A stretch of DNA of 64,000 nt from Candidatus Peregrinibacteria bacterium (GTDB lineage: Bacteria > Patescibacteriota > Gracilibacteria > UBA1369 > LOWO2-01-FULL-3). Position numbers and translations under genes: made by a program. Each line of letters begins with the position of its first letter. Positions within the stretch are counted from its first letter, which is position 1. The notes below the pieces were generated by a model, which ran no database searches, was not told where the DNA came from, and saw only the letters and a program-made list of their open reading frames with translations. The stretch is taken from the NCBI GenBank assembly GCA_018654255.1, contig JABILX010000001.1, positions 62,001-126,000 on the forward strand, written 5' to 3'. This document shows, one piece after another, positions 1 to 64,000 of the stretch.

Positions 1-2
1 AC

Positions 3-653
3 GTAATAGTAATAGATTCAGTAGCAGCACTGACTCCTCGTGCAGAAATAGAAGGAGACATGGGAGATTCTCATATGGGACTTCAAGCAAGACTAATGAG
101 TCAAGCTCTTAGAAAACTCACAGCAGCAGTTAGCAGATCAAGAACTACCGTTATTTTCCTCAACCAGATGAGGATGAAGATCGGAATTATGTTTGGCAAT
201 CCAGAGACTACAACTGGAGGTCAAGCTTTGAAATTCTATTCTTCAGTAAGAATGGATATCCGAAACATAGGGAAGATCGAAGGATCAGATGAAGATGGTA
301 AAACTCTTATAGGAAACAAAGCTAGAGTAAAAGTGGTCAAAAACAAGATCGCTCCACCATTCAAAACTGCGGAATTCGATATTATGTATGGTAAAGGTAT
401 TTCAATAGAAGGTGAAATAGTAGACCTTTCAAGCAAATACAACATCACGAGAAAAGCAGGCGCATTCTATTCATACAAGGACATCAAATTAGGACAAGGC
501 CGTGAAAATGCAAAAGACTTTCTCAAAGCAAATAAGAAAATTGCAAACGAACTACACAAAGCAATAACCAAAGAATACGAATCACGTTTGGAGGGGGAGC
601 CAATTAAAGCTGCTCAATCAGTAGACACAGAAACGGGAGAAATTACTGAATAA
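3..653 (+). CDS. recA: RecA recombinase (5'-truncated by window edge)
   Basis: The frame is open to the left edge and the first 216 visible codons are the C-terminal two thirds of RecA, so the P-loop lies outside the window. RecA forms ATP-dependent filaments on ssDNA, drives strand exchange and promotes LexA-type self-cleavage. The visible part opens with the Walker B strand ([10 protein letters not shown]), then the MAW/L1 region, the L2 loop ([17 protein letters not shown]) and a short C-terminal domain with a Glu-rich tail. An internal ATG at 60 is not the start, because the conserved sequence continues upstream of it. recX follows after 11 nt, the usual bacterial recA-recX pairing. The family assignment is not in doubt. 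Confidence 0.97.
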
Positions 654-664
654 ACTTCCTCATT

Positions 665-1177
665 ATGCCATACGAAAAGCTTCTCAAAAAAGCACTAGAT
701 CTACTTTCAAAAAGAAACTATACGGTGCTAAGACTAAAAGAGAAGCTTTTTGAGTTCTACAAAAAACAAATCGAGAAAAACAAATTACCAGAAGCAACAA
801 AGTCAGAACAAAACAAAGAAATAAAAAAAGTCTTAACTAGGCTAAAAGAACTAAGGTATTTAAACGATACGGAATACGCAAAAATCTTCATAGGAAATAG
901 GATAGAGTTCAGACCCAAAGGCAAATACATGCTGAAAAGAGAACTCAAAAATAAAGGAATACACCCGGATCTCGCAGAAAGAGTAGTAGAGGGAGCCGAG
1001 ATAGACGAATTGGAAAACGCCAAAAAAGCGCTTAACAAAAAGGCAAAAGCCTGGCAGTCTTCGCCACCACGTAAACAAAAAGAAAAAGCTTTAAGATTCC
1101 TAGCCTCGCGCGGCTTCAACTTCGATGCTATTTACAAAGCCATAGATAGCTGGTACAATAAGGCTGAAGTAGAATAA
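665..1177 (+). CDS. recX: RecX-family regulator of RecA
   Basis: A 170-aa, Lys-rich protein of the usual RecX length, which modulates RecA filament growth by binding in the filament groove. Features seen are the helical repeat organisation, the motif RLKELRYLNDTEYAKIFI typical of RecX repeat 1, and RELKNKGI, which matches the family's L..KGI signature before repeat 2. It starts 11 nt after the recA stop and is presumably co-transcribed. No Shine-Dalgarno precedes the ATG (upstream bases are acttcctcatt). Position directly behind recA and the RecX motifs make the call firm, although the primary sequence is divergent. Confidence 0.9.
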   Translation: MPYEKLLKKALDLLSKRNYTVLRLKEKLFEFYKKQIEKNKLPEATKSEQNKEIKKVLTRLKELRYLNDTEYAKIFIGNRIEFRPKGKYMLKRELKNKGIHPDLAERVVEGAEIDELENAKKALNKKAKAWQSSPPRKQKEKALRFLASRGFNFDAIYKAIDSWYNKAEVE

Positions 1178-1182
1178 ATTAG

Positions 1183-1212
1183 ACAGGATCTTATTTAAGA
1201 TTCTGTTTTTTT
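1183..1212 (+). terminator. Rho-independent terminator after recX
   Basis: ACAG-g-ATCTT pairs with AAGAT-t-CTGT across an ATTT loop (one G.U pair), followed by six or more T. It sits between recX and nusA, only 25 nt before the nusA start, so it may end the recA-recX transcript or attenuate read-through into nusA. No separate nusA promoter is obvious. Confidence 0.75.
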
Positions 1213-1236
1213 ATAACCAAATTTAACCAAAATATC

Positions 1237-2493
1237 ATGCAAACACACTTTTTAGCAGCGATAAATCAGATCTGTGACGAGAAAAATATTCAAAAAGACA
1301 GCGTCATGGAAACGATAAAAGCAGCGCTCAAAACTGCATACAGAAAAGACTTCGGAAATAAAGATCAGGAAGTCGAGGTAGATATCGATGAAAAATCAGG
1401 ACTTGCGACCGTATACCAAGTTTTCACTGTTGTGAAAAAAGTTGAAGAAGAAAACATAGAAATTTCACTAGAAGAAGCAAGGAAATACGACAAGAAAGCA
1501 GAAATAGAAGACACAATCAGAATTGACGTAACTCCTGCGGAATACGGAAGAATCGCGGCTCAATCAGCAAAACAAGTGATCATACAAAGAATCCAAGAAG
1601 CAGAAAGAGATATGATGTATGACATCTTCAAAGACCGTGAAAACGAGATGATCAACGCTGTAGTCCACAGAGTAGACGGAAAAGACGTTTACGTTAACCT
1701 GGACAACAAAATTACAGCAGCACTTCCAATGCAAGAACAGATCCGAAGCGAAAAATATTACTCAGGACAGAGAATCAAACTCTACTTGGATAAGGTAGTC
1801 AAAACCACAAAAGGACCTCAACTACTTATTTCAAGAACACATCCAAGCTTGGTCAAAAAACTTCTTGAACTCGAAATACCAGAAGTTAAATCAGGAGTAG
1901 TTGCAATCAAATCAATCGCAAGAGACCCAGGAGTGAGATGTAAAATTGCAGTAATCTCTAGTGATGAAAAAATCGACCCGATTGGATCTTGTGTAGGACA
2001 AAAAGGTGTTCGTGTCCAAAACGTTATGGACGAACTTAATGGAGAAAGATTAGATATAATCGAATGGTCAGAAGATATCGAAAAATACATCAAGGCAGCA
2101 CTCGCTCCTGCAAAAACAGCGAAACTTGTGTTAGACGACAAGAACAAACACGTAAAAGTTTATGTTGATGGAGACCAACGTCCTCTCGCGATCGGCAAAA
2201 ACGGTCAGAACGTAAGACTGGCTTCTATCCTAACAGGATGGGAAATAGATATCCTAGATGTGAATGACCTAGATGGTAAGATCGTGCCAAAAGAAGAAAA
2301 AACAGAGGAAGAAAAACAAACCGAAACAGTTGAGCTTCTAAACTTACCAGAAGAAGTAGCCCAAAAACTTCAAGATGCAAACCTAACCCTAGTGGAACAG
2401 TTGAAAGGTCTTTCTGAAAACGATCTATCACAAGTAGAAGGAATAGATGAAGATGCTGCAAAACAGATAGTAGCAGCGATGAAAAACTTATAG
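1237..2493 (+). CDS. nusA: Transcription termination/antitermination factor NusA
   Basis: A 418-aa NusA that binds RNA polymerase and nascent RNA and controls pausing, termination and antitermination. Domain order is an N-terminal polymerase-binding domain (about 1-125), an S1 domain (about 130-200, VVHRVDGKDVYVNL), two KH domains (about 225-350, including GSCVGQKGVRVQNVMDEL and AIGKNGQNVRLAS GxxG loops), and an acidic linker to a helix-hairpin-helix domain at 365-418 (LSQVEGIDEDAAKQIVAAM). The HhH tail resembles one copy of the acidic repeat of proteobacterial NusA. Length is normal. It is preceded by a terminator and followed by a strong one. The leader has no Shine-Dalgarno but contains TTTAACC. 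Confidence 0.96.
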   Translation: MQTHFLAAINQICDEKNIQKDSVMETIKAALKTAYRKDFGNKDQEVEVDIDEKSGLATVYQVFTVVKKVEEENIEISLEEARKYDKKAEIEDTIRIDVTPAEYGRIAAQSAKQVIIQRIQEAERDMMYDIFKDRENEMINAVVHRVDGKDVYVNLDNKITAALPMQEQIRSEKYYSGQRIKLYLDKVVKTTKGPQLLISRTHPSLVKKLLELEIPEVKSGVVAIKSIARDPGVRCKIAVISSDEKIDPIGSCVGQKGVRVQNVMDELNGERLDIIEWSEDIEKYIKAALAPAKTAKLVLDDKNKHVKVYVDGDQRPLAIGKNGQNVRLASILTGWEIDILDVNDLDGKIVPKEEKTEEEKQTETVELLNLPEEVAQKLQDANLTLVEQLKGLSENDLSQVEGIDEDAAKQIVAAMKNL

Positions 2494-2527
2494 AAACCAA
2501 GAAAAAGGCACACAACGAACGTAGAAT

Positions 2528-2564
2528 CAGGCAAGCCGTGGAGAATTCCCGACTTGCCTTTTTT
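2528..2564 (+). terminator. Rho-independent terminator after nusA
   Basis: AGGCAAG (2529-2535) pairs with CTTGCCT (2553-2559), followed directly by a T run to 2564. The pilB promoter -10 box starts 5 nt after the T run, so terminator and promoter are physically fused. Confidence 0.85.
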
Positions 2565-2565
2565 A

Positions 2566-2574
2566 TGGTATAAT
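2566..2574 (+). promoter_or_regulatory. Extended -10 promoter of pilB (leaderless spacing)
   Basis: TGG-TATAAT with the -10 hexamer at 2569-2574. The hexamer ends 6 nt before the ATG at 2581, so the expected transcription start falls on or next to the start codon. The -35 position (TTCCCG, 17-nt spacer) is poor and overlaps the nusA terminator. Confidence 0.7.
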
Positions 2575-2580
2575 AAACGG

Positions 2581-4218
2581 ATGTCTGATGATAAAAACTA
2601 CAAAAAGGAATCCGCCCAAGTTCTCCAAGGAATCAATAGAGATTTCGAGGAAAAAAATACTTTAAAGAAAGCAAAAGAGCTTGGTCTTTCATACGTGAAT
2701 ATTGGAAAAACTCCAATCAATCCAGATTATCTGAAAATAATCCCTCCGGATGAATCACAAAAAGCGAGAGCAGTCGCTTTTTACAGGGTGGGTGACAAAT
2801 TAAGAGTGGCACTAGAAGACCCTGAAAATCCAGAAACAAAGAAAGTTTTAGAAACTCTAAAATCAAAAGACTACAAGCTAAATATAAATCTAGCTTCTTC
2901 TAGTGGAATAACAGAGGTGATCCAGACCTACCAGAATCTCCAGATTTACAGAAAAACAGAAATAGTAGAATCAGTAGAAGAAAAATCAATTAAAACATAT
3001 GAAAAAGAAATTGCAGAGCTTGCAAGTTTAGGAGAAAAAATAAGAACTGTTACAGCCGAAGAGGCGTTGAACTTGATCAATATTGGGGCGATGAAAACAA
3101 AAGCATCCGACGTCCACTACGAACCAACAGACAAAAACACAGTAGTCAGATTCAGGATCGACGGAGTCCTCTACAAGGTCTTTGAAATAAAAAACAAAGA
3201 CTACAAAAACATTCTGAACCAGATCAAATACACGACAAAGATGAAACTGAACATATCAGACGTTCCGCAAGATGGTAGATATAATTTTGCTTACAACGAC
3301 AGGAAAATCGATGTTCGTGTATCGGTCATCCCAACAGAAACAGTAGAGTCGATAGTATGTAGATTCCTAGATAGCGGGAAGGAATTTACTTCATTCGAAG
3401 ATCTTGGTTTCGAAGACAAAAATCTAGAAAACATGGGTGAACTAACAAAGATATCACACGGTATGATCTTGATAACAGGACCGACTGGATCAGGTAAGAC
3501 GACGACTCTATATTCATTACTTCAAGGTTTCAATTCACCAGAAAAAAAGATAATCACCCTAGAGAATCCGATTGAATATCATCTCGATGGAATAGTTCAA
3601 AGTCAAATAAATGAAAAAGGAGATTACAACTTTGCATCTGGACTAAGATCTATATTGAGACAGGATCCAGATATAGTAATGGTCGGAGAAATTCGTGACA
3701 TAGAAACAGCTGAAACTTCAGCCCAAGCAGCATTAACAGGACACGCGGTACTTTCAACTCTGCATACAAATGGTGCAATAGAAAGTATCCCTCGTCTAAT
3801 AAATATGGGCATGGAACCATTTGTAATCGCGCCAGCCTTGGACACAATAATCGCTCAAAGGCTCGTGAGAAGAATCTGCAAAGACTGCGGAAAATTAGAA
3901 CCAATAACCGAACAAGAGAAGAAAGAATTTGAAGAAACCTCAAAAGACATAAAAATCCCCGAAAAAGTTTATCACGCTCAAGGCTGCGATAAATGTAGCA
4001 AGACAGGATACATTGGACGAATGGTGATAGTAGAAATGGTAACTATCGATGAAGAATTAGAAGCGCTAATTCTAAACAAAGCTCCAATGGCAAAACTTGT
4101 AGAGGCAGCAAGAAAAAAAGGCTTCACCACAATGAAAGAAAATGGATTCAAAAAAGTGGCGGAACATCACACGACTGTCGAAGAAGTACACAGAGTAATT
4201 AGGGTATCAGAAGAATAA
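2581..4218 (+). CDS. pilB: Type IV pilus / type II secretion assembly ATPase (PilB/GspE family)
   Basis: A 545-aa cytoplasmic hexameric ATPase that powers pilin polymerisation. Domains are an MshEN-like N-terminal region (about 1-150), a PAS-like/linker domain, then the secretion NTPase. The Walker A GPTGSGKTT is at about 300-308, followed by Asp box, Walker B (DPDIVMVGEIRD) and His box (GHAVLSTLHTN). A four-Cys zinc motif (CKDCGK...CDKCSK) lies near the C-terminus, typical of PilB/GspE and absent from PilT. I chose the ATG at 2581 over one at 2554 because the earlier one lies inside the terminator and upstream of the promoter. A PilX-like protein at 52 kb supports a type IV pilus, consistent with DNA uptake beside recA and dprA. 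Confidence 0.93.
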   Translation: MSDDKNYKKESAQVLQGINRDFEEKNTLKKAKELGLSYVNIGKTPINPDYLKIIPPDESQKARAVAFYRVGDKLRVALEDPENPETKKVLETLKSKDYKLNINLASSSGITEVIQTYQNLQIYRKTEIVESVEEKSIKTYEKEIAELASLGEKIRTVTAEEALNLINIGAMKTKASDVHYEPTDKNTVVRFRIDGVLYKVFEIKNKDYKNILNQIKYTTKMKLNISDVPQDGRYNFAYNDRKIDVRVSVIPTETVESIVCRFLDSGKEFTSFEDLGFEDKNLENMGELTKISHGMILITGPTGSGKTTTLYSLLQGFNSPEKKIITLENPIEYHLDGIVQSQINEKGDYNFASGLRSILRQDPDIVMVGEIRDIETAETSAQAALTGHAVLSTLHTNGAIESIPRLINMGMEPFVIAPALDTIIAQRLVRRICKDCGKLEPITEQEKKEFEETSKDIKIPEKVYHAQGCDKCSKTGYIGRMVIVEMVTIDEELEALILNKAPMAKLVEAARKKGFTTMKENGFKKVAEHHTTVEEVHRVIRVSEE

Positions 4219-4222
4219 AATT

Positions 4223-5410
4223 CTACTCTTTTATAAGAAGAGAAAGGATTCCAGCAAAGGCATAGATGCACGCAAAAACGATAAACAATCCTTGGAAAGG
4301 AAAGAATATTAAAGATGTCGAAATAATAGCGGGGCCAACAAAACGACCAATAGGATCTGCGGTCGCAAATATTCCAAAGAGCACATCCTCCTCATCCTTT
4401 TTAACATTCTTAAAGAAGTAAACATCGTGAAGAGGCTCAATTAAAGCAGCTCCAATATTAGCAATAATAAAAAGTGCAGCATCGAGTATGAAATACGGTG
4501 AAATGCTGATGGCTAATAAGGAAAATGTAATAATCAGAAACCCAAGGGCGATAGGTATTCTAAAGCCTTTTTCGTCAGCATATTTACCAATTGGCATCTC
4601 GAAAAGAAGACAAGGAACGATAGTCAAAGAAATGATCAGCCCAGCGGTATCAGCTCCAAACCCCATGGCAAGTACAAAAAGAGGGATTACAATCTGTTTG
4701 AAAGACATCCAAGAAATTAAGGCAACAGAAACCAAATAAGCCCCAATTCTATTTTTACTTTGAAGGAAAAGCTTAACATTCTCTAAGCCAACGCCAACCT
4801 TTTTTGTTTTATGCGGTAAAGCAAGCGATGGATGTTCCTCAACAAGATGCTGATGGATAATATAAGAAAGAGCGACGAGCAAAGATAAACCAGAAAGAAC
4901 AAAAACCGGTTCAACTCCGCCATATTTCGCAATAATCCCACCAACAAGAGGTCCAGCAAAATACCCAATATTATTAAACAAAAAATAAAATCCCTCCGTC
5001 TTCCCAAGATCCTTAGCTTTTGCAAAAGCATGAACCATCAAAGCCATACTCATCATTACATAAAGAGATGCAAAAACTCTCAAGAAGTCGATAACAAAAA
5101 GCTGATAAAAATTATTAACAAACACAAAAGACATCATCAAAAGCGCGTTAACAACCAATGAGACAACTAATATTTTCATCCGTGGATATTTCCGAAAGAA
5201 ATAAGCCGAAGTAAGTCCAGCCAAGACCATCGAAATAGACATCACCGAATAAAAATAACCGACATAAGCCTCGTGCTTTACAATTGATTCAATAAACCCA
5301 GGGAAAATAGGAAGCATTAATCCCAAACCAAAACTATAAATAAGACTGGTCCATGAGAAGATCCGGCCTTCTTTACAAATATGAGGAGTTCTAATTTTAT
5401 GAATTCGCAT
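4223..5410 (-). CDS. MFS-type membrane transporter
   Basis: A 395-aa polytopic protein with about 12 hydrophobic helices, the size and layout of the major facilitator superfamily. The loop between helices 2 and 3 carries YFFRKYPRMKIL, a degenerate form of the MFS motif A. The second half contains GKYADEKGFRIPIALGF, which resembles the equivalent loop of the C-terminal six-helix bundle. Substrate cannot be read from the sequence; drug or sugar efflux is possible. Its 3' end converges on pilB with a 4-nt gap, and dprA lies 42 nt upstream on the same strand, so the two may be co-transcribed. Confidence 0.85.
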   Translation of the reverse strand: MRIHKIRTPHICKEGRIFSWTSLIYSFGLGLMLPIFPGFIESIVKHEAYVGYFYSVMSISMVLAGLTSAYFFRKYPRMKILVVSLVVNALLMMSFVFVNNFYQLFVIDFLRVFASLYVMMSMALMVHAFAKAKDLGKTEGFYFLFNNIGYFAGPLVGGIIAKYGGVEPVFVLSGLSLLVALSYIIHQHLVEEHPSLALPHKTKKVGVGLENVKLFLQSKNRIGAYLVSVALISWMSFKQIVIPLFVLAMGFGADTAGLIISLTIVPCLLFEMPIGKYADEKGFRIPIALGFLIITFSLLAISISPYFILDAALFIIANIGAALIEPLHDVYFFKNVKKDEEDVLFGIFATADPIGRFVGPAIISTSLIFFPFQGLFIVFACIYAFAGILSLLIKE

Positions 5411-5452
5411 TTTTCAATGATTGAGGTTACCGCAAGAAATTCTATCATCCAT

Positions 5453-6346
5453 TTAGAAACACCTCAAATAAAAACCATTATCGCTACTCTGAACAAGCCC
5501 ATTAATCTCAAGCATAGAAAGAGTTTTATTCGCTTCAACCAAAGAAACTCCACTTCGTTCAACAAGATCATCGATGAATATTGGCCTGGTTTTAGAAATT
5601 GTATTTAAGACTTTTAAATTTTGCTCACCCAGATTCAAGTCACCCAAACCAGAATCAGCATCAAAAGCATCATTCTCAGTCTTAATAAGCTCAGGCTGCA
5701 TCTTGAGCGCACGAATAATGTCCATACCACTCATGACGGGACAGGCAGCAGACCCCTGGATCAATTTATTACATCCAGCAGACTCTGCACGATCAATGTC
5801 TCCAGGTATAGCAAAAACATCACGATTTTCTTCGTTAGCGCGTTTGGCAGTAATAAGTGCCCCAGAACTCTCAGGAGCCTCAACAACAACAGTAGCGACA
5901 CACAAACCAGCAATTATTCGATTCCTCATGGGAAACGTGAACTTGCGTCCCGGCCCATCGCCCTCATATTCACTCAATATACATCCTCCACTCGAGACAA
6001 TCTCTTCAGCCAGCCCCTCATTTTCCCGAGGATAAACATTATTTATACCTGTACCAAGAACCGCAACAGTCTTGAGTCCATTTTTCAAAGCGGCTTTGTG
6101 CGCAAAGGTATCAATCCCACGAGCCAACCCAGAAACAATAACAAAATCACACAAAGACAATTCAGAAATAATTCTCTCAACACAGTACTTCCCATAGGGA
6201 GTAAAATCTCTAGTCCCAACAAAAGCAATCAGATTCCCACCCAAAATCCCAACATCTCCATTGAAATACATCTTCTCGGGAGGTTTGTAGATTTGCTTCA
6301 ACAAAGAAGGGTAAGAAGAATCAGTAACTTTAATAAAATTATTCAT
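5453..6346 (-). CDS. dprA: DNA processing protein DprA (Smf)
   Basis: A 297-aa DprA, which receives incoming single-stranded DNA during natural transformation and loads RecA on it. The Rossmann-like core shows VGTRDFTPYG (about 40-50), VSGLARGIDTFAHKAAL, the GTGINNVYPREN loop and the ALITAKRANEENRDVFAIPGD segment that is diagnostic for DprA. A winged-helix C-terminal domain (about 230-297) follows, as in many DprA proteins. With recA, recX and pilB within 6 kb, this makes a coherent competence and recombination neighbourhood. A possible -10 (TAATGT) ends 6 nt before the ATG. Confidence 0.95.
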   Translation of the reverse strand: MNNFIKVTDSSYPSLLKQIYKPPEKMYFNGDVGILGGNLIAFVGTRDFTPYGKYCVERIISELSLCDFVIVSGLARGIDTFAHKAALKNGLKTVAVLGTGINNVYPRENEGLAEEIVSSGGCILSEYEGDGPGRKFTFPMRNRIIAGLCVATVVVEAPESSGALITAKRANEENRDVFAIPGDIDRAESAGCNKLIQGSAACPVMSGMDIIRALKMQPELIKTENDAFDADSGLGDLNLGEQNLKVLNTISKTRPIFIDDLVERSGVSLVEANKTLSMLEINGLVQSSDNGFYLRCF

Positions 6347-6422
6347 ACAAAAACATTACCTCACCGACCTTAAATAAAACTTAAATTTTTCTAAATTTAT
6401 TTGGGCACAGCGGTACGGCGGG

Positions 6423-6451
6423 TAGACGAAAGCGCTCAAAAATGGTATAAT
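6423..6451 (+). promoter_or_regulatory. Promoter of the secreted Cys-rich protein gene
   Basis: -35 TAGACG at 6423-6428, 17-nt spacer, extended -10 TGG-TATAAT with the hexamer at 6446-6451. The predicted start near 6458 leaves a leader of about 35 nt that is A-rich and has no Shine-Dalgarno. Confidence 0.75.
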
Positions 6452-6492
6452 AAGCGTGTTCGTAAAGTAAAAATAAAAAATAACAAAACTCT

Positions 6493-7761
6493 ATGACAAA
6501 CAAAACAAAAGTCATTGCAGCAATTACAATCGTATTAATTGCAGCAGGATCGGTATTTTTCTTGTCAGGGACAGACCTGATGGGAAGAATGAAATTCAGT
6601 GCTCCAAAAGCATACGACGAAGGTAGATTCAACGCTTATCAGCAAAAATTACAATCCTATCAATGTGCCGATAAGGTAGATAATGATGGAGACGGTCTAG
6701 TCGATTACGGAACAGATCCTGGGTGTGATGATATTTGGGACAATGATGAATACAATGCCCCACTAAGAAATCCAGACCCAGACCCAGAGCCAGATCCAGA
6801 ACCAATCACATGCACATATAACGGTGAATCACACGAAGTTGGTGCAACATTCGATGCAGTAGATGAATGCAATACATGTACTTGTGGCGATGACGGTGCA
6901 GTAACATGTGGTACCAACGTATGTGAACCAGATCCAGATCCAATTTCCTTAGAGTGTGGTGACAGTAAAGACTTGATATATAGTACAGAAACAAGTTTGC
7001 ACACATACGAAGAGCTAATTGATTTTATTAATGATTATAAAAACACAGGACAAAACTGTTTCTTAACATTTAAAACTCAATATGCACAACCTCTTGGAAA
7101 TTTCGAAAGCGAAAACGCAGCAAAATTCTTAATAAACACCCAAGCAATAACAACAAATAATCCAAGCGGAATAGGCAAAGAAGGACTTTACACACCTAAA
7201 GGTAATTTTTCAGGCTGGGTAAAAAAAACCAACGACACATTTGATCTTACCTATTCGAAGATGGACTTTGAAGCATACAACATGATAGTAGACCATTTAA
7301 TTTCTTCAAACTACTCAGTATACAGAGCTCAAGAAGGAGTATTAAGTATTACTCAACCAGTAACAGGGGCGACCCAACTTGAAGGAGGTGAAATCCCAAT
7401 GGAATGTCCAGTAACCCCAGAAAGATTTTACTTAGATGGTGTGATTGTAAATGGTGTGAATGTAAATTTCGAGCACTTAAGAACCTACCTGAAGAACACG
7501 AATCAATCATGCGAATTACTCATGGTAAGAGAGGATGGTATAGGCACATTGGAATTCAGTCTAAAGGCAGGTACTAATCTATTGGGAGTAAATAGTGATA
7601 GTATCAGTTTTACAATTGGTAACGGTAATGGTTTTGAAATAGAAGGTGGAGTCCTTACAGGAATGTTTGAAGGCGAAAATTCATCTCCAAAGACAGGTGG
7701 TCTGTTGAATATGAAAACAGATAAGTTCGAAGTCTATAGGTCTTCAAACTTCTGGAACTAA
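6493..7761 (+). CDS. Membrane-anchored Cys-rich surface protein with Ca-binding and VWC/pacifastin-like motifs
   Basis: A 422-aa exported protein with an N-terminal hydrophobic segment (about 6-26), which may be a membrane anchor. Next comes an Asp-rich loop (CADKVDNDGDGLVDY, ending DPGC) of the thrombospondin-type-3-like calcium-binding kind common on bacterial surface proteins. A Pro/Asp linker follows, then a compact Cys pattern C-x18-CNTCTC-x7-C-x4-C that resembles von Willebrand C or pacifastin light-chain inhibitor modules, and a second Pro/Asp linker. The C-terminal 270 residues, with two Cys-containing half-repeats (CGDSKDLIY, CPVTPERFY), are unrecognised. The VWC/pacifastin reading rests on Cys spacing only. 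The gene has its own promoter and ends at a bidirectional terminator. Confidence 0.72.
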   Translation: MTNKTKVIAAITIVLIAAGSVFFLSGTDLMGRMKFSAPKAYDEGRFNAYQQKLQSYQCADKVDNDGDGLVDYGTDPGCDDIWDNDEYNAPLRNPDPDPEPDPEPITCTYNGESHEVGATFDAVDECNTCTCGDDGAVTCGTNVCEPDPDPISLECGDSKDLIYSTETSLHTYEELIDFINDYKNTGQNCFLTFKTQYAQPLGNFESENAAKFLINTQAITTNNPSGIGKEGLYTPKGNFSGWVKKTNDTFDLTYSKMDFEAYNMIVDHLISSNYSVYRAQEGVLSITQPVTGATQLEGGEIPMECPVTPERFYLDGVIVNGVNVNFEHLRTYLKNTNQSCELLMVREDGIGTLEFSLKAGTNLLGVNSDSISFTIGNGNGFEIEGGVLTGMFEGENSSPKTGGLLNMKTDKFEVYRSSNFWN

Positions 7762-7783
7762 AAACCCAAAAAACCCAAAAAAA

Positions 7784-7812
7784 GCCCCTCCCACCCGGAG
7801 GGGTTTTTATTT
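7784..7812. terminator. Bidirectional terminator between convergent genes
   Basis: CCCCTCC (7785-7791) pairs with GGAGGGG (7797-7803), with a T run on the plus strand and a run of A upstream that gives T on the minus strand. It serves both the gene ending at 7761 and the minus-strand gene ending at 7807. Confidence 0.88.
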
Positions 7813-8148
7813 TTCCTCTTTTGTTGACTCCTCCTTTTTCGGCTCCTCTTTCTTTTCAGCAGGAACCTCCTCCTTCTTCTCGGGAGCTGCCTTCACCTCT
7901 TCTTTTTTCGGAACTTCCTTTTTTTCAGGAGCTGCCTTAACCTCCTCTTTCTTCGGAACTTCCTTCTTTTCGGGAACCTTGATCTCTTCCTTTACCCTAA
8001 AGAAGCTTTTTATGCTTTTCTCAGTACCAAAAGCGACATTCTTTGTTCCGCAAATGCCACATTTATAAACATATTTTCTACCAAGCTTATCTGCATCGAC
8101 TATCTTCTCACAGTCTTTACAATAAAAAATTATCGGACTTTCAGTCAT
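7807..8148 (-). CDS. Zinc-ribbon protein with Lys/Glu/Pro-rich repeat tail
   Basis: A 113-aa protein. The first 45 residues form a small zinc ribbon with two CxxC knuckles (YCKDCEK and KCGICGT). The remaining two thirds are a low-complexity charged tail containing a tandem 15-residue repeat (EVPKKEEVKAAPEKK, two full copies plus degenerate ones). The repeat is visible at DNA level and could expand or contract by slippage. The fold suggests nucleic-acid or protein binding, but no specific function can be assigned. It is 9 nt downstream of the membrane protein gene and shares its orientation, so an operon is likely. Confidence 0.75.
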   Translation of the reverse strand: MTESPIIFYCKDCEKIVDADKLGRKYVYKCGICGTKNVAFGTEKSIKSFFRVKEEIKVPEKKEVPKKEEVKAAPEKKEVPKKEEVKAAPEKKEEVPAEKKEEPKKEESTKEEK

Positions 8149-8157
8149 ATCAAAAGA

Positions 8158-8799
8158 TTAAAATAAATTTTGTTTTTCAGATGTCTCAACCTCAGCCTCA
8201 ACCTCATTCTCAATACTAACAGCAACGTTCTCTCTGACAGATTCAGGTTCAGCAGGAGCAATCTTAATGTCCTTTTGAACTCTATCTTGCCCCAAAGGAT
8301 CCTCAACATCAATCAGTTTATCAAGTTTCCCAGCTGTCTCAAAAGAAACACCCCTAGCCTTATTCATCTTAAGCCCACCAAAAAGAACAAAGAACGATCC
8401 GACAAAAGACATTATCATCCCAAATCTCATCTCCTTCATAGTAATATTGACTCCAAATTTTGAATGGAAATAAATACTGCTCGTAATAACCAACAAAAAC
8501 AAACTCATCGCACCAACAAATATTTGGTAATGAGCTTCTTCAAGAGGCAAAGAAGGTATTTTCTTCTCAAGCATTCTAGCTCCAAAAAGAGCCAATGAAG
8601 TAACGGCCAAAGCCATTATCAAAAATCCAAGCAGATAAAGAGGACCACTTATACCTAAAAACTGATCACCTGTGTTAAACTTATCGAGGTCAGCATACCA
8701 AGGCAGAAACACGCCAACAAAAGTCAAAGCGGATCCTACGCCAATAAGCTTCAAACTTAACGGCAACCTCCCAAATCTGTTAATTATACTATCTTTCAT
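8158..8799 (-). CDS. Four-helix integral membrane protein of unknown function
   Basis: A protein of 213 aa (232 aa if the upstream ATG at 8856 is used) with four hydrophobic helices: around FVGVFLPWY, YLLGFLIMALAVTSLALFG, FVGAMSLFLLVIT and FVGSFFVLFGGL. A charged, Glu-rich cytoplasmic tail of about 60 residues follows. I prefer the start at MKDSIINRF because the earlier ATG runs into the divergent glycosyltransferase promoter region and adds nothing conserved-looking. No family recognised. The downstream partner is the zinc-ribbon protein. Confidence 0.72.
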   Translation of the reverse strand: MKDSIINRFGRLPLSLKLIGVGSALTFVGVFLPWYADLDKFNTGDQFLGISGPLYLLGFLIMALAVTSLALFGARMLEKKIPSLPLEEAHYQIFVGAMSLFLLVITSSIYFHSKFGVNITMKEMRFGMIMSFVGSFFVLFGGLKMNKARGVSFETAGKLDKLIDVEDPLGQDRVQKDIKIAPAEPESVRENVAVSIENEVEAEVETSEKQNLF

Positions 8800-8870
8800 C
8801 GACCTAAGAATAGCAAAATATCTCGCAAATTCCATAGAAATTCCATAAAATGACAATACTAAGCAAAAAA

Positions 8871-10016
8871 ATGAAAATTGGAATAGACATCAGGACGGCA
8901 GGGGGAGAGAAGGCAGGCAAAGGCCGGTTCACTTTCAATATCGTACGTTCACTCCTAAAGCAGGACAAGAAAAACAGATATTTTCTATACGCAGACAGTG
9001 GAATAGCAGGGTTTGAAGAATTCGAAAACGCACAATTAGTTGTCATTGACGCAAAAGGATTATCCTGGCACAGAGCGGTTATAAAAGATCTTAAATATCA
9101 AGAAATCGACACATTCTTCGCGCCAACAAGTTTTATTATCCCAGCCCTCTTACCAAAAAAATCACAAACAAGAGTTATCCTAACGGTTCACGATCTCATC
9201 GCATTTTTATACCCAACTTCACACGAGTTCAAAGCAGTAGTCTTGGAAAAATTCTTCATGAAAAAAGCGCTTAAAAAAGCCAACAAAATCACGACCGTCT
9301 CAGAAAACACAAAAAAAGACTTGGTTCAAAAATTCTCAATAAACGAAGAAAAAATTCAAACAATTCCTTGTGCAGCGTCAGAAAATTTCTTTCCAATAAA
9401 AAGGACGGACGAAAACATAGAAAAGCTGAATCGATTCATCAAAAAAACAAACTTGCCAAGAAAATACTTCTTGGCTGTAGGAACGGTAGAGGAAAGGAAA
9501 AACATAGACACTCTCATCCAAGCCCTAGCGATGATCAACCAAAAACACCCAAAACATCACCTTCTCATAGTAGGAAAGCCAGGATGGGGACATTATCAAG
9601 AATCGCTCGAAGACTTAATAAACAAAAACTATCTCCAAAAATACGTACATTTCTTAGGATACGTGACAAACAAAACCTTGAACAAACTCTACAACTTAGC
9701 GGAAGCATTCGTTTTCCCATCATACTATGAAGGGTTCGGGATGCCTCCCCTAGAAGCTATGCAAGCAGGATGCCCAGTCATATCTTCTCACTCATCATCA
9801 ATGCCAGAAGTTCTGAAAGACGCAGCTCTGTTTGCAGACCCAAGTAACCCGTCAGAATTTGCATCTGCCATGGAAAATATAATTAATGATCAAAATCTGA
9901 GGACAGATTTAGTAAACAAAGGTAGAATACAATCAAAGAATTTTTCATGGGATTCTTCAGCTCAAAATTTTTTAAACTTATTACAATGGACAAACAATTC
10001 GACTGCAAAAGAGTAA
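8871..10016 (+). CDS. Family 4 glycosyltransferase
   Basis: A 381-aa GT-B fold enzyme that transfers a sugar from a nucleotide-sugar donor, probably for cell-surface glycan assembly. The N-terminal domain opens with MKIGIDIRTAGGEKAGKG, the donor domain has GTVEERKNIDTLIQA, and the diagnostic EGFGMPPLEAMQAGCPV contains the E-x7-E motif of GT4. A further ATG at 8850 is possible, but the likely -10 (TAAAAT, 8846-8851) would overlap it. The end overlaps nadK by 31 nt, indicating coupled expression. Acceptor and sugar are unknown. Confidence 0.9.
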   Translation: MKIGIDIRTAGGEKAGKGRFTFNIVRSLLKQDKKNRYFLYADSGIAGFEEFENAQLVVIDAKGLSWHRAVIKDLKYQEIDTFFAPTSFIIPALLPKKSQTRVILTVHDLIAFLYPTSHEFKAVVLEKFFMKKALKKANKITTVSENTKKDLVQKFSINEEKIQTIPCAASENFFPIKRTDENIEKLNRFIKKTNLPRKYFLAVGTVEERKNIDTLIQALAMINQKHPKHHLLIVGKPGWGHYQESLEDLINKNYLQKYVHFLGYVTNKTLNKLYNLAEAFVFPSYYEGFGMPPLEAMQAGCPVISSHSSSMPEVLKDAALFADPSNPSEFASAMENIINDQNLRTDLVNKGRIQSKNFSWDSSAQNFLNLLQWTNNSTAKE

Positions 10017-10888
10017 GGAAAGTAGGAGTGATAACAAAAAGGAACATTGGACCTCACCTAAAGCTCCTAAAGAAGCTAGAAAAATACCTTGAAAAAAAAG
10101 GTGTTGAAATTATTTGGGATACAAATTCAGCAAGAGTATTGAAAAAAAAGAAAGATGGTCTTCACAAAAAAGATCTTTTGATCAAGTCAGATATGGTGAT
10201 AACCATGGGCGGAGACGGAACTCTACTCAAAACCGCCAGAAGACACCCGACAAAAATAGTCCCAATTCTAGCGATAAATCTAGGAACACTAGGATTTCTG
10301 ACAGAGAACACAGCAGGAAAACTTTTTGAACTACTTGATAAAACATTCGCTGGGCACTGCAGCCTAGACAGAAGATCGATACTTAGAGTCACTCTATACA
10401 GAAAAGGCAAGAAGCACTCAACATACCTAGCGCTAAACGATGCCGCGATCAATCAAGGAGCATTTGCACGTCTAATCCAAATGAGAATAGAAATCAATCA
10501 GAGGCTAGTGAATCGTTTCAAAGCAGATGGACTCATCATCGCGACTCCAACCGGATCAACAGCACATTCTCTATCTGCAGGTGGGCCAATAGTTCATCCA
10601 CACGTTCAAGGATTCATTCTGAATCCGGTCAATCCAGTTTCCCTCTCAATGCGCGCAATAGTCCTTCCAGAAAATCGCCAAATAAATATCTTGATAGAAA
10701 CCCAAAGACGTGGAGGTGAAGCTGAGGAAATAGGATTAACGTTGGATGGCCAAGACGTAGTTCCTCTTCAATACGAAGATGAAATTAAGGTCAGGAAATC
10801 AAAAAGGAATATGTACCTGATCCGCGAAGGAACCAAATACTACAAAGTCTTAAGATCGAAACTTAACTGGGGCGGTGAGGTTGCTTAG
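9986..10888 (+). CDS. nadK: NAD kinase
   Basis: A 300-aa ATP/polyphosphate-dependent NAD kinase that makes NADP. The signature GGDGT is at residues 75-79, followed by LGTLGFLTE and the substrate loop ATPTGSTAHSLSAGGPIVHP. Length fits the family. The ATG at 9986 is preferred to one at 9947 because the extra 13 residues are not NAD-kinase-like and overlap the upstream gene more deeply. Its 3' end overlaps the convergent gene at 10863 by 26 nt. Confidence 0.95.
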   Translation: MDKQFDCKRVRKVGVITKRNIGPHLKLLKKLEKYLEKKGVEIIWDTNSARVLKKKKDGLHKKDLLIKSDMVITMGGDGTLLKTARRHPTKIVPILAINLGTLGFLTENTAGKLFELLDKTFAGHCSLDRRSILRVTLYRKGKKHSTYLALNDAAINQGAFARLIQMRIEINQRLVNRFKADGLIIATPTGSTAHSLSAGGPIVHPHVQGFILNPVNPVSLSMRAIVLPENRQINILIETQRRGGEAEEIGLTLDGQDVVPLQYEDEIKVRKSKRNMYLIREGTKYYKVLRSKLNWGGEVA

Positions 10889-11552
10889 GCTCAACAATCA
10901 ATAAAAAAACACCTTCTTTATTATCTGGGTGGTCTGGCTTCAACAAATTTAAACGATAGAGCTCATCAAAAGAGTCGCCATGTTCAGCAGCAAAATCCTC
11001 CAATTTATCAGATGCATTCTCACGGTCCTTTCTTAAAAAATCTACATAAGTTGCCTTGGGTTTAGACCCAGAGTCTCTAACCCTAACAAGCCTGAAGTCA
11101 AAACCATTTGAACGCAAAAAATCTCCAAGAATTCTTCTCAAATTAGAAATAGCCTCAAACCTTCTGCGCATATCAATCATGTCAGAGGCTTCATCAAGAG
11201 TAGGGATCAAAGGGATCATAGCCAAAGAATGATTAGGTCCAGACTCTTTGACAAAAGACATGAGTTTGATCTTGAAACGAGTCAAAAATGCATTCAAATA
11301 AGCCCGATCTTTTTTACTAAGCTCTTCTCTTTCAATAACATCAATAGTCATAGAAGGACTTTCACCATCATCCGGGGTCCAGGCAATATAAATCCCACGA
11401 ATCCTATTCTGGATCTCGATGAAAATATCTTTTACAGTCTGTCCATCTGGACTTTTATATTCCCAGCACGAACGAGGTACATCAGAGATTTCCGTAGCAG
11501 GATCACCTGCAGGGGTAGTTATTGGACTGAATTTTGGGCTAAAGTTAACCAT
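10863..11552 (-). CDS. Conserved-looking hypothetical protein, alpha/beta
   Basis: A 229-aa soluble protein with no signal peptide and no transmembrane segment. I do not recognise a family. It has a Pro-rich start, a central helical segment with many Arg (MIDMRRRFEAISNLRRILGDFL) and an acidic C-terminal part. It has its own canonical promoter and ends by overlapping nadK tail to tail by 26 nt. It lies 77 nt downstream of ppdK on the same strand, so limited co-transcription is also possible. Confidence 0.68.
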   Translation of the reverse strand: MVNFSPKFSPITTPAGDPATEISDVPRSCWEYKSPDGQTVKDIFIEIQNRIRGIYIAWTPDDGESPSMTIDVIEREELSKKDRAYLNAFLTRFKIKLMSFVKESGPNHSLAMIPLIPTLDEASDMIDMRRRFEAISNLRRILGDFLRSNGFDFRLVRVRDSGSKPKATYVDFLRKDRENASDKLEDFAAEHGDSFDELYRLNLLKPDHPDNKEGVFLLIVEPKQPHRPS

Positions 11553-11578
11553 CCCAAACGTATTAAGTTAAGAGTGAA

Positions 11579-11607
11579 ATTCTACAACAAAAACCCGGAA
11601 AAGTCAA
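11579..11607 (-). promoter_or_regulatory. Promoter of the hypothetical gene ending at 10863
   Basis: On the minus strand: -35 TTGACT (11602-11607), 17-nt spacer, -10 TAGAAT (11579-11584). The leader is about 20 nt with no Shine-Dalgarno. Confidence 0.8.
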
Positions 11608-11629
11608 GAGGGAGGGGGCGTAAACCCGT

Positions 11630-14233
11630 TTAAGCGTTCACAATTTCAGCCTGTGCGGCAGCCAATCTAGCCACAGGAATCCGATATGGACTACAACTCA
11701 CATAATTAAGACCAATCTTTTTGCAAAACTTCACAGAGTTGCTTTCTCCACCTTGTTCTCCACAAATCCCAATCTCAAAACTAGGATCATCCTTTCTCGC
11801 CAACTCAACACAAATCTTCATCAATTTACCAACTCCATCGAGGTCAATTCCTTCCATTGGATCAGCTTGGAAAACACCTTTGTCGATATAAGATGGAATA
11901 AATTTACCCAAATCATCACGAGAAATTCCATAAGTTGTTTGAGTCAAATCATTTGTCCCAAAAGAGAAGAAATCAGCGTGTCTAGCGATCTGATCAGCAG
12001 TCAAACAAGCTCGAGGCAGTTCGATCATCGTTCCAATTTTATAATTGAAATTAATTCGATTTCCAAATTCAGAAATTTTCTCTTCAACAACTTTTCTCAA
12101 AATCTTAAGCTCATTGGCTTCGCTTACAAGAGGAATCTCAATCTCCACATTCACATCAAACTCGCAGTCCCTGCTTACAGAAATAGCAGCTTCACATATA
12201 GCCTCAACCTGCATTTCGTAAATGTCAGGATAAGTTATTCCAAGTCTACAACCTCGATGTCCAAGCATTGGATTAACCTCATGCAGATTGCTAATGATCG
12301 CCTTGATCTCACCTACTTTATATCCGAGTTCTTCGGCCAATCGCGAAATAATCCCAGCATCTTCAGGCAAAAACTCATGCAAAGGTGGGTCCAACAAACG
12401 GACGACCACAGGCCTTGCTTCCATAACCTTGAAAATCCCAACAAAATCATCTCTTTGGAATGGCATCAATTCAGCCAAAGCTTTGGCTCGAACCTCATCA
12501 TCCTTAGACAAAATCATTTTTCTAACTATATGAATTCTTTCTTCATCAAAAAACATATGTTCAGTCCTACAAAGACCAATTCCTTCAGCACCAAACTTCA
12601 AAGCGACTTTGCAGTCCTCAGGAGCATCAGCATTTGTTCTAACTTCCATTTTCCTGACCTGGTCAGCCCACTCCATCAACCTCCCAAAATCACCACTTAC
12701 TTTTGGCTCAACAGTAGCTACTTCTCCCAAATAAACTTCACCTTTTGTGCCATTCAAAGTAATAACATCTCCCTCATTAATAACAGTATCGCCAATCACA
12801 ATTTTCTTTCCTTTAGCGTTGACCATTATGTCACTCGCTCCAGCGACACAGCATTTCCCCATACCTCTACAAACAACTGCAGCATGAGACGTCATTCCAC
12901 CCTGAGAAGTCAAAATCCCAGAAGCGGCATACATTCCATGAATGTCTTCAGGACTCGTTTCTTTTCGCACCAAGATAACTTTTTCATCGCGACTAGCCCA
13001 TTCATGGGCATCATCAGCTGTGAAAACAACCCGGCCACTCGCAGCTCCAGGCGAAGCAGGAAGACCTCTCGCAACAGAATCAGCATTAGCATTAGGACTG
13101 ATCTGTGGATGAAGTAATTGCCCCAATTGATTGGCGTCAACCATCATCAAGGCTTCTTCTTTTGTGATCAAACCTTCATCATACATATCACATGCGATCT
13201 TCACGGCAGATTGAGTAGTTCGTTTTCCATTCCGCGTCTGCAATAACCACAATTTCCCATCCTCGATAGTAAACTCAAGATCCTGCATGTCTTTGTAATG
13301 TTTTTCTAATTTTTCCTGGAATTCAAAAAGCTCATTATAAATATGTGGTCGCTCGGTTTTTAATTCTGAAATTGGGTTTGGAGTTCTGGTTCCAGCCACA
13401 ACATCTTCTCCCTGAGCATTCATCAAAAACTCACCAAAAAACTCTTTCTCACCAGTAGATGGATCCCGAGTAAAAGCTACTCCAGTTCCACTTTCCAGTC
13501 CCATGTTTCCAAAAACCATAGCCTGAACATTCACAGCAGTCCCAGGCAGACCAACTATCCCATTAAGTTTTCTATAAGTCACAGCCCTAGGATTCCCCCA
13601 AGACTTGAAAACAGCTTCAATCGAATACTTCAATTGCTCAAGAGGATTAGTCGGAAAAGAAACTCCTTTGTTATCGAGAATAATCTCCTTGAATTCTTCA
13701 ACCAATTCCTTGAGATCATTAGCATTCAAATCAGTGTCAGATTCCACGCCAGCTTCCTTTTTCTTTGCAGTCAAAGCTTCTTCAAACTTATCATGAGAAA
13801 CTTCCATAACTACATCTCCAAACATCTGAATAAATCTCCTGTAGCAGTCTAGAGCAAATCTATGGCTACCCGATTTCTCGGCCAGTCCCTTCACAGTCTC
13901 ATCATTCAATCCAAGATTCAGCACAGTATCCATCATTCCAGGCATCGAAACCGCAGCTCCACTCCGAACACTCACAAGCAACGGATCAGACGCGTCACCA
14001 AGCTTTTTGCCCATTTTTTCTTCAAGTTCACGTATCTTCAAACCAAGTTGATCCGCAAAGGCAGAAGGGTAATTCCCCTCATCACAAAAAATCTTGCAAA
14101 CCTCGGTCGTGATAGTGAAACCAGGAGGGACAGGAATTCCAATTTTGGTCATCTCTGCCAAATTAGCACCCTTGCCTCCCAGCAAATCTTTCATATCACG
14201 CGAACCTTCTTCGAATAAATATACGTGCTTCAT
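11630..14233 (-). CDS. ppdK: Pyruvate, phosphate dikinase
   Basis: An 867-aa PPDK (family length about 875) that interconverts pyruvate + ATP + Pi and PEP + AMP + PPi. It probably takes the place of pyruvate kinase at the end of glycolysis together with the enolase at 57.5 kb. The N-terminal ATP-grasp domain opens with GGKGANLAEMTKIGIPVPPG. The swivelling domain holds the phospho-His loop GGMTSHAAVVCRGMGK. The C-terminal TIM barrel shows GHRGCRLGITYP, GTMIELPRAC and FGTNDLTQTTYG, ending with the catalytic-loop GICGEQGGE. All key segments are intact. Transcription is from a promoter spaced for leaderless mRNA. Confidence 0.97.
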   Translation of the reverse strand: MKHVYLFEEGSRDMKDLLGGKGANLAEMTKIGIPVPPGFTITTEVCKIFCDEGNYPSAFADQLGLKIRELEEKMGKKLGDASDPLLVSVRSGAAVSMPGMMDTVLNLGLNDETVKGLAEKSGSHRFALDCYRRFIQMFGDVVMEVSHDKFEEALTAKKKEAGVESDTDLNANDLKELVEEFKEIILDNKGVSFPTNPLEQLKYSIEAVFKSWGNPRAVTYRKLNGIVGLPGTAVNVQAMVFGNMGLESGTGVAFTRDPSTGEKEFFGEFLMNAQGEDVVAGTRTPNPISELKTERPHIYNELFEFQEKLEKHYKDMQDLEFTIEDGKLWLLQTRNGKRTTQSAVKIACDMYDEGLITKEEALMMVDANQLGQLLHPQISPNANADSVARGLPASPGAASGRVVFTADDAHEWASRDEKVILVRKETSPEDIHGMYAASGILTSQGGMTSHAAVVCRGMGKCCVAGASDIMVNAKGKKIVIGDTVINEGDVITLNGTKGEVYLGEVATVEPKVSGDFGRLMEWADQVRKMEVRTNADAPEDCKVALKFGAEGIGLCRTEHMFFDEERIHIVRKMILSKDDEVRAKALAELMPFQRDDFVGIFKVMEARPVVVRLLDPPLHEFLPEDAGIISRLAEELGYKVGEIKAIISNLHEVNPMLGHRGCRLGITYPDIYEMQVEAICEAAISVSRDCEFDVNVEIEIPLVSEANELKILRKVVEEKISEFGNRINFNYKIGTMIELPRACLTADQIARHADFFSFGTNDLTQTTYGISRDDLGKFIPSYIDKGVFQADPMEGIDLDGVGKLMKICVELARKDDPSFEIGICGEQGGESNSVKFCKKIGLNYVSCSPYRIPVARLAAAQAEIVNA

Positions 14234-14239
14234 GGTTGC

Positions 14240-14268
14240 AGTATAGAAAAATGTTGTAGAATTCGCAA
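14240..14268 (-). promoter_or_regulatory. ppdK promoter, leaderless spacing
   Basis: On the minus strand: -35 TTGCGA (14263-14268), 17-nt spacer, -10 TATACT (14240-14245). Exactly 6 nt separate the -10 box from the ATG. Confidence 0.75.
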
Positions 14269-14279
14269 GGTCAATAATC

Positions 14280-15710
14280 CTATACTCTTGGAAGTTTTCC
14301 GTCTTTGTGTTTTCTCATCAAATTAAGACCAATTCCGAACATCATAGTCCCGACTTTCTTAATACATTCAGGAGTAATTCTAGGATCTTTTAAAAGCAAC
14401 TCCGATGCTTTTTCTCCATCAAAAACCTTGCCCTCAAAAAAGTGTTTTGCAAGTAGACAATCAGGACAAATCTCAAAAAGAGAAGCAGAGGCCACCTCTT
14501 TAGCCAATTGATAGATTGGAGGTTGACTCTGCGTAATCAAAGTAACCAATCGCACTATAGATAATCGCTCGTCGCAAGCTGAAAGTTCACCTCCAAGAGC
14601 ACAGAGCTCATGCGCCATCAATAATTTTCCTTCGAAACTAACATCTGCATTCTCCCCGAGAATGCTAACATCAACATCAAATCTATAATCAGAAGCATCA
14701 GTATCAGACCCAGGGAACATTTCGCTAAGAATACCATGAGTGGATTCATGATAAAGGCAAGTTTCAATAAAACTAGGTACGATATCTTCAGAAGAAATCA
14801 TTTTTTCAGGATACGGTTTTAAAAAACTCGGAATATCTTGAGATATTCTATTTGCCTCTTCTTCGAAAACAACTATCTTTTTTGCCAGAGGGTCCCAAAC
14901 AGCGGTAGCAGGACAATGATTATCTAGCATTCCAGCACCAAGAATGACGGCAGGAATTGAATGAACTGTCCCCTCAACCATAATATTTACATGGAGGGTT
15001 TTTTTAATGGGGAAATAGTTAAAATAAAAATCGTTTGGATCATCAATAGAAGGTCCATAGTGAAGAAAATAACCTCCCTGATTTAAATATTTATTTAAAT
15101 GGCTACCTACCCGATAAGAATCAGCATCAAAAACCTTCATAATGTCAGAAATGTTTTTATCAATATCAGGACTTAGGCTCTTTAAATCGGAAATTATTCC
15201 CATTAGACCATCAATAACAAATTTATCGTATTCGGCAATACCACCTTTTCTAACAGCAGAAAAAGCAGGTTTTGATTTCTCAATGGAAGAAGCTAAAAGG
15301 TCCGAGTATGAACCCAAGATTCTTTTTAGTTCAGGCGTTAAAGGCACTGATTCAGGCAAATCGAAATCAACAGTATTTCCCCAATCCAAAGAATATTGGG
15401 GAGCGGGGATAGAAGGGTCATCGCAAATATCAACAATTTTATTAGGAGCATCTTTAGATTGTTTTACAGACGCAGTTCTCTTTTGAGGAGAAGTAGTAAT
15501 GGGGTCAAGGTCATCAGTAACCGAAGGCATATCCCTCTTACAAGAAACACCAGCCGCAGCTGCAGCTCCAACTAACGCCGCATTGAAAGCCAAGCGCAAA
15601 AATCTACCTCTAGGGTTATCATTTAAAATTGTAGCAGAATTATCGTCAGGGACGACATTCTCATCTCCACTAAAATTCTCAGCCAAATTGTCATATGATA
15701 AATTAACCAT
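14280..15710 (-). CDS. Lipoprotein-like protein with HExxH motif (putative metalloprotease)
   Basis: A 476-aa protein. Residues 1-38 are a polar, acidic N-terminus; RGRFLR (35-40, reminiscent of a Tat motif) precedes a hydrophobic Ala-rich stretch ending AGVSC with Cys57, a lipobox-like site. The exported part contains HESTH (321-325), the zinc-protease HExxH pattern, preceded by a hydrophobic-aromatic context (CLYHESTHGIL). A second His-Glu (AHELCALGGE) lies about 50 residues later and could supply the third ligand. I do not recognise the family; without a structural match the protease call is tentative. The long N-terminus before the anchor recurs in the genes at 45423 and 50048. It has a consensus promoter with leaderless spacing. 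Confidence 0.65.
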   Translation of the reverse strand: MVNLSYDNLAENFSGDENVVPDDNSATILNDNPRGRFLRLAFNAALVGAAAAAGVSCKRDMPSVTDDLDPITTSPQKRTASVKQSKDAPNKIVDICDDPSIPAPQYSLDWGNTVDFDLPESVPLTPELKRILGSYSDLLASSIEKSKPAFSAVRKGGIAEYDKFVIDGLMGIISDLKSLSPDIDKNISDIMKVFDADSYRVGSHLNKYLNQGGYFLHYGPSIDDPNDFYFNYFPIKKTLHVNIMVEGTVHSIPAVILGAGMLDNHCPATAVWDPLAKKIVVFEEEANRISQDIPSFLKPYPEKMISSEDIVPSFIETCLYHESTHGILSEMFPGSDTDASDYRFDVDVSILGENADVSFEGKLLMAHELCALGGELSACDERLSIVRLVTLITQSQPPIYQLAKEVASASLFEICPDCLLAKHFFEGKVFDGEKASELLLKDPRITPECIKKVGTMMFGIGLNLMRKHKDGKLPRV

Positions 15711-15717
15711 AGGAATG

Positions 15718-15746
15718 TTTATACACAGAAAAAGCCATCATGTCAA
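15718..15746 (-). promoter_or_regulatory. Consensus promoter of the HExxH lipoprotein gene, leaderless spacing
   Basis: On the minus strand: -35 TTGACA (15741-15746, perfect), 17-nt spacer, -10 TATAAA (15718-15723). The -10 ends 7 nt before the ATG, so the mRNA should start at or just before the start codon. Confidence 0.85.
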
Positions 15747-15766
15747 CCCCCCCTGTTTATCCAAGA

Positions 15767-17017
15767 CTATTTCTTCTCTTTATACAAGCCATCCAGCCTC
15801 TTCATCGCAGTAATGAAAGCTGCAGTTCTTAAATCACAACTATACTGAGTGGCATTTCCAGCGACATCAGCATATGCATCATTCATAATCTTCACCAACT
15901 TTTCCTGAACCTCGGCATAAGTCCATTTCTCATCATTAACATTCTGATACCATTCAAAATAACTTACAGTAACTCCACCTGCATTAGCTAAAATATCAGG
16001 AATAACTGTGATTCCTTTCTCAGCCAAAATTACATCAGCCTCAGGAGTAACAGGCCCATTCGCAAGCTCAAGAATATATTTTGCCTTAAATTTATCTGCA
16101 TTCTCAGCGGTAATCTGATTTTCAAGTGCAGCAAGCACCAAAATGTCACATTCAGAAGTCAAAAACTCACTGTCGTGACAAATTCCAGCATTCTCAAACC
16201 CAGCCTCTCCACGAGCATCAGTTACAGATCCTTTTTCCTTCTTGATCTCAGTAACGCGCTTAGGATCAAATCCGCCTTCAGAAGCCACCAAACATCCACG
16301 CGAATCAGAAACACCTTTGATGATATAACCCTTTTCATGAAGCATCTTTGCCATATATCCACCAGCATTCCCATAACCTTGAATAATAACTGTCGTCTCA
16401 GAAGGAACGATTCCTTTATCAGCTGCCAACTCCTCAAGAACAAAAATTCCACCCTGAGCAGTAGCAGTATCGCGCCCCTCACTTCCTCCGTCCTCAAGAG
16501 GCTTCCCAGTAATCACACCAGGAGTTTCTTTGCCGACAAATTTCGAATATTCATCTTTTATCCAAGACATAATTTGACCATTCGTATTTACATCTGGAGC
16601 AGGAACGTCAACTTGGTCACCAAGAACAGGTGCAATAGCGTGAGCATATCCACGACTCAATCTCTCCAATTCTCCTTCAGACAATTCCTTCGGATTCACA
16701 ATTATTCCACCTTTTCCTCCTCCCATTGGAATCCCAACAACAGAACACTTCATCGTCATCCAAGCACTCAAAGCCTTAACTTCACTCAAATCAACCTGTT
16801 GATGATATCGAATCCCGCCTTTGTAAGGACCTGCGAAATTATTATGTTGAGAACGATATCCTTTGAAAACTTTTAGTCTACCGCTATCCAAACGAACTGG
16901 AATAGAAACAGAAACAACCCTTTGAGGCTCCATCAAAATATCTCGGAGCTCAGAATCCAAACTCATCAAATCCGCAGCTTTTTCCATCTGTTTCAAGGTA
17001 TTTTCGTACAATGCCAT
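15767..17017 (-). CDS. gdhA: Glutamate dehydrogenase
   Basis: A 416-aa hexameric Glu/Leu/Phe/Val dehydrogenase that links glutamate and 2-oxoglutarate with NAD(P)H. The substrate-binding lysines sit in KGYRSQHNNFAGPYKGGIR and KCSVVGIPMGGGKGGI. The Rossmann domain shows VIIQGYGNAGGYMA, and the tail has ELANGPVTPEAD and DILANAGGVTVSYFEW, all diagnostic. Length equals the bacterial/archaeal short GDH. It follows the kinase-like membrane protein gene with a 1-nt gap, so the two are probably co-transcribed. It may supply glutamate or serve amino-acid fermentation. Confidence 0.97.
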   Translation of the reverse strand: MALYENTLKQMEKAADLMSLDSELRDILMEPQRVVSVSIPVRLDSGRLKVFKGYRSQHNNFAGPYKGGIRYHQQVDLSEVKALSAWMTMKCSVVGIPMGGGKGGIIVNPKELSEGELERLSRGYAHAIAPVLGDQVDVPAPDVNTNGQIMSWIKDEYSKFVGKETPGVITGKPLEDGGSEGRDTATAQGGIFVLEELAADKGIVPSETTVIIQGYGNAGGYMAKMLHEKGYIIKGVSDSRGCLVASEGGFDPKRVTEIKKEKGSVTDARGEAGFENAGICHDSEFLTSECDILVLAALENQITAENADKFKAKYILELANGPVTPEADVILAEKGITVIPDILANAGGVTVSYFEWYQNVNDEKWTYAEVQEKLVKIMNDAYADVAGNATQYSCDLRTAAFITAMKRLDGLYKEKK

Positions 17018-17018
17018 A

Positions 17019-17651
17019 TTAAGAAAGTGTTAAAGAAATATCCAAAAATGTGACTATTAAATAGCCCGTAAAGGCCGTAGCAATTGGCACAGTCAAATTA
17101 TCATCTAACTTATTAGTCATTAGCTCAACGAAAGTCGCAACCAAAGCCATTGGAATGAAAACAATAGGGTATTCCCACATCAATACAGCTCCAGTTAACA
17201 AGTTTGCAATCAACCCCGAAAAAGTTCCAACATATGTCTTTTTTCCTCTGAGTTTTTTCTCTCCAAATAACTGGCCAAAACAAGCAGAAAAACTATCTCC
17301 AATAGTTAGCATCATCAAGGCTGTAAAAGCAATCCAATGCTCAAAAACAGCAAAAACAAGAATCCCAGCCATTACAAAACTAATCATAGAAGAAGGTCTG
17401 TTGTATTCTTTTTTCCTGAAAAGAACATCCACAATCCGGAGTAATCTAGGCCTATGTTCAATCCTAAGATGTTCAAATAAAAATATAGCCAACAAAATTC
17501 CTACCAACAAATACAGGGTGAAGTCCTTCGAGACATAAAGCGAAACCATCGAATACCCAACCACAAAAGCAATTCCGGCAAAAAAATGGTAACTCTTCCG
17601 AAGTAACTCTTTAAAAACCCTAGCTCGTTTTTTTCGTATTTCTATATCCAT
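17019..17651 (-). CDS. Phytol/dolichol kinase-like CTP-dependent membrane kinase
   Basis: A 210-aa protein with about six transmembrane helices. The segment IGDSFSACFGQLFGEKKLRG, followed by KKTYVGTFSG, and DNLTVPI near the C-terminus are hallmarks of the SEC59/VTE5 polyprenol kinase family (COG0170), which phosphorylates lipid alcohols with CTP. In a bacterium with reduced lipid synthesis this could recycle isoprenoid or diacylglycerol alcohols. The N-terminal helices are preceded by a basic RKKRARVFKELLRKS. It is 1 nt upstream of gdhA on the same strand; the functional link is unclear. Confidence 0.85.
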   Translation of the reverse strand: MDIEIRKKRARVFKELLRKSYHFFAGIAFVVGYSMVSLYVSKDFTLYLLVGILLAIFLFEHLRIEHRPRLLRIVDVLFRKKEYNRPSSMISFVMAGILVFAVFEHWIAFTALMMLTIGDSFSACFGQLFGEKKLRGKKTYVGTFSGLIANLLTGAVLMWEYPIVFIPMALVATFVELMTNKLDDNLTVPIATAFTGYLIVTFLDISLTLS

Positions 17652-17666
17652 GAAATTGCCAGAATT

Positions 17667-18395
17667 CTACCCTTCCTCACCAAAATCCGCAATCTCTACA
17701 ACCTTTTTCCGCTTGAAAAAATACCAAAATGCAGCTGAAAAAAGCATTCCACATACAATCACAACCCAGACAACCCATCCTCCAACCTCAAAACTTTTCC
17801 CCACGTTCGCTCCCAAATACGCAGGATCAAAACCACTTTCCGACTCTTCAACTAACATCTCTCCAGACCCAAGCTCCAAATCTTCAAACTTAACCCCATC
17901 AATATCCTGTCTTACTGTGTCCAAAGTAGAAACAACGCCATTCTCAAATCCAAATTCAAAACTCCCAACCCCATCACGCACATCGCCAGAAAGCTCTTGG
18001 AAATAAAATTTAACAACCTCACCTCCACCAACAGGGTACTGATCTCCTCTCCTCAAAGTCTCCCCAAAAACCAGTTCGCCAGACTCAAACCCAGCTCCAT
18101 CAGACATAGCCATCACCAGATAAAAAGGATCTCCTCCTCTCTCCAAAAACGAACCCGGATCATATCTCAAAAAACTCAAAATCTCAGGATCATAAGTTAA
18201 ATGAAACGCCATCCCGAGAACGGGAGTCTCCAGCTCATCACACAGAACAGAAATCTCCAGAATATCATGATTCAAAAACTCTCCTTCCAAATAAATCCGC
18301 CCAAAATATTCGGAAGTTTCAGCGGGCACACCAGCGGGCGCAACATCATTTGCGCCCGCCCCATCTTCCCACCATTCAAAAGAATTGGTTTCCAT
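17667..18395 (-). CDS. Cohesin-domain protein with C-terminal membrane anchor
   Basis: A 242-aa protein. Residues about 30-160 form a cohesin-like beta-sandwich (LEISVLCDELETPVLGMAFH, LTYDPEILSFLRYDPGSFLE, GELVFGETLR and a GSFEFGFENG strand). A Pro-poor linker leads to a single transmembrane helix (WVVWVVIVCGMLFSAAFWYF) followed by KRKK, so the C-terminus should be cytoplasmic and the cohesin outside. No N-terminal signal peptide is visible, which is odd for this topology, and the in-frame codons upstream reach a stop at once. The neighbouring upstream gene carries a dockerin, so this protein may be its membrane receptor, like an anchoring scaffoldin. Confidence 0.75.
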   Translation of the reverse strand: METNSFEWWEDGAGANDVAPAGVPAETSEYFGRIYLEGEFLNHDILEISVLCDELETPVLGMAFHLTYDPEILSFLRYDPGSFLERGGDPFYLVMAMSDGAGFESGELVFGETLRRGDQYPVGGGEVVKFYFQELSGDVRDGVGSFEFGFENGVVSTLDTVRQDIDGVKFEDLELGSGEMLVEESESGFDPAYLGANVGKSFEVGGWVVWVVIVCGMLFSAAFWYFFKRKKVVEIADFGEEG

Positions 18396-18476
18396 AAGTA
18401 ATTAGTTAATAAGTTCCAGGCCAGGAGTTGCGAAGTTATGCCGTGACAAACGCAACCCCCAGCCCAAAAAATCCCC

Positions 18477-20024
18477 CTAAATTGTTAATCCGAAATTCGC
18501 CCCAATATCAATCAGATCACTTCCATCCACAACCCCATCAAAAGTCGTATCAATCAACGAATCAAAACCCTCAGCTCCAAAGCTCACACCATAATGCCGA
18601 GCCAAATTATCTAGATCACGACCATCTACTCGCCCCGACCTATTGTTGTCTCCAACCAAACCACGACTTTCGACTCCACTTACAGAAGCCGCCGAACTCT
18701 GAATTCCATTTTTCACAGCACGCACTTGGTATTGATAAGTCACACCAGGAATCAAAGCTCCACCAAAACTCAAATCATCACTATCCACAAACTCAAGCGC
18801 AGTAGAGGTACCGATCACAGTCCACGACTCATCAACTTCTTGTCTATAAACCAAGTAACTATCCGCCCCACCAACAGGTTCAGTCCAACTCAATCCCAAG
18901 CTATAAACTTCCGACCCCTCGGAAACAGCAAAATCCGTGACACCATCCACTTGATTCGAACCCACAGAAACACCAGCAGAATTATAAGTCACGAGCAAAT
19001 CTCCACTAGAATCAGAAGTAAAACTTCCTCCACCAAAAACCAAATCACTCGCAGTCCCTTCCTCTCCGATCACAGAAAAACTCAAAGTAAACAAATTCCC
19101 ACTTCCGCTAACACCACTCGCAGGCGAAACCAAACGAGCATTCCCAATAATCAATTTGCCAGCCTCTCCATTTTCCAATCCATAATTGAAGGCTGTAGAA
19201 GCTTGCGAACCGCCACTCAAAAAACTCTCCTCCGAAGCAGAAACAAAATCAAGAACCAAAGGATCATAAACAACATCGAACCCATACGAATAAAGGTCGA
19301 CAGCGTTGTTGACGATCACAGTCGCAGTAATAGTCTCTCCACTCAAAGGACTCTCATCCGACAAATCAAATTCAACGGACACAGAATCAGACGAGCCCTG
19401 ATAAGCACTGTTTTGACTACCAGGCGTTCCAAGCAAAGAACTGCCTCCAGAGCCAACTGACCCATTGCCGCTTTCACAAGACGCAAAATTCGCCGCCGAA
19501 TCCAAAATCACAGTAGGATCCACTCTCTCCATAGATGCCTTGCTCGTCCCATCTCCTGCATACCAACTTCCACCCCCAGAATTCACAGAGTCAACCACCG
19601 AATTCCCCGAATCATGTAAAACCAAACTATCTCCACTATTTGCAAAACTCAACCCCGCAACCAAGTCAGCATCGACCCCAGAAACCGCATCTTCACTGTC
19701 CTCTATCAAGAAATAACCGTGCGCAGGGATGACTCCGCTTTCGATCGAAACCGCAACAACATAATCATCTTCAATATACCAACCACTCAGATCAATCGCA
19801 GCCGAAGTCGTGTTATAAAGCTCAATCCACTCATCATTAGAATTATCAGTCGAACCTGCCCAAGCAACCTCGTTGATAACGACGTCCCCAACTTGATTCT
19901 CGGCGAATGCTGTGGGCGAGCCGCCGTAGAGCAAACCCGAAAACCCACCTGCAAAAATCTGCACACACAGAGCCGCAAAAGCACTCCAGACACAGAATCC
20001 AAACCTGTTTTTTTGTTCATTCAT
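18477..20024 (-). CDS. Secreted LTD-cohesin-FN3-dockerin protein
   Basis: A 515-aa exported protein. After a signal segment (about 8-40) comes a lamin-tail domain (INEVAWAGSTDNSNDEWIEL, LSGWYIEDD) that in bacteria often occurs on secreted proteins. Next are a cohesin-like domain (about 215-350, YDPLVLDFVSASEESFL), a fibronectin-III-like domain with YLVYRQEVDESW, and a C-terminal type-I-like dockerin with two Ca-binding loops (GDNNRSGRVDGRDLDNLARH; DTTFDGVVDGSDLIDI). I chose the ATG at 20024 (MNEQK) over 20078, because the longer form puts 18 polar residues before the signal segment. Having both cohesin and dockerin on one chain allows self-assembly or docking to the adjacent membrane cohesin. 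Confidence 0.82.
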   Translation of the reverse strand: MNEQKNRFGFCVWSAFAALCVQIFAGGFSGLLYGGSPTAFAENQVGDVVINEVAWAGSTDNSNDEWIELYNTTSAAIDLSGWYIEDDYVVAVSIESGVIPAHGYFLIEDSEDAVSGVDADLVAGLSFANSGDSLVLHDSGNSVVDSVNSGGGSWYAGDGTSKASMERVDPTVILDSAANFASCESGNGSVGSGGSSLLGTPGSQNSAYQGSSDSVSVEFDLSDESPLSGETITATVIVNNAVDLYSYGFDVVYDPLVLDFVSASEESFLSGGSQASTAFNYGLENGEAGKLIIGNARLVSPASGVSGSGNLFTLSFSVIGEEGTASDLVFGGGSFTSDSSGDLLVTYNSAGVSVGSNQVDGVTDFAVSEGSEVYSLGLSWTEPVGGADSYLVYRQEVDESWTVIGTSTALEFVDSDDLSFGGALIPGVTYQYQVRAVKNGIQSSAASVSGVESRGLVGDNNRSGRVDGRDLDNLARHYGVSFGAEGFDSLIDTTFDGVVDGSDLIDIGANFGLTI

Positions 20025-20050
20025 CTTTATTTTGTTAAGAATATTTTTTT

Positions 20051-20064
20051 GCCTTGGCCAAGGC
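20051..20064. promoter_or_regulatory. 14-bp perfect palindrome between divergent genes
   Basis: GCCTTGGCCAAGGC, a perfect dyad, lies 27 nt before the dockerin gene's start and about 70 nt upstream of the -35 of the divergent GHKL gene. It could be an operator or a leader hairpin. Function is unproven. Confidence 0.4.
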
Positions 20065-20132
20065 TGTGTGAATAGCATAAAAGGCCATACTTACAAATTT
20101 CTTAAATAAAGCTTAAATCTTCTCACGAGGGG

Positions 20133-20161
20133 TTGACAAAGTAAGAAGAAAAGGGTATAAA
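20133..20161 (+). promoter_or_regulatory. Consensus promoter of the GHKL-transglutaminase gene
   Basis: -35 TTGACA (20133-20138, perfect), 17-nt spacer, -10 TATAAA (20156-20161). The predicted start near 20168 gives a leader of about 26 nt without Shine-Dalgarno. Confidence 0.88.
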
Positions 20162-20193
20162 GCTCATCTGTATAACCTAGCCAAATATATATT

Positions 20194-23100
20194 ATGGATG
20201 ACCATGATGATTGGGGGGATGGACCAGACCGATCAAATGAAACTCAGGATTTCGACTACTGGTTAAGCGAACCAGGGTCTGTTCCAGAGGTGCTCCCTAG
20301 TTTAGCAGAGATAGCAGCAGTCTCAGACGAAGTAAATTACGACCTTCTTGATATTGAAGAAAATTTAAGCCCAGACAAGGAGTTTATTGACATAGGTTAT
20401 GAATATGAATATCTAAGACCAGATTTGTCTGATGAGGCAGACACGGTAGCTGGATACTTGATAGAAAAGAAACCAATAGATATTGATCAACGATTCGAAG
20501 ACAGAGCAAAGCAACAAACAATACAAAGACAAGAAGAACCATTTATACGTGAATGCGGACTTTCCGATCAATTTAAAACTAGAGCAAAGTTTACAACAAA
20601 GAACATCTTATTAGAGATGCTCCAAAACTCAGAACCAGCAGATTCAGAGGGGACTTGGTTTGGTTTTGAATTTTTCGCAGATGGCAAATGGAGATCAGTA
20701 GTTGAGGAAATCGGGAATTATTCAAATAGCCAAATAGAGGCACTTAGAATTATCGATAACGGATCTGGATATTTGCCAACAGACATGATTACCTTGGGAG
20801 GAGGGAAAGGTAGGGACAAAAAAAAGGGCCAAAGAAAACCTGGTGGAAAATTCGGAACAGGAATGAAAGTTAGTGATCAATCAGGCCTCGAAAAAATCGG
20901 ACCCAATAAAAAACAAATGAAAATCACAAGATTTTCAAGAAACTGGAAAGCAGTCCCATTTTTATTTAGAGATAGGACAGCAAAGCACGAAACCATAAAA
21001 GTGGGGTATAGAGTGTGGTATTTCAAAGATTTTGTTAAAGGATCTCTGGTCGAATACAGAAACGTACCAGACGAAATATTGGATGAAGCAAGGAGGATGA
21101 ATAGATACTACCTACCACTAGACCCAACATTAAAAAACAGAGTTCTCCATGAAAATGACGCCGGCTCAATATTAAGACCAAAAGAAGAAGGGAAAGGAAC
21201 AGTAACAGTATTAGGTAGACACTACGAATATTCAGTCAGGCCAGAGAGCCCATTTCTTTTCTCATATGATTTGCATCAATGCGAAATTGAGGATCAAAAC
21301 AGACACACAGCGGACACAAGTAGGATAATGGCAAATATTCAGGAAATATGGAGGAACAACATATCAATAGAATTATTTATAAAACTTTTCAAATCAGCAG
21401 AAGAAGAAGAATATAGATTCCAAGAACACAGAATGGATGGAATCCACATACATGACGAAGATATTTTCAGAGAAGCAGTGAGGCAATATTATGGGATAGA
21501 AGAATTTAACAAAATATACATCGATGACAGAACATCAGAAAAAAATGAAAAAGTTTTAAAAAGAAAAGGATTCAAAGGAGTAAAAATTGGGAAATCCAGA
21601 TTCTTAAGACATTCAATAGAACAAACACTAGGTTTGGAAACAGGAGATAAAATTGCTGAGGACAATACATCTGGGACAAAATTAAGTAGAAGTGGGATTG
21701 ATGATTACAGAGAAGATACGCTTGTTAGTTGTGTAGCAAGAGCTATCGAATTAGCAAAAATCATAGCAGAGGGAGAAGAGGCAAGTCTGATGGTGTGTGT
21801 AACAAACAGTGATGGAGGGCAAGAAAAAATACCTTACCAACGATTCCTAGAGAGCAAAGATAAAAAGAATTCTCAAGTAACTAGTTTCAGAATTGAACTT
21901 CCCCACGCAATTGAAAGCAGCGAATTAAACTACCAAAAATTATATGAATTATTCTATTCATGTTTAGGGGCAGGTATAGAGGCTTATATAAATAATGGGA
22001 CAACCGAGTACACTGCAAAGGAACTATTCGCACAGGGAAGCGTAGTTTTTGAAGAAAAAAATTGGTGGATGTGTCCAGAGGAACCATTTTGTATTAATTT
22101 TGAAATAGAATCTAGAAGACAGGTTTCAGAGTTAAAGGAATTACACAAAGAATCTCTAAAATTAAACCCAAATTACAGCCCCATAGAAGTCAATCCTTTC
22201 GGCGAAATTGTTTCTGCTGACTACAGTGAGAGCAACATATACGAGTATGGTGTGATAAATAGAAAGATATCAAAATCTTCTCCTGCCATGCTCAGTTACA
22301 ACTTTCAAAAGAAAGTGACCAGAGATTCTATTTTCGACGATGTCAGCAATATGATGTGTGTAACACAGTCTAAAGAAACAATGATAGCTGTAATTAAGCA
22401 CGCACAAGCAAACCCAAATTTATACGATTTCCCTGAATATCATTTTGAGCCAGAAAATGGTGAATTGTGGGTACAAGCATTTGAAGAAGTTTTTGGTACA
22501 GAAACAGTTGTGGATGACATAGATATGGATCACACCGAATACGACAAATACAAGAGAACAGCCAGGAAATCCAAAATCAAAGTAGCAAAAATACCACAAA
22601 CACTGGCATATAGTTTATCCCACGCAGGAGTAAAAAGATTATCATACGCAGTTCAACCAGAAAGCATACTTGAGCCTGTAGTAACCCCTATGCAAAAATT
22701 ATTAATAAGAATAGAAGAGTATGTCGATAATATTTTCACCTCATGCCTCCCAAAAGGAGTAAAAATGGCACCAATTAAAATACGAGTAGCAACAAGCGTG
22801 CTAAACCGGTATGGACAACAGGTAAACACAGGGAATACATATCAGAACCCATTCTTGTCTGAAGGTGAAGAGAACCTCGCATTGGTGCTTACTCCATTGT
22901 TAGAACAAAAGAAGTTTTACCACCTTATAGTTGCTCTTATTAAAATGAAGCTTGATTACTACAAAAACCAAATAGAAACAGAGGATTTTCAGGACTTTCA
23001 AGCAGATGTGATGCAAGAACATTCAGAAAGAATTTTTGCTGATCAGAAATTTATCACTCAAATGTCGAGATTTGGAAACCAACAAATTGAAAAAGCCACC

Positions 23101-24510
23101 CTTCTATTAGAAAAAAAATTGAAGGAAAAAGACATGCCACTCCCACCAATGAAAGGTCTGTTTAACCAAGAAGAAACGGACAAATTATCAAGAAAAATTA
23201 GAAGTCTAGAGGATCAATTAAAAACAAGAAGAACGATAAGAAGAATTGTTGTCGGAGCAGCTCTATTGGTGGCAGTTGTTGCTGCATGGGGTCCTGGTAA
23301 AAGATTTATAGAAAGTCAAATAGATAAAACAAAAAATAGTTCAAACGAGAAACCATCAAAGAAAACAGAGGGATATAAAAGGGTAAGACATGGAGAATGG
23401 CAGGTTAATGTAACAGTGGATAGGGACTTATCAATGTTTAGTGATGAAGAAGTGAGCGATGAGAGTGAAAGTAAAGACAATAGTCTCAAGTTCATCACTT
23501 TCCCTGAAATCAAAGGTAACCACTACATGAGAGAAATAATAGGAAACGTGTACACAGGAAAAGGATGGAAAGAAAAAGCTGACGCACCAGAGTTTGAAGC
23601 CCAAAAATACACAGACGTTTTAACAGCAGTACACTGGCAGAAACTTAGCACAGGACAAAAAACCGCAACAATAAGAACAAGAACAAGTGGAGAAATCGAT
23701 CCAGACTCGATCCAATTAGAAAAAGAAGATAAGACTAAAATTAAAATAGATGATGATGATAAAGAAAGAGTAAACAACGGTGAATATAGAGTGAAAGTTG
23801 GAAACCATGATGATATTAGGGCGATTACATATGAAGTAAAAACACCCCAAAGATGGAAAGGTATAGCACAAAATCTAACACAAGAAGATTACAATAGTCT
23901 TAATGAAAAAGCTTATGAGTTCTACACAAAAACGACTGAGATTGATCTAAAATCAATAAAATTCCAAAATAGTGAATACCCACATTTTTCAGAACTATTT
24001 GATTTCATAAATTACGCAAAGGGGCTGCCCCAATACAAGAGAGTAATGGCAATCAGGGAGTACATACAAAGTATGCGATACTCAAGAACTGCTAGCGCAG
24101 CAAAAGCATTCAAAAGATTTCAAAAAGGACTGAGTCCAGAAAATGAATTAGTTGAATTTTTGCTTAATTCAAAAGAATTAGATCAACCAGGAGATGGAGA
24201 TTGTGACGTTCAAAACACACTATTTGCAATACTGTGTAGATTATCAGGTATACCAGCGAGAGTAGTTACGGTGAGTACAAAAAATAACGGTAAAATAGAT
24301 CACGCTTTAGCAGAAGTGTTTTTTCCAAAGATTGGATGGATTGAATTAGATACAATGGGAAGGACATCACCTCAGGAACCAAGAACGAGACCTGCAGAAG
24401 CTTCGATAAGAGATCAACAAGAAGCAGAGAAGAAAGCTGTTGAAGAAAGAAGAGAAAGCATTAGAAAAAAACTGCTATTGGAAGAAAGACAATGTACAGA
24501 ACTTTTATAA
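20194..24510 (+). CDS. GHKL ATPase-transmembrane-transglutaminase fusion protein
   Basis: A 1438-aa protein with an architecture I do not recognise. After an acidic N-terminus (1-110) comes a GHKL (Hsp90/MutL/MORC-type) ATPase. Its N-box is LLEMLQNSEPA (about 138-148), the ADP-binding DNGSG is at 188-192, and the lid glycines are GGKFGTG at 217-223. A long middle region of about 700 residues is unassigned. One transmembrane helix (VVGAALLVAVVAAW, about 1019-1033) preceded by RTIRR predicts the ATPase inside and the rest outside. The C-terminal exported region ends in a transglutaminase/cysteine-protease-like domain with a complete triad: Cys1337 (GDGDCDVQNTLF), His1370 (DHALAEVFF) and Asp1386 (GWIELD). 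This suggests ATP-driven signalling or control of an outward-facing protease or cross-linker. Downstream lies the giant solenoid gene. Confidence 0.85.
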   Translation: MDDHDDWGDGPDRSNETQDFDYWLSEPGSVPEVLPSLAEIAAVSDEVNYDLLDIEENLSPDKEFIDIGYEYEYLRPDLSDEADTVAGYLIEKKPIDIDQRFEDRAKQQTIQRQEEPFIRECGLSDQFKTRAKFTTKNILLEMLQNSEPADSEGTWFGFEFFADGKWRSVVEEIGNYSNSQIEALRIIDNGSGYLPTDMITLGGGKGRDKKKGQRKPGGKFGTGMKVSDQSGLEKIGPNKKQMKITRFSRNWKAVPFLFRDRTAKHETIKVGYRVWYFKDFVKGSLVEYRNVPDEILDEARRMNRYYLPLDPTLKNRVLHENDAGSILRPKEEGKGTVTVLGRHYEYSVRPESPFLFSYDLHQCEIEDQNRHTADTSRIMANIQEIWRNNISIELFIKLFKSAEEEEYRFQEHRMDGIHIHDEDIFREAVRQYYGIEEFNKIYIDDRTSEKNEKVLKRKGFKGVKIGKSRFLRHSIEQTLGLETGDKIAEDNTSGTKLSRSGIDDYREDTLVSCVARAIELAKIIAEGEEASLMVCVTNSDGGQEKIPYQRFLESKDKKNSQVTSFRIELPHAIESSELNYQKLYELFYSCLGAGIEAYINNGTTEYTAKELFAQGSVVFEEKNWWMCPEEPFCINFEIESRRQVSELKELHKESLKLNPNYSPIEVNPFGEIVSADYSESNIYEYGVINRKISKSSPAMLSYNFQKKVTRDSIFDDVSNMMCVTQSKETMIAVIKHAQANPNLYDFPEYHFEPENGELWVQAFEEVFGTETVVDDIDMDHTEYDKYKRTARKSKIKVAKIPQTLAYSLSHAGVKRLSYAVQPESILEPVVTPMQKLLIRIEEYVDNIFTSCLPKGVKMAPIKIRVATSVLNRYGQQVNTGNTYQNPFLSEGEENLALVLTPLLEQKKFYHLIVALIKMKLDYYKNQIETEDFQDFQADVMQEHSERIFADQKFITQMSRFGNQQIEKATLLLEKKLKEKDMPLPPMKGLFNQEETDKLSRKIRSLEDQLKTRRTIRRIVVGAALLVAVVAAWGPGKRFIESQIDKTKNSSNEKPSKKTEGYKRVRHGEWQVNVTVDRDLSMFSDEEVSDESESKDNSLKFITFPEIKGNHYMREIIGNVYTGKGWKEKADAPEFEAQKYTDVLTAVHWQKLSTGQKTATIRTRTSGEIDPDSIQLEKEDKTKIKIDDDDKERVNNGEYRVKVGNHDDIRAITYEVKTPQRWKGIAQNLTQEDYNSLNEKAYEFYTKTTEIDLKSIKFQNSEYPHFSELFDFINYAKGLPQYKRVMAIREYIQSMRYSRTASAAKAFKRFQKGLSPENELVEFLLNSKELDQPGDGDCDVQNTLFAILCRLSGIPARVVTVSTKNNGKIDHALAEVFFPKIGWIELDTMGRTSPQEPRTRPAEASIRDQQEAEKKAVEERRESIRKKLLLEERQCTELL

Positions 24511-24520
24511 ACAACTGCAA

Positions 24521-24697
24521 AACCCCGGGCGACAAATCTTTGGATGATTTGTACGAAACCCAGGGTTGTTGCTCATTTGCGTTTAGGGGATGAAGGGATC
24601 CCACGGCGTCTCAGTTGGCGCCAGGAAAGGACTCTCCATCAGGAAGGTTCCTTCGAAGAGGAGGCTCTGGCCGTCCGCGAAACCTACTAAAAATTAA
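24521..24697. other. GC-rich structured intergenic island
   Basis: Between the two giant genes. Positions 24521-24567 form a long hairpin: AACCC/GGGTT, GGG/CCC and ACAAATC/GATTTGT. Positions 24571-24690 are far richer in G+C than the surroundings. They contain a minus-strand mini-ORF (24583-24639, MESPFLAPTETPWDPFIP) whose frame stays open upstream for about 18 codons with GC-rich codons, and on the plus strand a basic 35-codon ORF (24590-24697). On the minus strand the hairpin would follow the mini-ORF and be trailed by TTTT, like a terminator. It may be a small gene, an sRNA or a transferred fragment. Positions 24698-24877 show nothing recognisable. Confidence 0.4.
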
Positions 24698-24877
24698 GTG
24701 ATTTAACAGAATCAGAAACAGGCAATATCCTACTTGAAAATTTTAAAGAGCTTACTCGTCAGCGCTAACAAACACACCAAAAAGACTGGAAGAAAAATTA
24801 TCACCCCACCCCGCAAAAATCAATAGAACCTAATCAATCTAAACCCTCCAAACTCCCTCGAAAAACCCCACTAAAAA

Positions 24878-24886
24878 TGCTATAAT
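24878..24886 (+). promoter_or_regulatory. Extended -10 promoter of the solenoid gene, leaderless spacing
   Basis: TGC-TATAAT with the hexamer at 24881-24886, ending 6 nt before the ATG at 24893. No good -35 is visible, as expected for an extended -10 promoter. Confidence 0.75.
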
Positions 24887-24892
24887 AATAAG

Positions 24893-27800
24893 ATGCAAAA
24901 TGATGAAAAAACACAGGATCCAGATCAAGAAGAAGGGCGAAATCCCTCATTAGAACATGCCCAGCCCCAATCAGAACCCAAACTAGAATCCCAGGCCGCA
25001 AATCTCGCAAAACCAGATAAAAAAGTCGGGAAAATCAGAGGGTACGTTAGAGCTAGAATAAAAAGTGGAGCAAACGCAAGAGAAAGAAAAAGAACCATAA
25101 GAGCAATAGAAAAAAAACACGGAAGAAAAAGTGAATGGGACTCTATACTAGGAGATCCAAGCCCTATACTAAAATCACAAGAAGCAAAAGAAGTATACGG
25201 AGATGATATAGAAAAATTCAGAATCCTTGTTGAAGTAGCTCAAAAAAAAGGAGAAGAAGTCTTGAGAATTTTGATCAACGCAAAAGACGCATACGGCAGC
25301 AATCACGAAATGTTAAAAATATTCGCCGCAATGCTGCTAAGAGAAGACGAATATACGGAACTACAACAAATGGCAGTAAAATCTTTGGCAAAAGCAAAAC
25401 CTCTCTATGGAGACGACATAGCAAAATTAGAACAAGTCAGAGACATGGTGCTCGCTGCCAAACACAAAGCCGAAAAACTCTGCACAGACGAAGTATTAGA
25501 AGTATGCGCAGGAGATATTGAAAAATTTCGCATCTTCGCAGAAATAGCAGAAAAAAGCTATTGGGCACACGAAATAGAGTATCTTGCAAAAAGAAAGGAC
25601 TTATATGAAGGAGACAATGAAAGAATGAAAATGCTAGCAGATTTTGAACTAAACGGGAAAGGAGGGCTAGTCCAATTAATAGCGGCAAACAAAGATATAC
25701 AAGAGGAAGACAACGAAATGCTAACAATCCTTGGAGAAATATGGGACACAGCAGAACAAAGAGACAAAGAAAAAATAACCAAACAAGTAATCAATCTTAG
25801 GTCCCTATACAGCAAAAAACCAGAAATGTTGAGAGCCCTGAAAGATGCTGTGGATAGCCCAAACGCAATAAAAGTCCTCAAGCTTCTAGAAAAAGAAAAA
25901 GATGTGTATGGAGAAAACCCGAAGGCGCTAAAATCATTTATCAAACTATTAAAAGAACGAAGGAGTGGGGCATTAATAATACTTTTAGGTGGAGAAGATG
26001 CGTACGAAAAAGAAAGAGAGACAATGGCCCGATGGAGAACCAATGGACGAGACCCCTCTAGAGAACGATCAGAAGACGAATCAGAAGCACAAATAATGAG
26101 AGCAATACTTGAAAGAAGGGGTGGGTTTGGTGATAACCAGGAATTATGGTGGATTACGGGGGCATACGCAATGGCTCAAAGTCCTCACGTAGGAAACACA
26201 GAAGCCTTAATGGAAGACATAGCAGGAAGCCAAATGAGTCCGGAAATATTAAAAGAACTTCTGAAAATAGAAGATGAAAACCACTATGCCTACAAAAATT
26301 TAATCGCAGTAAAAGAAGCCTACGGCAGCAACTTAGAAAAATTCAGAATTTTTGTGGAACTTGCAGGAGCTGATTATAAAATCAAAGCACTGGCAAAACT
26401 AGAAAGAATATACGGAGACGACACAGAAAAATTAAGAAAAACAAAAGATTTATTGCTGAGCCTAGAAGATCAAAACGATGCTCAAAGAATAGGCGAAAAA
26501 GCAGATTTGATAGGCGAAGATATCGAAAAGCTTGAGATCTTTGTCGAAGCAGCAGAAAAAAACGGATCTAAACTCTTTAATGAATTTGCAGAATTATTCA
26601 TAGAAGATAAAGAAGAACTAAGAAAACTGGCAAATGCAACAGAGGGAACGGACAGGAGCATAAATCATTGGATTAGTGAAAAACTATTAAATTGCAAAGA
26701 TTACATCAGAGATGCAAGGTCATTAGAGATTATTTTCGAATTTGCCAAAAAAGCAGAAAGCTACTCAGATAGAAGGATTGACCGTCTTATAGAAACCGCA
26801 AAAGATTGGGGAGGCAACATAGAAATGTTAGAAACTTTAGCGGGAATGCTAAGTGTAGAGGATGAAAATATAACAAGTGCAGTTCTATCACAGAAAGAGG
26901 CGTATGGGAGCAATCCAGAAATGCTGAGAGTATTTGTCGACATCGCAAAAGAAACAGAAGACTGGCAGTCAATTCAAAGGTTAGGAGAGGCAAGAGAATC
27001 ATATGAAGGCAGCCCAGAAATGTTAAAAATTATAAAAGAAGCTTTAGATGAATTCGGATATGAAGGATCCCTCTTCGCAGCTATCGTAGGAGCAAAATCA
27101 ATATATGGAGATGACCTAGAAATGCTAAGAACCTTTATGAGTGTAGCAAAAGGCGAAGCCACAAAAGACGATCCGAAATACAAAGAAGAAATAGAGATAT
27201 TCAAGGTGTTCATGAGTGCCGCAACGTGCGAAGAACATCCAAGACCGTACATAGATCAAGTCACCGACATGCAAGCATTCGGAGCAACAATGCCAATTTG
27301 CGAAGGGAATATAGAGCTAATAAAACTATTCAGCGAAATATACAAAAACTCAAGAGAACACGGTGCCAGGGATAATTACGATAAGAGGCCTCTTAATGAG
27401 GAAAAAGAAGCCTTTGGTAGAGACAAAATTGAACTTGCCAGAGTAATGCTAAACCAAAGACTAAAAAAAGAGATAATCCAAAGCTTGGTATCACTAGGAT
27501 TAGAAAGCGACATAGCAAGGACTATAGCAGAAGTATCAGAAAAAATATCACCTATGGTTGCAATAGGTCTGTTAAATGCGCTAGAAGCATACAGAGATAA
27601 TCCAGAAATATTCAGCTTATTTAAAGATCTGGCAAAAAGCTCACTGGGGGAAAGGAGTGAGGAAGCTAGAAGAGATATAATTGATACTTTAGGAGAAATA
27701 GGAGAAAACTTGCAAAAAGAACTAAGAACAGAAGAGCTAAAAGCAATTGTCGAAATAGGAAAAAAAAGATCCGGTATTGCTCATAATCTAGTAAAAGCCA

Positions 27801-30508
27801 GGAAAGCATACAAGGACCAACCAGAGGTCTTCAGTATATTTGAAGATTTAGCAACAAGTTCATTGGTGGGACAAACAGAAAATGATAGATGGCAGGTTAT
27901 TAAAGAACTAGCTGATGCATATGAGGGACTAAAAGACAAAGTCGCGCAGCAAGTCTTGAAAGAATGTGCTGAGATAGGAAAAACGAGATCTGGAATCGCA
28001 ATTGGACTATTTAAAGCATGGAAGGCCAGCAAAGATAGGCCTGAGATATATGATGTTTTAAAAGACCTAGCGATAAGCCCACTAGGATACGGCCCAGGAA
28101 GTGAAAGAGACAGAGCTATTCTCATTTCTGATTTAGAAGAACAAAGCAGAGAAGTAAAAAGCCAAAAGGGATTAGAGATACTAAAAGAGTGTGCGGATAT
28201 CGGGAAAACAAGAACAGCCATTGCGGAAACATTATTTAGTGCGTGGAAAGTATACGAGAACGAACCGGAAATATTTGCTATCTTAAAAAAACTAGCGACA
28301 AGGCCGTTAGTATCGGGAGAACCCGAACGAGACAGAGCTGTACTCATTAGGACGTTGGTGCAATCAAGCAAAGTATTAAAATGCGAAAAAGGACCAGAAA
28401 GATTGGTCGCGTTAATAGGAATCGGAGGAGATATAGAATCAATACTAAAAAAAATTGAAAGCATCAGAAATGCACAGCCAATATATGAAGACGATGAGGA
28501 GCATTTCGAAATAATATACAATCTTGCAAAGGACAACAAACTCAAACAAATAGAACTATTGATATTAGAAAAAGAAGCCCTGCAAGGCGATACAGAGATG
28601 CTAAAAGCTTCGATTGAAGTATTAAAAAACTTAGAGGAAGAAACATTCAAACAACTCGTCACATTGCAAAGCTCATACAAAGGCAATGTTGAGCTTTTCA
28701 GAAAATTCGCAGAGCACATTCCTGGATATCTAACATGTACCAAGATATTAGACGCAGGAGCTCTAGAAAAATACGCAAATACGGTAGAAACAGAGGGAGA
28801 GCAGAAGGCAAAAGAATACTTAGAAACCCTTCCACAACAAGCAAAAGGGATGGTCTCTTCAGAAATCCCACGCGAGCAAAGAGCGTTACCAGAATATCAA
28901 TATCTAGTAAGATACGTCTTCCCAGATGGAAATTACTCCACATACGAAAAAAACCTGGCATGTGGCGATCAAATGGAACACGTCGACCAATACACATTTA
29001 ACAGAGAGGGATACCCAGTAGTACTGACCGGCCTAAAAGGATATGTGGTAAAAGAAGGGGCTACGCCAAACAATGATCTCATACAACAATACACAGAAAG
29101 ATTGGGCAAAATCAGAGAATTTGTGTCGAGCCGAGGCCCGAACAACGAAGCGCTTCAAGAAGCTTTCTCAGAAAAGATCGAAAAAATATTCCAAGAAAAA
29201 GCTTGGGAAGAATTCAAAGGCTTAGAAGACTTAACGATCGAAGAGAAAATGCTCTGCTTATTCCTAGGAGAAGCCGTCAGAAGAAGTCAAAAGGGAGCCG
29301 ACACAAACGCAGACCCAGAAATCTGTGATCTAATTATCGAATATAAATATGCATTCCACGAAGACCTGGAAGCGTACATCCAAAGAAGTGCAGACACAGT
29401 GAAGTCTCAAAAAGACAAAGCGAGCCAAAATTACATGCTCCTCTCAGAACTTTCAACAATCTATGGAGAAAACGTAAAACACCATCTTAGACACAGCATC
29501 CTAGAAAAATTTGAAGAAAGCGAGAATAAAGACAGAATAATAGCAATATTCTCAAGCAAAATTGGTCAGGAAGCAGAATCAGCTGACCTATCTAAAAAAC
29601 AATGGAAGAGAGTTGATAACACGCTCACAAATCCACATATACCTGAAGACAAGAGGTTCAACGTTTTATATCAGCAAATGCTATCAATCTTCTCGTCAAA
29701 CATAAAATTCGAAACCAAAGAAGAAGAAACCGAATTCAAAGAAAGGGTTAGCAAAATAACAGAGCCACTCAAAGAAGAATTCACAACAGATAAATTAAGA
29801 GAAATCCTGCCTGAATTATATAAACTTAGAAACTTATACCGCTCGGGAATAAACGAAAAGCTACAAGAATTATTTACACAAGACATCAACAAAATATTCG
29901 AAGAAATTGCAAAATACGAAGAAGATATTGAACAAGAAGCAAAAGAAACAAGTATGGGAGGGGAAAAACACAAGCAGATTAAAAAATCTGCAAAGAAAAG
30001 AAACATTAGAGGATTCTTTACAAAAAATGCTGAAGCAGCAAATGCAAGAATGGGTGCTTATCTATGTATAGCTGGAGATGAAAGTATGTGGAAAAATGAA
30101 AAATATTTTGAGTTTGTTCTCGTGGATGAGGAGACAAATAAATGCGTTGGAACAGTAATGCTTATAAATATAGAAACAGAAGATGGTAAGAAATATTTAT
30201 GGTTTGGGCCAAACCCATTCGAGAGTTTCTTGGACGTAGTGAGCAGCGAAGCTTGCTACAATTTCATGCACCAAACGGTCTGCAACTTCGCCCAAGAAAA
30301 CGACTTCGATGGAGTAGTGGTGCCATCAAAAGATGAACAAATCTTAGGACAATGTACAAACAGAGGAGGAGATTTCCCAGGACTCATAAAAGCGTCAAGA
30401 CTCAAAGACAAAAAAGATAATTTGAAAATCGTTAAATTCGGCAAAACACATCTATTAAGCTCCAGGTACGGCTACAGCGAAGGAGCATTGGTTTGGGAGA
30501 GAACTTAG
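24893..30508 (+). CDS. Giant alpha-solenoid repeat protein with C-terminal alpha/beta domain
   Basis: An 1871-aa protein without signal peptide or transmembrane helix. Residues about 60-1320 are helical repeats of roughly 30-40 residues carrying variants of YGDDIEKFRI, YGSNHEMLKIF and YGENPKALKSF, followed by a helix rich in Glu/Lys/Leu. More than twenty copies can be counted by eye, resembling HEAT/TPR-class solenoids. Three near-identical 100-residue blocks around 895-1190 (GKTRSGIAIGLFKAWKASKD and variants) indicate recent internal duplication. A helical region follows, then a C-terminal alpha/beta domain from about 1715 (GAYLCIAGDESMW, CVGTVMLINIE, KKYLWFGPNP) that weakly recalls a GNAT fold. 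It probably acts as a cytoplasmic scaffold or sensor. Promoter spacing predicts leaderless mRNA. It follows the GHKL-transglutaminase gene, but each gene has its own promoter. Confidence 0.82.
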   Translation: MQNDEKTQDPDQEEGRNPSLEHAQPQSEPKLESQAANLAKPDKKVGKIRGYVRARIKSGANARERKRTIRAIEKKHGRKSEWDSILGDPSPILKSQEAKEVYGDDIEKFRILVEVAQKKGEEVLRILINAKDAYGSNHEMLKIFAAMLLREDEYTELQQMAVKSLAKAKPLYGDDIAKLEQVRDMVLAAKHKAEKLCTDEVLEVCAGDIEKFRIFAEIAEKSYWAHEIEYLAKRKDLYEGDNERMKMLADFELNGKGGLVQLIAANKDIQEEDNEMLTILGEIWDTAEQRDKEKITKQVINLRSLYSKKPEMLRALKDAVDSPNAIKVLKLLEKEKDVYGENPKALKSFIKLLKERRSGALIILLGGEDAYEKERETMARWRTNGRDPSRERSEDESEAQIMRAILERRGGFGDNQELWWITGAYAMAQSPHVGNTEALMEDIAGSQMSPEILKELLKIEDENHYAYKNLIAVKEAYGSNLEKFRIFVELAGADYKIKALAKLERIYGDDTEKLRKTKDLLLSLEDQNDAQRIGEKADLIGEDIEKLEIFVEAAEKNGSKLFNEFAELFIEDKEELRKLANATEGTDRSINHWISEKLLNCKDYIRDARSLEIIFEFAKKAESYSDRRIDRLIETAKDWGGNIEMLETLAGMLSVEDENITSAVLSQKEAYGSNPEMLRVFVDIAKETEDWQSIQRLGEARESYEGSPEMLKIIKEALDEFGYEGSLFAAIVGAKSIYGDDLEMLRTFMSVAKGEATKDDPKYKEEIEIFKVFMSAATCEEHPRPYIDQVTDMQAFGATMPICEGNIELIKLFSEIYKNSREHGARDNYDKRPLNEEKEAFGRDKIELARVMLNQRLKKEIIQSLVSLGLESDIARTIAEVSEKISPMVAIGLLNALEAYRDNPEIFSLFKDLAKSSLGERSEEARRDIIDTLGEIGENLQKELRTEELKAIVEIGKKRSGIAHNLVKARKAYKDQPEVFSIFEDLATSSLVGQTENDRWQVIKELADAYEGLKDKVAQQVLKECAEIGKTRSGIAIGLFKAWKASKDRPEIYDVLKDLAISPLGYGPGSERDRAILISDLEEQSREVKSQKGLEILKECADIGKTRTAIAETLFSAWKVYENEPEIFAILKKLATRPLVSGEPERDRAVLIRTLVQSSKVLKCEKGPERLVALIGIGGDIESILKKIESIRNAQPIYEDDEEHFEIIYNLAKDNKLKQIELLILEKEALQGDTEMLKASIEVLKNLEEETFKQLVTLQSSYKGNVELFRKFAEHIPGYLTCTKILDAGALEKYANTVETEGEQKAKEYLETLPQQAKGMVSSEIPREQRALPEYQYLVRYVFPDGNYSTYEKNLACGDQMEHVDQYTFNREGYPVVLTGLKGYVVKEGATPNNDLIQQYTERLGKIREFVSSRGPNNEALQEAFSEKIEKIFQEKAWEEFKGLEDLTIEEKMLCLFLGEAVRRSQKGADTNADPEICDLIIEYKYAFHEDLEAYIQRSADTVKSQKDKASQNYMLLSELSTIYGENVKHHLRHSILEKFEESENKDRIIAIFSSKIGQEAESADLSKKQWKRVDNTLTNPHIPEDKRFNVLYQQMLSIFSSNIKFETKEEETEFKERVSKITEPLKEEFTTDKLREILPELYKLRNLYRSGINEKLQELFTQDINKIFEEIAKYEEDIEQEAKETSMGGEKHKQIKKSAKKRNIRGFFTKNAEAANARMGAYLCIAGDESMWKNEKYFEFVLVDEETNKCVGTVMLINIETEDGKKYLWFGPNPFESFLDVVSSEACYNFMHQTVCNFAQENDFDGVVVPSKDEQILGQCTNRGGDFPGLIKASRLKDKKDNLKIVKFGKTHLLSSRYGYSEGALVWERT

Positions 30509-30521
30509 CAATCCACCCTAC

Positions 30522-30785
30522 CTAATCAACACTAATAACTTCAAAAGGAAATCTTAGGGCAGAATGAGGCAAAAAGAGTATAGCGCCACCAACATTTACC
30601 GACAAAAAATCTGGACCAAGTTCAACTTTCTCCACAGGAATATCATGAGTAATAAAAACGCCTGGAGTATTCGCAGTATGCATAAGGCTCAAATCTTCCG
30701 CAAACCTAAACCTATCAGGGAGCTTTTCCAAATCTCCAGGGGAATCTACCGTAAGCGACAATCCTACATATTCTGGATCTTTCAT
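30522..30785 (-). CDS. Small hypothetical protein
   Basis: An 87-aa soluble protein with an even mix of beta-prone and charged residues (VEKVELGPDFLSVNVGGAIL). No family recognised and no membrane segment. It converges on the solenoid gene with a 13-nt gap. The regular amino-acid composition, unlike shadow frames in this AC-rich strand, supports it as a real gene. Confidence 0.55.
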   Translation of the reverse strand: MKDPEYVGLSLTVDSPGDLEKLPDRFRFAEDLSLMHTANTPGVFITHDIPVEKVELGPDFLSVNVGGAILFLPHSALRFPFEVISVD

Positions 30786-30897
30786 TGTATAAAGAATTTA
30801 ATTATAATTATGCACCAATCATAATTAATTCCGCTTTTTTACGCAACCACACCTCTCGAAAAAAAGCTCTTTATAGTCTTAATCTACAAGAACCAAA

Positions 30898-30973
30898 TGG
30901 TGGGTCAGCCGGGACTCGAACCCGGGACCATCAGCTTAAAAGGCTGTTGCTCTACCAACTGAGCTACTGACCC
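30898..30973 (-). tRNA. tRNA-Lys (anticodon TTT)
   Basis: A full cloverleaf on the minus strand: acceptor GGGTCAG/CTGACCC, D arm GCTC/GAGC, anticodon loop CTTTTAA, T arm CCGGG/CCCGG with TTCGAGT, discriminator A and an encoded CCA. The first pair of the anticodon stem is an A-A mismatch. Confidence 0.97.
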
Positions 30974-31072
30974 AAATTTTCAAACAAAATCGCTCTGTAT
31001 TCTAAGGATCTAACCTAAAAACCGCAAGGTCTTTTTCTGATTTTGACACATAAAGAAGATGACTCAAAATTA

Positions 31073-31116
31073 CCCGACATTCAAAAACTTCAACCTATCA
31101 AAAAGCAAATGTCGGG
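31073..31116 (-). terminator. Stem-loop downstream of the membrane protein gene at 31216
   Basis: CCCGACATT (31073-31081) pairs perfectly with AATGTCGGG (31108-31116). On the minus strand it is followed by TAATTTT, a weak T tract. It probably ends the minus-strand transcript from 31788. Confidence 0.5.
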
Positions 31117-31124
31117 AAATTAAA

Positions 31125-31200
31125 ACACATCCCACGACACAAAACACATCCCACAAACAAAACCACCCCACGACACAAAAACCACCCCACATCCAGCTCA
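31125..31200. repeat. Four imperfect 19-nt tandem repeats
   Basis: Units of the form ACACATCCCACGACACAAA / ACCACCCCACGACACAAAA recur four times. On the minus strand this is a G-rich tract (GTGGGGTGG) just after the membrane protein gene's stop. No spacer/repeat pattern of a CRISPR is present. Confidence 0.65.
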
Positions 31201-31215
31201 ACTAGAACAAACCCA

Positions 31216-31788
31216 CTACTCAGCAACCACTTCAGGACCCTGTAATCCATGCAACAAGAAAGCAATAGCTGGAATAGCAAAGAAGAAATTAGAGTAGTAA
31301 ACCAGGTTTAAAGCCAAATACGATTCCGCGGTCAACTGCGAAAGCGCCTCACTCACAACGCCTCCTCCTCCGAGCAAAGAAACACCAGACACAAGTACCA
31401 AAACAGAACTCACGATCAGCCCTGCGCTACAGAAAGCATAAAACAAATGCGCAACCAATCCAACAATCCCCCTAGTATTTGAAGTACAAACAGCGAAAGC
31501 TCCTCGAACAGCAAACAAAATCACCATCAACAAAAAGATCAACACCTTAGAAAAAATTACCGCCTCATCAACACTTTCCAGACTTGCTTCCTTCGCAAAC
31601 TGCAAAAACATCATCGTCCCACCCATATAATGAGCAAAAAGCCCTCCGATCGCATCCGCACAAACAATCGCAACATAAGTTCCCAAAATCACCTTGATTG
31701 TATTATCCCTTCCAATAATCAAGCTGTACGCAACAACGATCACGAAGAAAACTACTATGAACAGATCCCAACTTAATTGTAAATCCAT
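31216..31788 (-). CDS. Polytopic membrane protein, possibly CvpA-like
   Basis: A 190-aa protein with four to five hydrophobic helices (FIVVFFVIVVAYSLIIGRDN, ILGTYVAIVCADAIGGLFAH, a helix at FSKVLIFLLMVILFAV, AGLIVSSVLVLVSGVSLLG, and a last one at LVYYSNFFFAIPAIAFLL). The IIGRDN-x-I start and layout loosely recall CvpA/colicin V production proteins, but no decisive motif is seen. It is a single gene between tRNA-Lys and dnaJ. Confidence 0.65.
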   Translation of the reverse strand: MDLQLSWDLFIVVFFVIVVAYSLIIGRDNTIKVILGTYVAIVCADAIGGLFAHYMGGTMMFLQFAKEASLESVDEAVIFSKVLIFLLMVILFAVRGAFAVCTSNTRGIVGLVAHLFYAFCSAGLIVSSVLVLVSGVSLLGGGGVVSEALSQLTAESYLALNLVYYSNFFFAIPAIAFLLHGLQGPEVVAE

Positions 31789-31901
31789 GGTCTCAGGAAT
31801 AAGGAATAAGGTATATCAAAGTCAATCTTAATACGCCTGCTCCATTTTTGCAAATAAAACCACCCAACGCCCCACCTCGCGCCAAACCACTCCGCACACT
31901 A

Positions 31902-33002
31902 CTAATCTAAAAGTTCCTTATAAAGCTCTTTTTCCTTCTTTGAAAGTTTTGTAGGTACAGCCACTTTGACTCTTATATGATGATCTCCTTTCCCAGCACC
32001 TTCTCGACTTGCACCGGCTTCACGATGAATTCCTTTACCGCTTAATTTAAAGACAGTTTCAGGTTGTGTTCCAGTAGGGATTTTCAGTTTCTCAGTCCCG
32101 TGCAAAGTTTCAATTTCAATCTCTCCACCAAGCGCAGCCATTGGCACTCCAATCTCAAGGTCAGTATAGATATCGATTCCAGATCTTTTAAATTTATCAC
32201 TATCTTTAACCTGAATATGAACAAACATATCTCCATAATCTCCGCCTTTCACCCCAGCCTCACCGCGACCTCCCAGCCGAATAACAGTCCCAGTATCAAC
32301 ACCTGCAGGGATCTTAACTTTTACCCTCTCACGAGCCCGAACTCGAGTTGTCCCATGACACTTCGAACATTTCTTTTCCGGCATCTTCCCCTCACCATTA
32401 CACTCACTACAAGTTCTCGACGTCACCATCTGTCCAAGAATAGTATTCTTAACGCTACGAACCTCTCCAGTTCCACTACATCCCTTACAATTCACGATAG
32501 CCGATCCCGGCTCAGCTCCTTTCCCATCACAATTCTGACATTTATCAGGCTTCGTGATTTCAAGCTCTTTTGTCACACCAAACGCCGCTTCCTCAAAACC
32601 CAAATGCACCATCGCTTCAATGTCGTTTCCAGTCATAGCCCCTCCTCTTTTCGCACCCCGCGAACCTCCACGACTCCCACCAAAAAACGACTCAAATATA
32701 TCTGCAAATCCTCCCATATCTTCAAAAGGAAATCCACCCTGAGCCCCGCCTTGAAACCCTCCTCCCGGAAATCCACCCCCAGCTCCCGGAACGCTCCCAA
32801 ATTGATCATATTGTTTCCGTTTTTTTTCGTCCGACAAAACCTCATACGCCGAATTAATTTCCCCAAACTTCTTTTCAGCTTCCTTATCACCCTTATTTTT
32901 ATCAGGATGATACTGAAGCGCAAGTTTGCGGTATGCCGCCTTGAGTTCTTTATCTGTTGCGCCTTTTGGGACGCCCAATATTTCATACAAATCTTTTGCC
33001 AT
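31902..33002 (-). CDS. dnaJ: Chaperone protein DnaJ
   Basis: A 366-aa type I Hsp40 that stimulates DnaK ATPase and binds unfolded proteins. The J domain (1-70) has the HPD motif in [13 protein letters not shown] Gly/Phe-rich linker follows (70-110), then the zinc domain with CxxCxGxG repeats ([24 protein letters not shown] and a degenerate CSKCHGTT), and the C-terminal substrate-binding domains. It is transcribed alone from a promoter overlapped by a CIRCE operator, so HrcA control is expected. No dnaK or grpE is in the window. Confidence 0.97.
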
Positions 33003-33035
33003 TCTTTTCGCTATAAACGAGATATAACAGGAGAA

Positions 33036-33065
33036 ATTCTAGCACTCATAGACTCGGAGTGCAAA
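33036..33065 (-). promoter_or_regulatory. dnaJ promoter with CIRCE operator
   Basis: CIRCE: TAGCACTC, 9-nt spacer, GAGTGCAAA (33039-33065), close to the consensus TTAGCACTC-N9-GAGTGCTAA. The minus-strand promoter is -35 TTGCAC (33059-33064), 17-nt spacer, -10 TAGAAT (33036-33041). The operator therefore covers both boxes, the classic arrangement for repression by HrcA. Confidence 0.88.
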
Positions 33066-33107
33066 CCAAATGTTGCAACTTCCACCCCCGGGGGCAGGTA
33101 ATGCGAT

Positions 33108-33173
33108 TAGTTACGCCCGGGGGCTAAGCACCCGGGTATTAGTAGGGGTATTACTTACCCCCGGGCCTAACTA
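33108..33173. repeat. Very stable GC-rich hairpin in the dnaJ-tRNA-Glu gap
   Basis: TAGTTA-c-GCCCGGGGG-(c)-TAAG pairs with CTTA-CCCCCGGGC-c-TAACTA, about 19 bp with one mismatch and one bulge. An inner ACCC/GGGT helix is possible. CCCGGG occurs four times within 79 bp (33087-33165), which is striking in AT-rich DNA. It may be a mobile palindromic repeat, a barrier element or an RNA structure. Confidence 0.7.
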
Positions 33174-33182
33174 TTAGCCTAA

Positions 33183-33217
33183 CCATTAACCTCTTTACTT
33201 GAGTCCGAACTTAACTT
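33183..33217. repeat. Dispersed 42-nt repeat, partial copy
   Basis: Shares TTTACTTGAGTCCGAACTTAA with the copies at 35568 and 52050, but the far arm of the stem is missing. It abuts the GC-rich hairpin. Confidence 0.6.
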
Positions 33218-33254
33218 ATACTCCACCCCGCTAATCCTAGAAACGACCAACCAC

Positions 33255-33330
33255 GGCCCCATCGTCTAGTGGCCTAGGACATCGCCCTCTCACGGCGAAA
33301 ACGGGGGTTCAATTCCCCCTGGGGCTACCA
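33255..33330 (+). tRNA. tRNA-Glu (anticodon CTC)
   Basis: Acceptor GGCCCCA/TGGGGCT (first pair G.U), anticodon stem CGCC/GGCG with loop CTCTCAC, T arm GGGGG/CCCCC with TTCAATT, discriminator A and encoded CCA. Confidence 0.97.
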
Positions 33331-33333
33331 AAG

Positions 33334-33354
33334 AAAAATTGCAAAGCAATTTTT
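33334..33354 (+). terminator. Hairpin after tRNA-Glu
   Basis: AAAAATTGC (33334-33342) pairs with GCAATTTTT (33346-33354) across an AAA loop. The 3' arm supplies the T run, so it can act as a terminator in either direction. It follows tRNA-Glu by 3 nt. Confidence 0.6.
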
Positions 33355-33392
33355 CAACGAGCAAAGCGAGTTCACTAAAATTATAGCACAAA

Positions 33393-33623
33393 TCAATACA
33401 CATCTCCGCGAAACTTAATCGCGAGAATCCTATTGCCGTCCTCAGCTTTTTCAAACAAAATTCTAACCTTCCCTACACGACAACGATAAACAGGTATTTC
33501 ATTATGTAGTTTTTTGATATCCAACCCAGAAACCTGACCATCAGCAATCTTCTCGATAGCCAAAATAAGCCTTTTTCTAAGCGCCGGACTCAGTTTAAGT
33601 AAGAATTTTTTATATTTTTCCAT
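33393..33623 (-). CDS. RelE/ParE-superfamily toxin
   Basis: A 76-aa basic protein of the RelE/mRNA-interferase fold: helical start (KYKKFLLKLSPALRKRLILAIEKI), GLDIKKLHNEIPVYRCRVGKVRILFEK and a C-terminal IKFRGDVY. These match the toxin core (L.G...YR.RVG.yRilf). Its start overlaps the end of the AbrB-type antitoxin gene by 14 nt, the standard toxin-antitoxin arrangement with the antitoxin first. Targets are unknown. Confidence 0.88.
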   Translation of the reverse strand: MEKYKKFLLKLSPALRKRLILAIEKIADGQVSGLDIKKLHNEIPVYRCRVGKVRILFEKAEDGNRILAIKFRGDVY

Positions 33624-33849
33624 TCGCCTTTTTCAAGTTATCAGCTACAACTTTTGCATCCATCCCAAGAGGAAAACTAATACCAAATTCATCATCAGAC
33701 TCATAAAAATACCCATCCTCAACCATTGGCTTAATCAACAAACCCTGAGCAGTTTCCTGTGCAATAAAATGATCGGTTTTAAACTTATCTCTCCACGCTT
33801 TTGGCAGAGTTACTTGCCCAGTCCCAAACAATTTTAATGTAGTAATCAT
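33610..33849 (-). CDS. AbrB/MazE-type antitoxin
   Basis: A 79-aa protein with a SpoVT-AbrB swapped-hairpin DNA-binding motif at the N-terminus (LKLFGTGQVTLPKAWRDKF) and an acidic C-terminus that would neutralise the toxin. The pairing of an AbrB-type antitoxin with a RelE-type toxin is a recombinant combination also seen elsewhere. It probably autoregulates the operon. Confidence 0.87.
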   Translation of the reverse strand: MITTLKLFGTGQVTLPKAWRDKFKTDHFIAQETAQGLLIKPMVEDGYFYESDDEFGISFPLGMDAKVVADNLKKANGKI

Positions 33850-33978
33850 GATTTGTAGAGATTATATAATTTATGCAATTTATATAATATCAAATTCCAT
33901 ACCAAAATTCAAGCAAATTCCACACAACGGGAAAAGGCCAACGCTACACGCTCCAACCCCCCCCCGCTCAGCCCCCTC

Positions 33979-35160
33979 CTACGCATACCCCATCAAAATC
34001 ACAACACCCATCACAATCAAGATCACACCAGCAATCAGGTGCAATACCTTCAATCTCTTTTGTCTGATCTCCTCAGCTCTCTCAACAGAAAAGCCTTTGT
34101 AAACCGCCAAAGTTATGAAAACCATTGGAGCCACAAAAATCACATTATAAAGGACAAGCAACCTCAGGGCATGCCAGAACATATCTTGTTGTCCCAAAAG
34201 ACTGATGATCACGATATAAGGCCCGCTCGTACACGGCAACAAAAACAAACTTATCAAAAACCCAATCACAAATGCACCCGCAGGACTCGTTACACTACGC
34301 AAGATAGCCTTCATCTTAGGCCGCCATTTCATAGGCACCTCCATCACAAAGCCTTTTCCATAAAAGAAAACATCCTTCAAATTAAATAAACCAAGCAAGA
34401 TTGCCAAGACACCAACCACCTTCATAAACATCAACGAAATACCAACTGATGTAATTGCGCTATAAAGTCCAAGTCCCATCGCCAAATATGACAAGAACAC
34501 CGCAAAAGAAAAAAGCAGTCCTGAATACAAAGCTCGTTTCTTCACACCTCCGGCCAGAATAGTTGTCAACAAAATAATCAAAACCGCAAACGCACAAGGA
34601 TTAACCGCATCAACCAACGCAGCTCCTATCAATAGAGGTATGGTCAATTGTCTAGCACTATCCGAAACATTAGGATCAAAACCATCTTCAGGGCCACCAG
34701 AACCAGAAGAACCACCAGAATCCAAATCGCCATCTACATCCCCAACCACACCCGCATTCGCAATCAACCAAGCATCATACTTGTCATCCAAGAATTCAAT
34801 AATTGGTTTGTCTCCAACGAAATGCTCACTAGACGTAGCCAAAAATGGCACACCCCTATCAAACAAAGGTATCCCAAAAAACTCAGCGACCTCTCCAAAT
34901 TCAGTCGCATTATCAGAATCATGATAAACCTCCTTGAATTCCAAATTGAAAACATCCATATATCCCTCATCCTCAACGTGCTCCTCAACTTTCGCACAAT
35001 GCGGACATCCATCCCCGACATAAATCACGATTTCATCTCCTTTTGGTAGAGCAGTCGCGGCAGCAAATGGCGCAGCGAAAGCAGCACTAGAAAAAGCGCC
35101 CAGGACAAATAAACCGATGCCAAAGCCAGCAAACAAACGAGAGAATACAGATGATTTCAT
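33979..35160 (-). CDS. Thioredoxin-like/CcdA fusion (thiol-disulfide transporter)
   Basis: A 393-aa protein. A signal segment (about 8-30, ending AFAAPFA) leads to an exported thioredoxin-like domain with Cys52-Pro-His-Cys55 (YVGDGCPHCAKV). A Gly/Ser/Glu-rich linker follows, then a six-helix CcdA/DsbD-like membrane domain with the Cys-containing helices VDAVNPCAFAVLIILLTT and LISLFLLPCTSGPYIVIISL. The protein should move electrons across the membrane to extracellular disulfides, fitting the many Cys-rich surface proteins encoded nearby. I chose ATG 35160 because the 36 extra residues of the longest frame (from 35268) precede an otherwise standard signal peptide. Confidence 0.9.
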   Translation of the reverse strand: MKSSVFSRLFAGFGIGLFVLGAFSSAAFAAPFAAATALPKGDEIVIYVGDGCPHCAKVEEHVEDEGYMDVFNLEFKEVYHDSDNATEFGEVAEFFGIPLFDRGVPFLATSSEHFVGDKPIIEFLDDKYDAWLIANAGVVGDVDGDLDSGGSSGSGGPEDGFDPNVSDSARQLTIPLLIGAALVDAVNPCAFAVLIILLTTILAGGVKKRALYSGLLFSFAVFLSYLAMGLGLYSAITSVGISLMFMKVVGVLAILLGLFNLKDVFFYGKGFVMEVPMKWRPKMKAILRSVTSPAGAFVIGFLISLFLLPCTSGPYIVIISLLGQQDMFWHALRLLVLYNVIFVAPMVFITLAVYKGFSVERAEEIRQKRLKVLHLIAGVILIVMGVVILMGYA

Positions 35161-35278
35161 AGGATTTGTTATTAAGAATAGTTCGCAATAAGATGCATAA
35201 ATACTTTTACACCGAAACAGCGCAAAACTCCAAAAAAAAGCCATTTTGGGTATTGCAATTTTTTTCAAAATATGCTAT

Positions 35279-35284
35279 TATAAT
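35279..35284 (+). promoter_or_regulatory. -10 box of the UUCG-array RNA
   Basis: A perfect TATAAT at 35279-35284 in AT-rich DNA. The nearest -35-like hexamer (TTGCAA) is 20 nt upstream, which is long. Transcription would start near 35291, just before the first hairpin. Confidence 0.6.
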
Positions 35285-35290
35285 AGCGTC

Positions 35291-35538
35291 AAATGATGAT
35301 ATTTAACTTCGGTTAAGTTTCACTCACTTGGCACCGATTCCCTTCTCATTCACTTCGGTGTTTGAGACCTGAATCACCGTTCTCTCATTAGACTTCGGTC
35401 TCATGTTTGGACACCGTCCTCTCGTTAAACTTCGGTTTGATGTCTGGACACCCTCCGGTATTCCTTCGATCACTTCGGTGATCAGAGACGTACCCTTGAA
35501 GACAAGCTCCTATGTTTTACACTGGAGCTTGTTTTCTT
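35291..35538 (+). ncRNA. Candidate structured small RNA with five cUUCGg hairpins
   Basis: An RNA of about 248 nt with five hairpins, each closed by a C(UUCG)G tetraloop. They are ATTTAAC/GTTAAGT (35301-35318), CTCA-tt-CAC/GTG-tt-TGAG (35345-35366), CAT-t-AGAC/GTCT-c-ATG (35386-35405), CGTTAAAC/GTTTGATG (35423-35442) and GATCAC/GTGATC (35468-35483). The stems differ completely in sequence while the loop and pairing are kept. The middle units recur every 38-41 nt, each followed by a linker around GGACACCGTCC or GAATCACCGTTC that can itself form a small hairpin with a CACC-type loop. A promoter precedes and a Rho-independent terminator ends it. There is no ORF of note inside. No known RNA class is recognised. 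Confidence 0.78.
35502..35538 (+). terminator. Rho-independent terminator of the UUCG-array RNA
   Basis: ACAAGCTCC (35502-35510) pairs with GGAGCTTGT (35524-35532), followed by TTTTCTT. It lies about 50 nt before the convergent glycosyltransferase stop. Confidence 0.85.
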
Positions 35539-35567
35539 ATATGCGAAAAAAATCGCCACGCCAAAAT

Positions 35568-35611
35568 CTCCCGAACTTAACCACCCCTTTTACTTAAGTC
35601 CGAACTTAACT
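35568..35611. repeat. Dispersed 42-nt repeat, full copy
   Basis: ACTTAA (35575-35580) pairs with TTAAGT inside the element, and the same TTAAGT can instead pair with the following ACTTAA. It overlaps the last codons and stop of the glycosyltransferase on the minus strand. The copy at 52050 differs from it mainly at paired positions. Confidence 0.7.
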
Positions 35612-37389
35612 AAAAACTTGTGTGCCCGATCACCGATCGCCGCAGACCCCCTGGCCACCGAACCCCTGGCCGCCCCAGAACCGCCTCGCCCAAGCCCATC
35701 ATCAGCAACCCCAGCTCCAATCGAAAATTTCCCAAGCCACTTATTGAAAGGTTTCATCACACGATCGTAAGCACAATAACTTTCCAAATACTTTCGTCCC
35801 TTCGAACCATAATCCTTTCGTCGAGCAGGATTCGAATACAATTCCAAAATAGCATCACGCACTCCTTCGATAGAGCCACTAGCAACGCCAAGGCACGCCC
35901 CAAAACTTCCCATCCCATACGACAATTCAGTCCCAAAAGTCGAAACGATAGGTAGCTCAAACTTCATCATCTCAAGCAACCGATTCCGAGATCCAGTCAG
36001 AGTGTCGAGACATCTTCGATCAACATTGATCCCAATATCAGCCTCCCTATATAGATAAGGAATATGTTTCGCCGGCACCCATCCCAAAAACTTAAATTGA
36101 TCCTTGAACCGCGAAAGCCCAACCATCTCTTTGAAATTCAAATAAGTCTTATTTGCTCCCTCGCTCACAGAAGCCTCCGATTTAGACAATTCAGACAAAC
36201 CCCCAGTCGAAACAAAATAAATCTCACGCGTCCGATTCAGTCCCGAGCCACGCCGAGCACTAGAACCACCTCCACCTCCACCTCCAGCTCCCGACTCCGA
36301 ACCCTCGTCAGCCCCAGCGACAGCTGCCATCGCAGCCTCAACGCCTTTAAACAAAGTCTCTTCATCCACCCAAGCCGAATAACTTCCAAGCCACAAAATA
36401 ACAAACGCATTCGAAGGAATATCAGCTCCACTATAAGACGACGGTCCTCGGAAATATCTCAAACCAGAATCCTCAACCTCCTCAAGACCTCCAGCCGACC
36501 AAGCTCTGTCCGCAGACGGTGAGTTACGAACCGTGCGTACAATTTTTTCAATCCGATCCGACTTGAAATCTTCCAAACCATTTTCAATCGTCACAACAAA
36601 CTCGCGATCAAATTCATAAGCACCCATCTTTTTCATCATCGCCAATTCTCCAACTACAGTATATTTTTGAGCTTCAGACACGACCGAAATAAAATCCGCA
36701 CGAGCCAGTACATTTTCCTCAAGCCGTAAGTAGCTGCCAAGCCTTCGATCATTTCGCGTCTTGTAAGCGTCGATTTGAGCCTTTGCCATAGTCCAACCCG
36801 CCATATCCGCCCAAAACACACAATCAAACCTCATACGACTCAAAACATTACAAACATCCAAATTCACTCCAATAATCACATCGGGTTTATGCTCATCGAT
36901 GATCGATTGCAAAGTCCCATATAAAGAGGAGTCGTTTTCAGAAATCTGATGATGAATAAAATTCGCACCATATTTATAATCTTTTCTTAATAAACTTTCT
37001 CGGGTCACTTTTGCGTCAGCGCCAGCTCCAGAACCAGCCGCCCCGTCCGAGCCGCCATCCGCAAACCCAAGCGATGCTTGTGTCCCAACCTCAGGTTCCA
37101 GATCTTCATCGTCATAACAATCATCCACAGCGATCGTAACCAATCTCAAATCAAGTCCACTTCGAGGAACCATCTTCGATAAAACACGCCCGTTCCTAGA
37201 TCCATCTTCACCTGCCGAGCTGCCGGCCATCGAGCCGCTGGTCGAACCAGCAGCCGAACCATTCGTCATTCCTCCGGTCAACGCCTTTACAAATTGCCAA
37301 GTACGCAAACCTTCAGAAGGTCTTTTTTTTACATTGTCATCCGGCAACGGAGCATTCCCCACAAGCAGCACTCTTTTCATTTTGGTCAA
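35590..37389 (-). CDS. Glycosyltransferase (GT4-like) with Gly/Ser-rich insertions
   Basis: A 599-aa GT-B-like protein. The C-terminal donor domain shows FKFLGWVPAKHIPYLYREAD, VDRRCLDTLTGSRNRLLEMM and a tail KDYGSKGRKYLESYCAYDRV typical of group 1 glycosyltransferases. The fold is interrupted by low-complexity, GC-rich insertions: Ser/Gly/Ala/Met near residues 40-65 and a run of Gly and Ser near 370-385, plus a Gly/Ala/Ser tail. The 3' end contains a copy of the dispersed 42-nt repeat, which supplies the last codons. A minus-strand promoter (TTTACA, 18 nt, TATAAT) lies upstream near 37420. Substrate unknown; a surface-glycan role is likely. Confidence 0.8.
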   Translation of the reverse strand: MTKMKRVLLVGNAPLPDDNVKKRPSEGLRTWQFVKALTGGMTNGSAAGSTSGSMAGSSAGEDGSRNGRVLSKMVPRSGLDLRLVTIAVDDCYDDEDLEPEVGTQASLGFADGGSDGAAGSGAGADAKVTRESLLRKDYKYGANFIHHQISENDSSLYGTLQSIIDEHKPDVIIGVNLDVCNVLSRMRFDCVFWADMAGWTMAKAQIDAYKTRNDRRLGSYLRLEENVLARADFISVVSEAQKYTVVGELAMMKKMGAYEFDREFVVTIENGLEDFKSDRIEKIVRTVRNSPSADRAWSAGGLEEVEDSGLRYFRGPSSYSGADIPSNAFVILWLGSYSAWVDEETLFKGVEAAMAAVAGADEGSESGAGGGGGGGSSARRGSGLNRTREIYFVSTGGLSELSKSEASVSEGANKTYLNFKEMVGLSRFKDQFKFLGWVPAKHIPYLYREADIGINVDRRCLDTLTGSRNRLLEMMKFELPIVSTFGTELSYGMGSFGACLGVASGSIEGVRDAILELYSNPARRKDYGSKGRKYLESYCAYDRVMKPFNKWLGKFSIGAGVADDGLGRGGSGAARGSVARGSAAIGDRAHKFLVKFGLK

Positions 37390-37781
37390 TTAAGGCTCTA
37401 AAAAACACACTGAACCAATTATAAAACAAAAATTAGGAATATGTAAATACCCAAACACTCAAAATCCCAAACAACAACAACGAAGCAAAGTCAAACCCAC
37501 CATCTATTAGAAAAATCCAAACCCAAAATCACAAAACAAATCGAAAAAAGTCAACCACCAAAACAAAAAGCATAACAAAGACACAACACGAAAATATGTC
37601 ACCTAGAAATACGAAACATTGAACCCCTCATCTAGTTGTATTTTGCGAACGTCTCGCTAGGAATTCTAACCTGAAAAACACAATAAAGTCGCGTAAACCT
37701 AGGTACATGCGCGACCAAAATAGCGCAATTATGAACAGGATAAATAATTGACGCTAACAGGTACATTTGGTAAATTTCCCG

Positions 37782-37809
37782 TTGACCTGAATTGTACTAG
37801 CAATATAGA
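37782..37809 (+). promoter_or_regulatory. Distal candidate promoter of the S-layer gene
   Basis: TTGACC (37782-37787), 16-nt spacer, TATAGA (37804-37809). Another possible pair, TTGACG (37748-37753) and TAAATT (37771-37776) with a 17-nt spacer, lies just upstream. The stretch 37390-37740 is AC-rich and shows no gene. Confidence 0.5.
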
Positions 37810-37965
37810 CGCGATAGTCGAAAAAGTGGCTTGTGTAAGCCAAAAATACGCACAAAGGGGATCAGTAAAAAGCTGTTTTTAACAGCTCATATGCTGTAAT
37901 AATCCGCGAAATACCGCTTGTAGACTAACAGAACTAAAATCGCAGAATACGGAGTAGACACAAAG

Positions 37966-37994
37966 TAGACATACGAAACCTTTATATATATAGA
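37966..37994 (+). promoter_or_regulatory. Proximal candidate promoter of the S-layer gene
   Basis: TAGACA (37966-37971), 17-nt spacer, TATAGA (37989-37994). Transcription from about 38001 gives a leader of roughly 274 nt. Confidence 0.55.
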
Positions 37995-38000
37995 TCTTTG

Positions 38001-38274
38001 ACAACTAGGGGATAAGAGCGATGCTCGCCGGCGGTGAGCGAAAGGAAGAAATAGAGTAAATAGATGTAACCAATGCTTCGCACAGCATGGATGTGCGATC
38101 ACGAGATTCAGTCATTGATAGCTGACTCTAGTGATGGATGGCCGCAAGGCCGATCCAATTAAAGGTTTCCTTACCTTTATCAATCAGTTTTATTCCTCGT
38201 TCCGTTTAACAAAAAACAGAATAAAACTTTAATATATATCAAATATTCAAAAATTATCCTTAACCCGCGAATTT
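38001..38274 (+). promoter_or_regulatory. Long structured 5' leader of the S-layer mRNA
   Basis: Successive hairpins are GCTCGCC-ggc-GGTGAGC (38023-38039), CC-a-ATGCT/AGCATGG (38070-38090), AGTCA/TGACT near 38110-38127, GGAT-GGCC-GCAA-GGCC-g-ATCC with a GNRA loop (38136-38156), and AAAGG/CCTTT (38161-38178). The last 60 nt are AT-rich and open, with TTAACCC 14 nt before the ATG and no Shine-Dalgarno. It probably stabilises a very abundant mRNA. Confidence 0.65.
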
Positions 38275-41200
38275 ATGGACAGTATTCGTAGGGCAATTGC
38301 GACGTTTTCGATCGTTGCAATTCTCTCGTCATTCGTGGTGTCAACGGCTTCAGCAGCTTCTTTTGGAGATGTTGCAGCAGACGACTATTACTACGACGCA
38401 GTTGAGTCGCTAGTAGCAGACGGAATTGTTGACCCAGGTGACACTTATAATCCGGCAACTGGTCTGACCAGAGCTTTAGCAGCTAAGTACCTAGTAATGG
38501 GTGCTGGTTGGGAGGTAACAACTCACACTGAAGCTACTTTCACAGACGTGCCAACAACTCATCCACAATTTGACCTAATTGAGACCGCTGTTGATCACGG
38601 TTTCATGAACGGATATGGTGGAGACCTAGCAGGAATGTTCGGTCCTAGCGACGTTGTAAATAGAGCAGATTTCTCAAAGATGGCTGTTGCAGCTTTCGAA
38701 CTTCCTGAATACACTCCAGCTACTGCAACTTTCTCAGACGTAGCAACTGACGCATACTACTTTATGTCTGTTGAAACTGCTGCTAAATACGAAGTTGTTA
38801 GTGGATACGGAGGAGCTATGGCTGGAATGTTCGGACCTGCTGATACAATCAACAGGGCTGACGGAGCTATGCTAGTTAACAACGCTCAAACAGCTGATCT
38901 TACAGAAGATCCTGCTGATGACGGCGACGACGACGATGATGACGAACCAGATACAGTTTACGAAGGTGACCTTGAGGTTACTCTTTCAGATGACTCTCCA
39001 GATCCAGATACACTTCCTAACGGAGCAACTTCAGTTCCTGTAGCTAAGTGGGACTTCACAGCAGGTGATGGTGATGCTGAACTAGATAGACTTATTGTTC
39101 ACACATATGGTGTAACATCTCTACCTACAACGCACAGCCTTTACATCTACGACGGAGTAGACAGGCTAACATCAGGAAAGAGTGTAAACAGCTCTACAAA
39201 CCAAGTAACTTTCAACAACCTAGGTATAGAAATTGAAGACGGAGACACTTTGACTCTTACTTTGAAACTAGACACAGGTACTGTTGCAACTTCAACAGAA
39301 GCAGCTTTCGAACTGGAAGATGTTGATGCTGTTGACGCTGGTGACGCTGAAATCGACGGAGACTTCCCACTTCGAGCAGGAGTATGGACTCTCTCTACAA
39401 TTTCTGCAGGTACAGTTCTTATTGAAAAGAACGGTACAATCACAAGCCCAAAAGTTGGAGAAGACGACGTTACAATTGCTAAGTTCAAAATTGGAGCTTC
39501 CGTAGAAGCAGCAGAAATTGAACAAATTGGACTTCTTATAACAGGTACAGTCTCAAACGATGCAGTTGAAAACCTAGAACTTTATGTTTCTGGAGAAGAT
39601 GATCCAATTGCAACAGTTGATGGTTTGAACGCAAAAGACCTAGCTGTATTTGTACTTGATACTCCTTACGACATCGTGAAAGGAGATACAAAGAGCTTCA
39701 CAATGAAAGGCGACTTCAACACTGGTCGTTCAGCTGACACTGTACTAGTATACGTTGACGAAACTACAGACATAGTTGCGATCGGCGGAACATACGGTTA
39801 CGGAATGGCGGTAACAACCAATACTGCAACTTCAGGATACGATGGTGTGACAAATGCTTGTACTTCAGCTGCTGGAACATGTTCTTACTCTGTTCTAGAA
39901 GGAGGAGACGTTACTGTAACATCTTCAGGTCCTTCTGCGGATGATGTTGGTATAGGTGAAGACGATGTAGTTTTGATGAACTTCTCAATCACATCTGTTT
40001 CAGACATCACAGTCAAGAACTTGCCAATAATGTTGATGACAAATGGATCAGGATATGGTGATGATGGGTTAATCTCTGATGGTTTAGATGATGGAGCTAC
40101 TACTACTACTGGTGATGCAGCTAATTATACAGACATCAAGATTATCAACGTAGACACAGGTTCTACATTGATGGGACCAATCGACTCAGACGTATTGAAT
40201 ACTTCAGCTTACGCAGGAACAGTAGCTGATAATACAGATGATGATGGTTTCTACCTATTCACAGACGAATTCGACATGGATGCTGGTGAAGAGCTAAACC
40301 TAGCTTTGACAGTTGACGTTGCTAATCTTGCTGGATTAGCTACAGGTACAATCTACGGAGCTATACAGCTTGGAGGTACGTACCCACAAATGAAAGATGT
40401 GAATAACAAGACAGTTACAAATTCTTCATCTCTTGTTCCTACGGCAAGTATCACAGGTAAAACAATGACTACTGCTTTGCCATCTCTTACAACAGCTTTG
40501 GCTGCTGTGCCAGTAGCAGGGGCTACAACACAGGTTAAGGGTCAACAAGATGTAGAGTTCGTAGGTATCACTGCATCATGTGGGGCTGCTTCAGATTGTA
40601 AACTTACCGACATTGCTTTGGTAGGATACTACGACACAGATGATGATCAAGTTTTCGCTGCAGGAGTAGAAACACAATACGTTAACGCTTCTGTAGGTAG
40701 TGTATGGATTGTAAACGGTGACGGAGAAGAAGTTGCACCAGCAAAAGCCGTTCAAAGTGATGGAGCTGTTACTTATGACAGTCTTACTTATGAAATGGAA
40801 GCAGGTGAAACAGACATCTTCTACGTAATGGGAGATCTATCTTCTAATGCTGTTGCAACTGACTACGTTGCATTCAGTATGATAACTGCAGGAATATCTT
40901 TTGAAGATGACGATGGTACTACTAGGACATCTACAGGTGCTGTAAATGGTACTACTGATGCAACAACATATGTTCTTATGTCAGCTGGAGGTTCATTGAC
41001 AATTGCTGTTGACGCATCTACTGCAAAAGAAGATATCGTAATCGCAGGAGCTTCAGACCAAGAAATTAGTAAATACAAGTTCACTACTACTGACGAGCCG
41101 TTTACCGTTAAATCTCTATCGATTAACGCTAGACAAGCAGTCGCAGGAACAATAGAGGATATTGACGCTGCAGACCTTGGTGCTTACGATAACAACATTT

Positions 41201-42825
41201 CTTCTATTACAATTTCTTATGTAAATAGTGATGGAGATACAGAAACTAAGTCAGGTTACTTGAGTAGTGGTACTGCTGACTTCTCAGGAATGGACATGTT
41301 CATCGACAAAGATGATGATGCAGTTCTAACAGTTTACGCAGACCTAAATACTATCTCAAATGGTGCTACACAAGCAGAATACGTAGACCTGAATATTGCA
41401 TTCAACGACTTCGAAGCTCTAGCAGAATCAAGTGGTGGAACATACAACGCTGACAAGCTTGATGAGGATGTTGCTGCAACATCAGATCTAGATTTTGGAA
41501 CAATCACATGGATTGATTCAGCTTACGACACAGATACTGAAACTACGACAGGAGCCTTAGGAGCTTCAATGGCATTGAGTATCGACACAGGGACAGTAAC
41601 AGGACTGCCCGTTGGTACATTATTGTTCATTGATGCGGGTGCGACAGGTGCTTATGTAGACACTGCTGATTCTCTATTCGTTACAACTGCTGCATGGAGC
41701 ACAACAGTTCCAACAGTAACAGTTCTTGGAAACGATGACGCAACTCTAGCTACTGGTTTGAACGTTTACTTTGCACTTCCAGGTACAGGTTACCTAACTG
41801 CGGCTAAACAAATGCACGTTTACGAAACTAAACCAACTGTAACTCTTGCAACTGATTCTCCATCAGGAGACGTTTCTATGAGTTCAGCTGACACAGTATT
41901 CAAATTTGTTGTGGCAGCTAACGCTCAAGAAAAAGTTCAGATCAGACAAGAATCTGGTACCCTAAGATATGATGCTGATACAGATAACTGGGCAACCGTT
42001 GGAATGGCAGTTAGTATTAGTACATCAGTATTGGCAGAAGGTACTGCATCAGTCACTGCAACTGAGGATGCAATTTCAGCTGACACTGATTACGCATACT
42101 ACGACACAGGAGCAGCATCAGCAGGTCTTGAAGGTTACGCATCTGTTAGCTTCTGGGTAAAGAGTACTGCAGCTAAAGCATCTGGAGACATACAGTGGTG
42201 TATGGACGGTGCTACAGACATGACAGCAGCGTGTGATGAGGTCCTTGAAATAGGTGCTCTTACTGCTAACACATGGACTTATGTAACACTGGCATGTAGT
42301 GCCTCAGTATGTGGAAATTCTGGTACTAGATACATCGGTGTAAACATCGAAGCTAATCCGGATAATAACAACGTAATCTACATCGACGATATCAGATTCC
42401 ACGCGGCTACAGATATTAATGACAAGATCAGAGTTACACTTGCTTCTGATGCAAGTATGACTACTACAGCAGATAACATCCGAGCTTTATTGAAAGAGGA
42501 TGGTTCAACTGTAGCTGAAGGAGGTATCAATATGTCATCAGCTTCGGCAGGAACTATTGATTTCTTCCCATACACTACAGACTACACAGACATTGATATT
42601 GAGAAAGGAGCTTCAAAGACCTTCTCTGTAGTTTTGAACACTTCTGAACTTATAACTGATCAAGCTGGTGTTGACGACAAGTTGACTCCAAGTATCCTAC
42701 TTGGAACAGCAACTAACGGAACAGTATCAGACGGAAGTTTCAAATGGTATGACACTAATGCACAGGTTACATGGCTTGGAAAAGTAAGTAACTCAACATT
42801 CAATGGTGATACATTGAAGTACTAG
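38275..42825 (+). CDS. SLH-domain S-layer protein
   Basis: A 1516-aa exported protein and probably the main surface-layer subunit. A signal peptide (about 1-30, ending VSTASAAS) is followed by three SLH-like repeats (about 30-205, each with FxDV near the start and an INRAD/VNRAD-type motif) that would bind cell-wall polymer. A poly-Asp linker comes next, and then roughly 1200 residues of beta-rich, Thr/Asp/Gly-rich repeats. A carbohydrate-binding or laminin-G-like module lies near 1270-1380 (SVSFWVKSTAAKASGDIQWC, IYIDDIRF). Codon choice favours gct/act/gtt endings compared with neighbours, consistent with high expression. It has several upstream promoters, a structured leader and a strong terminator. 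Confidence 0.85.
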   Translation: MDSIRRAIATFSIVAILSSFVVSTASAASFGDVAADDYYYDAVESLVADGIVDPGDTYNPATGLTRALAAKYLVMGAGWEVTTHTEATFTDVPTTHPQFDLIETAVDHGFMNGYGGDLAGMFGPSDVVNRADFSKMAVAAFELPEYTPATATFSDVATDAYYFMSVETAAKYEVVSGYGGAMAGMFGPADTINRADGAMLVNNAQTADLTEDPADDGDDDDDDEPDTVYEGDLEVTLSDDSPDPDTLPNGATSVPVAKWDFTAGDGDAELDRLIVHTYGVTSLPTTHSLYIYDGVDRLTSGKSVNSSTNQVTFNNLGIEIEDGDTLTLTLKLDTGTVATSTEAAFELEDVDAVDAGDAEIDGDFPLRAGVWTLSTISAGTVLIEKNGTITSPKVGEDDVTIAKFKIGASVEAAEIEQIGLLITGTVSNDAVENLELYVSGEDDPIATVDGLNAKDLAVFVLDTPYDIVKGDTKSFTMKGDFNTGRSADTVLVYVDETTDIVAIGGTYGYGMAVTTNTATSGYDGVTNACTSAAGTCSYSVLEGGDVTVTSSGPSADDVGIGEDDVVLMNFSITSVSDITVKNLPIMLMTNGSGYGDDGLISDGLDDGATTTTGDAANYTDIKIINVDTGSTLMGPIDSDVLNTSAYAGTVADNTDDDGFYLFTDEFDMDAGEELNLALTVDVANLAGLATGTIYGAIQLGGTYPQMKDVNNKTVTNSSSLVPTASITGKTMTTALPSLTTALAAVPVAGATTQVKGQQDVEFVGITASCGAASDCKLTDIALVGYYDTDDDQVFAAGVETQYVNASVGSVWIVNGDGEEVAPAKAVQSDGAVTYDSLTYEMEAGETDIFYVMGDLSSNAVATDYVAFSMITAGISFEDDDGTTRTSTGAVNGTTDATTYVLMSAGGSLTIAVDASTAKEDIVIAGASDQEISKYKFTTTDEPFTVKSLSINARQAVAGTIEDIDAADLGAYDNNISSITISYVNSDGDTETKSGYLSSGTADFSGMDMFIDKDDDAVLTVYADLNTISNGATQAEYVDLNIAFNDFEALAESSGGTYNADKLDEDVAATSDLDFGTITWIDSAYDTDTETTTGALGASMALSIDTGTVTGLPVGTLLFIDAGATGAYVDTADSLFVTTAAWSTTVPTVTVLGNDDATLATGLNVYFALPGTGYLTAAKQMHVYETKPTVTLATDSPSGDVSMSSADTVFKFVVAANAQEKVQIRQESGTLRYDADTDNWATVGMAVSISTSVLAEGTASVTATEDAISADTDYAYYDTGAASAGLEGYASVSFWVKSTAAKASGDIQWCMDGATDMTAACDEVLEIGALTANTWTYVTLACSASVCGNSGTRYIGVNIEANPDNNNVIYIDDIRFHAATDINDKIRVTLASDASMTTTADNIRALLKEDGSTVAEGGINMSSASAGTIDFFPYTTDYTDIDIEKGASKTFSVVLNTSELITDQAGVDDKLTPSILLGTATNGTVSDGSFKWYDTNAQVTWLGKVSNSTFNGDTLKY

Positions 42826-42880
42826 TAATTACCTTATGAAGATTACAGTGTAAGAATAAGAGTATAGCGAAAATATAAAA

Positions 42881-42911
42881 AACCCCACTCATCCGAGTGG
42901 GGTTTTTTTTT
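42881..42911 (+). terminator. Strong terminator after the S-layer gene
   Basis: CCCCACTC (42883-42890), ATCC loop, GAGTGGGG (42895-42902), then nine T. Confidence 0.93.
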
Positions 42912-42938
42912 GTAAAAAAAAAGAGATACAGGTATAAT
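42910..42938 (+). promoter_or_regulatory. Promoter of the TPR lipoprotein gene
   Basis: -35 TTGTAA (42910-42915) overlapping the end of the terminator T run, 17-nt spacer, -10 TATAAT (42933-42938). The leader of about 23 nt contains TTTAACC. Confidence 0.7.
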
Positions 42939-42967
42939 CACCAAGAGATAATTTAACCAAAAATAAA

Positions 42968-43516
42968 ATGAAAAAAACAATTCTCACAATGGTTTGCATA
43001 GGGCTCATAACTCTTACAGGATGTACAGGTTCTAAATGGACAAAAGACATTTCGGCTATGCCAGAAGAACAAAAAGCACAACATCTCGCAGCAGTAGAAG
43101 AAAAACTAACAATTATTGATGAAGTCCCCACTGACAGTGGCGCTCACTTTGAACTAGCTTTTCATTATGAGGCATTAGGAGAATACAAGGATGCAGTGAA
43201 AATTTACAAACAAACATTAGAGTTAGATCCAGGACACATTGTTGCTATGAACAATGTGGCAGGAATTTATGAAGAAGTAGGTGATTACGAGGAAGCAGCT
43301 ATGTACATAAAAAGGTTGTATGAACTAAGACCAGCAATCCCTGAAGTAATAAAAGACACAATAAGAATCCTTCTCAAAGCAGGAGAAACAGAGAACGCCC
43401 AGGCCGCTCTGGAAAATTTCGCTTCGATAGCAAGCACCCAGGGCTCTCAAGAGATGAATGATATTGCAAGCGACCTATTCAAGGAAATTGTTGACTATAA
43501 AAATAACAACAAATAA
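42968..43516 (+). CDS. TPR-repeat lipoprotein
   Basis: A 182-aa lipoprotein: MKKTILTMVCIGLITLTGC gives a classical signal with lipobox LTGC and Cys19. The mature part holds two to three tetratricopeptide repeats (AHFELAFHYEALGEYKDAVK, VAMNNVAGIYEEVGDYEEAA, and a weaker third), which normally mediate protein-protein contacts. It lies between the S-layer gene and the Kazal/SLH gene, so a role in assembling or holding the surface layer is plausible but inferred. Confidence 0.85.
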   Translation: MKKTILTMVCIGLITLTGCTGSKWTKDISAMPEEQKAQHLAAVEEKLTIIDEVPTDSGAHFELAFHYEALGEYKDAVKIYKQTLELDPGHIVAMNNVAGIYEEVGDYEEAAMYIKRLYELRPAIPEVIKDTIRILLKAGETENAQAALENFASIASTQGSQEMNDIASDLFKEIVDYKNNNK

Positions 43517-43541
43517 TTAATCTTTTAAACCCCCACCTCCT

Positions 43542-45356
43542 ATGAATTTCAAAAAAACGATTGCTTCAGTAGCAGTAGTTTCTCTCTGTCTACTAAACAT
43601 TGGAATAGCAAGCGCTCTTCCAACAATTCAGTCCGCTCTAGATGAAACCTTCAGTAAAAACCAGGCTCCGGAACAGCTTTCAAACATAACCATCACAGAA
43701 GACGCAGAAGAAAGTTTTATAAAAGAAGGAGTCCTGAAAATTACAATTCCCGACACTTTAGAAATGATTTTCGACACCGAGAGAACAGTTTTAGAATTTA
43801 CCGTATTCGGTACAGCAGTTGATAATGGGAAGGTTCTAGCAGAGCCAGTCCTCACCTTTGAAGACGGAGATAAAACATTGGTTGTACCAATTGAAGAAGA
43901 CTTTGAACCTGGTGAAGTCCTAACAATTACAAAGTGTTATGTAGAGGGGTTTCACTCAACATCAATCAGCTCAGATCATCTAGAATTAACAGTCAATGAT
44001 GACCCAACTATATATGAAGATAGTGCCGATCTTAATATAACAATTAGTACTTACTCTGACAGTCGTGATCCAGACGCACCTAGTAATATTGAAATACAAG
44101 ACACAGAAGGTGGTGTCAAAATGACTTGGACCGATCCCACCGATCTAGATTTATACAGAATAAAGATCCTACGAGGCAAAAATGATGCGCCTGTTGATGG
44201 GACTCCATACGTGGAAGTTCTTCCAGGAGAAGAAGAATACATCGATACAGACGTTGTAGAAGGAGATACGGTCAAATATATGTTCAGGGCCAGCGATGGG
44301 CCTAATACAGGCGACACGACGGTAGAGCACGTATTTGTTGTTGGTTCAACAATTGTAGAAGAGCCAGAAGCTGAACCAGAGGTGGAACCAGTTGTCGAAG
44401 ACACAGACGAAGATCCTGAACCAGTTCTCATAAACGAAGAAGGTTTCTGCACCTTAGAATATCTCCCAGTCTGTAGTGCAAATGGAGTCACGTATCCAAA
44501 CTCATGCGTAGCAGAAAAAAGTGGAGCAACTGTTGAAACAGAAGGAGAATGTGAAACCCCATACTGTGAAGTCACAGACGAACCAGTATGTGGAGTAGAT
44601 GGAATTACCTATCCAAACGGATGTTCTCTGGAAAAGAACGACATAATGAAGGCATACGACGGGGAGTGCGATATAGAGTATTGTCCTGTTGAATACGAAC
44701 CTGTATGTGCTGCTGACGGAGAAACCTATACGAATGAATGTGTGGCCGAGAAAGCAGGAACTGAAATGTCTACGTTTGGAGAATGTTCAGAAACAGAGGA
44801 TGAACCTTTGTTCACTGATACGGAAACCCATTGGGCAAAAGACAAAGTAGAATCAATGGCAGAAAAAGAAATAGTAGAAGGAAACGAGGACGGCTCATTC
44901 AACCCAGACGGAACAATAAACAGAGCAGAAGCAGCAGCAATGCTATATAGATTACTCGGTCTAGGAGAGCCAGAAATGCCAGAAGCAAAACCATTTGATG
45001 ATATTGAGAAAGACCTCTGGTTCTCAGGATATATCTCAGAGCTAAAAACACTAGAATTGGCTTCAGGAAAAACAGAAACGACCTACGTTCCAGGAGAAGA
45101 AATGAACCGAGCAGAATTCCTTCAGATGGCAATGAACGTATACTATTACATGACAGAGACAGAACTAGCGGCAACAGCGATAACATCAGATTTCACAGAC
45201 CTGCCAGAGGACGCATGGTACTCACTAACAATCACAGAAGCATACAAAATGGATTTCGTATCAGGAAAAACAGAGACCACATATGGACCTGAAGATCCAA
45301 TTTCAAGAGCAGAAGCAGCATCAATCCTGTATAACATGTTCTACGAACTAATCTAG
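43542..45356 (+). CDS. Surface protein with three Kazal inhibitor domains and SLH anchors
   Basis: A 604-aa exported protein with a signal peptide (about 1-28). A beta-rich N-terminal region (30-165) is followed by a fibronectin-III-like domain (about 180-270) and a Glu/Pro/Val linker. Three Kazal-type serine-protease-inhibitor domains follow (about 300-420), each with the pattern C-x3-x-PVC-x2-DGxTYxNxC (for example CEVTDEPVCGVDGITYPNGC). Three SLH repeats (about 425-600) anchor the protein to the cell wall. Protease inhibition at the cell surface is the natural inference; it could protect the cell or its S-layer from host or neighbour proteases. It follows the TPR lipoprotein by 25 nt and ends in a terminator. 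Confidence 0.92.
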   Translation: MNFKKTIASVAVVSLCLLNIGIASALPTIQSALDETFSKNQAPEQLSNITITEDAEESFIKEGVLKITIPDTLEMIFDTERTVLEFTVFGTAVDNGKVLAEPVLTFEDGDKTLVVPIEEDFEPGEVLTITKCYVEGFHSTSISSDHLELTVNDDPTIYEDSADLNITISTYSDSRDPDAPSNIEIQDTEGGVKMTWTDPTDLDLYRIKILRGKNDAPVDGTPYVEVLPGEEEYIDTDVVEGDTVKYMFRASDGPNTGDTTVEHVFVVGSTIVEEPEAEPEVEPVVEDTDEDPEPVLINEEGFCTLEYLPVCSANGVTYPNSCVAEKSGATVETEGECETPYCEVTDEPVCGVDGITYPNGCSLEKNDIMKAYDGECDIEYCPVEYEPVCAADGETYTNECVAEKAGTEMSTFGECSETEDEPLFTDTETHWAKDKVESMAEKEIVEGNEDGSFNPDGTINRAEAAAMLYRLLGLGEPEMPEAKPFDDIEKDLWFSGYISELKTLELASGKTETTYVPGEEMNRAEFLQMAMNVYYYMTETELAATAITSDFTDLPEDAWYSLTITEAYKMDFVSGKTETTYGPEDPISRAEAASILYNMFYELI

Positions 45357-45370
45357 AAACACGCAACCCA

Positions 45371-45406
45371 AACAGCCCTGTCGAATTTGACGGGGCTGTT
45401 TTTTGT
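45371..45406 (+). terminator. Terminator after the Kazal/SLH gene
   Basis: AACAGCCCTGTC (45371-45382) pairs with GACGGGGCTGTT (45389-45400, one G.U), then TTTT. The -35 box of the next promoter lies inside the 3' arm. Confidence 0.9.
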
Positions 45407-45416
45407 TTGATAAAAT
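45387..45416 (+). promoter_or_regulatory. Promoter fused to a terminator, leaderless spacing
   Basis: -35 TTGACG (45387-45392), 18-nt spacer, -10 TAAAAT (45411-45416), ending 6 nt before the ATG at 45423. Confidence 0.72.
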
Positions 45417-45422
45417 TCGACC

Positions 45423-46826
45423 ATGGATAAACTAAAACCTTTATCAAAAGGGCAATTAGGCGAACTTGGGTTCGAGGATGTAACAACTTCAGCTCAGAAA
45501 TTTGGTAATGCTTTAAAAAAAGCATGCAGATTAGCCGAAAGAGGTGCGGTTGGAACCATAAGACGAGGAACAAATCTAGCTATAGCAGCAGCAATTGTCA
45601 CTACGGTCCTCACGCAAAGTTGCATAGAACCCAAAGAATTCCATTGGCCGTGGGGAGAGCTCGTAACCCACGCAGATACAGACTCCGCAGGAGAAGACGC
45701 ATCTGACGTACATTCCGCAGGCGGTGATGGCGGTTATGGAGGCGATGGAGGTGGTGATCCCCCAGATGTTGTGGAAGTAATTAGTCCAGACGACACTCAA
45801 GAAGTAATCGATCAACAAGGTATCGATGCAGTTTGGCAAGACCTCCAAGATTTAGTAGATGCAGGAGTTGTAGACATACCAGACATTCAACAAGACCTTA
45901 AAGATGCTTTGGAAGATTTACCATTAGAAACAACAGCTCCAGACATACTCCCAGACGTCCAACCAGAAATCGTTGAAGAAATAGTTGAACCAGACGTCCC
46001 ACCCCCAGATTGCAACGACAATAATCCATGTACAGAAGATGAATTTTTAGAAGACCTCCAAGACTGCGAATACACATACAATTCAAATCCATGCTCGTAC
46101 CTAGACGACCTATGCGCTCTCGAATCAATGTGCCAAGAAGGACTTTGCGTCCCAACCGATTGGATAGATTGTAACGACGGCAACGAGTGTACGAACAATT
46201 TCTGTCACCCTGAAACAGGAGAGTGTGAAGATACAAACAACGAAAACCCATGCGATGACGAAAACCCTTGCACCCTAGATGATCAATGTGCAGAAGGCGT
46301 ATGCGAAGGGGCCGAGAAAAACTGCCAAGAAGAAACAGGAGTTGATAATTCTGCCTGTAATGAATTGGGAGGGTGTTCTCTAACAATGGGTTGCGAGACA
46401 GGCTCTGAAGACCCAACGTATAGGTGGTACATAACTGTAAGTAACGGTAGCGTTGAATCTTGGAAAGCAAAAATTTGTAGTACATGTGATACATGGACGG
46501 GAGGAGAAACTATTCTAGGCGAAGGGGTCCATTCGTATGAATGTAAATGTAGTGATCATCTTTGTGCAATTGCGATTAAGCCAATGCAAGAAAATGTGCA
46601 AATAGAAGTATACGCAGAAAGAATCGATGAGAATGGAGTAGTAAGCCCATATCCATTCATGTATTCAAAAAGCTTCTGCTTAAAAGATCTTGGGATAGGA
46701 AGCATCGAAGGTTTAGAAACTATCATACTCCCATTCATGGATGAAGCCAACGATGTAACCATAGCTACATCAGTAGGTCCAGAAAACACATGTATGTCAT
46801 TTTTGTCTCCAACGTACGAAGATTAA
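45423..46826 (+). CDS. Cys-rich surface lipoprotein-like protein with CNDGNxCT motifs
   Basis: A 467-aa protein. A 50-residue basic, cytoplasmic-looking N-terminus leads to a hydrophobic segment (about 51-63) ending LTQSC with Cys67, a lipobox-like site. The exported part starts with a Gly/Asp linker, then a Pro/Asp/Val segment, then disulfide-rich motifs CNDNNPCTEDEF, CNDGNECTNNFC and CDDENPCTLDDQC. These follow the C(D/N)DGNxCTxDxC consensus well known from myxobacterial and other deltaproteobacterial surface proteins. The C-terminal 140 residues are a beta-rich, Cys-containing domain of unknown type. The first ATG is supported by the promoter position. Ancestry by transfer from a predatory deltaproteobacterium is an inference from motif style. 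Confidence 0.75.
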   Translation: MDKLKPLSKGQLGELGFEDVTTSAQKFGNALKKACRLAERGAVGTIRRGTNLAIAAAIVTTVLTQSCIEPKEFHWPWGELVTHADTDSAGEDASDVHSAGGDGGYGGDGGGDPPDVVEVISPDDTQEVIDQQGIDAVWQDLQDLVDAGVVDIPDIQQDLKDALEDLPLETTAPDILPDVQPEIVEEIVEPDVPPPDCNDNNPCTEDEFLEDLQDCEYTYNSNPCSYLDDLCALESMCQEGLCVPTDWIDCNDGNECTNNFCHPETGECEDTNNENPCDDENPCTLDDQCAEGVCEGAEKNCQEETGVDNSACNELGGCSLTMGCETGSEDPTYRWYITVSNGSVESWKAKICSTCDTWTGGETILGEGVHSYECKCSDHLCAIAIKPMQENVQIEVYAERIDENGVVSPYPFMYSKSFCLKDLGIGSIEGLETIILPFMDEANDVTIATSVGPENTCMSFLSPTYED

Positions 46827-46833
46827 TTCCATT

Positions 46834-46861
46834 TTGCCCCACCTCCCATCCCTGCTATAAT
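46834..46861 (+). promoter_or_regulatory. Promoter of the 1025-aa surface protein gene
   Basis: -35 TTGCCC (46834-46839), 16-nt spacer, extended -10 TGC-TATAAT (hexamer 46856-46861). The leader is about 62 nt, pyrimidine-rich near the start codon (cctctctccc) and without Shine-Dalgarno. Confidence 0.7.
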
Positions 46862-46929
46862 CTACAGCAAGGCGGTTTTCCTCCTGATTTCATACCGTCA
46901 AGGTCACACCCCTCTTAAACCTCTCTCCC

Positions 46930-49900
46930 ATGAAACTTACTTTAAAAATACGAAAACTCGCATCATACTTAGTGATTGCAGGCATCTTAGCGCTACTCGC
47001 GCCTAACGCATACGCTCTAGAGTACGGCCCACGAATCGAAATCACAGGATCAGCCACATCAGAAACAACAGAAATAAACGGAGTCGTTAACTCAGGAACA
47101 ATCCATTTTACAGACTTTATTCCATTATTACCCAACCAACAAGCCCACCTTCTTCCAGTCACCGACGCAGGTGTTTTCAAACACTACGAAATGCGAGGTT
47201 GGGCCTGGTCAGACAATTTGGGTTGGATAAGTTTCTATTGTGATGGAAAGATCGGCGCTCCAGGTTCAAACGAAGGAGCAGCCTGCGGAGAATATTCATA
47301 TTCAGTAAGATTTGATGCAAACAGAAACATAATGTCAGGAACAGATGACATCGGAGATGGACAATTTGCATACAACAGCTGGGCCTGGAATTCAGCAATG
47401 GGCTGGATGAGCTTTACAAGTGCAAACCACATTCCACCACCAGTATCACCAAACTACGGAGTTAACATCGACTTAGTAGGAGGGTTCCATGGCTACGCAT
47501 GGTCTCCAACATTAGGATATATCGATTTTGAAGGTCCAATAGCCGAATTCACAGACATCCCTCCCCCAGAAGATTGTGATATCACCCCAGGAGTCTGCGT
47601 CAAAATCAAATCAGTTATCCCAGGAAACGAAGTCATAGCCGACGGCGTCGACTACCACGAAGTCTACGTCTACATAAAAGACAAAAACCTAAACCCAATT
47701 GAAAAACCACAAATAGTGAGTGGCGACTACCGCGTCAGTTTCTACATGGAGTGGGAAGACACATTGAAAAGTTTGCAAGCACCGGTCTTAAACACAGACA
47801 ACAATAAATTCGAATACACCAAAGCCGGAAATGCCCTCAAAAATACAAGCACACCATTCTGGAATGATACACCAATTGATACACCAATTCGTGGCGGAGT
47901 CCTCAGTAAACCTGTAGTGATGTTCTCGCCAGGTTTATTACCATTGCCAGTCGAAGTTGGTATCGGAGAAGATGACAAACAAGATATCTCGTCAGATGAA
48001 TTTTCTTGGATTCCAGTAGGATACACCGCAACAACAGACGTAGACGTAGATGACGAACAGCTAGAACCACAAATGGTCTTCCTGATCAAATCAGTCGCAC
48101 CATCAAGCGATATGAACTACTCTCTCACAACTGAAGACGCAAAAGCATACAACGAAGACTTTAGCACCCTGCCAGACAACGTATTCAATGCTGTTGAGGG
48201 ACTTCTCGAGGCAGATAATCTCGAACCAAACAAACTGGCTTTCAAGTCAGTCACATGGCAAATTGAACAACAAACATCCCCAGGAGTGTACGAAGTCTAT
48301 CCAGACGACCCTGCTAATGGGAATGTACTAAAGTATGACGCCGTAGACAGCAATGGCAATCCAATAAACCTCCCTTTCAAACCCGCTCTCTTCGTCTCAA
48401 ACCTAACCGGCCCAGGCCCAGTAGACGATAACAAATACGCAGACCAACTCGTCCTCTACAGAAACACTCCTATGGAGGTGGAATTGGGGGTTGGGGAGGG
48501 GAAGACCTATGCAGGAGATGTTCCAATAAATGAGACGGAAACAAAAGTGAATCTATTTCTAGTAGACAATAATGATAGCGAGTTTGAAACTCATTATTCA
48601 TCTGATTTTATTAATCACATAGACGTACTGATGCTAACACAAGAAACAGAGTATCTTGATCCAGAAAAGACCATAATTAGCTATAACAATTCTTATCTAA
48701 ATATCCAAGATGAAGAACTGATAGGATTGGCAGCTACAATACAAGAAAATGAAGAAAATCTCCCCGACTACTTTGAACAGAGCGCAGGCCTATACACTAC
48801 CATTGAATATTTGCCACTTGGAGGGGATGTGGGATTAAACTTCAGTAATCGCGTCTCCTACTTCTCAAACCACCTTCCTCGTGTCATGGGCTCAGGAGTA
48901 TTCAACCCAGGTGTAGAAATCCAAGGAATAAACTACTCTCAAGGCTCAGACGTAGAATCAGTACAAGAAGGAGTAAACATTTCTTCAATAGGAGACATAA
49001 ACATAAACATAGTCAGAGACTACATATACAAAAGGGTAAAACAACTCACAACAAACGAAGCTCTTCCAAACAGAGAACAAACAGAAACAGTTACAAGTAT
49101 AGATGCCTTGAAAACCAGATGCGGCAGCCCTACTCAATTTCCAAGTTGCCATAGATTTGAAATGACAAACAACGACGAAGAAATATATTATTTTAGAACA
49201 GGCGATTTAGTCTTAAAGGACTGGAACGGAACAGATAACGTCACAATAATTGTCGAAAACGGCAATATTCACATAGAAGGAGACCTAGAAAGCAGCACAG
49301 GCAAAAAGCTGGCATTAGTCGCACTCAGAGACAAAAGTGCAGGGGATGTTCCCGCAAAAATTACAAAAGTTGGAAACATATATGTTGGCAAAAACACAAA
49401 AAGAATATTTGCTTTCATTTATGGAGATGGAACCTTGTTCCCATCAAATGATTTTACAGGCTCAGCTCAATACAACGATTATGGAGAACCAGACCCTCTA
49501 AGTCTTAATTATTTCGATTTTGACAAGCAGCTTCTCATCGTCGGAGGACTCTCAACAAGAAACTGTATTGGATGCGTAGATTTCGCAGAAAGCTACTACT
49601 ATACACCATTTAGACAGCTCGCAATTAATGACGCAGCAAGCGAACCAATAGCACGCCTGTACGACCTCAATTATTTCAGATCATTCTCTCTAGGCATAGC
49701 AACGGTAGACGGGGCTCCGGTAGATCTCCAATGCGGAATCCCAACAAGCACCGCAGACTTTGAAACTCAATGCCCAGATTCAACAATCGATCCGTTAAAT
49801 ACATTCTCTGAAGAAGGGGATTTGGCAGCGCTAAATAAAGATGATTATGCATTTGATATAAAGGACGGAGAAGAACTGATCATAGAAGGACTAGAAGAAG

Positions 49901-50007
49901 GAAGCACCATAATAAAAACCGATAAGAAAAACCCACTTTACATAATCTACTCGCCAGTAAATCCAAAGTCTTTCATATTCGGAGAGGACAAGGACTTGAC
50001 ATTCTAG
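46930..50007 (+). CDS. Large secreted protein with Trp-rich GWAW repeats
   Basis: A 1025-aa exported protein with a signal peptide (about 1-32, ending PNAYALEYG). Residues about 90-200 hold three related Trp-rich motifs (GWAWSDNLGWISF, SWAWNSAMGWMSF, GYAWSPTLGYIDF) that look like a small beta-repeat unit. The rest is beta-rich, with an Ig-like module near 225-310 and a C-terminal region (about 690-1020) containing VTIIVENGNIHIEGDL and KVGNIYVGKNTKRIFAFIYG, which resembles the beta-helical part of autotransporter or pilus-tip-like proteins. No catalytic motif seen. It is co-oriented with the two myxobacterial-type genes on either side and has its own promoter. Confidence 0.72.
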   Translation: MKLTLKIRKLASYLVIAGILALLAPNAYALEYGPRIEITGSATSETTEINGVVNSGTIHFTDFIPLLPNQQAHLLPVTDAGVFKHYEMRGWAWSDNLGWISFYCDGKIGAPGSNEGAACGEYSYSVRFDANRNIMSGTDDIGDGQFAYNSWAWNSAMGWMSFTSANHIPPPVSPNYGVNIDLVGGFHGYAWSPTLGYIDFEGPIAEFTDIPPPEDCDITPGVCVKIKSVIPGNEVIADGVDYHEVYVYIKDKNLNPIEKPQIVSGDYRVSFYMEWEDTLKSLQAPVLNTDNNKFEYTKAGNALKNTSTPFWNDTPIDTPIRGGVLSKPVVMFSPGLLPLPVEVGIGEDDKQDISSDEFSWIPVGYTATTDVDVDDEQLEPQMVFLIKSVAPSSDMNYSLTTEDAKAYNEDFSTLPDNVFNAVEGLLEADNLEPNKLAFKSVTWQIEQQTSPGVYEVYPDDPANGNVLKYDAVDSNGNPINLPFKPALFVSNLTGPGPVDDNKYADQLVLYRNTPMEVELGVGEGKTYAGDVPINETETKVNLFLVDNNDSEFETHYSSDFINHIDVLMLTQETEYLDPEKTIISYNNSYLNIQDEELIGLAATIQENEENLPDYFEQSAGLYTTIEYLPLGGDVGLNFSNRVSYFSNHLPRVMGSGVFNPGVEIQGINYSQGSDVESVQEGVNISSIGDININIVRDYIYKRVKQLTTNEALPNREQTETVTSIDALKTRCGSPTQFPSCHRFEMTNNDEEIYYFRTGDLVLKDWNGTDNVTIIVENGNIHIEGDLESSTGKKLALVALRDKSAGDVPAKITKVGNIYVGKNTKRIFAFIYGDGTLFPSNDFTGSAQYNDYGEPDPLSLNYFDFDKQLLIVGGLSTRNCIGCVDFAESYYYTPFRQLAINDAASEPIARLYDLNYFRSFSLGIATVDGAPVDLQCGIPTSTADFETQCPDSTIDPLNTFSEEGDLAALNKDDYAFDIKDGEELIIEGLEEGSTIIKTDKKNPLYIIYSPVNPKSFIFGEDKDLTF

Positions 50008-50023
50008 AGAAAAAAGGTGTAAA
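49996..50023 (+). promoter_or_regulatory. Promoter of the Asp/Pro-rich surface protein gene
   Basis: -35 TTGACA (49996-50001, perfect, overlapping the end of the upstream gene), 16-nt spacer, -10 TGTAAA (50018-50023). The leader is about 19 nt. Confidence 0.65.
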
Positions 50024-50047
50024 GTAAGATCCTTTTTATTCTCACAA

Positions 50048-52021
50048 ATGGCCCCAGAACTAGCACCAGATATAGAAGTAGTAGAAATAAAATCCCCAGA
50101 TTCACCTGAGGAAGTTGTTGCTGCAACACGCAGTAGAACAGGCCAAGCATTGATTGGGATTGTGAAAATATTAGGTGTAGGGGCAGGAGCAGTAGTCTTG
50201 GCGTTTGTATTGCAAGGATGCGTAGACGGAAAGGAACTAGAGCAGCAAAGGCAAGCTATTTATGAACAAACAAATTCAGCACTATGTACAATAGTAGCAT
50301 CAGGACCAAATCCACCAAGCGGAGAAATAGATGATATTGATAGTGACCAAGCCCAACCAATAATTAAAGGGCCATTAGATATGGCACACGTACCAACAGA
50401 TGAAAAGAAAATAATATGGAAACAATATGTTTTTGAAAAAGAAGCTGATTATCAGATGGGACAAGGACCACACATATCAATCTATATTCATCACCAAGAC
50501 ACCGAAAAGGAAAAAATTGGACAGCTTCAGTCCATAATAGGTATGAGTTACGTTACGCCTGACGGATACGTGCAAAATGGCTCAAAAGTATACCAACTAC
50601 AAGAAATAGGTGGAACAGTGGAAGATGTTGAAATTGGGGAATTAGACAAAGTAGGTCCATCAACTCACAAAGAGGGGATTTTAATAATTAAATATATTGA
50701 AAACAGCACAATAAGAAAATTAGCTGCAATAAATCCAGCAAATCCAGGCCAGACATTAAAAGACATAATAATTCCTTCGAATGAATCATTGTCTGGTGAA
50801 TCAGGATTACATTATTCAGATGGGATATTTGCAATCACAGTAGAAAACAAAGTACTAGTATACAAAGACCTTCCGTCAGGAGTTGATTGGATGGATAACG
50901 CAGGGGATTACTTGGCACACCAAGTAGAAATTGACTTTGCTGTTCAAGGAATAAAAGTAATAAATGGATACACGTTCGTATTAAATTCATCTCAGATAGG
51001 AGTGATCTCTCCAGCAGGCCAACTTCATACAATCCACACGGATGATATAAATGGCTCAACATTTCAAAGTTTTGAAAGGATTGGAGGCCGCCTCCACGTT
51101 GTGGCATCGCCATCATTCTCAATAGCTCCATGGCCAAACCCATTTAATCCAACATTCCCATACTTAATTACAGAGGATCCAGGTAGTAATTCAAGTAACT
51201 ATTCGCACTGTGCAGCGACAACTCCAGAGTATCTCAGCGCAATGTTCCCACCCATCAACCCAGACACAATAGAAGACGACGCATATGTATACGATGACGT
51301 ATACGACGCACTAGAAGAAATCGGAGTCGACACAGAAATTTACCCAGACATAGACCCAGCCGACGTTCTACCAGACACGCCAATCGAAGACATACCAATC
51401 GAAGACGTCCAACCAGACACACCAATCGAAGACGTCCAGCCAGACCTCCCACCACCAGATGTCCAACCAGATACACCAGCAGACATACCAATCGAAGACG
51501 TCCAACCAGATCTCCCACCACCAGACGTCCAACCAGACACACCAGCAGATATACCAATCGACACATCATTCGACATCGAAGACACAGACACACCAGCAGA
51601 CCTTATCCAAGAAACATTCGACACACTCGACCTCTTGGCTGACACTCAATTCGACGTACCAACCGACGCACCACAAACCCCTGACACCCAATTCGACGAA
51701 TTCACCCCAGACAACAAGACCCCAGAAACAATCCAACCAGAAACCACAAACCCAGACGTCCCAGCTGACGCACCAAACCCAGACACCCCAAAAACCGACA
51801 ACAAACCCGACCCTCAAGACAACGACGAAGGCGACGCATACATTGAAGAAGAAACAGACCCTCCAAAAGGCGGAGGCAACGGTTGCTCAACTTCAGATGA
51901 TCCAGGAAGTCCACTCGGACCAATCCTAGTAGTAACTGGAATGACGGCAGGCGCAGTAGCCTTTAGAAGAAAAGAAGATGACCCAATCCCAGCTCCAGCC
52001 AAAAAGGCCAAAGCCGCGTAG
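50048..52021 (+). CDS. Asp/Pro-repeat surface protein with MYXO-CTERM-like tail
   Basis: A 657-aa protein. A 35-residue N-terminus precedes a hydrophobic helix (about 36-55) ending VLQGC with Cys58, lipobox-like. Residues 70-420 are a beta-rich, possibly propeller-like domain. Residues about 443-560 are a tandem Asp/Pro/Ile/Val repeat (IEDVQPDTP, DLPPPDVQPDTPAD) and a further Thr/Pro/Asp tract. The C-terminus is tripartite: GGNGCS with Cys613, a hydrophobic helix (LGPILVVTGMTAGAVAF) and RRK. This is the layout of MYXO-CTERM/Cys-dependent C-terminal sorting tails. A Cys near both ends, each next to a membrane helix, is unusual. Homology to myxobacterial proteins is suggested by style only. Confidence 0.72.
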   Translation: MAPELAPDIEVVEIKSPDSPEEVVAATRSRTGQALIGIVKILGVGAGAVVLAFVLQGCVDGKELEQQRQAIYEQTNSALCTIVASGPNPPSGEIDDIDSDQAQPIIKGPLDMAHVPTDEKKIIWKQYVFEKEADYQMGQGPHISIYIHHQDTEKEKIGQLQSIIGMSYVTPDGYVQNGSKVYQLQEIGGTVEDVEIGELDKVGPSTHKEGILIIKYIENSTIRKLAAINPANPGQTLKDIIIPSNESLSGESGLHYSDGIFAITVENKVLVYKDLPSGVDWMDNAGDYLAHQVEIDFAVQGIKVINGYTFVLNSSQIGVISPAGQLHTIHTDDINGSTFQSFERIGGRLHVVASPSFSIAPWPNPFNPTFPYLITEDPGSNSSNYSHCAATTPEYLSAMFPPINPDTIEDDAYVYDDVYDALEEIGVDTEIYPDIDPADVLPDTPIEDIPIEDVQPDTPIEDVQPDLPPPDVQPDTPADIPIEDVQPDLPPPDVQPDTPADIPIDTSFDIEDTDTPADLIQETFDTLDLLADTQFDVPTDAPQTPDTQFDEFTPDNKTPETIQPETTNPDVPADAPNPDTPKTDNKPDPQDNDEGDAYIEEETDPPKGGGNGCSTSDDPGSPLGPILVVTGMTAGAVAFRRKEDDPIPAPAKKAKAA

Positions 52022-52049
52022 AAAAACCGCCGCACCGCCAATCCGAGCC

Positions 52050-52091
52050 CTCCCGAACTTGGCTACCCCTTTTACTCAAGTCCGAACTCAA
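52050..52091. repeat. Dispersed 42-nt repeat, full copy
   Basis: ACTTG (52057-52061) pairs with CAAGT across CCCCTTTTACT. Compared with the copy at 35568 the stem has G-C where that copy has A-T. It covers the stop of the PilX-like gene and the sequence just after it. Confidence 0.72.
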
Positions 52092-53287
52092 TTCTGCACC
52101 GCAAAATCAAACAAATTCGACCCAACATCCTGAACGCCCTCAATAGAATATTTGAATCCTTCAGCATAGGCATCCACACTGAAAACAGGATTCGCTGAGA
52201 TCTTAATTCCATCTCCATACATCAATTGATATTCCATATACGGGACATTATTCCCGTCACCAGCCACGGCCTCTTCAATATAAGAAAGCTTCAAAGTAGT
52301 ATTATCAATCCAATCAAAATCACTCCAAGTATCACTCTTTTTCAAAAAATCACCCAAAAAACCCAAGCCATTCTCACTAGCACTCGAACTATAAACATCA
52401 AAAACCTTATCATCTTTTCCAACAGTTTTATACAAACCTGTCTCCCCACCAGGAAAATATCCCTGCTGAAAAGCACTATGACTAGGCACATGATTCGTCA
52501 CAGAACAAACTCCTGTTTCAGCTCCATCCGAACAGTCAGCAAGAATTTGCCAATTAACAACAATTCTTCCCTCCTCTTCCTCAGAGGGATCAATAAACAA
52601 AGCCTGCCTCTTGCAATCATTCTCATCCCCCCCCATGACACTCTCATACGAAGAATCAAAAACACACGGAGTCCTCACCCTAATATTAAAAGAGTTAAGA
52701 CCTTCATAGCCAATATCATCAGTATGAGTATCTCCAGCTTCCTTCGTAAACAGAGGTACATTCACACTTTCTCCATAATAAATCTTATTCCAATTACAAG
52801 GATGATTAGGATGAGTATTCAAATCGGTCAAAGGAACCAAATCACAATCCTCGCCAGCATTCCCATAGCCCATAACAGGCACGCTCCGATCTCCCAAATC
52901 ATCTGCAGCATAAAGTCTATCCGTAGAATCATTCACAGTCTCCAAAGAAACCTCTGCATAAATTGAATTTTCCAAATCAATCTTGTCCCCCTCGCAACTC
53001 TCAGTTCCACCCTCGCAAACCTTCTTCACAAAAACAAACTCATCAACATCCTCACCTTGTTCACCTGGAGGAGTGTTGTTCATAACATTCTTCACAATTT
53101 CCAAAGCACTCTGCGCCGCATATTCAGATTGCAAAGCTTTCTTGGAGTAACTTGCAGTCCTCAATGCAGTAATAGCAGTCGAAGAAATTCCAATCGTAAA
53201 AAAAGTAATCGCCGCAATCAAAACTAAAGCAATCACAATCGATGTTCCCGACCTGTCCGCCAAATGAGATTTTAAAGAAAATTTCAT
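52088..53287 (-). CDS. PilX-like type IV pilus-associated membrane protein
   Basis: A 399-aa protein with an N-terminal helix [20 protein letters not shown] and a polar run of Ser/Ala/Gln ([19 protein letters not shown]), the arrangement of the PilX N-terminal domain of minor-pilin-operon proteins. The extracellular part (50-399) is beta-rich with several Cys that could form disulfides ([22 protein letters not shown]). It starts 4 nt inside the metK stop (ATGA overlap), so it is translationally coupled to metK. It ends in TGA. It complements pilB at the other end of the window. Confidence 0.78.
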
Positions 53288-54447
53288 ACTAGTTTTTTAA
53301 GCTTTTGAGCCTTAGAAGTTTTCTCCCAAGTAAATTCCTCACCACTTCTTCCAAAATGCCCATAGCAAGCTGTTTTAGAGTAAATTGGCCGTCTCAGCTT
53401 CAACGTACGGATGATACCAGCTGGGGTGAAATCAAAAACTTTCTTAACTGCATCCAAGATCCGAGCCTCAGCATCGCCGATATCCGAAGAACCAGGCACA
53501 GTCGCTGTCCCAAAAGTATCAATAAAAAGCGAAACCGGATCCTTCACGCCAATCGCATACGAAACCTGTAGTTCGACTCGAGAAGCCAATCCAGCGGCCA
53601 CAATATTCTTCGCAACATAACGGGCCATATAAGCTCCACTTCGATCAACTTTTGTCGGATCCTTCCCCGAAAAACATCCTCCACCATGCCTCGAATAACC
53701 ACCATAAGTATCAACAATTATTTTACGACCAGTAAGCCCACAATCTCCAGGAGGCCCACCAATAATGAATTTACCTGTTGGATTAACCATCACTTTAGTC
53801 TTTGTATCAAAATATTTTCCCAAAACAGGTTTAATTACATGTTTCAAAACATCGCGCTCAATCCGAGCCCGACTCACCGAAGGCCCATGCTGACAAGAAA
53901 TAACTACAGTATCAACACGCACAGGCTTGTACCCATCATATTCCACAGTCACCTGGCTTTTTCCATCCGGTCTCAAGTATTTCAAAACCCCTCTCTTCCG
54001 AACAGAAGCAAGTTTCTTCGTCAATTTGTGTGCAAGCGAAATAGGAAGCGGCATCAATTCAGGCGTCTCCTTGCAAGCAAACCCCATCATCATCCCCTGA
54101 TCCCCAGCTCCACCAGTATCAACCCCCAGAGCAATATCAGAACTCTGCTCATCAATAGCGCTCATCACGCTACAAGCCTTATAATCAAATCCATACTCCG
54201 CATCGGTATAACCAATTTTTTTAAGTTCACCTCTAACAATCTTGGGCAGATGAGAATATCCCTTTGTCCTAATCTCTCCAGCCACAATAACCATCCCAGT
54301 CGAAACCATAGTCTCAACAGCAACCCTACTCGAAGGGTCTTGTTTCAAAAGATCATCCAAAATCGCATCAGAAATCTGGTCTGCAATTTTGTCAGGATGT
54401 CCCTCCGTAACTGATTCTGAAGTGAAATAATATTTACCTTTTCTCAT
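53284..54447 (-). CDS. metK: S-adenosylmethionine synthetase
   Basis: A 387-aa MetK that makes AdoMet from ATP and Met. The start [20 protein letters not shown] is diagnostic, followed by [12 protein letters not shown] and the P-loop-like [20 protein letters not shown]. All three tandem domains are present and length is normal. AdoMet supplies MiaB at 60 kb among others. It is co-transcribed with the PilX-like gene by ATGA overlap. A minus-strand promoter places the mRNA start next to the ATG. Confidence 0.97.
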
Positions 54448-54454
54448 GAATAAA

Positions 54455-54484
54455 AATATAGCATAGTAAGATTCTCTTTAACAA
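54455..54484 (-). promoter_or_regulatory. metK promoter, near-leaderless
   Basis: On the minus strand: -35 TTGTTA (54479-54484), 18-nt spacer, -10 TATATT (54455-54460), ending 7 nt before the ATG. Confidence 0.65.
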
Positions 54485-54498
54485 AACTTTTTTTCTTG

Positions 54499-54504
54499 TA
54501 TAAT
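54499..54504 (+). promoter_or_regulatory. -10 box of the GT2 gene
   Basis: TATAAT at 54499-54504, divergent to the metK promoter. The leader of about 47 nt has no Shine-Dalgarno. Confidence 0.65.
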
Positions 54505-54557
54505 ACCGCCACAAACCCGATTCGACACAAAACCGCGACCTAACAACCCACAATTAA

Positions 54558-55604
54558 ATGTCTAAGACTCAACCAAAAGTAGCGATCATCATAATTCATT
54601 ACAACACTCCTCATTACCTCAAAACTTGTTTGGATAACATTCTCAAACAGACATACAAAAATATCGACGTATATTTTATAGATAACAACTCTCCAGATAA
54701 AAAAGGTCTGAATTTTGTCAAAAGAGAATATGGCAAACGCATCCACGTAATCCCAAACAAAGAAAATCTAGGATACGCAAAAGCTGCCAACCAAGGAATC
54801 CACCAAGCATCAGACGCAGACTATATAGTGATCACAAACCCAGACATCATATATAGCCCAACTTATTTTGAGAAAATTATCGCAAAAGCAGAAAAAGAAA
54901 TTAACAAAAAAGGAGTTCCACTAGCAGGAATCACAGGAAAAGTATACAAATACGATTTTGAAAATAAGAAACCAACAAAAATCATCGACACAGTCGGTCT
55001 ATATATATCAAAAGCAGGCAGAGTCACAGACGGCGGCCAAGGCTACGAAGACAAGGGCCAATTCGACAAAGAAAAAGAAGTCTTTGGAATCTCAGGCGCA
55101 TGCCCTCTCTACAGCAAAAAAGCACTCGAAGAAGCTCGCTACAAAGACGAATATTTCGACGAAGATTTCTTCATGTACAAAGAGGACGTCGACCTAGCTT
55201 GGCGACTACAAATCCTAGGATACAAATTCTTATATTATCCAAAAGCTCTAGCCTTCCACGGTAGGGGAACAGGAGTGGTTCAAAGAGATACTCTAGGAAA
55301 AACACTCAGAAACCGAAAAACTCTATCAAAATTCCAAAGATACTACGGATTCAGAAATCAAAACCTTCTTCTCTTCAAAAATCTACTCTGGGGAAATTAC
55401 ATCAGAAACTTCCCCCACATATTCGCAAGAGACATCTCAACATTCTTTTATTCTCTGTTCTTCGAACCATTTGTGCTAAAATCGCTGAAGGATTATATAA
55501 AATTATTCCCACGCATCGCAAAGAAGCGAAAACACCTTATGGCCCGTAAACGCATAAAGGCAAAACGCATCAATCGCTTCACTCGCATGCTTCCACACAA
55601 ATAA
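54558..55604 (+). CDS. Family 2 glycosyltransferase (rhamnosyltransferase-like)
   Basis: A 348-aa GT-A enzyme. The N-terminal strand is VAIIIIHYNTPHYLKTCLDN, the nucleotide-binding part has DVYFIDNNSPD, the DXD-like motif is TNPDIIY, and the catalytic-base region FDEDFFMYKEDVDLAWRL, followed by AFHGRG, is typical of WbbL/rhamnosyltransferase GT2 members. It likely adds a sugar to a surface glycan. The C-terminal 70 residues are very basic (KRIKAKRIN), suggesting membrane association. It is followed after 11 nt by the amidohydrolase gene, which may share the transcript. Confidence 0.92.
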   Translation: MSKTQPKVAIIIIHYNTPHYLKTCLDNILKQTYKNIDVYFIDNNSPDKKGLNFVKREYGKRIHVIPNKENLGYAKAANQGIHQASDADYIVITNPDIIYSPTYFEKIIAKAEKEINKKGVPLAGITGKVYKYDFENKKPTKIIDTVGLYISKAGRVTDGGQGYEDKGQFDKEKEVFGISGACPLYSKKALEEARYKDEYFDEDFFMYKEDVDLAWRLQILGYKFLYYPKALAFHGRGTGVVQRDTLGKTLRNRKTLSKFQRYYGFRNQNLLLFKNLLWGNYIRNFPHIFARDISTFFYSLFFEPFVLKSLKDYIKLFPRIAKKRKHLMARKRIKAKRINRFTRMLPHK

Positions 55605-55615
55605 CCTCAAACAAC

Positions 55616-56614
55616 ATGAAGAAAAAACTACTCATCACCGCAATAGTAGGTGTTTTATTAGTAGCATTCGGAGTTATTTACCCAAAACTCGCCCATCAAC
55701 CAGGCTACATCAACATGCACGAACACATGCAAAACGAAGAAGACGTAGAAGCTCTACTTGAAATCAACGATAGCTTCGGAATAGAAAAAACTGTCCTCCT
55801 CGGAAGCTCAGACAAAACAATTTACCTTCACCCAACATTCAAAAACTACGACGAAAACAACGAAGAACTTCTCAAAATCAAAGCAAAATATCCAGACGAA
55901 TTCGAAGTATTATGCACGACTTATTGGAACGATCCAGACCAAGTCGCAAAAATTGAAGAATGCTACAAACGTGGAGCTATAGGGGTGAAACTCTACAACG
56001 GCCACGGAAGTTTCTACGAATTACCACTCGACGATCCAAAAATGATTCCAGTCTATCAATACATCCAAGACCACGGACTGATCCTTCTCATCCACGTAAA
56101 CAGCAACAAATACCTAGATGAATTCGAAAGAGTCCTCCAGAAATTTCCAGACATGAAGACAATTTGTCCACACTTCTGTTTGATCTCGAGCAAGCTAAAC
56201 GTACTATCAACACTCATGGATAGATATCCAAATCTCTATACAGACACAAGTTTCGGATACATTGAATACACAGCCGCAGGATTCAACAGATTTAGCAAAG
56301 ACCCAAACAGATTCCAGAAATTCATGGATCAATACCAAGACAGAATTTTCTTCGGCACAGATCAGGTTGTTACCAACATCAAAACCAAAAAATACGTACA
56401 CGAACTCAAACACGTTTTTGATGGGTACTTGAAAATGCTAACTGCCGAGGAATTCCATCTCCAAACATACTGGCCAGAATTCTATGACGAAACATACAGA
56501 GGTTTGAATCTCCCTGAAGACACCCTGCAAAACATCTTGATTGATGCTCCGCAACGTCTACTCGACTCAGTTCCGGCCTACGAAGAACCAGCTGAAGAAT
56601 CAGCTCTAGAATAA
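55616..56614 (+). CDS. Membrane-anchored amidohydrolase (TIM-barrel metal hydrolase)
   Basis: A 332-aa protein with an N-terminal hydrophobic anchor (about 4-22). Metal-ligand motifs of the amidohydrolase-2 family are visible: HEH at the first strand (INMHEHMQ), a second His in LLIHVNS, a third at TICPHFC and an Asp in IFFGTDQV. These predict a Zn- or Mn-dependent hydrolase or decarboxylase acting outside the membrane. The substrate is unknown. The stop overlaps the convergent nnrD gene by 9 nt. Confidence 0.85.
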   Translation: MKKKLLITAIVGVLLVAFGVIYPKLAHQPGYINMHEHMQNEEDVEALLEINDSFGIEKTVLLGSSDKTIYLHPTFKNYDENNEELLKIKAKYPDEFEVLCTTYWNDPDQVAKIEECYKRGAIGVKLYNGHGSFYELPLDDPKMIPVYQYIQDHGLILLIHVNSNKYLDEFERVLQKFPDMKTICPHFCLISSKLNVLSTLMDRYPNLYTDTSFGYIEYTAAGFNRFSKDPNRFQKFMDQYQDRIFFGTDQVVTNIKTKKYVHELKHVFDGYLKMLTAEEFHLQTYWPEFYDETYRGLNLPEDTLQNILIDAPQRLLDSVPAYEEPAEESALE

Positions 56615-57475
56615 AACCTCTGGGATTTTTTCTGCAACATCACTCGCAATCAGCCCATTGCCATATTTTTTGTACGCCTTATCTCCGGCCGCTCCACACA
56701 TATAAGCTGCTATTTGACCTGCATTAAATCCACTGTATTCCTGAGCAAGCATTCCCGCGCAAATCCCCGCCAGAACATCTCCAGTTCCTCCAACAGTCAT
56801 CCCAGCATTACCAGTCTTCGACTTCACAACATCCCCTTCATCAGAGGCAACCAAATCAGTATGGCCTTTCAAAACAATATTGATATGCAAATCCATTGCA
56901 ATCGATCGCAGCAAAATTACAGACTGAGTATCCTTCTCAGAAACTCTCATATCCCGATCAACCAAATTCGAAAATTCATTGTGATGAGGAGTGATAACGA
57001 TATCTTGTTCCAACGGAAATTTCTTGATTTTCTTCAAAGCAAAAATCGCAGCTGAATCAAGCACGGTCGGAATCCTGAGCTTTTTCAAAATCTCCAAAAC
57101 CCCTTCAATAACACCATCTTCAACATCCCCAATCGACCCCATCCCAGGCCCAATCAAAATAGAATCACAAGTCTTTCCAAACTCGATAATCTCAGATGCA
57201 GCTTTCGCAGAGAAGTTATCTCCCTCAAAAGGACTAACGATAAAATCAGGACAAGCAGCTCGAGTCACTTCAAAATTACACTGCGGAACATACAAAAAAA
57301 CCAAATCAGCACCAGCACGCAAACAAGCTTTCGCAGCCAAAATCACAGCACCATGATAATCAGCAGACCCCCCAATAATCAGAACGCGCCCATTGTCTCC
57401 CTTGTGCGAAAGGGGATCGCGCCTTTTGAGCAATTTTTTCACATGAGACAATCTCAACTCATTAATAGGTGCCAT
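56606..57475 (-). CDS. nnrD: ADP/ATP-dependent NAD(P)H-hydrate dehydratase
   Basis: A 289-aa ribokinase-like enzyme that repairs hydrated NAD(P)H. The family motifs are VLIIGGSADYHGAVILAAKA near the start, ILIGPGMGS, ITPHHNEF and NAGMTVGGTGDVLAGI (nucleotide-binding Gly loop plus catalytic Asp). The N-terminal epimerase (YjeF-N) half found in many bacteria is absent, so this is the stand-alone dehydratase. It follows eno with no gap (the eno stop abuts the ATG), so both share a transcript, a housekeeping pairing of glycolysis and cofactor repair. Confidence 0.93.
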   Translation of the reverse strand: MAPINELRLSHVKKLLKRRDPLSHKGDNGRVLIIGGSADYHGAVILAAKACLRAGADLVFLYVPQCNFEVTRAACPDFIVSPFEGDNFSAKAASEIIEFGKTCDSILIGPGMGSIGDVEDGVIEGVLEILKKLRIPTVLDSAAIFALKKIKKFPLEQDIVITPHHNEFSNLVDRDMRVSEKDTQSVILLRSIAMDLHINIVLKGHTDLVASDEGDVVKSKTGNAGMTVGGTGDVLAGICAGMLAQEYSGFNAGQIAAYMCGAAGDKAYKKYGNGLIASDVAEKIPEVLF

Positions 57476-58753
<1,278 letters not shown>

Positions 58754-58876
58754 TTAAAGATTTTCGAAACAAATCTTATCACAATTTCCCTAGACGAAAC
58801 AGATTTTCCTTTGCGAATTCAACCCAAAATCAGTATCATCGTTAAGCAAATTTTAAGATTTTAACAAAAATACAAA

Positions 58877-59491
58877 ATGGACATCACTTGGCACGGAAAT
58901 ACTTGCTTCACTCTGAAAGGAAAAACGGCAACAGTAGTAACAAACCCTGATAAATCGATAAAGACAGCGCTAAAAGGTGAAATAGTTTTATCATCACTCG
59001 GCGAAGACGCAGAACTAGCAGAAGTAAAAGACGCAAAAAGAATATTTGATTGGCCAGGAGAATATGAAGTCGCAGAAGTGCCTATTATAGGATTGAAAGC
59101 TTGGACCAGAAGCAAAAGTAAAGAGGAAGAAGACGGGAAAAAAGCTGGCGAAGGCACTATTATTTTCTTTTTTGAATTAGAAGGTGTAAAGGTTTGCCAC
59201 CTAGGAGGACTCGGACACAAATTAACAACAGAAATGATAGACGAAATCGGAGATATCGACGTACTCCTCATAACAGTAGGAGATGACAGCAATCTAAAAG
59301 GGAAAACAGAAGAAATTATCGGACAAATAGATCCACGAATGGTTGTATTGATGGGAAATTCAAACCCAGGAGCTCACTCAAAAGAAGCAGGATCATCAAA
59401 ACTTGAAGAAGAAACAGACAAATTAATAGTCACTGGTTCAGGTACCCCACTCGAAGAAAAGACACTTTATTACGCTCTTAAAAAAGTATAA
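58877..59491 (+). CDS. Metallo-beta-lactamase-fold protein with degenerate metal site
   Basis: A 204-aa protein of the COG2220/UPF0173-like MBL group. WHGNTCFTLKGKTATVVTNPD matches the first strands, DWPGEYEVAEVPI and HLGGLGHKLT match later ones. The HxHxDH zinc motif expected after the second strand is missing: the equivalent position reads SSLGEDAEL. The protein is therefore probably not a hydrolase of the usual type and may be a binding or structural protein. It is followed by tRNA-Arg and then miaB. Confidence 0.8.
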   Translation: MDITWHGNTCFTLKGKTATVVTNPDKSIKTALKGEIVLSSLGEDAELAEVKDAKRIFDWPGEYEVAEVPIIGLKAWTRSKSKEEEDGKKAGEGTIIFFFELEGVKVCHLGGLGHKLTTEMIDEIGDIDVLLITVGDDSNLKGKTEEIIGQIDPRMVVLMGNSNPGAHSKEAGSSKLEEETDKLIVTGSGTPLEEKTLYYALKKV

Positions 59492-59580
59492 CAGGCACAG
59501 GAAGCGTTAGCGCTCAAGTGCCGGCCGAGCAAAGCGAGGCCAAAAACCCATCTTGGGCGGTCTGAGCCGTCCAAATCCAT

Positions 59581-59655
59581 GTCCCCGTAGTTCAATGGAT
59601 AGAACGAAGGTTTCCTAAACCTTAGATGCAGGTTCAATTCCTGCCGGGGATACCA
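59581..59655 (+). tRNA. tRNA-Arg (anticodon CCT)
   Basis: Acceptor GTCCCCG/CGGGGAT (first pair G.U), D arm GTTC/GAAC, anticodon stem AAGGT/ACCTT with loop TTCCTAA, T arm GCAGG/CCTGC, discriminator A and encoded CCA. Confidence 0.97.
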
Positions 59656-59889
59656 TAGAGTAGCGAGATTCCCGGTTCGGAGTGAAGGCAATGCGAGCTT
59701 CGCGAGACTTTGCCGCAACGAAGAACGCCGTTTGTTAAATTTGCGTTTCCCGCAAAGAAAGCAAATTTAATAAAAAGGCGAGGGAATCCCTATTGAAGTA
59801 GCGAGATTTCTCCCAAGCTTTTTCAGCGTTTCCCTACTGAACACAATTCTCTTGCTCAAAGCAAAAACGGCATTTATCATACACGCCAC
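59656..59889. other. Structured non-coding stretch between tRNA-Arg and miaB
   Basis: No gene. Seen are a direct repeat AGTAGCGAGATT (59659-59670 and 59797-59808), a hairpin GGCAA..GCGA/TCGC..TTGCC near 59687-59714, and a 10-bp inverted repeat TTAAATTTGC/GCAAATTTAA (59735-59744 and 59761-59770) enclosed by CGCC/GGCG. The motif GAGCAAAGCGAG, found upstream of the tRNA at about 59526, also follows tRNA-Glu at about 33359. A tRNA-linked repeat or small RNA is possible. Confidence 0.5.
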
Positions 59890-61293
59890 ATGCAATACCA
59901 CATCAACACATACGGCTGCCAAATGAACTACTCCGACACGGAGAGAATTGAAACATATCTGAACCAGCTCGGCTTCACAAAATCCACAAACGAAGAAGAC
60001 GCAAACCTAATCATTTTCAACTCTTGTTCAGTAAAGAAAAAAGCAGAGGACAAAGTTCTCGGCAAAATGAAAAATCTAAAAAAAATCAAGAAACAAAGAC
60101 CAGGGCTAATTCTAGCTCTAACAGGTTGCATGGTCCGCAAATCCAGTACAAAAAAATCAGAACGCGAAACCCAAGACAAATACATCAAAAAAATCGAACA
60201 ACTCGACATAGCATTCAGAATCGAAGATCTCCCAAAACTAAAATCATTAATAAAACAAGCCGCACCAAAAACAAAATCTCTAGAGAAGATCCAAGATGAA
60301 CTGCTCGAAGACTACTTCCACATAAAACCATCCCACGCTTCAAAAGCCCAAGTCTTCATCCCAATCTCTACAGGCTGCGACAAATTTTGCACATACTGCA
60401 TTGTCCCACGTTCAAGAGGAAGAGAAACTTCAAGACATCCAGACGACATCCTCCAAGAAGCAAAAGAAGCCGTAGAAGCAGGTTGCCTAGAAATAACCCT
60501 ACTCGGCCAAACAGTCGATTCATATGGGCTTTCACAAATCGACCGCCAAAGAAAACTATTCGACTACACCCGCATCGATTCAGAACAAGACCCGCCTCCA
60601 TTTGTCCAACTCCTCCAACGCATCGACGAACTTCACAAAAAAGGTCTCAAACGTCTCCGCTTCACATCCCCACATCCAAAAGACGTCTCACCACACCTGA
60701 TAAAATCATATGCAGAGCTCGAAACATTGATGCCACACATTCACCTCCCAGTACAATCCGGCGACAACAATTGCCTGCAAAGAATGAACCGCCCATACAC
60801 CCGTGAACGCTACATGGAAATCGTCCACGGACTAAGAAAAGCACGCCCAGACATAGCGATCACAACGGACATGATCGTAGGATTCTGTGACGAATCAAAG
60901 GAAGAATACGCAAACACAGTAGACCTATACAAAGAAGCCGATTTCGACTTCTGCTATATTTCCCGCTACTCAACCCGAAAAGGCACATTCGCAGACAAAA
61001 ACCTCGACGACAACATAACCAACGAAGAAAAAGCCAAAAGATGGCACCAGCTCAACGATCTCATGAGAGAAATCACCCAAAAGAAACTAGAACAATACGT
61101 CGGTAAAACACTTGAAGTCCTCGTAGAAGAATTCGAGCCAGCCGCTGACCCGACCAATTCAATCTACCGCGGCAAATGCAAACACTTGAAAACCGTCCAA
61201 TTCGAATCCTCAGAAACAAACTTAAAAGGAACTCTTCAAAAAATCCGCATAGACCGAGCAGAAAGCTGGATGTTGTTTGGGGAAATCGCATAA
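59890..61293 (+). CDS. miaB: tRNA-2-methylthio-N6-dimethylallyladenosine synthase
   Basis: A 467-aa radical-SAM methylthiotransferase that modifies A37 of tRNAs reading UNN codons, using two [4Fe-4S] clusters. The N-terminal UPF0004 domain has the three cluster Cys (NTYGCQMN, FNSCSVK, LTGCMVR). The radical SAM triad is Cys163-x3-Cys167-x2-Cys170 (CDKFCTYC). Family motifs GCLEITLLGQTVDSYG and LHLPVQSGDN (here HIHLPVQSGDN) identify MiaB rather than MtaB/RimO, and a TRAM domain ends the protein. An insertion of about 40 Lys-rich residues follows the third N-terminal Cys. Confidence 0.94.
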   Translation: MQYHINTYGCQMNYSDTERIETYLNQLGFTKSTNEEDANLIIFNSCSVKKKAEDKVLGKMKNLKKIKKQRPGLILALTGCMVRKSSTKKSERETQDKYIKKIEQLDIAFRIEDLPKLKSLIKQAAPKTKSLEKIQDELLEDYFHIKPSHASKAQVFIPISTGCDKFCTYCIVPRSRGRETSRHPDDILQEAKEAVEAGCLEITLLGQTVDSYGLSQIDRQRKLFDYTRIDSEQDPPPFVQLLQRIDELHKKGLKRLRFTSPHPKDVSPHLIKSYAELETLMPHIHLPVQSGDNNCLQRMNRPYTRERYMEIVHGLRKARPDIAITTDMIVGFCDESKEEYANTVDLYKEADFDFCYISRYSTRKGTFADKNLDDNITNEEKAKRWHQLNDLMREITQKKLEQYVGKTLEVLVEEFEPAADPTNSIYRGKCKHLKTVQFESSETNLKGTLQKIRIDRAESWMLFGEIA

Positions 61294-61297
61294 CGAA

Positions 61298-63121
61298 CTA
61301 GCTCAGCACCGCCTTTATCCTCCTCACCCCTCTACTAGAACTCTCCTCTTTCTTGATCTTGAATTTTCCCAACTCGCCCGTACCAGAAACATGTGGCCCT
61401 CCACAAATCTCCTTACTGAAAGCATCCTTCGAACCCACCGTATAAACTTTCACCTTATCTCCATATTTCGATTCAAACAAACCAATCGCCCCAGCTTTTT
61501 TCGCGTCTTCAACAGTCATCTCCTCACAAGTTATAGGTAAATCAGCTTCAATCTGTTCGTTGACAATCTTTTCAACCTCCTCTTTTTGCTCAGGAGTCAT
61601 TTTCTCATCATGAGTGAAATCAAAACGCAATCTTTCAGAAGTAATATTCGATCCTTTCTGCGCAACATGATCTCCCAACACTTGCTTCAAAGCTTTATGC
61701 AACAAGTGAGTTGCAGTATGCAATCGAGTCACAGACTCACTATCATCTGCAAGTCCACCAGAAAATTTCTGTTCAGCCCCAGTTCGTGATTTAGCCTTAT
61801 GAGCTTCAAGCGCTTCTTCAAATTCTTTCCAAAATTTCTTCTCATCCAATTTCCCAGCAAGACCTGAGTCTTTACGAATTTCCTCCAAAGTCATCTCAGG
61901 TGGAAATCCATAAGTTTCATACATATAAAAAGCAAACCCACCACCGAGCAAATCATCTGAACAACACTTCTCAACTTCGCGTAAACCCTTCTCCAAAGTC
62001 TTCCCAAACTGCTCTTCCTCTCGGACCAATTCCTCGAAAATTTTCTCCTGATTATCAATCAACTCAGGATATGCGTCCCCATAATATCGAACATAAATTC
62101 CAGCAATCTTTCTGACAAACTCTCCTTCAATTCCAAGCTTTCGCCCATGACGAATAGCGCGCCTAATAAGCATCCGAAGAACATATCCCTGATCAGTATT
62201 AGAAGGAGTAACCCCCATAGGATCACCCAAAATAAAAGTAGCAGCTCTCAAATGATCACAAACAACACGCTCTGAAACAACGAGCTCATCTGATGGCTCA
62301 GCATCTCCAATATCATAACCACCCAGCGACCTCACAGCCTCCACAGCCTCCTCAAAAAGCTCGGTCTCATAAGCAGTCCGAACCCCATTCATCAAAGCAA
62401 AAACTCTCTCAAAACCAAGCCCCGTATCAATGTTTTTCTGTTCAAGCTCACTATACGAGCCATCTTCATTTTTATTATATTCCATAAAAACGTTATTCCA
62501 AATCTCAACCCAAGTATCATCTTCAGGATCAAATTTCGTCGGAACAGGCTTGTCAGAATTCCAATAAAACATCTCCGTATCAGGTCCGCATGGCCCAGTC
62601 TGCCCAGCAGGTCCCCACCAATTTTCACTCTTCGGCAAATAAGCAATCCGATCTTCAGAAACGCCAAGCTCACACCAAGCATTGAAAGCTTCCTCATCAC
62701 GCGGAGCATTTTTATCACCTTCAAAACAAGTAAAAGCCAATCTCTCCAACTCCAATCCAAGTCCACTCGCCTCACGAGAAGAAGTCAAAAATTCAAAACT
62801 CATCTTTATAGCGTCCTTCTTGAAATAATCGCCAAGAGACCAATTCCCCAACATCTCAAAAAACGTCAAATGCGTATCGTCCCCAACCTCATCAACGTCC
62901 CCAGTCCGAATACATTTTTGCACATTCACTAATCTGCGACCAGAAGGATGGGCTTCACCAAGCAAAAACGGCACCAAAGGATGCATTCCAGCAGTAGTAA
63001 ACAAAACAGTCGGATCATTCTCAGGGATCAAAGAAGAACTAGGAATCTCAGCATGATCATGCTTCCCGACAAAAAAATCGATATATAAACGTCTAAGTTC
63101 GTTGGCAGTTATTTTTTTCAT
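61298..63121 (-). CDS. alaS: Alanyl-tRNA synthetase, C-terminally truncated form
   Basis: A 607-aa AlaRS (typical bacterial length about 870). The class II catalytic domain is complete (FFVGKHDHAEIPSSSLIPEN, VLFTTAGMHPLVPF, RTGDVDEVGDDTHLTFFEML). The recognition domain follows, and then the editing domain with HTATHLLHKAL and CGGPHVSGTGELG. It ends right after the editing domain (SSSRGVRRIKAVL), so the DHHA1/C-Ala oligomerisation and elbow-binding domain is missing. The reading frame ends cleanly and the next gene begins 4 nt later, so this looks like a natural short form, not a frameshift. Confidence 0.94.
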   Translation of the reverse strand: MKKITANELRRLYIDFFVGKHDHAEIPSSSLIPENDPTVLFTTAGMHPLVPFLLGEAHPSGRRLVNVQKCIRTGDVDEVGDDTHLTFFEMLGNWSLGDYFKKDAIKMSFEFLTSSREASGLGLELERLAFTCFEGDKNAPRDEEAFNAWCELGVSEDRIAYLPKSENWWGPAGQTGPCGPDTEMFYWNSDKPVPTKFDPEDDTWVEIWNNVFMEYNKNEDGSYSELEQKNIDTGLGFERVFALMNGVRTAYETELFEEAVEAVRSLGGYDIGDAEPSDELVVSERVVCDHLRAATFILGDPMGVTPSNTDQGYVLRMLIRRAIRHGRKLGIEGEFVRKIAGIYVRYYGDAYPELIDNQEKIFEELVREEEQFGKTLEKGLREVEKCCSDDLLGGGFAFYMYETYGFPPEMTLEEIRKDSGLAGKLDEKKFWKEFEEALEAHKAKSRTGAEQKFSGGLADDSESVTRLHTATHLLHKALKQVLGDHVAQKGSNITSERLRFDFTHDEKMTPEQKEEVEKIVNEQIEADLPITCEEMTVEDAKKAGAIGLFESKYGDKVKVYTVGSKDAFSKEICGGPHVSGTGELGKFKIKKEESSSRGVRRIKAVLS

Positions 63122-63147
63122 ATTTATGGAATTAGCCCAGTGCGCCC

Positions 63148-63176
63148 ATTCTACGGAAAAACTTCTGCTTTTTCAA
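63148..63176 (-). promoter_or_regulatory. alaS promoter
   Basis: On the minus strand: -35 TTGAAA (63171-63176), 17-nt spacer, -10 TAGAAT (63148-63153). The leader is about 20 nt, too short for a T-box. Confidence 0.75.
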
Positions 63177-63220
63177 TAATAATGATATATTTGGCTGGAA
63201 GAAATTTAACCTCATTTTTC

Positions 63221-64000
63221 ATGGGCCGAAAATCATCTGCAAAGAAGAAAAGAAGACTAGAAGAAAAGATAAAAGAAGAGAAAAAAACACCGAAATCTAA
63301 AAAGAAAAAAGCCACGGCCAAGGCCACCGCAAAAGCCGCGAAAAAAGCCGTCAAAGTAAAGATTCAAGTCCCAAGACAAAAGATATTCGGAGGATTGTTA
63401 TCAGCAATTTTATTTACAATGCTTGTTTACGTGAGCATCGAATTATTCACAACAGCATTCAGGCCAACTTCAATAGCAGAATATCTCCCAGCTGACAAAA
63501 CATCAGCGATGCTTGAGATAAACACAAACGTCGATCATACGCAGCTAGTAAAAGCGAAGGAATTGTTGGCCCAAACTTCATATTCAGCAGAGGTATCTTT
63601 TGCAAAAATTGAAGAAAGAATGAGTCTAGATCTAGAAAAAGACATCCAGCCTTGGCTAGGTCGACAGATTGGAGTTGCAGAAATTGCCATAGAAGAAGAT
63701 GGATCACCTAAAACAGTCTATTTCTTGGAAACAATGGGGAGAGAACAGACAAAAACATCACTCGCAAACGTAGCCGAGAACAATCTAACAGAGATATCAG
63801 AAAAAACTTATAACAACGAAAAAATATATGAATTCAATTTGAGATATCCAGGAGAAGATCGATCACTAGACAATATGGCATACGCATCTTTCGTAGATAA
63901 ATATTTAATATTTTCAATAGGATCAGAAGAGGTCATACATTTAATTTTGGACGCACAAACAAACACCACTCAAACAAAACTTGCCGAAAAAGAAAAATTC
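63221..64000 (+). CDS. DUF3352-like membrane protein (3'-truncated by window edge)
   Basis: An open frame of 260 codons runs off the right edge. The first 50 residues are extremely basic (RKSSAKKKRRLEEKIKEEKK, Lys/Ala repeats), followed by one transmembrane helix (LLSAILFTMLVYVSIELF). The outside part begins EYLPADKTSAMLEINTNVDH and continues with GRQIGVAEIAI and DKYLIFSIGSEEV, the pattern of the DUF3352 family of bacterial surface proteins with unknown role. The Lys-rich cytoplasmic head could bind nucleic acid or ribosomes, but this is speculation. Confidence 0.78.
   Translation, partial: MGRKSSAKKKRRLEEKIKEEKKTPKSKKKKATAKATAKAAKKAVKVKIQVPRQKIFGGLLSAILFTMLVYVSIELFTTAFRPTSIAEYLPADKTSAMLEINTNVDHTQLVKAKELLAQTSYSAEVSFAKIEERMSLDLEKDIQPWLGRQIGVAEIAIEEDGSPKTVYFLETMGREQTKTSLANVAENNLTEISEKTYNNEKIYEFNLRYPGEDRSLDNMAYASFVDKYLIFSIGSEEVIHLILDAQTNTTQTKLAEKEKF

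Follow-up and report, generated by a model that had tools for sequence, protein, structure and literature searches.

A lineage-restricted family of structured RNAs built from hairpin modules in Peregrinibacteria

Introduction

Five closely spaced hairpins, each capped by the same tetraloop, occur in a genome fragment of a Candidatus Peregrinibacteria bacterium (contig JABILX010000001.1, positions 62,001 to 126,000; this stretch of 64,000 nucleotides is called the window below). Is this array the gene of an RNA, and if so, how could such an RNA act? A preliminary description, made from the sequence alone, had interpreted it as a candidate new structured RNA, transcribed from a promoter of its own and closed by a terminator. 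Here we examine the array in the window, its homologues, its genomic neighbourhood and the alternative explanations for its presence.

Results

The hairpin array in the window

Sequence inspection and RNA folding located the array on the forward strand at 35288-35538, flanked by a promoter on its 5′ side and an intrinsic terminator on its 3′ side. All five cUUCGg hairpins of the preliminary description were present on this strand. Of the 13 CTTCGG motifs on the forward strand of the window, five fall within 170 nt of the array (chance P ~4e-10). The array is single-copy in this genome and consists of the following elements, all on the + strand:

35253-35258 (+): −35 element TTGCAA, from a promoter scan; TTG-type −35 at equal spacing in the homologues
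35276-35281 (+): TATTAT of the extended −10 element TGC-TATTAT, with a 17-nt spacer from the −35; TGn-TATTAT/TATAAT-like −10 aligned across homologues
35279-35284 (+): TATAAT overlapping the −10 element, shifted by 3 nt relative to TATTAT
near 35288 (+): predicted 5′ end of the RNA, from the conserved promoter signals
35288-35333 (+): 5′ module, hairpin 1, cUUCGg, from folding; GCA...UGC closing stem in most homologues
35336-35375 (+): middle module 2, outer stem GAUUC/GAAUC, cUUCGg, from folding and covariation of pooled middle modules
35379-35412 (+): middle module 3, outer stem GUUC/GGAC, cUUCGg, on the same evidence
35416-35449 (+): middle module 4, outer stem GUCC/GGAC, cUUCGg, on the same evidence
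35450-35456 (+): unpaired linker ACCCUCC on the 5′ side of the head, (nearly) invariant among homologues
35457-35494 (+): head module, GGUAUUCCUUCGA...cUUCGg...GUACC (hairpin 5), conserved more strongly than any other part, from covariance models R1/R2 and covariation
35499-35538 (+): intrinsic terminator hairpin GACAAGCUCC/GGAGCUUGUU with U-rich tail, from folding; a terminator in every homologue

The element folds at −88.7 kcal/mol (z −7.32), and none of 200 shuffled sequences was as stable. The reverse strand was rejected as the RNA, being less stable (z −5.2) and opposed by the G-U asymmetry described below. Each of the linkers GGACACCGTCC and GAATCACCGTTC spans the boundary between two modules: the outer stem of the first contributes its 3′ arm and that of the second its 5′ arm, with ACC left unpaired between them.

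Both neighbouring genes lie on the reverse strand: a DsbD/thioredoxin-like membrane protein at 33979-35160, named by sequence character and without a Pfam match, and a glycosyltransferase at 35590-37389 (Pfam PF13692, just below the cut-off). Hence, the array RNA would be a separate transcription unit rather than the leader, untranslated region or tail of an mRNA. The only listed forward-strand open reading frame over the array (35403-35597) starts within module 3 and ends beyond the terminator.

Elsewhere in the window, a reverse-strand gene pair at 33393-33849 comprises a weak match to a ParE toxin (PF05016, below the cut-off) and a small possible antitoxin before it. The forward-strand gene at 38275-42825 encodes a secreted protein of 1516 aa with SLH-like N-terminal repeats, judging from its sequence probably a surface protein.

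Homologues are confined to one bacterial family

In total, 18 copies of the element, including that of the window, were found in 17 of 30 genomes examined from one Peregrinibacteria family. Comparison with 99 relatives by blastn gave partial matches, and inspection of these revealed complete elements in five genomes (G021, G026, G018, G007 and G009). Six sequences of the last module were used to build a covariance model (R1), which added eight genomes (G010, G012, G029, G027, G001, G022, G019 and G025), and a second model built from 15 sequences (R2) added G016 and G028. The copy in G002 scored weakly with R2 (E 0.04) and has a clear architecture. Among the named carriers are Candidatus Peregrinibacteria SI054_bin37 and CSMAG_205.

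Covariance-model searches of 353 genomes of the class and 380 genomes of the phylum gave no convincing copy outside the family; both models detect the head module only and these large searches were strictly filtered, so that head-less arrays would escape them. The preliminary description had asked for homologues in genomes of the Candidate Phyla Radiation (CPR); those found are restricted to a single family and are not CPR-wide. No RNA was detected in 13 of the 30 family genomes, some of which are incomplete; in these 13 genomes the RNA is dispensable or escapes the model.

Several other matches were discarded. Exact motif matches in a spirochaete (L058, Spirochaetes) and a member of the Anaerolineaceae (L061) are due to chance, lacking both promoter and array. 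Weak model matches in G030, G060, G340, G011, G023, G005 and G020, as well as at second sites in G026 and G028, were put down to chance on inspection or left unclaimed. A motif search of viral contigs gave no match. One contig labelled Nitrospirota (JAUVQE010000001.1, L059) carries the Peregrinibacteria RNA together with its hpf neighbourhood, and its label looks wrong.

Modular architecture

Promoter, hairpin modules and terminator were present in all 18 copies. The sequences turn over while the architecture is kept, and the number of modules ranges from two (G016, G027, G028) through five in the window to about eleven in G002 (527 nt). Typically, a module closed by GCA/UGC is followed by zero to nine middle modules, the head and the terminator. 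The head reads (A)CCCUCC-GGUAUUCYUUYGA...UACC; over the copies its motif is YCUCY-GRUAUYCNUUNGA, with a 3′ closing UAYC in most of them. Genome G019 carries a tandem pair of complete copies, both of which have their own promoter and terminator (L051, G019:C121, 150-640). The expanded copy of G002 (L086, G002:C27) adjoins an open reading frame that resembles, by eye only, a UvrD-type helicase.

This comparison refined several details of the preliminary description. Its promoter is there, as an extended −10 with a −35 element, but the homologues favour TATTAT over the perfect TATAAT that had been named as the −10. Its C(UUCG)G loop holds for the five modules of the window, whereas the homologues, in which UUCG is still the main loop, also have CUCG, GCAA, GUAA, GAAA, UUUU, longer loops and others; UUCG is therefore frequent and not required. 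The linkers had been called pairable, and their ends do pair as arms of the outer stems, but homologues such as G021 do not preserve a hairpin formed by the linker itself, and it was dropped from the architecture. The Rho-independent terminator was seen here and in every homologue.

Covariation and composition

The folds of the homologues have z-scores of −5.4 to −11.8. Standard pairs made up 85.2% of the pair cells of the head, compared to 41-49% in slid controls; the alignment was fitted to the model and thereby favours the structure, but the contrast with sliding is large nonetheless. Double changes were found at seven of the 14 head pairs (25 cells, against 9.7 in shuffles), and the pooled middle modules showed compensatory changes at 7/8 pairs. 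Covariation in the 5′ module was weaker (4/9 pairs, energy −1.45). The differing but pairing stems had been taken as a sign of RNA function, and the covarying pairs in head and middle modules agree with this. Cells with G-U outnumbered those with A-C by 29 to 9, which identifies the forward strand as the RNA.

Unpaired bases outside the loops were 79% pyrimidine and included only 20 G among 812, while shuffles average ~5-11% G. About half of the copies showed this contrast with shuffles strongly and the others weakly; the window's copy is among several in which neither G depletion nor pyrimidine content clearly exceeds the shuffles. The G-poor unpaired segments are suggestive of a display of pyrimidine sites or of plain avoidance of mispairing.

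Comparison with known RNAs

When the window, together with 16 loci of homologues, was compared with Rfam 15 by cmscan, no match reached the gathering score, and a permissive threshold added chance-level matches only. In particular, the raiA motif RNA (ModT, RF03072) was not matched in the window or at the 16 loci. 6S RNA (RF00013) was rejected because it has no match at the array, and the genome's own 6S RNA lies elsewhere (G000:C3 179416-179569). The array resembles 6S RNA in size range and independent transcription, but 6S RNA is one long hairpin with a central bulge whereas the array RNA is a string of hairpins.

With the CsrB/RsmY/RsmZ sponges the array shares an intergenic position, its own promoter and terminator, many hairpins, a variable number of modules and, plausibly, multivalent protein binding. 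These sponges present GGA in their hairpin loops and single strands; in contrast, the array has UUCG, CUCG, GCAA and similar loops and almost no unpaired G, and GGA (ANGGA) was absent from the loops of all 18 copies. ModT is likewise an independent structured ncRNA that often adjoins a raiA/hpf gene (PMC11706538), but it folds compactly and is predicted to contain two pseudoknots, unlike the linear, expandable string of Peregrinibacteria without an Rfam match. C-rich antisense sRNAs (RsaE-type, with UCCC seeds) share the exposed C-rich seed and the intrinsic terminator; the array RNA differs by its long string of modules, in a lineage nearly without Shine-Dalgarno (SD) motifs and without Hfq. 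Our literature searches found nothing matching on CPR ncRNAs or hairpin-array sponges, and no published small RNA from Peregrinibacteria.

Promoter, covarying structure and intrinsic terminator thus occur together without a conserved open reading frame (the conservation of reading frames among homologues was judged by eye only), as in an independent bacterial ncRNA. The homologues with covarying stems in the same promoter and terminator frame, 17 beyond the window's copy, and the lack of an Rfam match uphold the preliminary view of an RNA outside the known signatures. That the array constitutes an RNA family is very likely, and its status as a new, lineage-restricted structured ncRNA family outside Rfam 15 is well supported.

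Neighbourhood of hpf

A ribosome-hibernation gene of the hpf/RaiA type (PF02482) lies within ~1 kb of the RNA in 13 of the 17 carriers, often in divergent orientation. The RNA is located elsewhere in G000 (the window's genome), G018 and G002, and in G019 the locus is cut by a contig end. Five genomes (G008, G013, G014, G015 and G023) have hpf without the RNA, and there the usual neighbour, a small membrane protein of the MDVDK type, directly follows. Hence, the RNA is not needed for the persistence of hpf. The RNA was inherited at the hpf locus or moved from it.

Discussion

How might the RNA act? Transcription would start at ~35288 and end at the intrinsic terminator at ~35535, as the conserved signals indicate, yielding an ncRNA of about 245-250 nt from an independent gene. 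Folding and covariation support a string of hairpin modules as the structure of this product. Stable tetraloops would lock the modules and keep short unpaired pyrimidine segments apart (the ACC and ACCCUCC linkers and UCU-type internal loops). The 3′ head, CCCUCC-GGUAUUCYUUYGA-hairpin-UACC, may be a specific recognition site, to which the upstream modules, free in sequence and number, could add further binding sites. A protein partner bound at several places might then be titrated or scaffolded. We tentatively favour this action in trans, in which the RNA would present its unpaired pyrimidine segments multivalently to a protein, as a plausible reading that could well prove wrong. It fits best because module number varies (2 to 11) and sequences turn over freely beside one conserved head. 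The lack of unpaired G, however, may reflect only selection against misfolding, and pairing with a fixed target would account just as well for a conserved head present in single copy.

Base pairing is the main rival to multivalent protein binding, and we regard it as possible but somewhat doubtful. The exposed CCCUCC, with its anti-SD-like core, would pair in trans with G-rich sites in mRNAs and block or free their translation, while the upstream hairpins protect the RNA from decay. YCUCC/YCUCU stands directly 5′ of the head stem in nearly all copies, although part of the CC is paired in three of them (G021, G010, G026). As is usual for small RNAs, the array begins with a stable hairpin and ends in a strong intrinsic terminator, and C-rich single-stranded seeds have been discussed for other bacterial sRNAs. 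Against base pairing, SD motifs precede only two of the 39 gene starts in the window, where 5.5 are expected, and a Peregrinibacterium is listed as SD-scarce (PMC10783764); SD masking is therefore unlikely to be the main route. The 16S rRNA retains CACCUCCUUU in the six genomes in which that end was seen. Hfq (PF17209) was found in none of the 30 family genomes, while the same search was positive in 5/14 control genomes, which weighs against base pairing and led us to reject an Hfq-dependent sRNA. As a separate observation, TTAAC and TAACC are enriched in the 22 nt upstream of the 39 window starts (7 and 6 of 39, where 1.1 and 0.8 would be expected), a possible signal of alternative initiation or of leaderless promoters.

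The C/U-rich, almost G-free unpaired segments also recall rut sites, and the RNA could on that ground be a decoy for Rho. The RNA-binding domain of Rho was, however, found in 2/30 family genomes, not including the window's, compared to 9/14 control genomes, and its absence from nearly all the family makes the probability of a decoy practically negligible. The two genomes with the domain (L136, G024; L137, G002) are fragmented, and the contigs concerned may be contaminants. Taken together, the findings on Hfq, Rho and SD motifs speak against three mechanisms, namely a decoy for Rho, an sRNA working with Hfq, and SD masking in general. An element acting as DNA (a mobile element, an origin or a hairpin array like attC sites), or an array that arose by chance and has no role as RNA, could account for the different location in three genomes and the tandem copies in one. 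It is very improbable in view of the G-U-rich covariation on one strand, the promoter and terminator of every copy, the single copy in the window's genome and the absence of any recombinase seen adjoining the array.

The neighbourhood raises a further alternative, that the RNA partners the adjacent HPF/RaiA-type protein, for example by binding HPF or the 30S subunit in resting cells. The 13 carriers with hpf nearby point this way, as does the ModT parallel, in which raiA is a neighbour in 66% of cases (PMC11706538). Yet shared inheritance of one locus would explain the synteny, the RNA lies apart from hpf in three genomes, and five others keep hpf without it. Pairing of the head GGUAUUCC to helix 23 of the 16S rRNA, suggested by the common bacterial GGAAUACC, was rejected: all 12 sequences seen have GGAACACC, which leaves an A-C mismatch with the head. 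We consider a role in hibernation unlikely.

The array may, in the widest reading, represent an expandable modular class of CPR ncRNAs that forms a multivalent hub for an RNA-binding protein, in cells that have neither Hfq nor Rho and few SD motifs, and with a possible hpf-linked role in hibernation; this is a speculation to which we give little credence. Hfq and Rho, the usual RNA regulators, seem to be missing from Peregrinibacteria, and a conserved RNA gene with covarying pairs and an expandable array offers a tangible starting point for the study of RNA-based regulation in the CPR. That the RNA so often adjoins hpf, as does the unrelated ModT, makes a link between structured RNA and dormancy directly testable.
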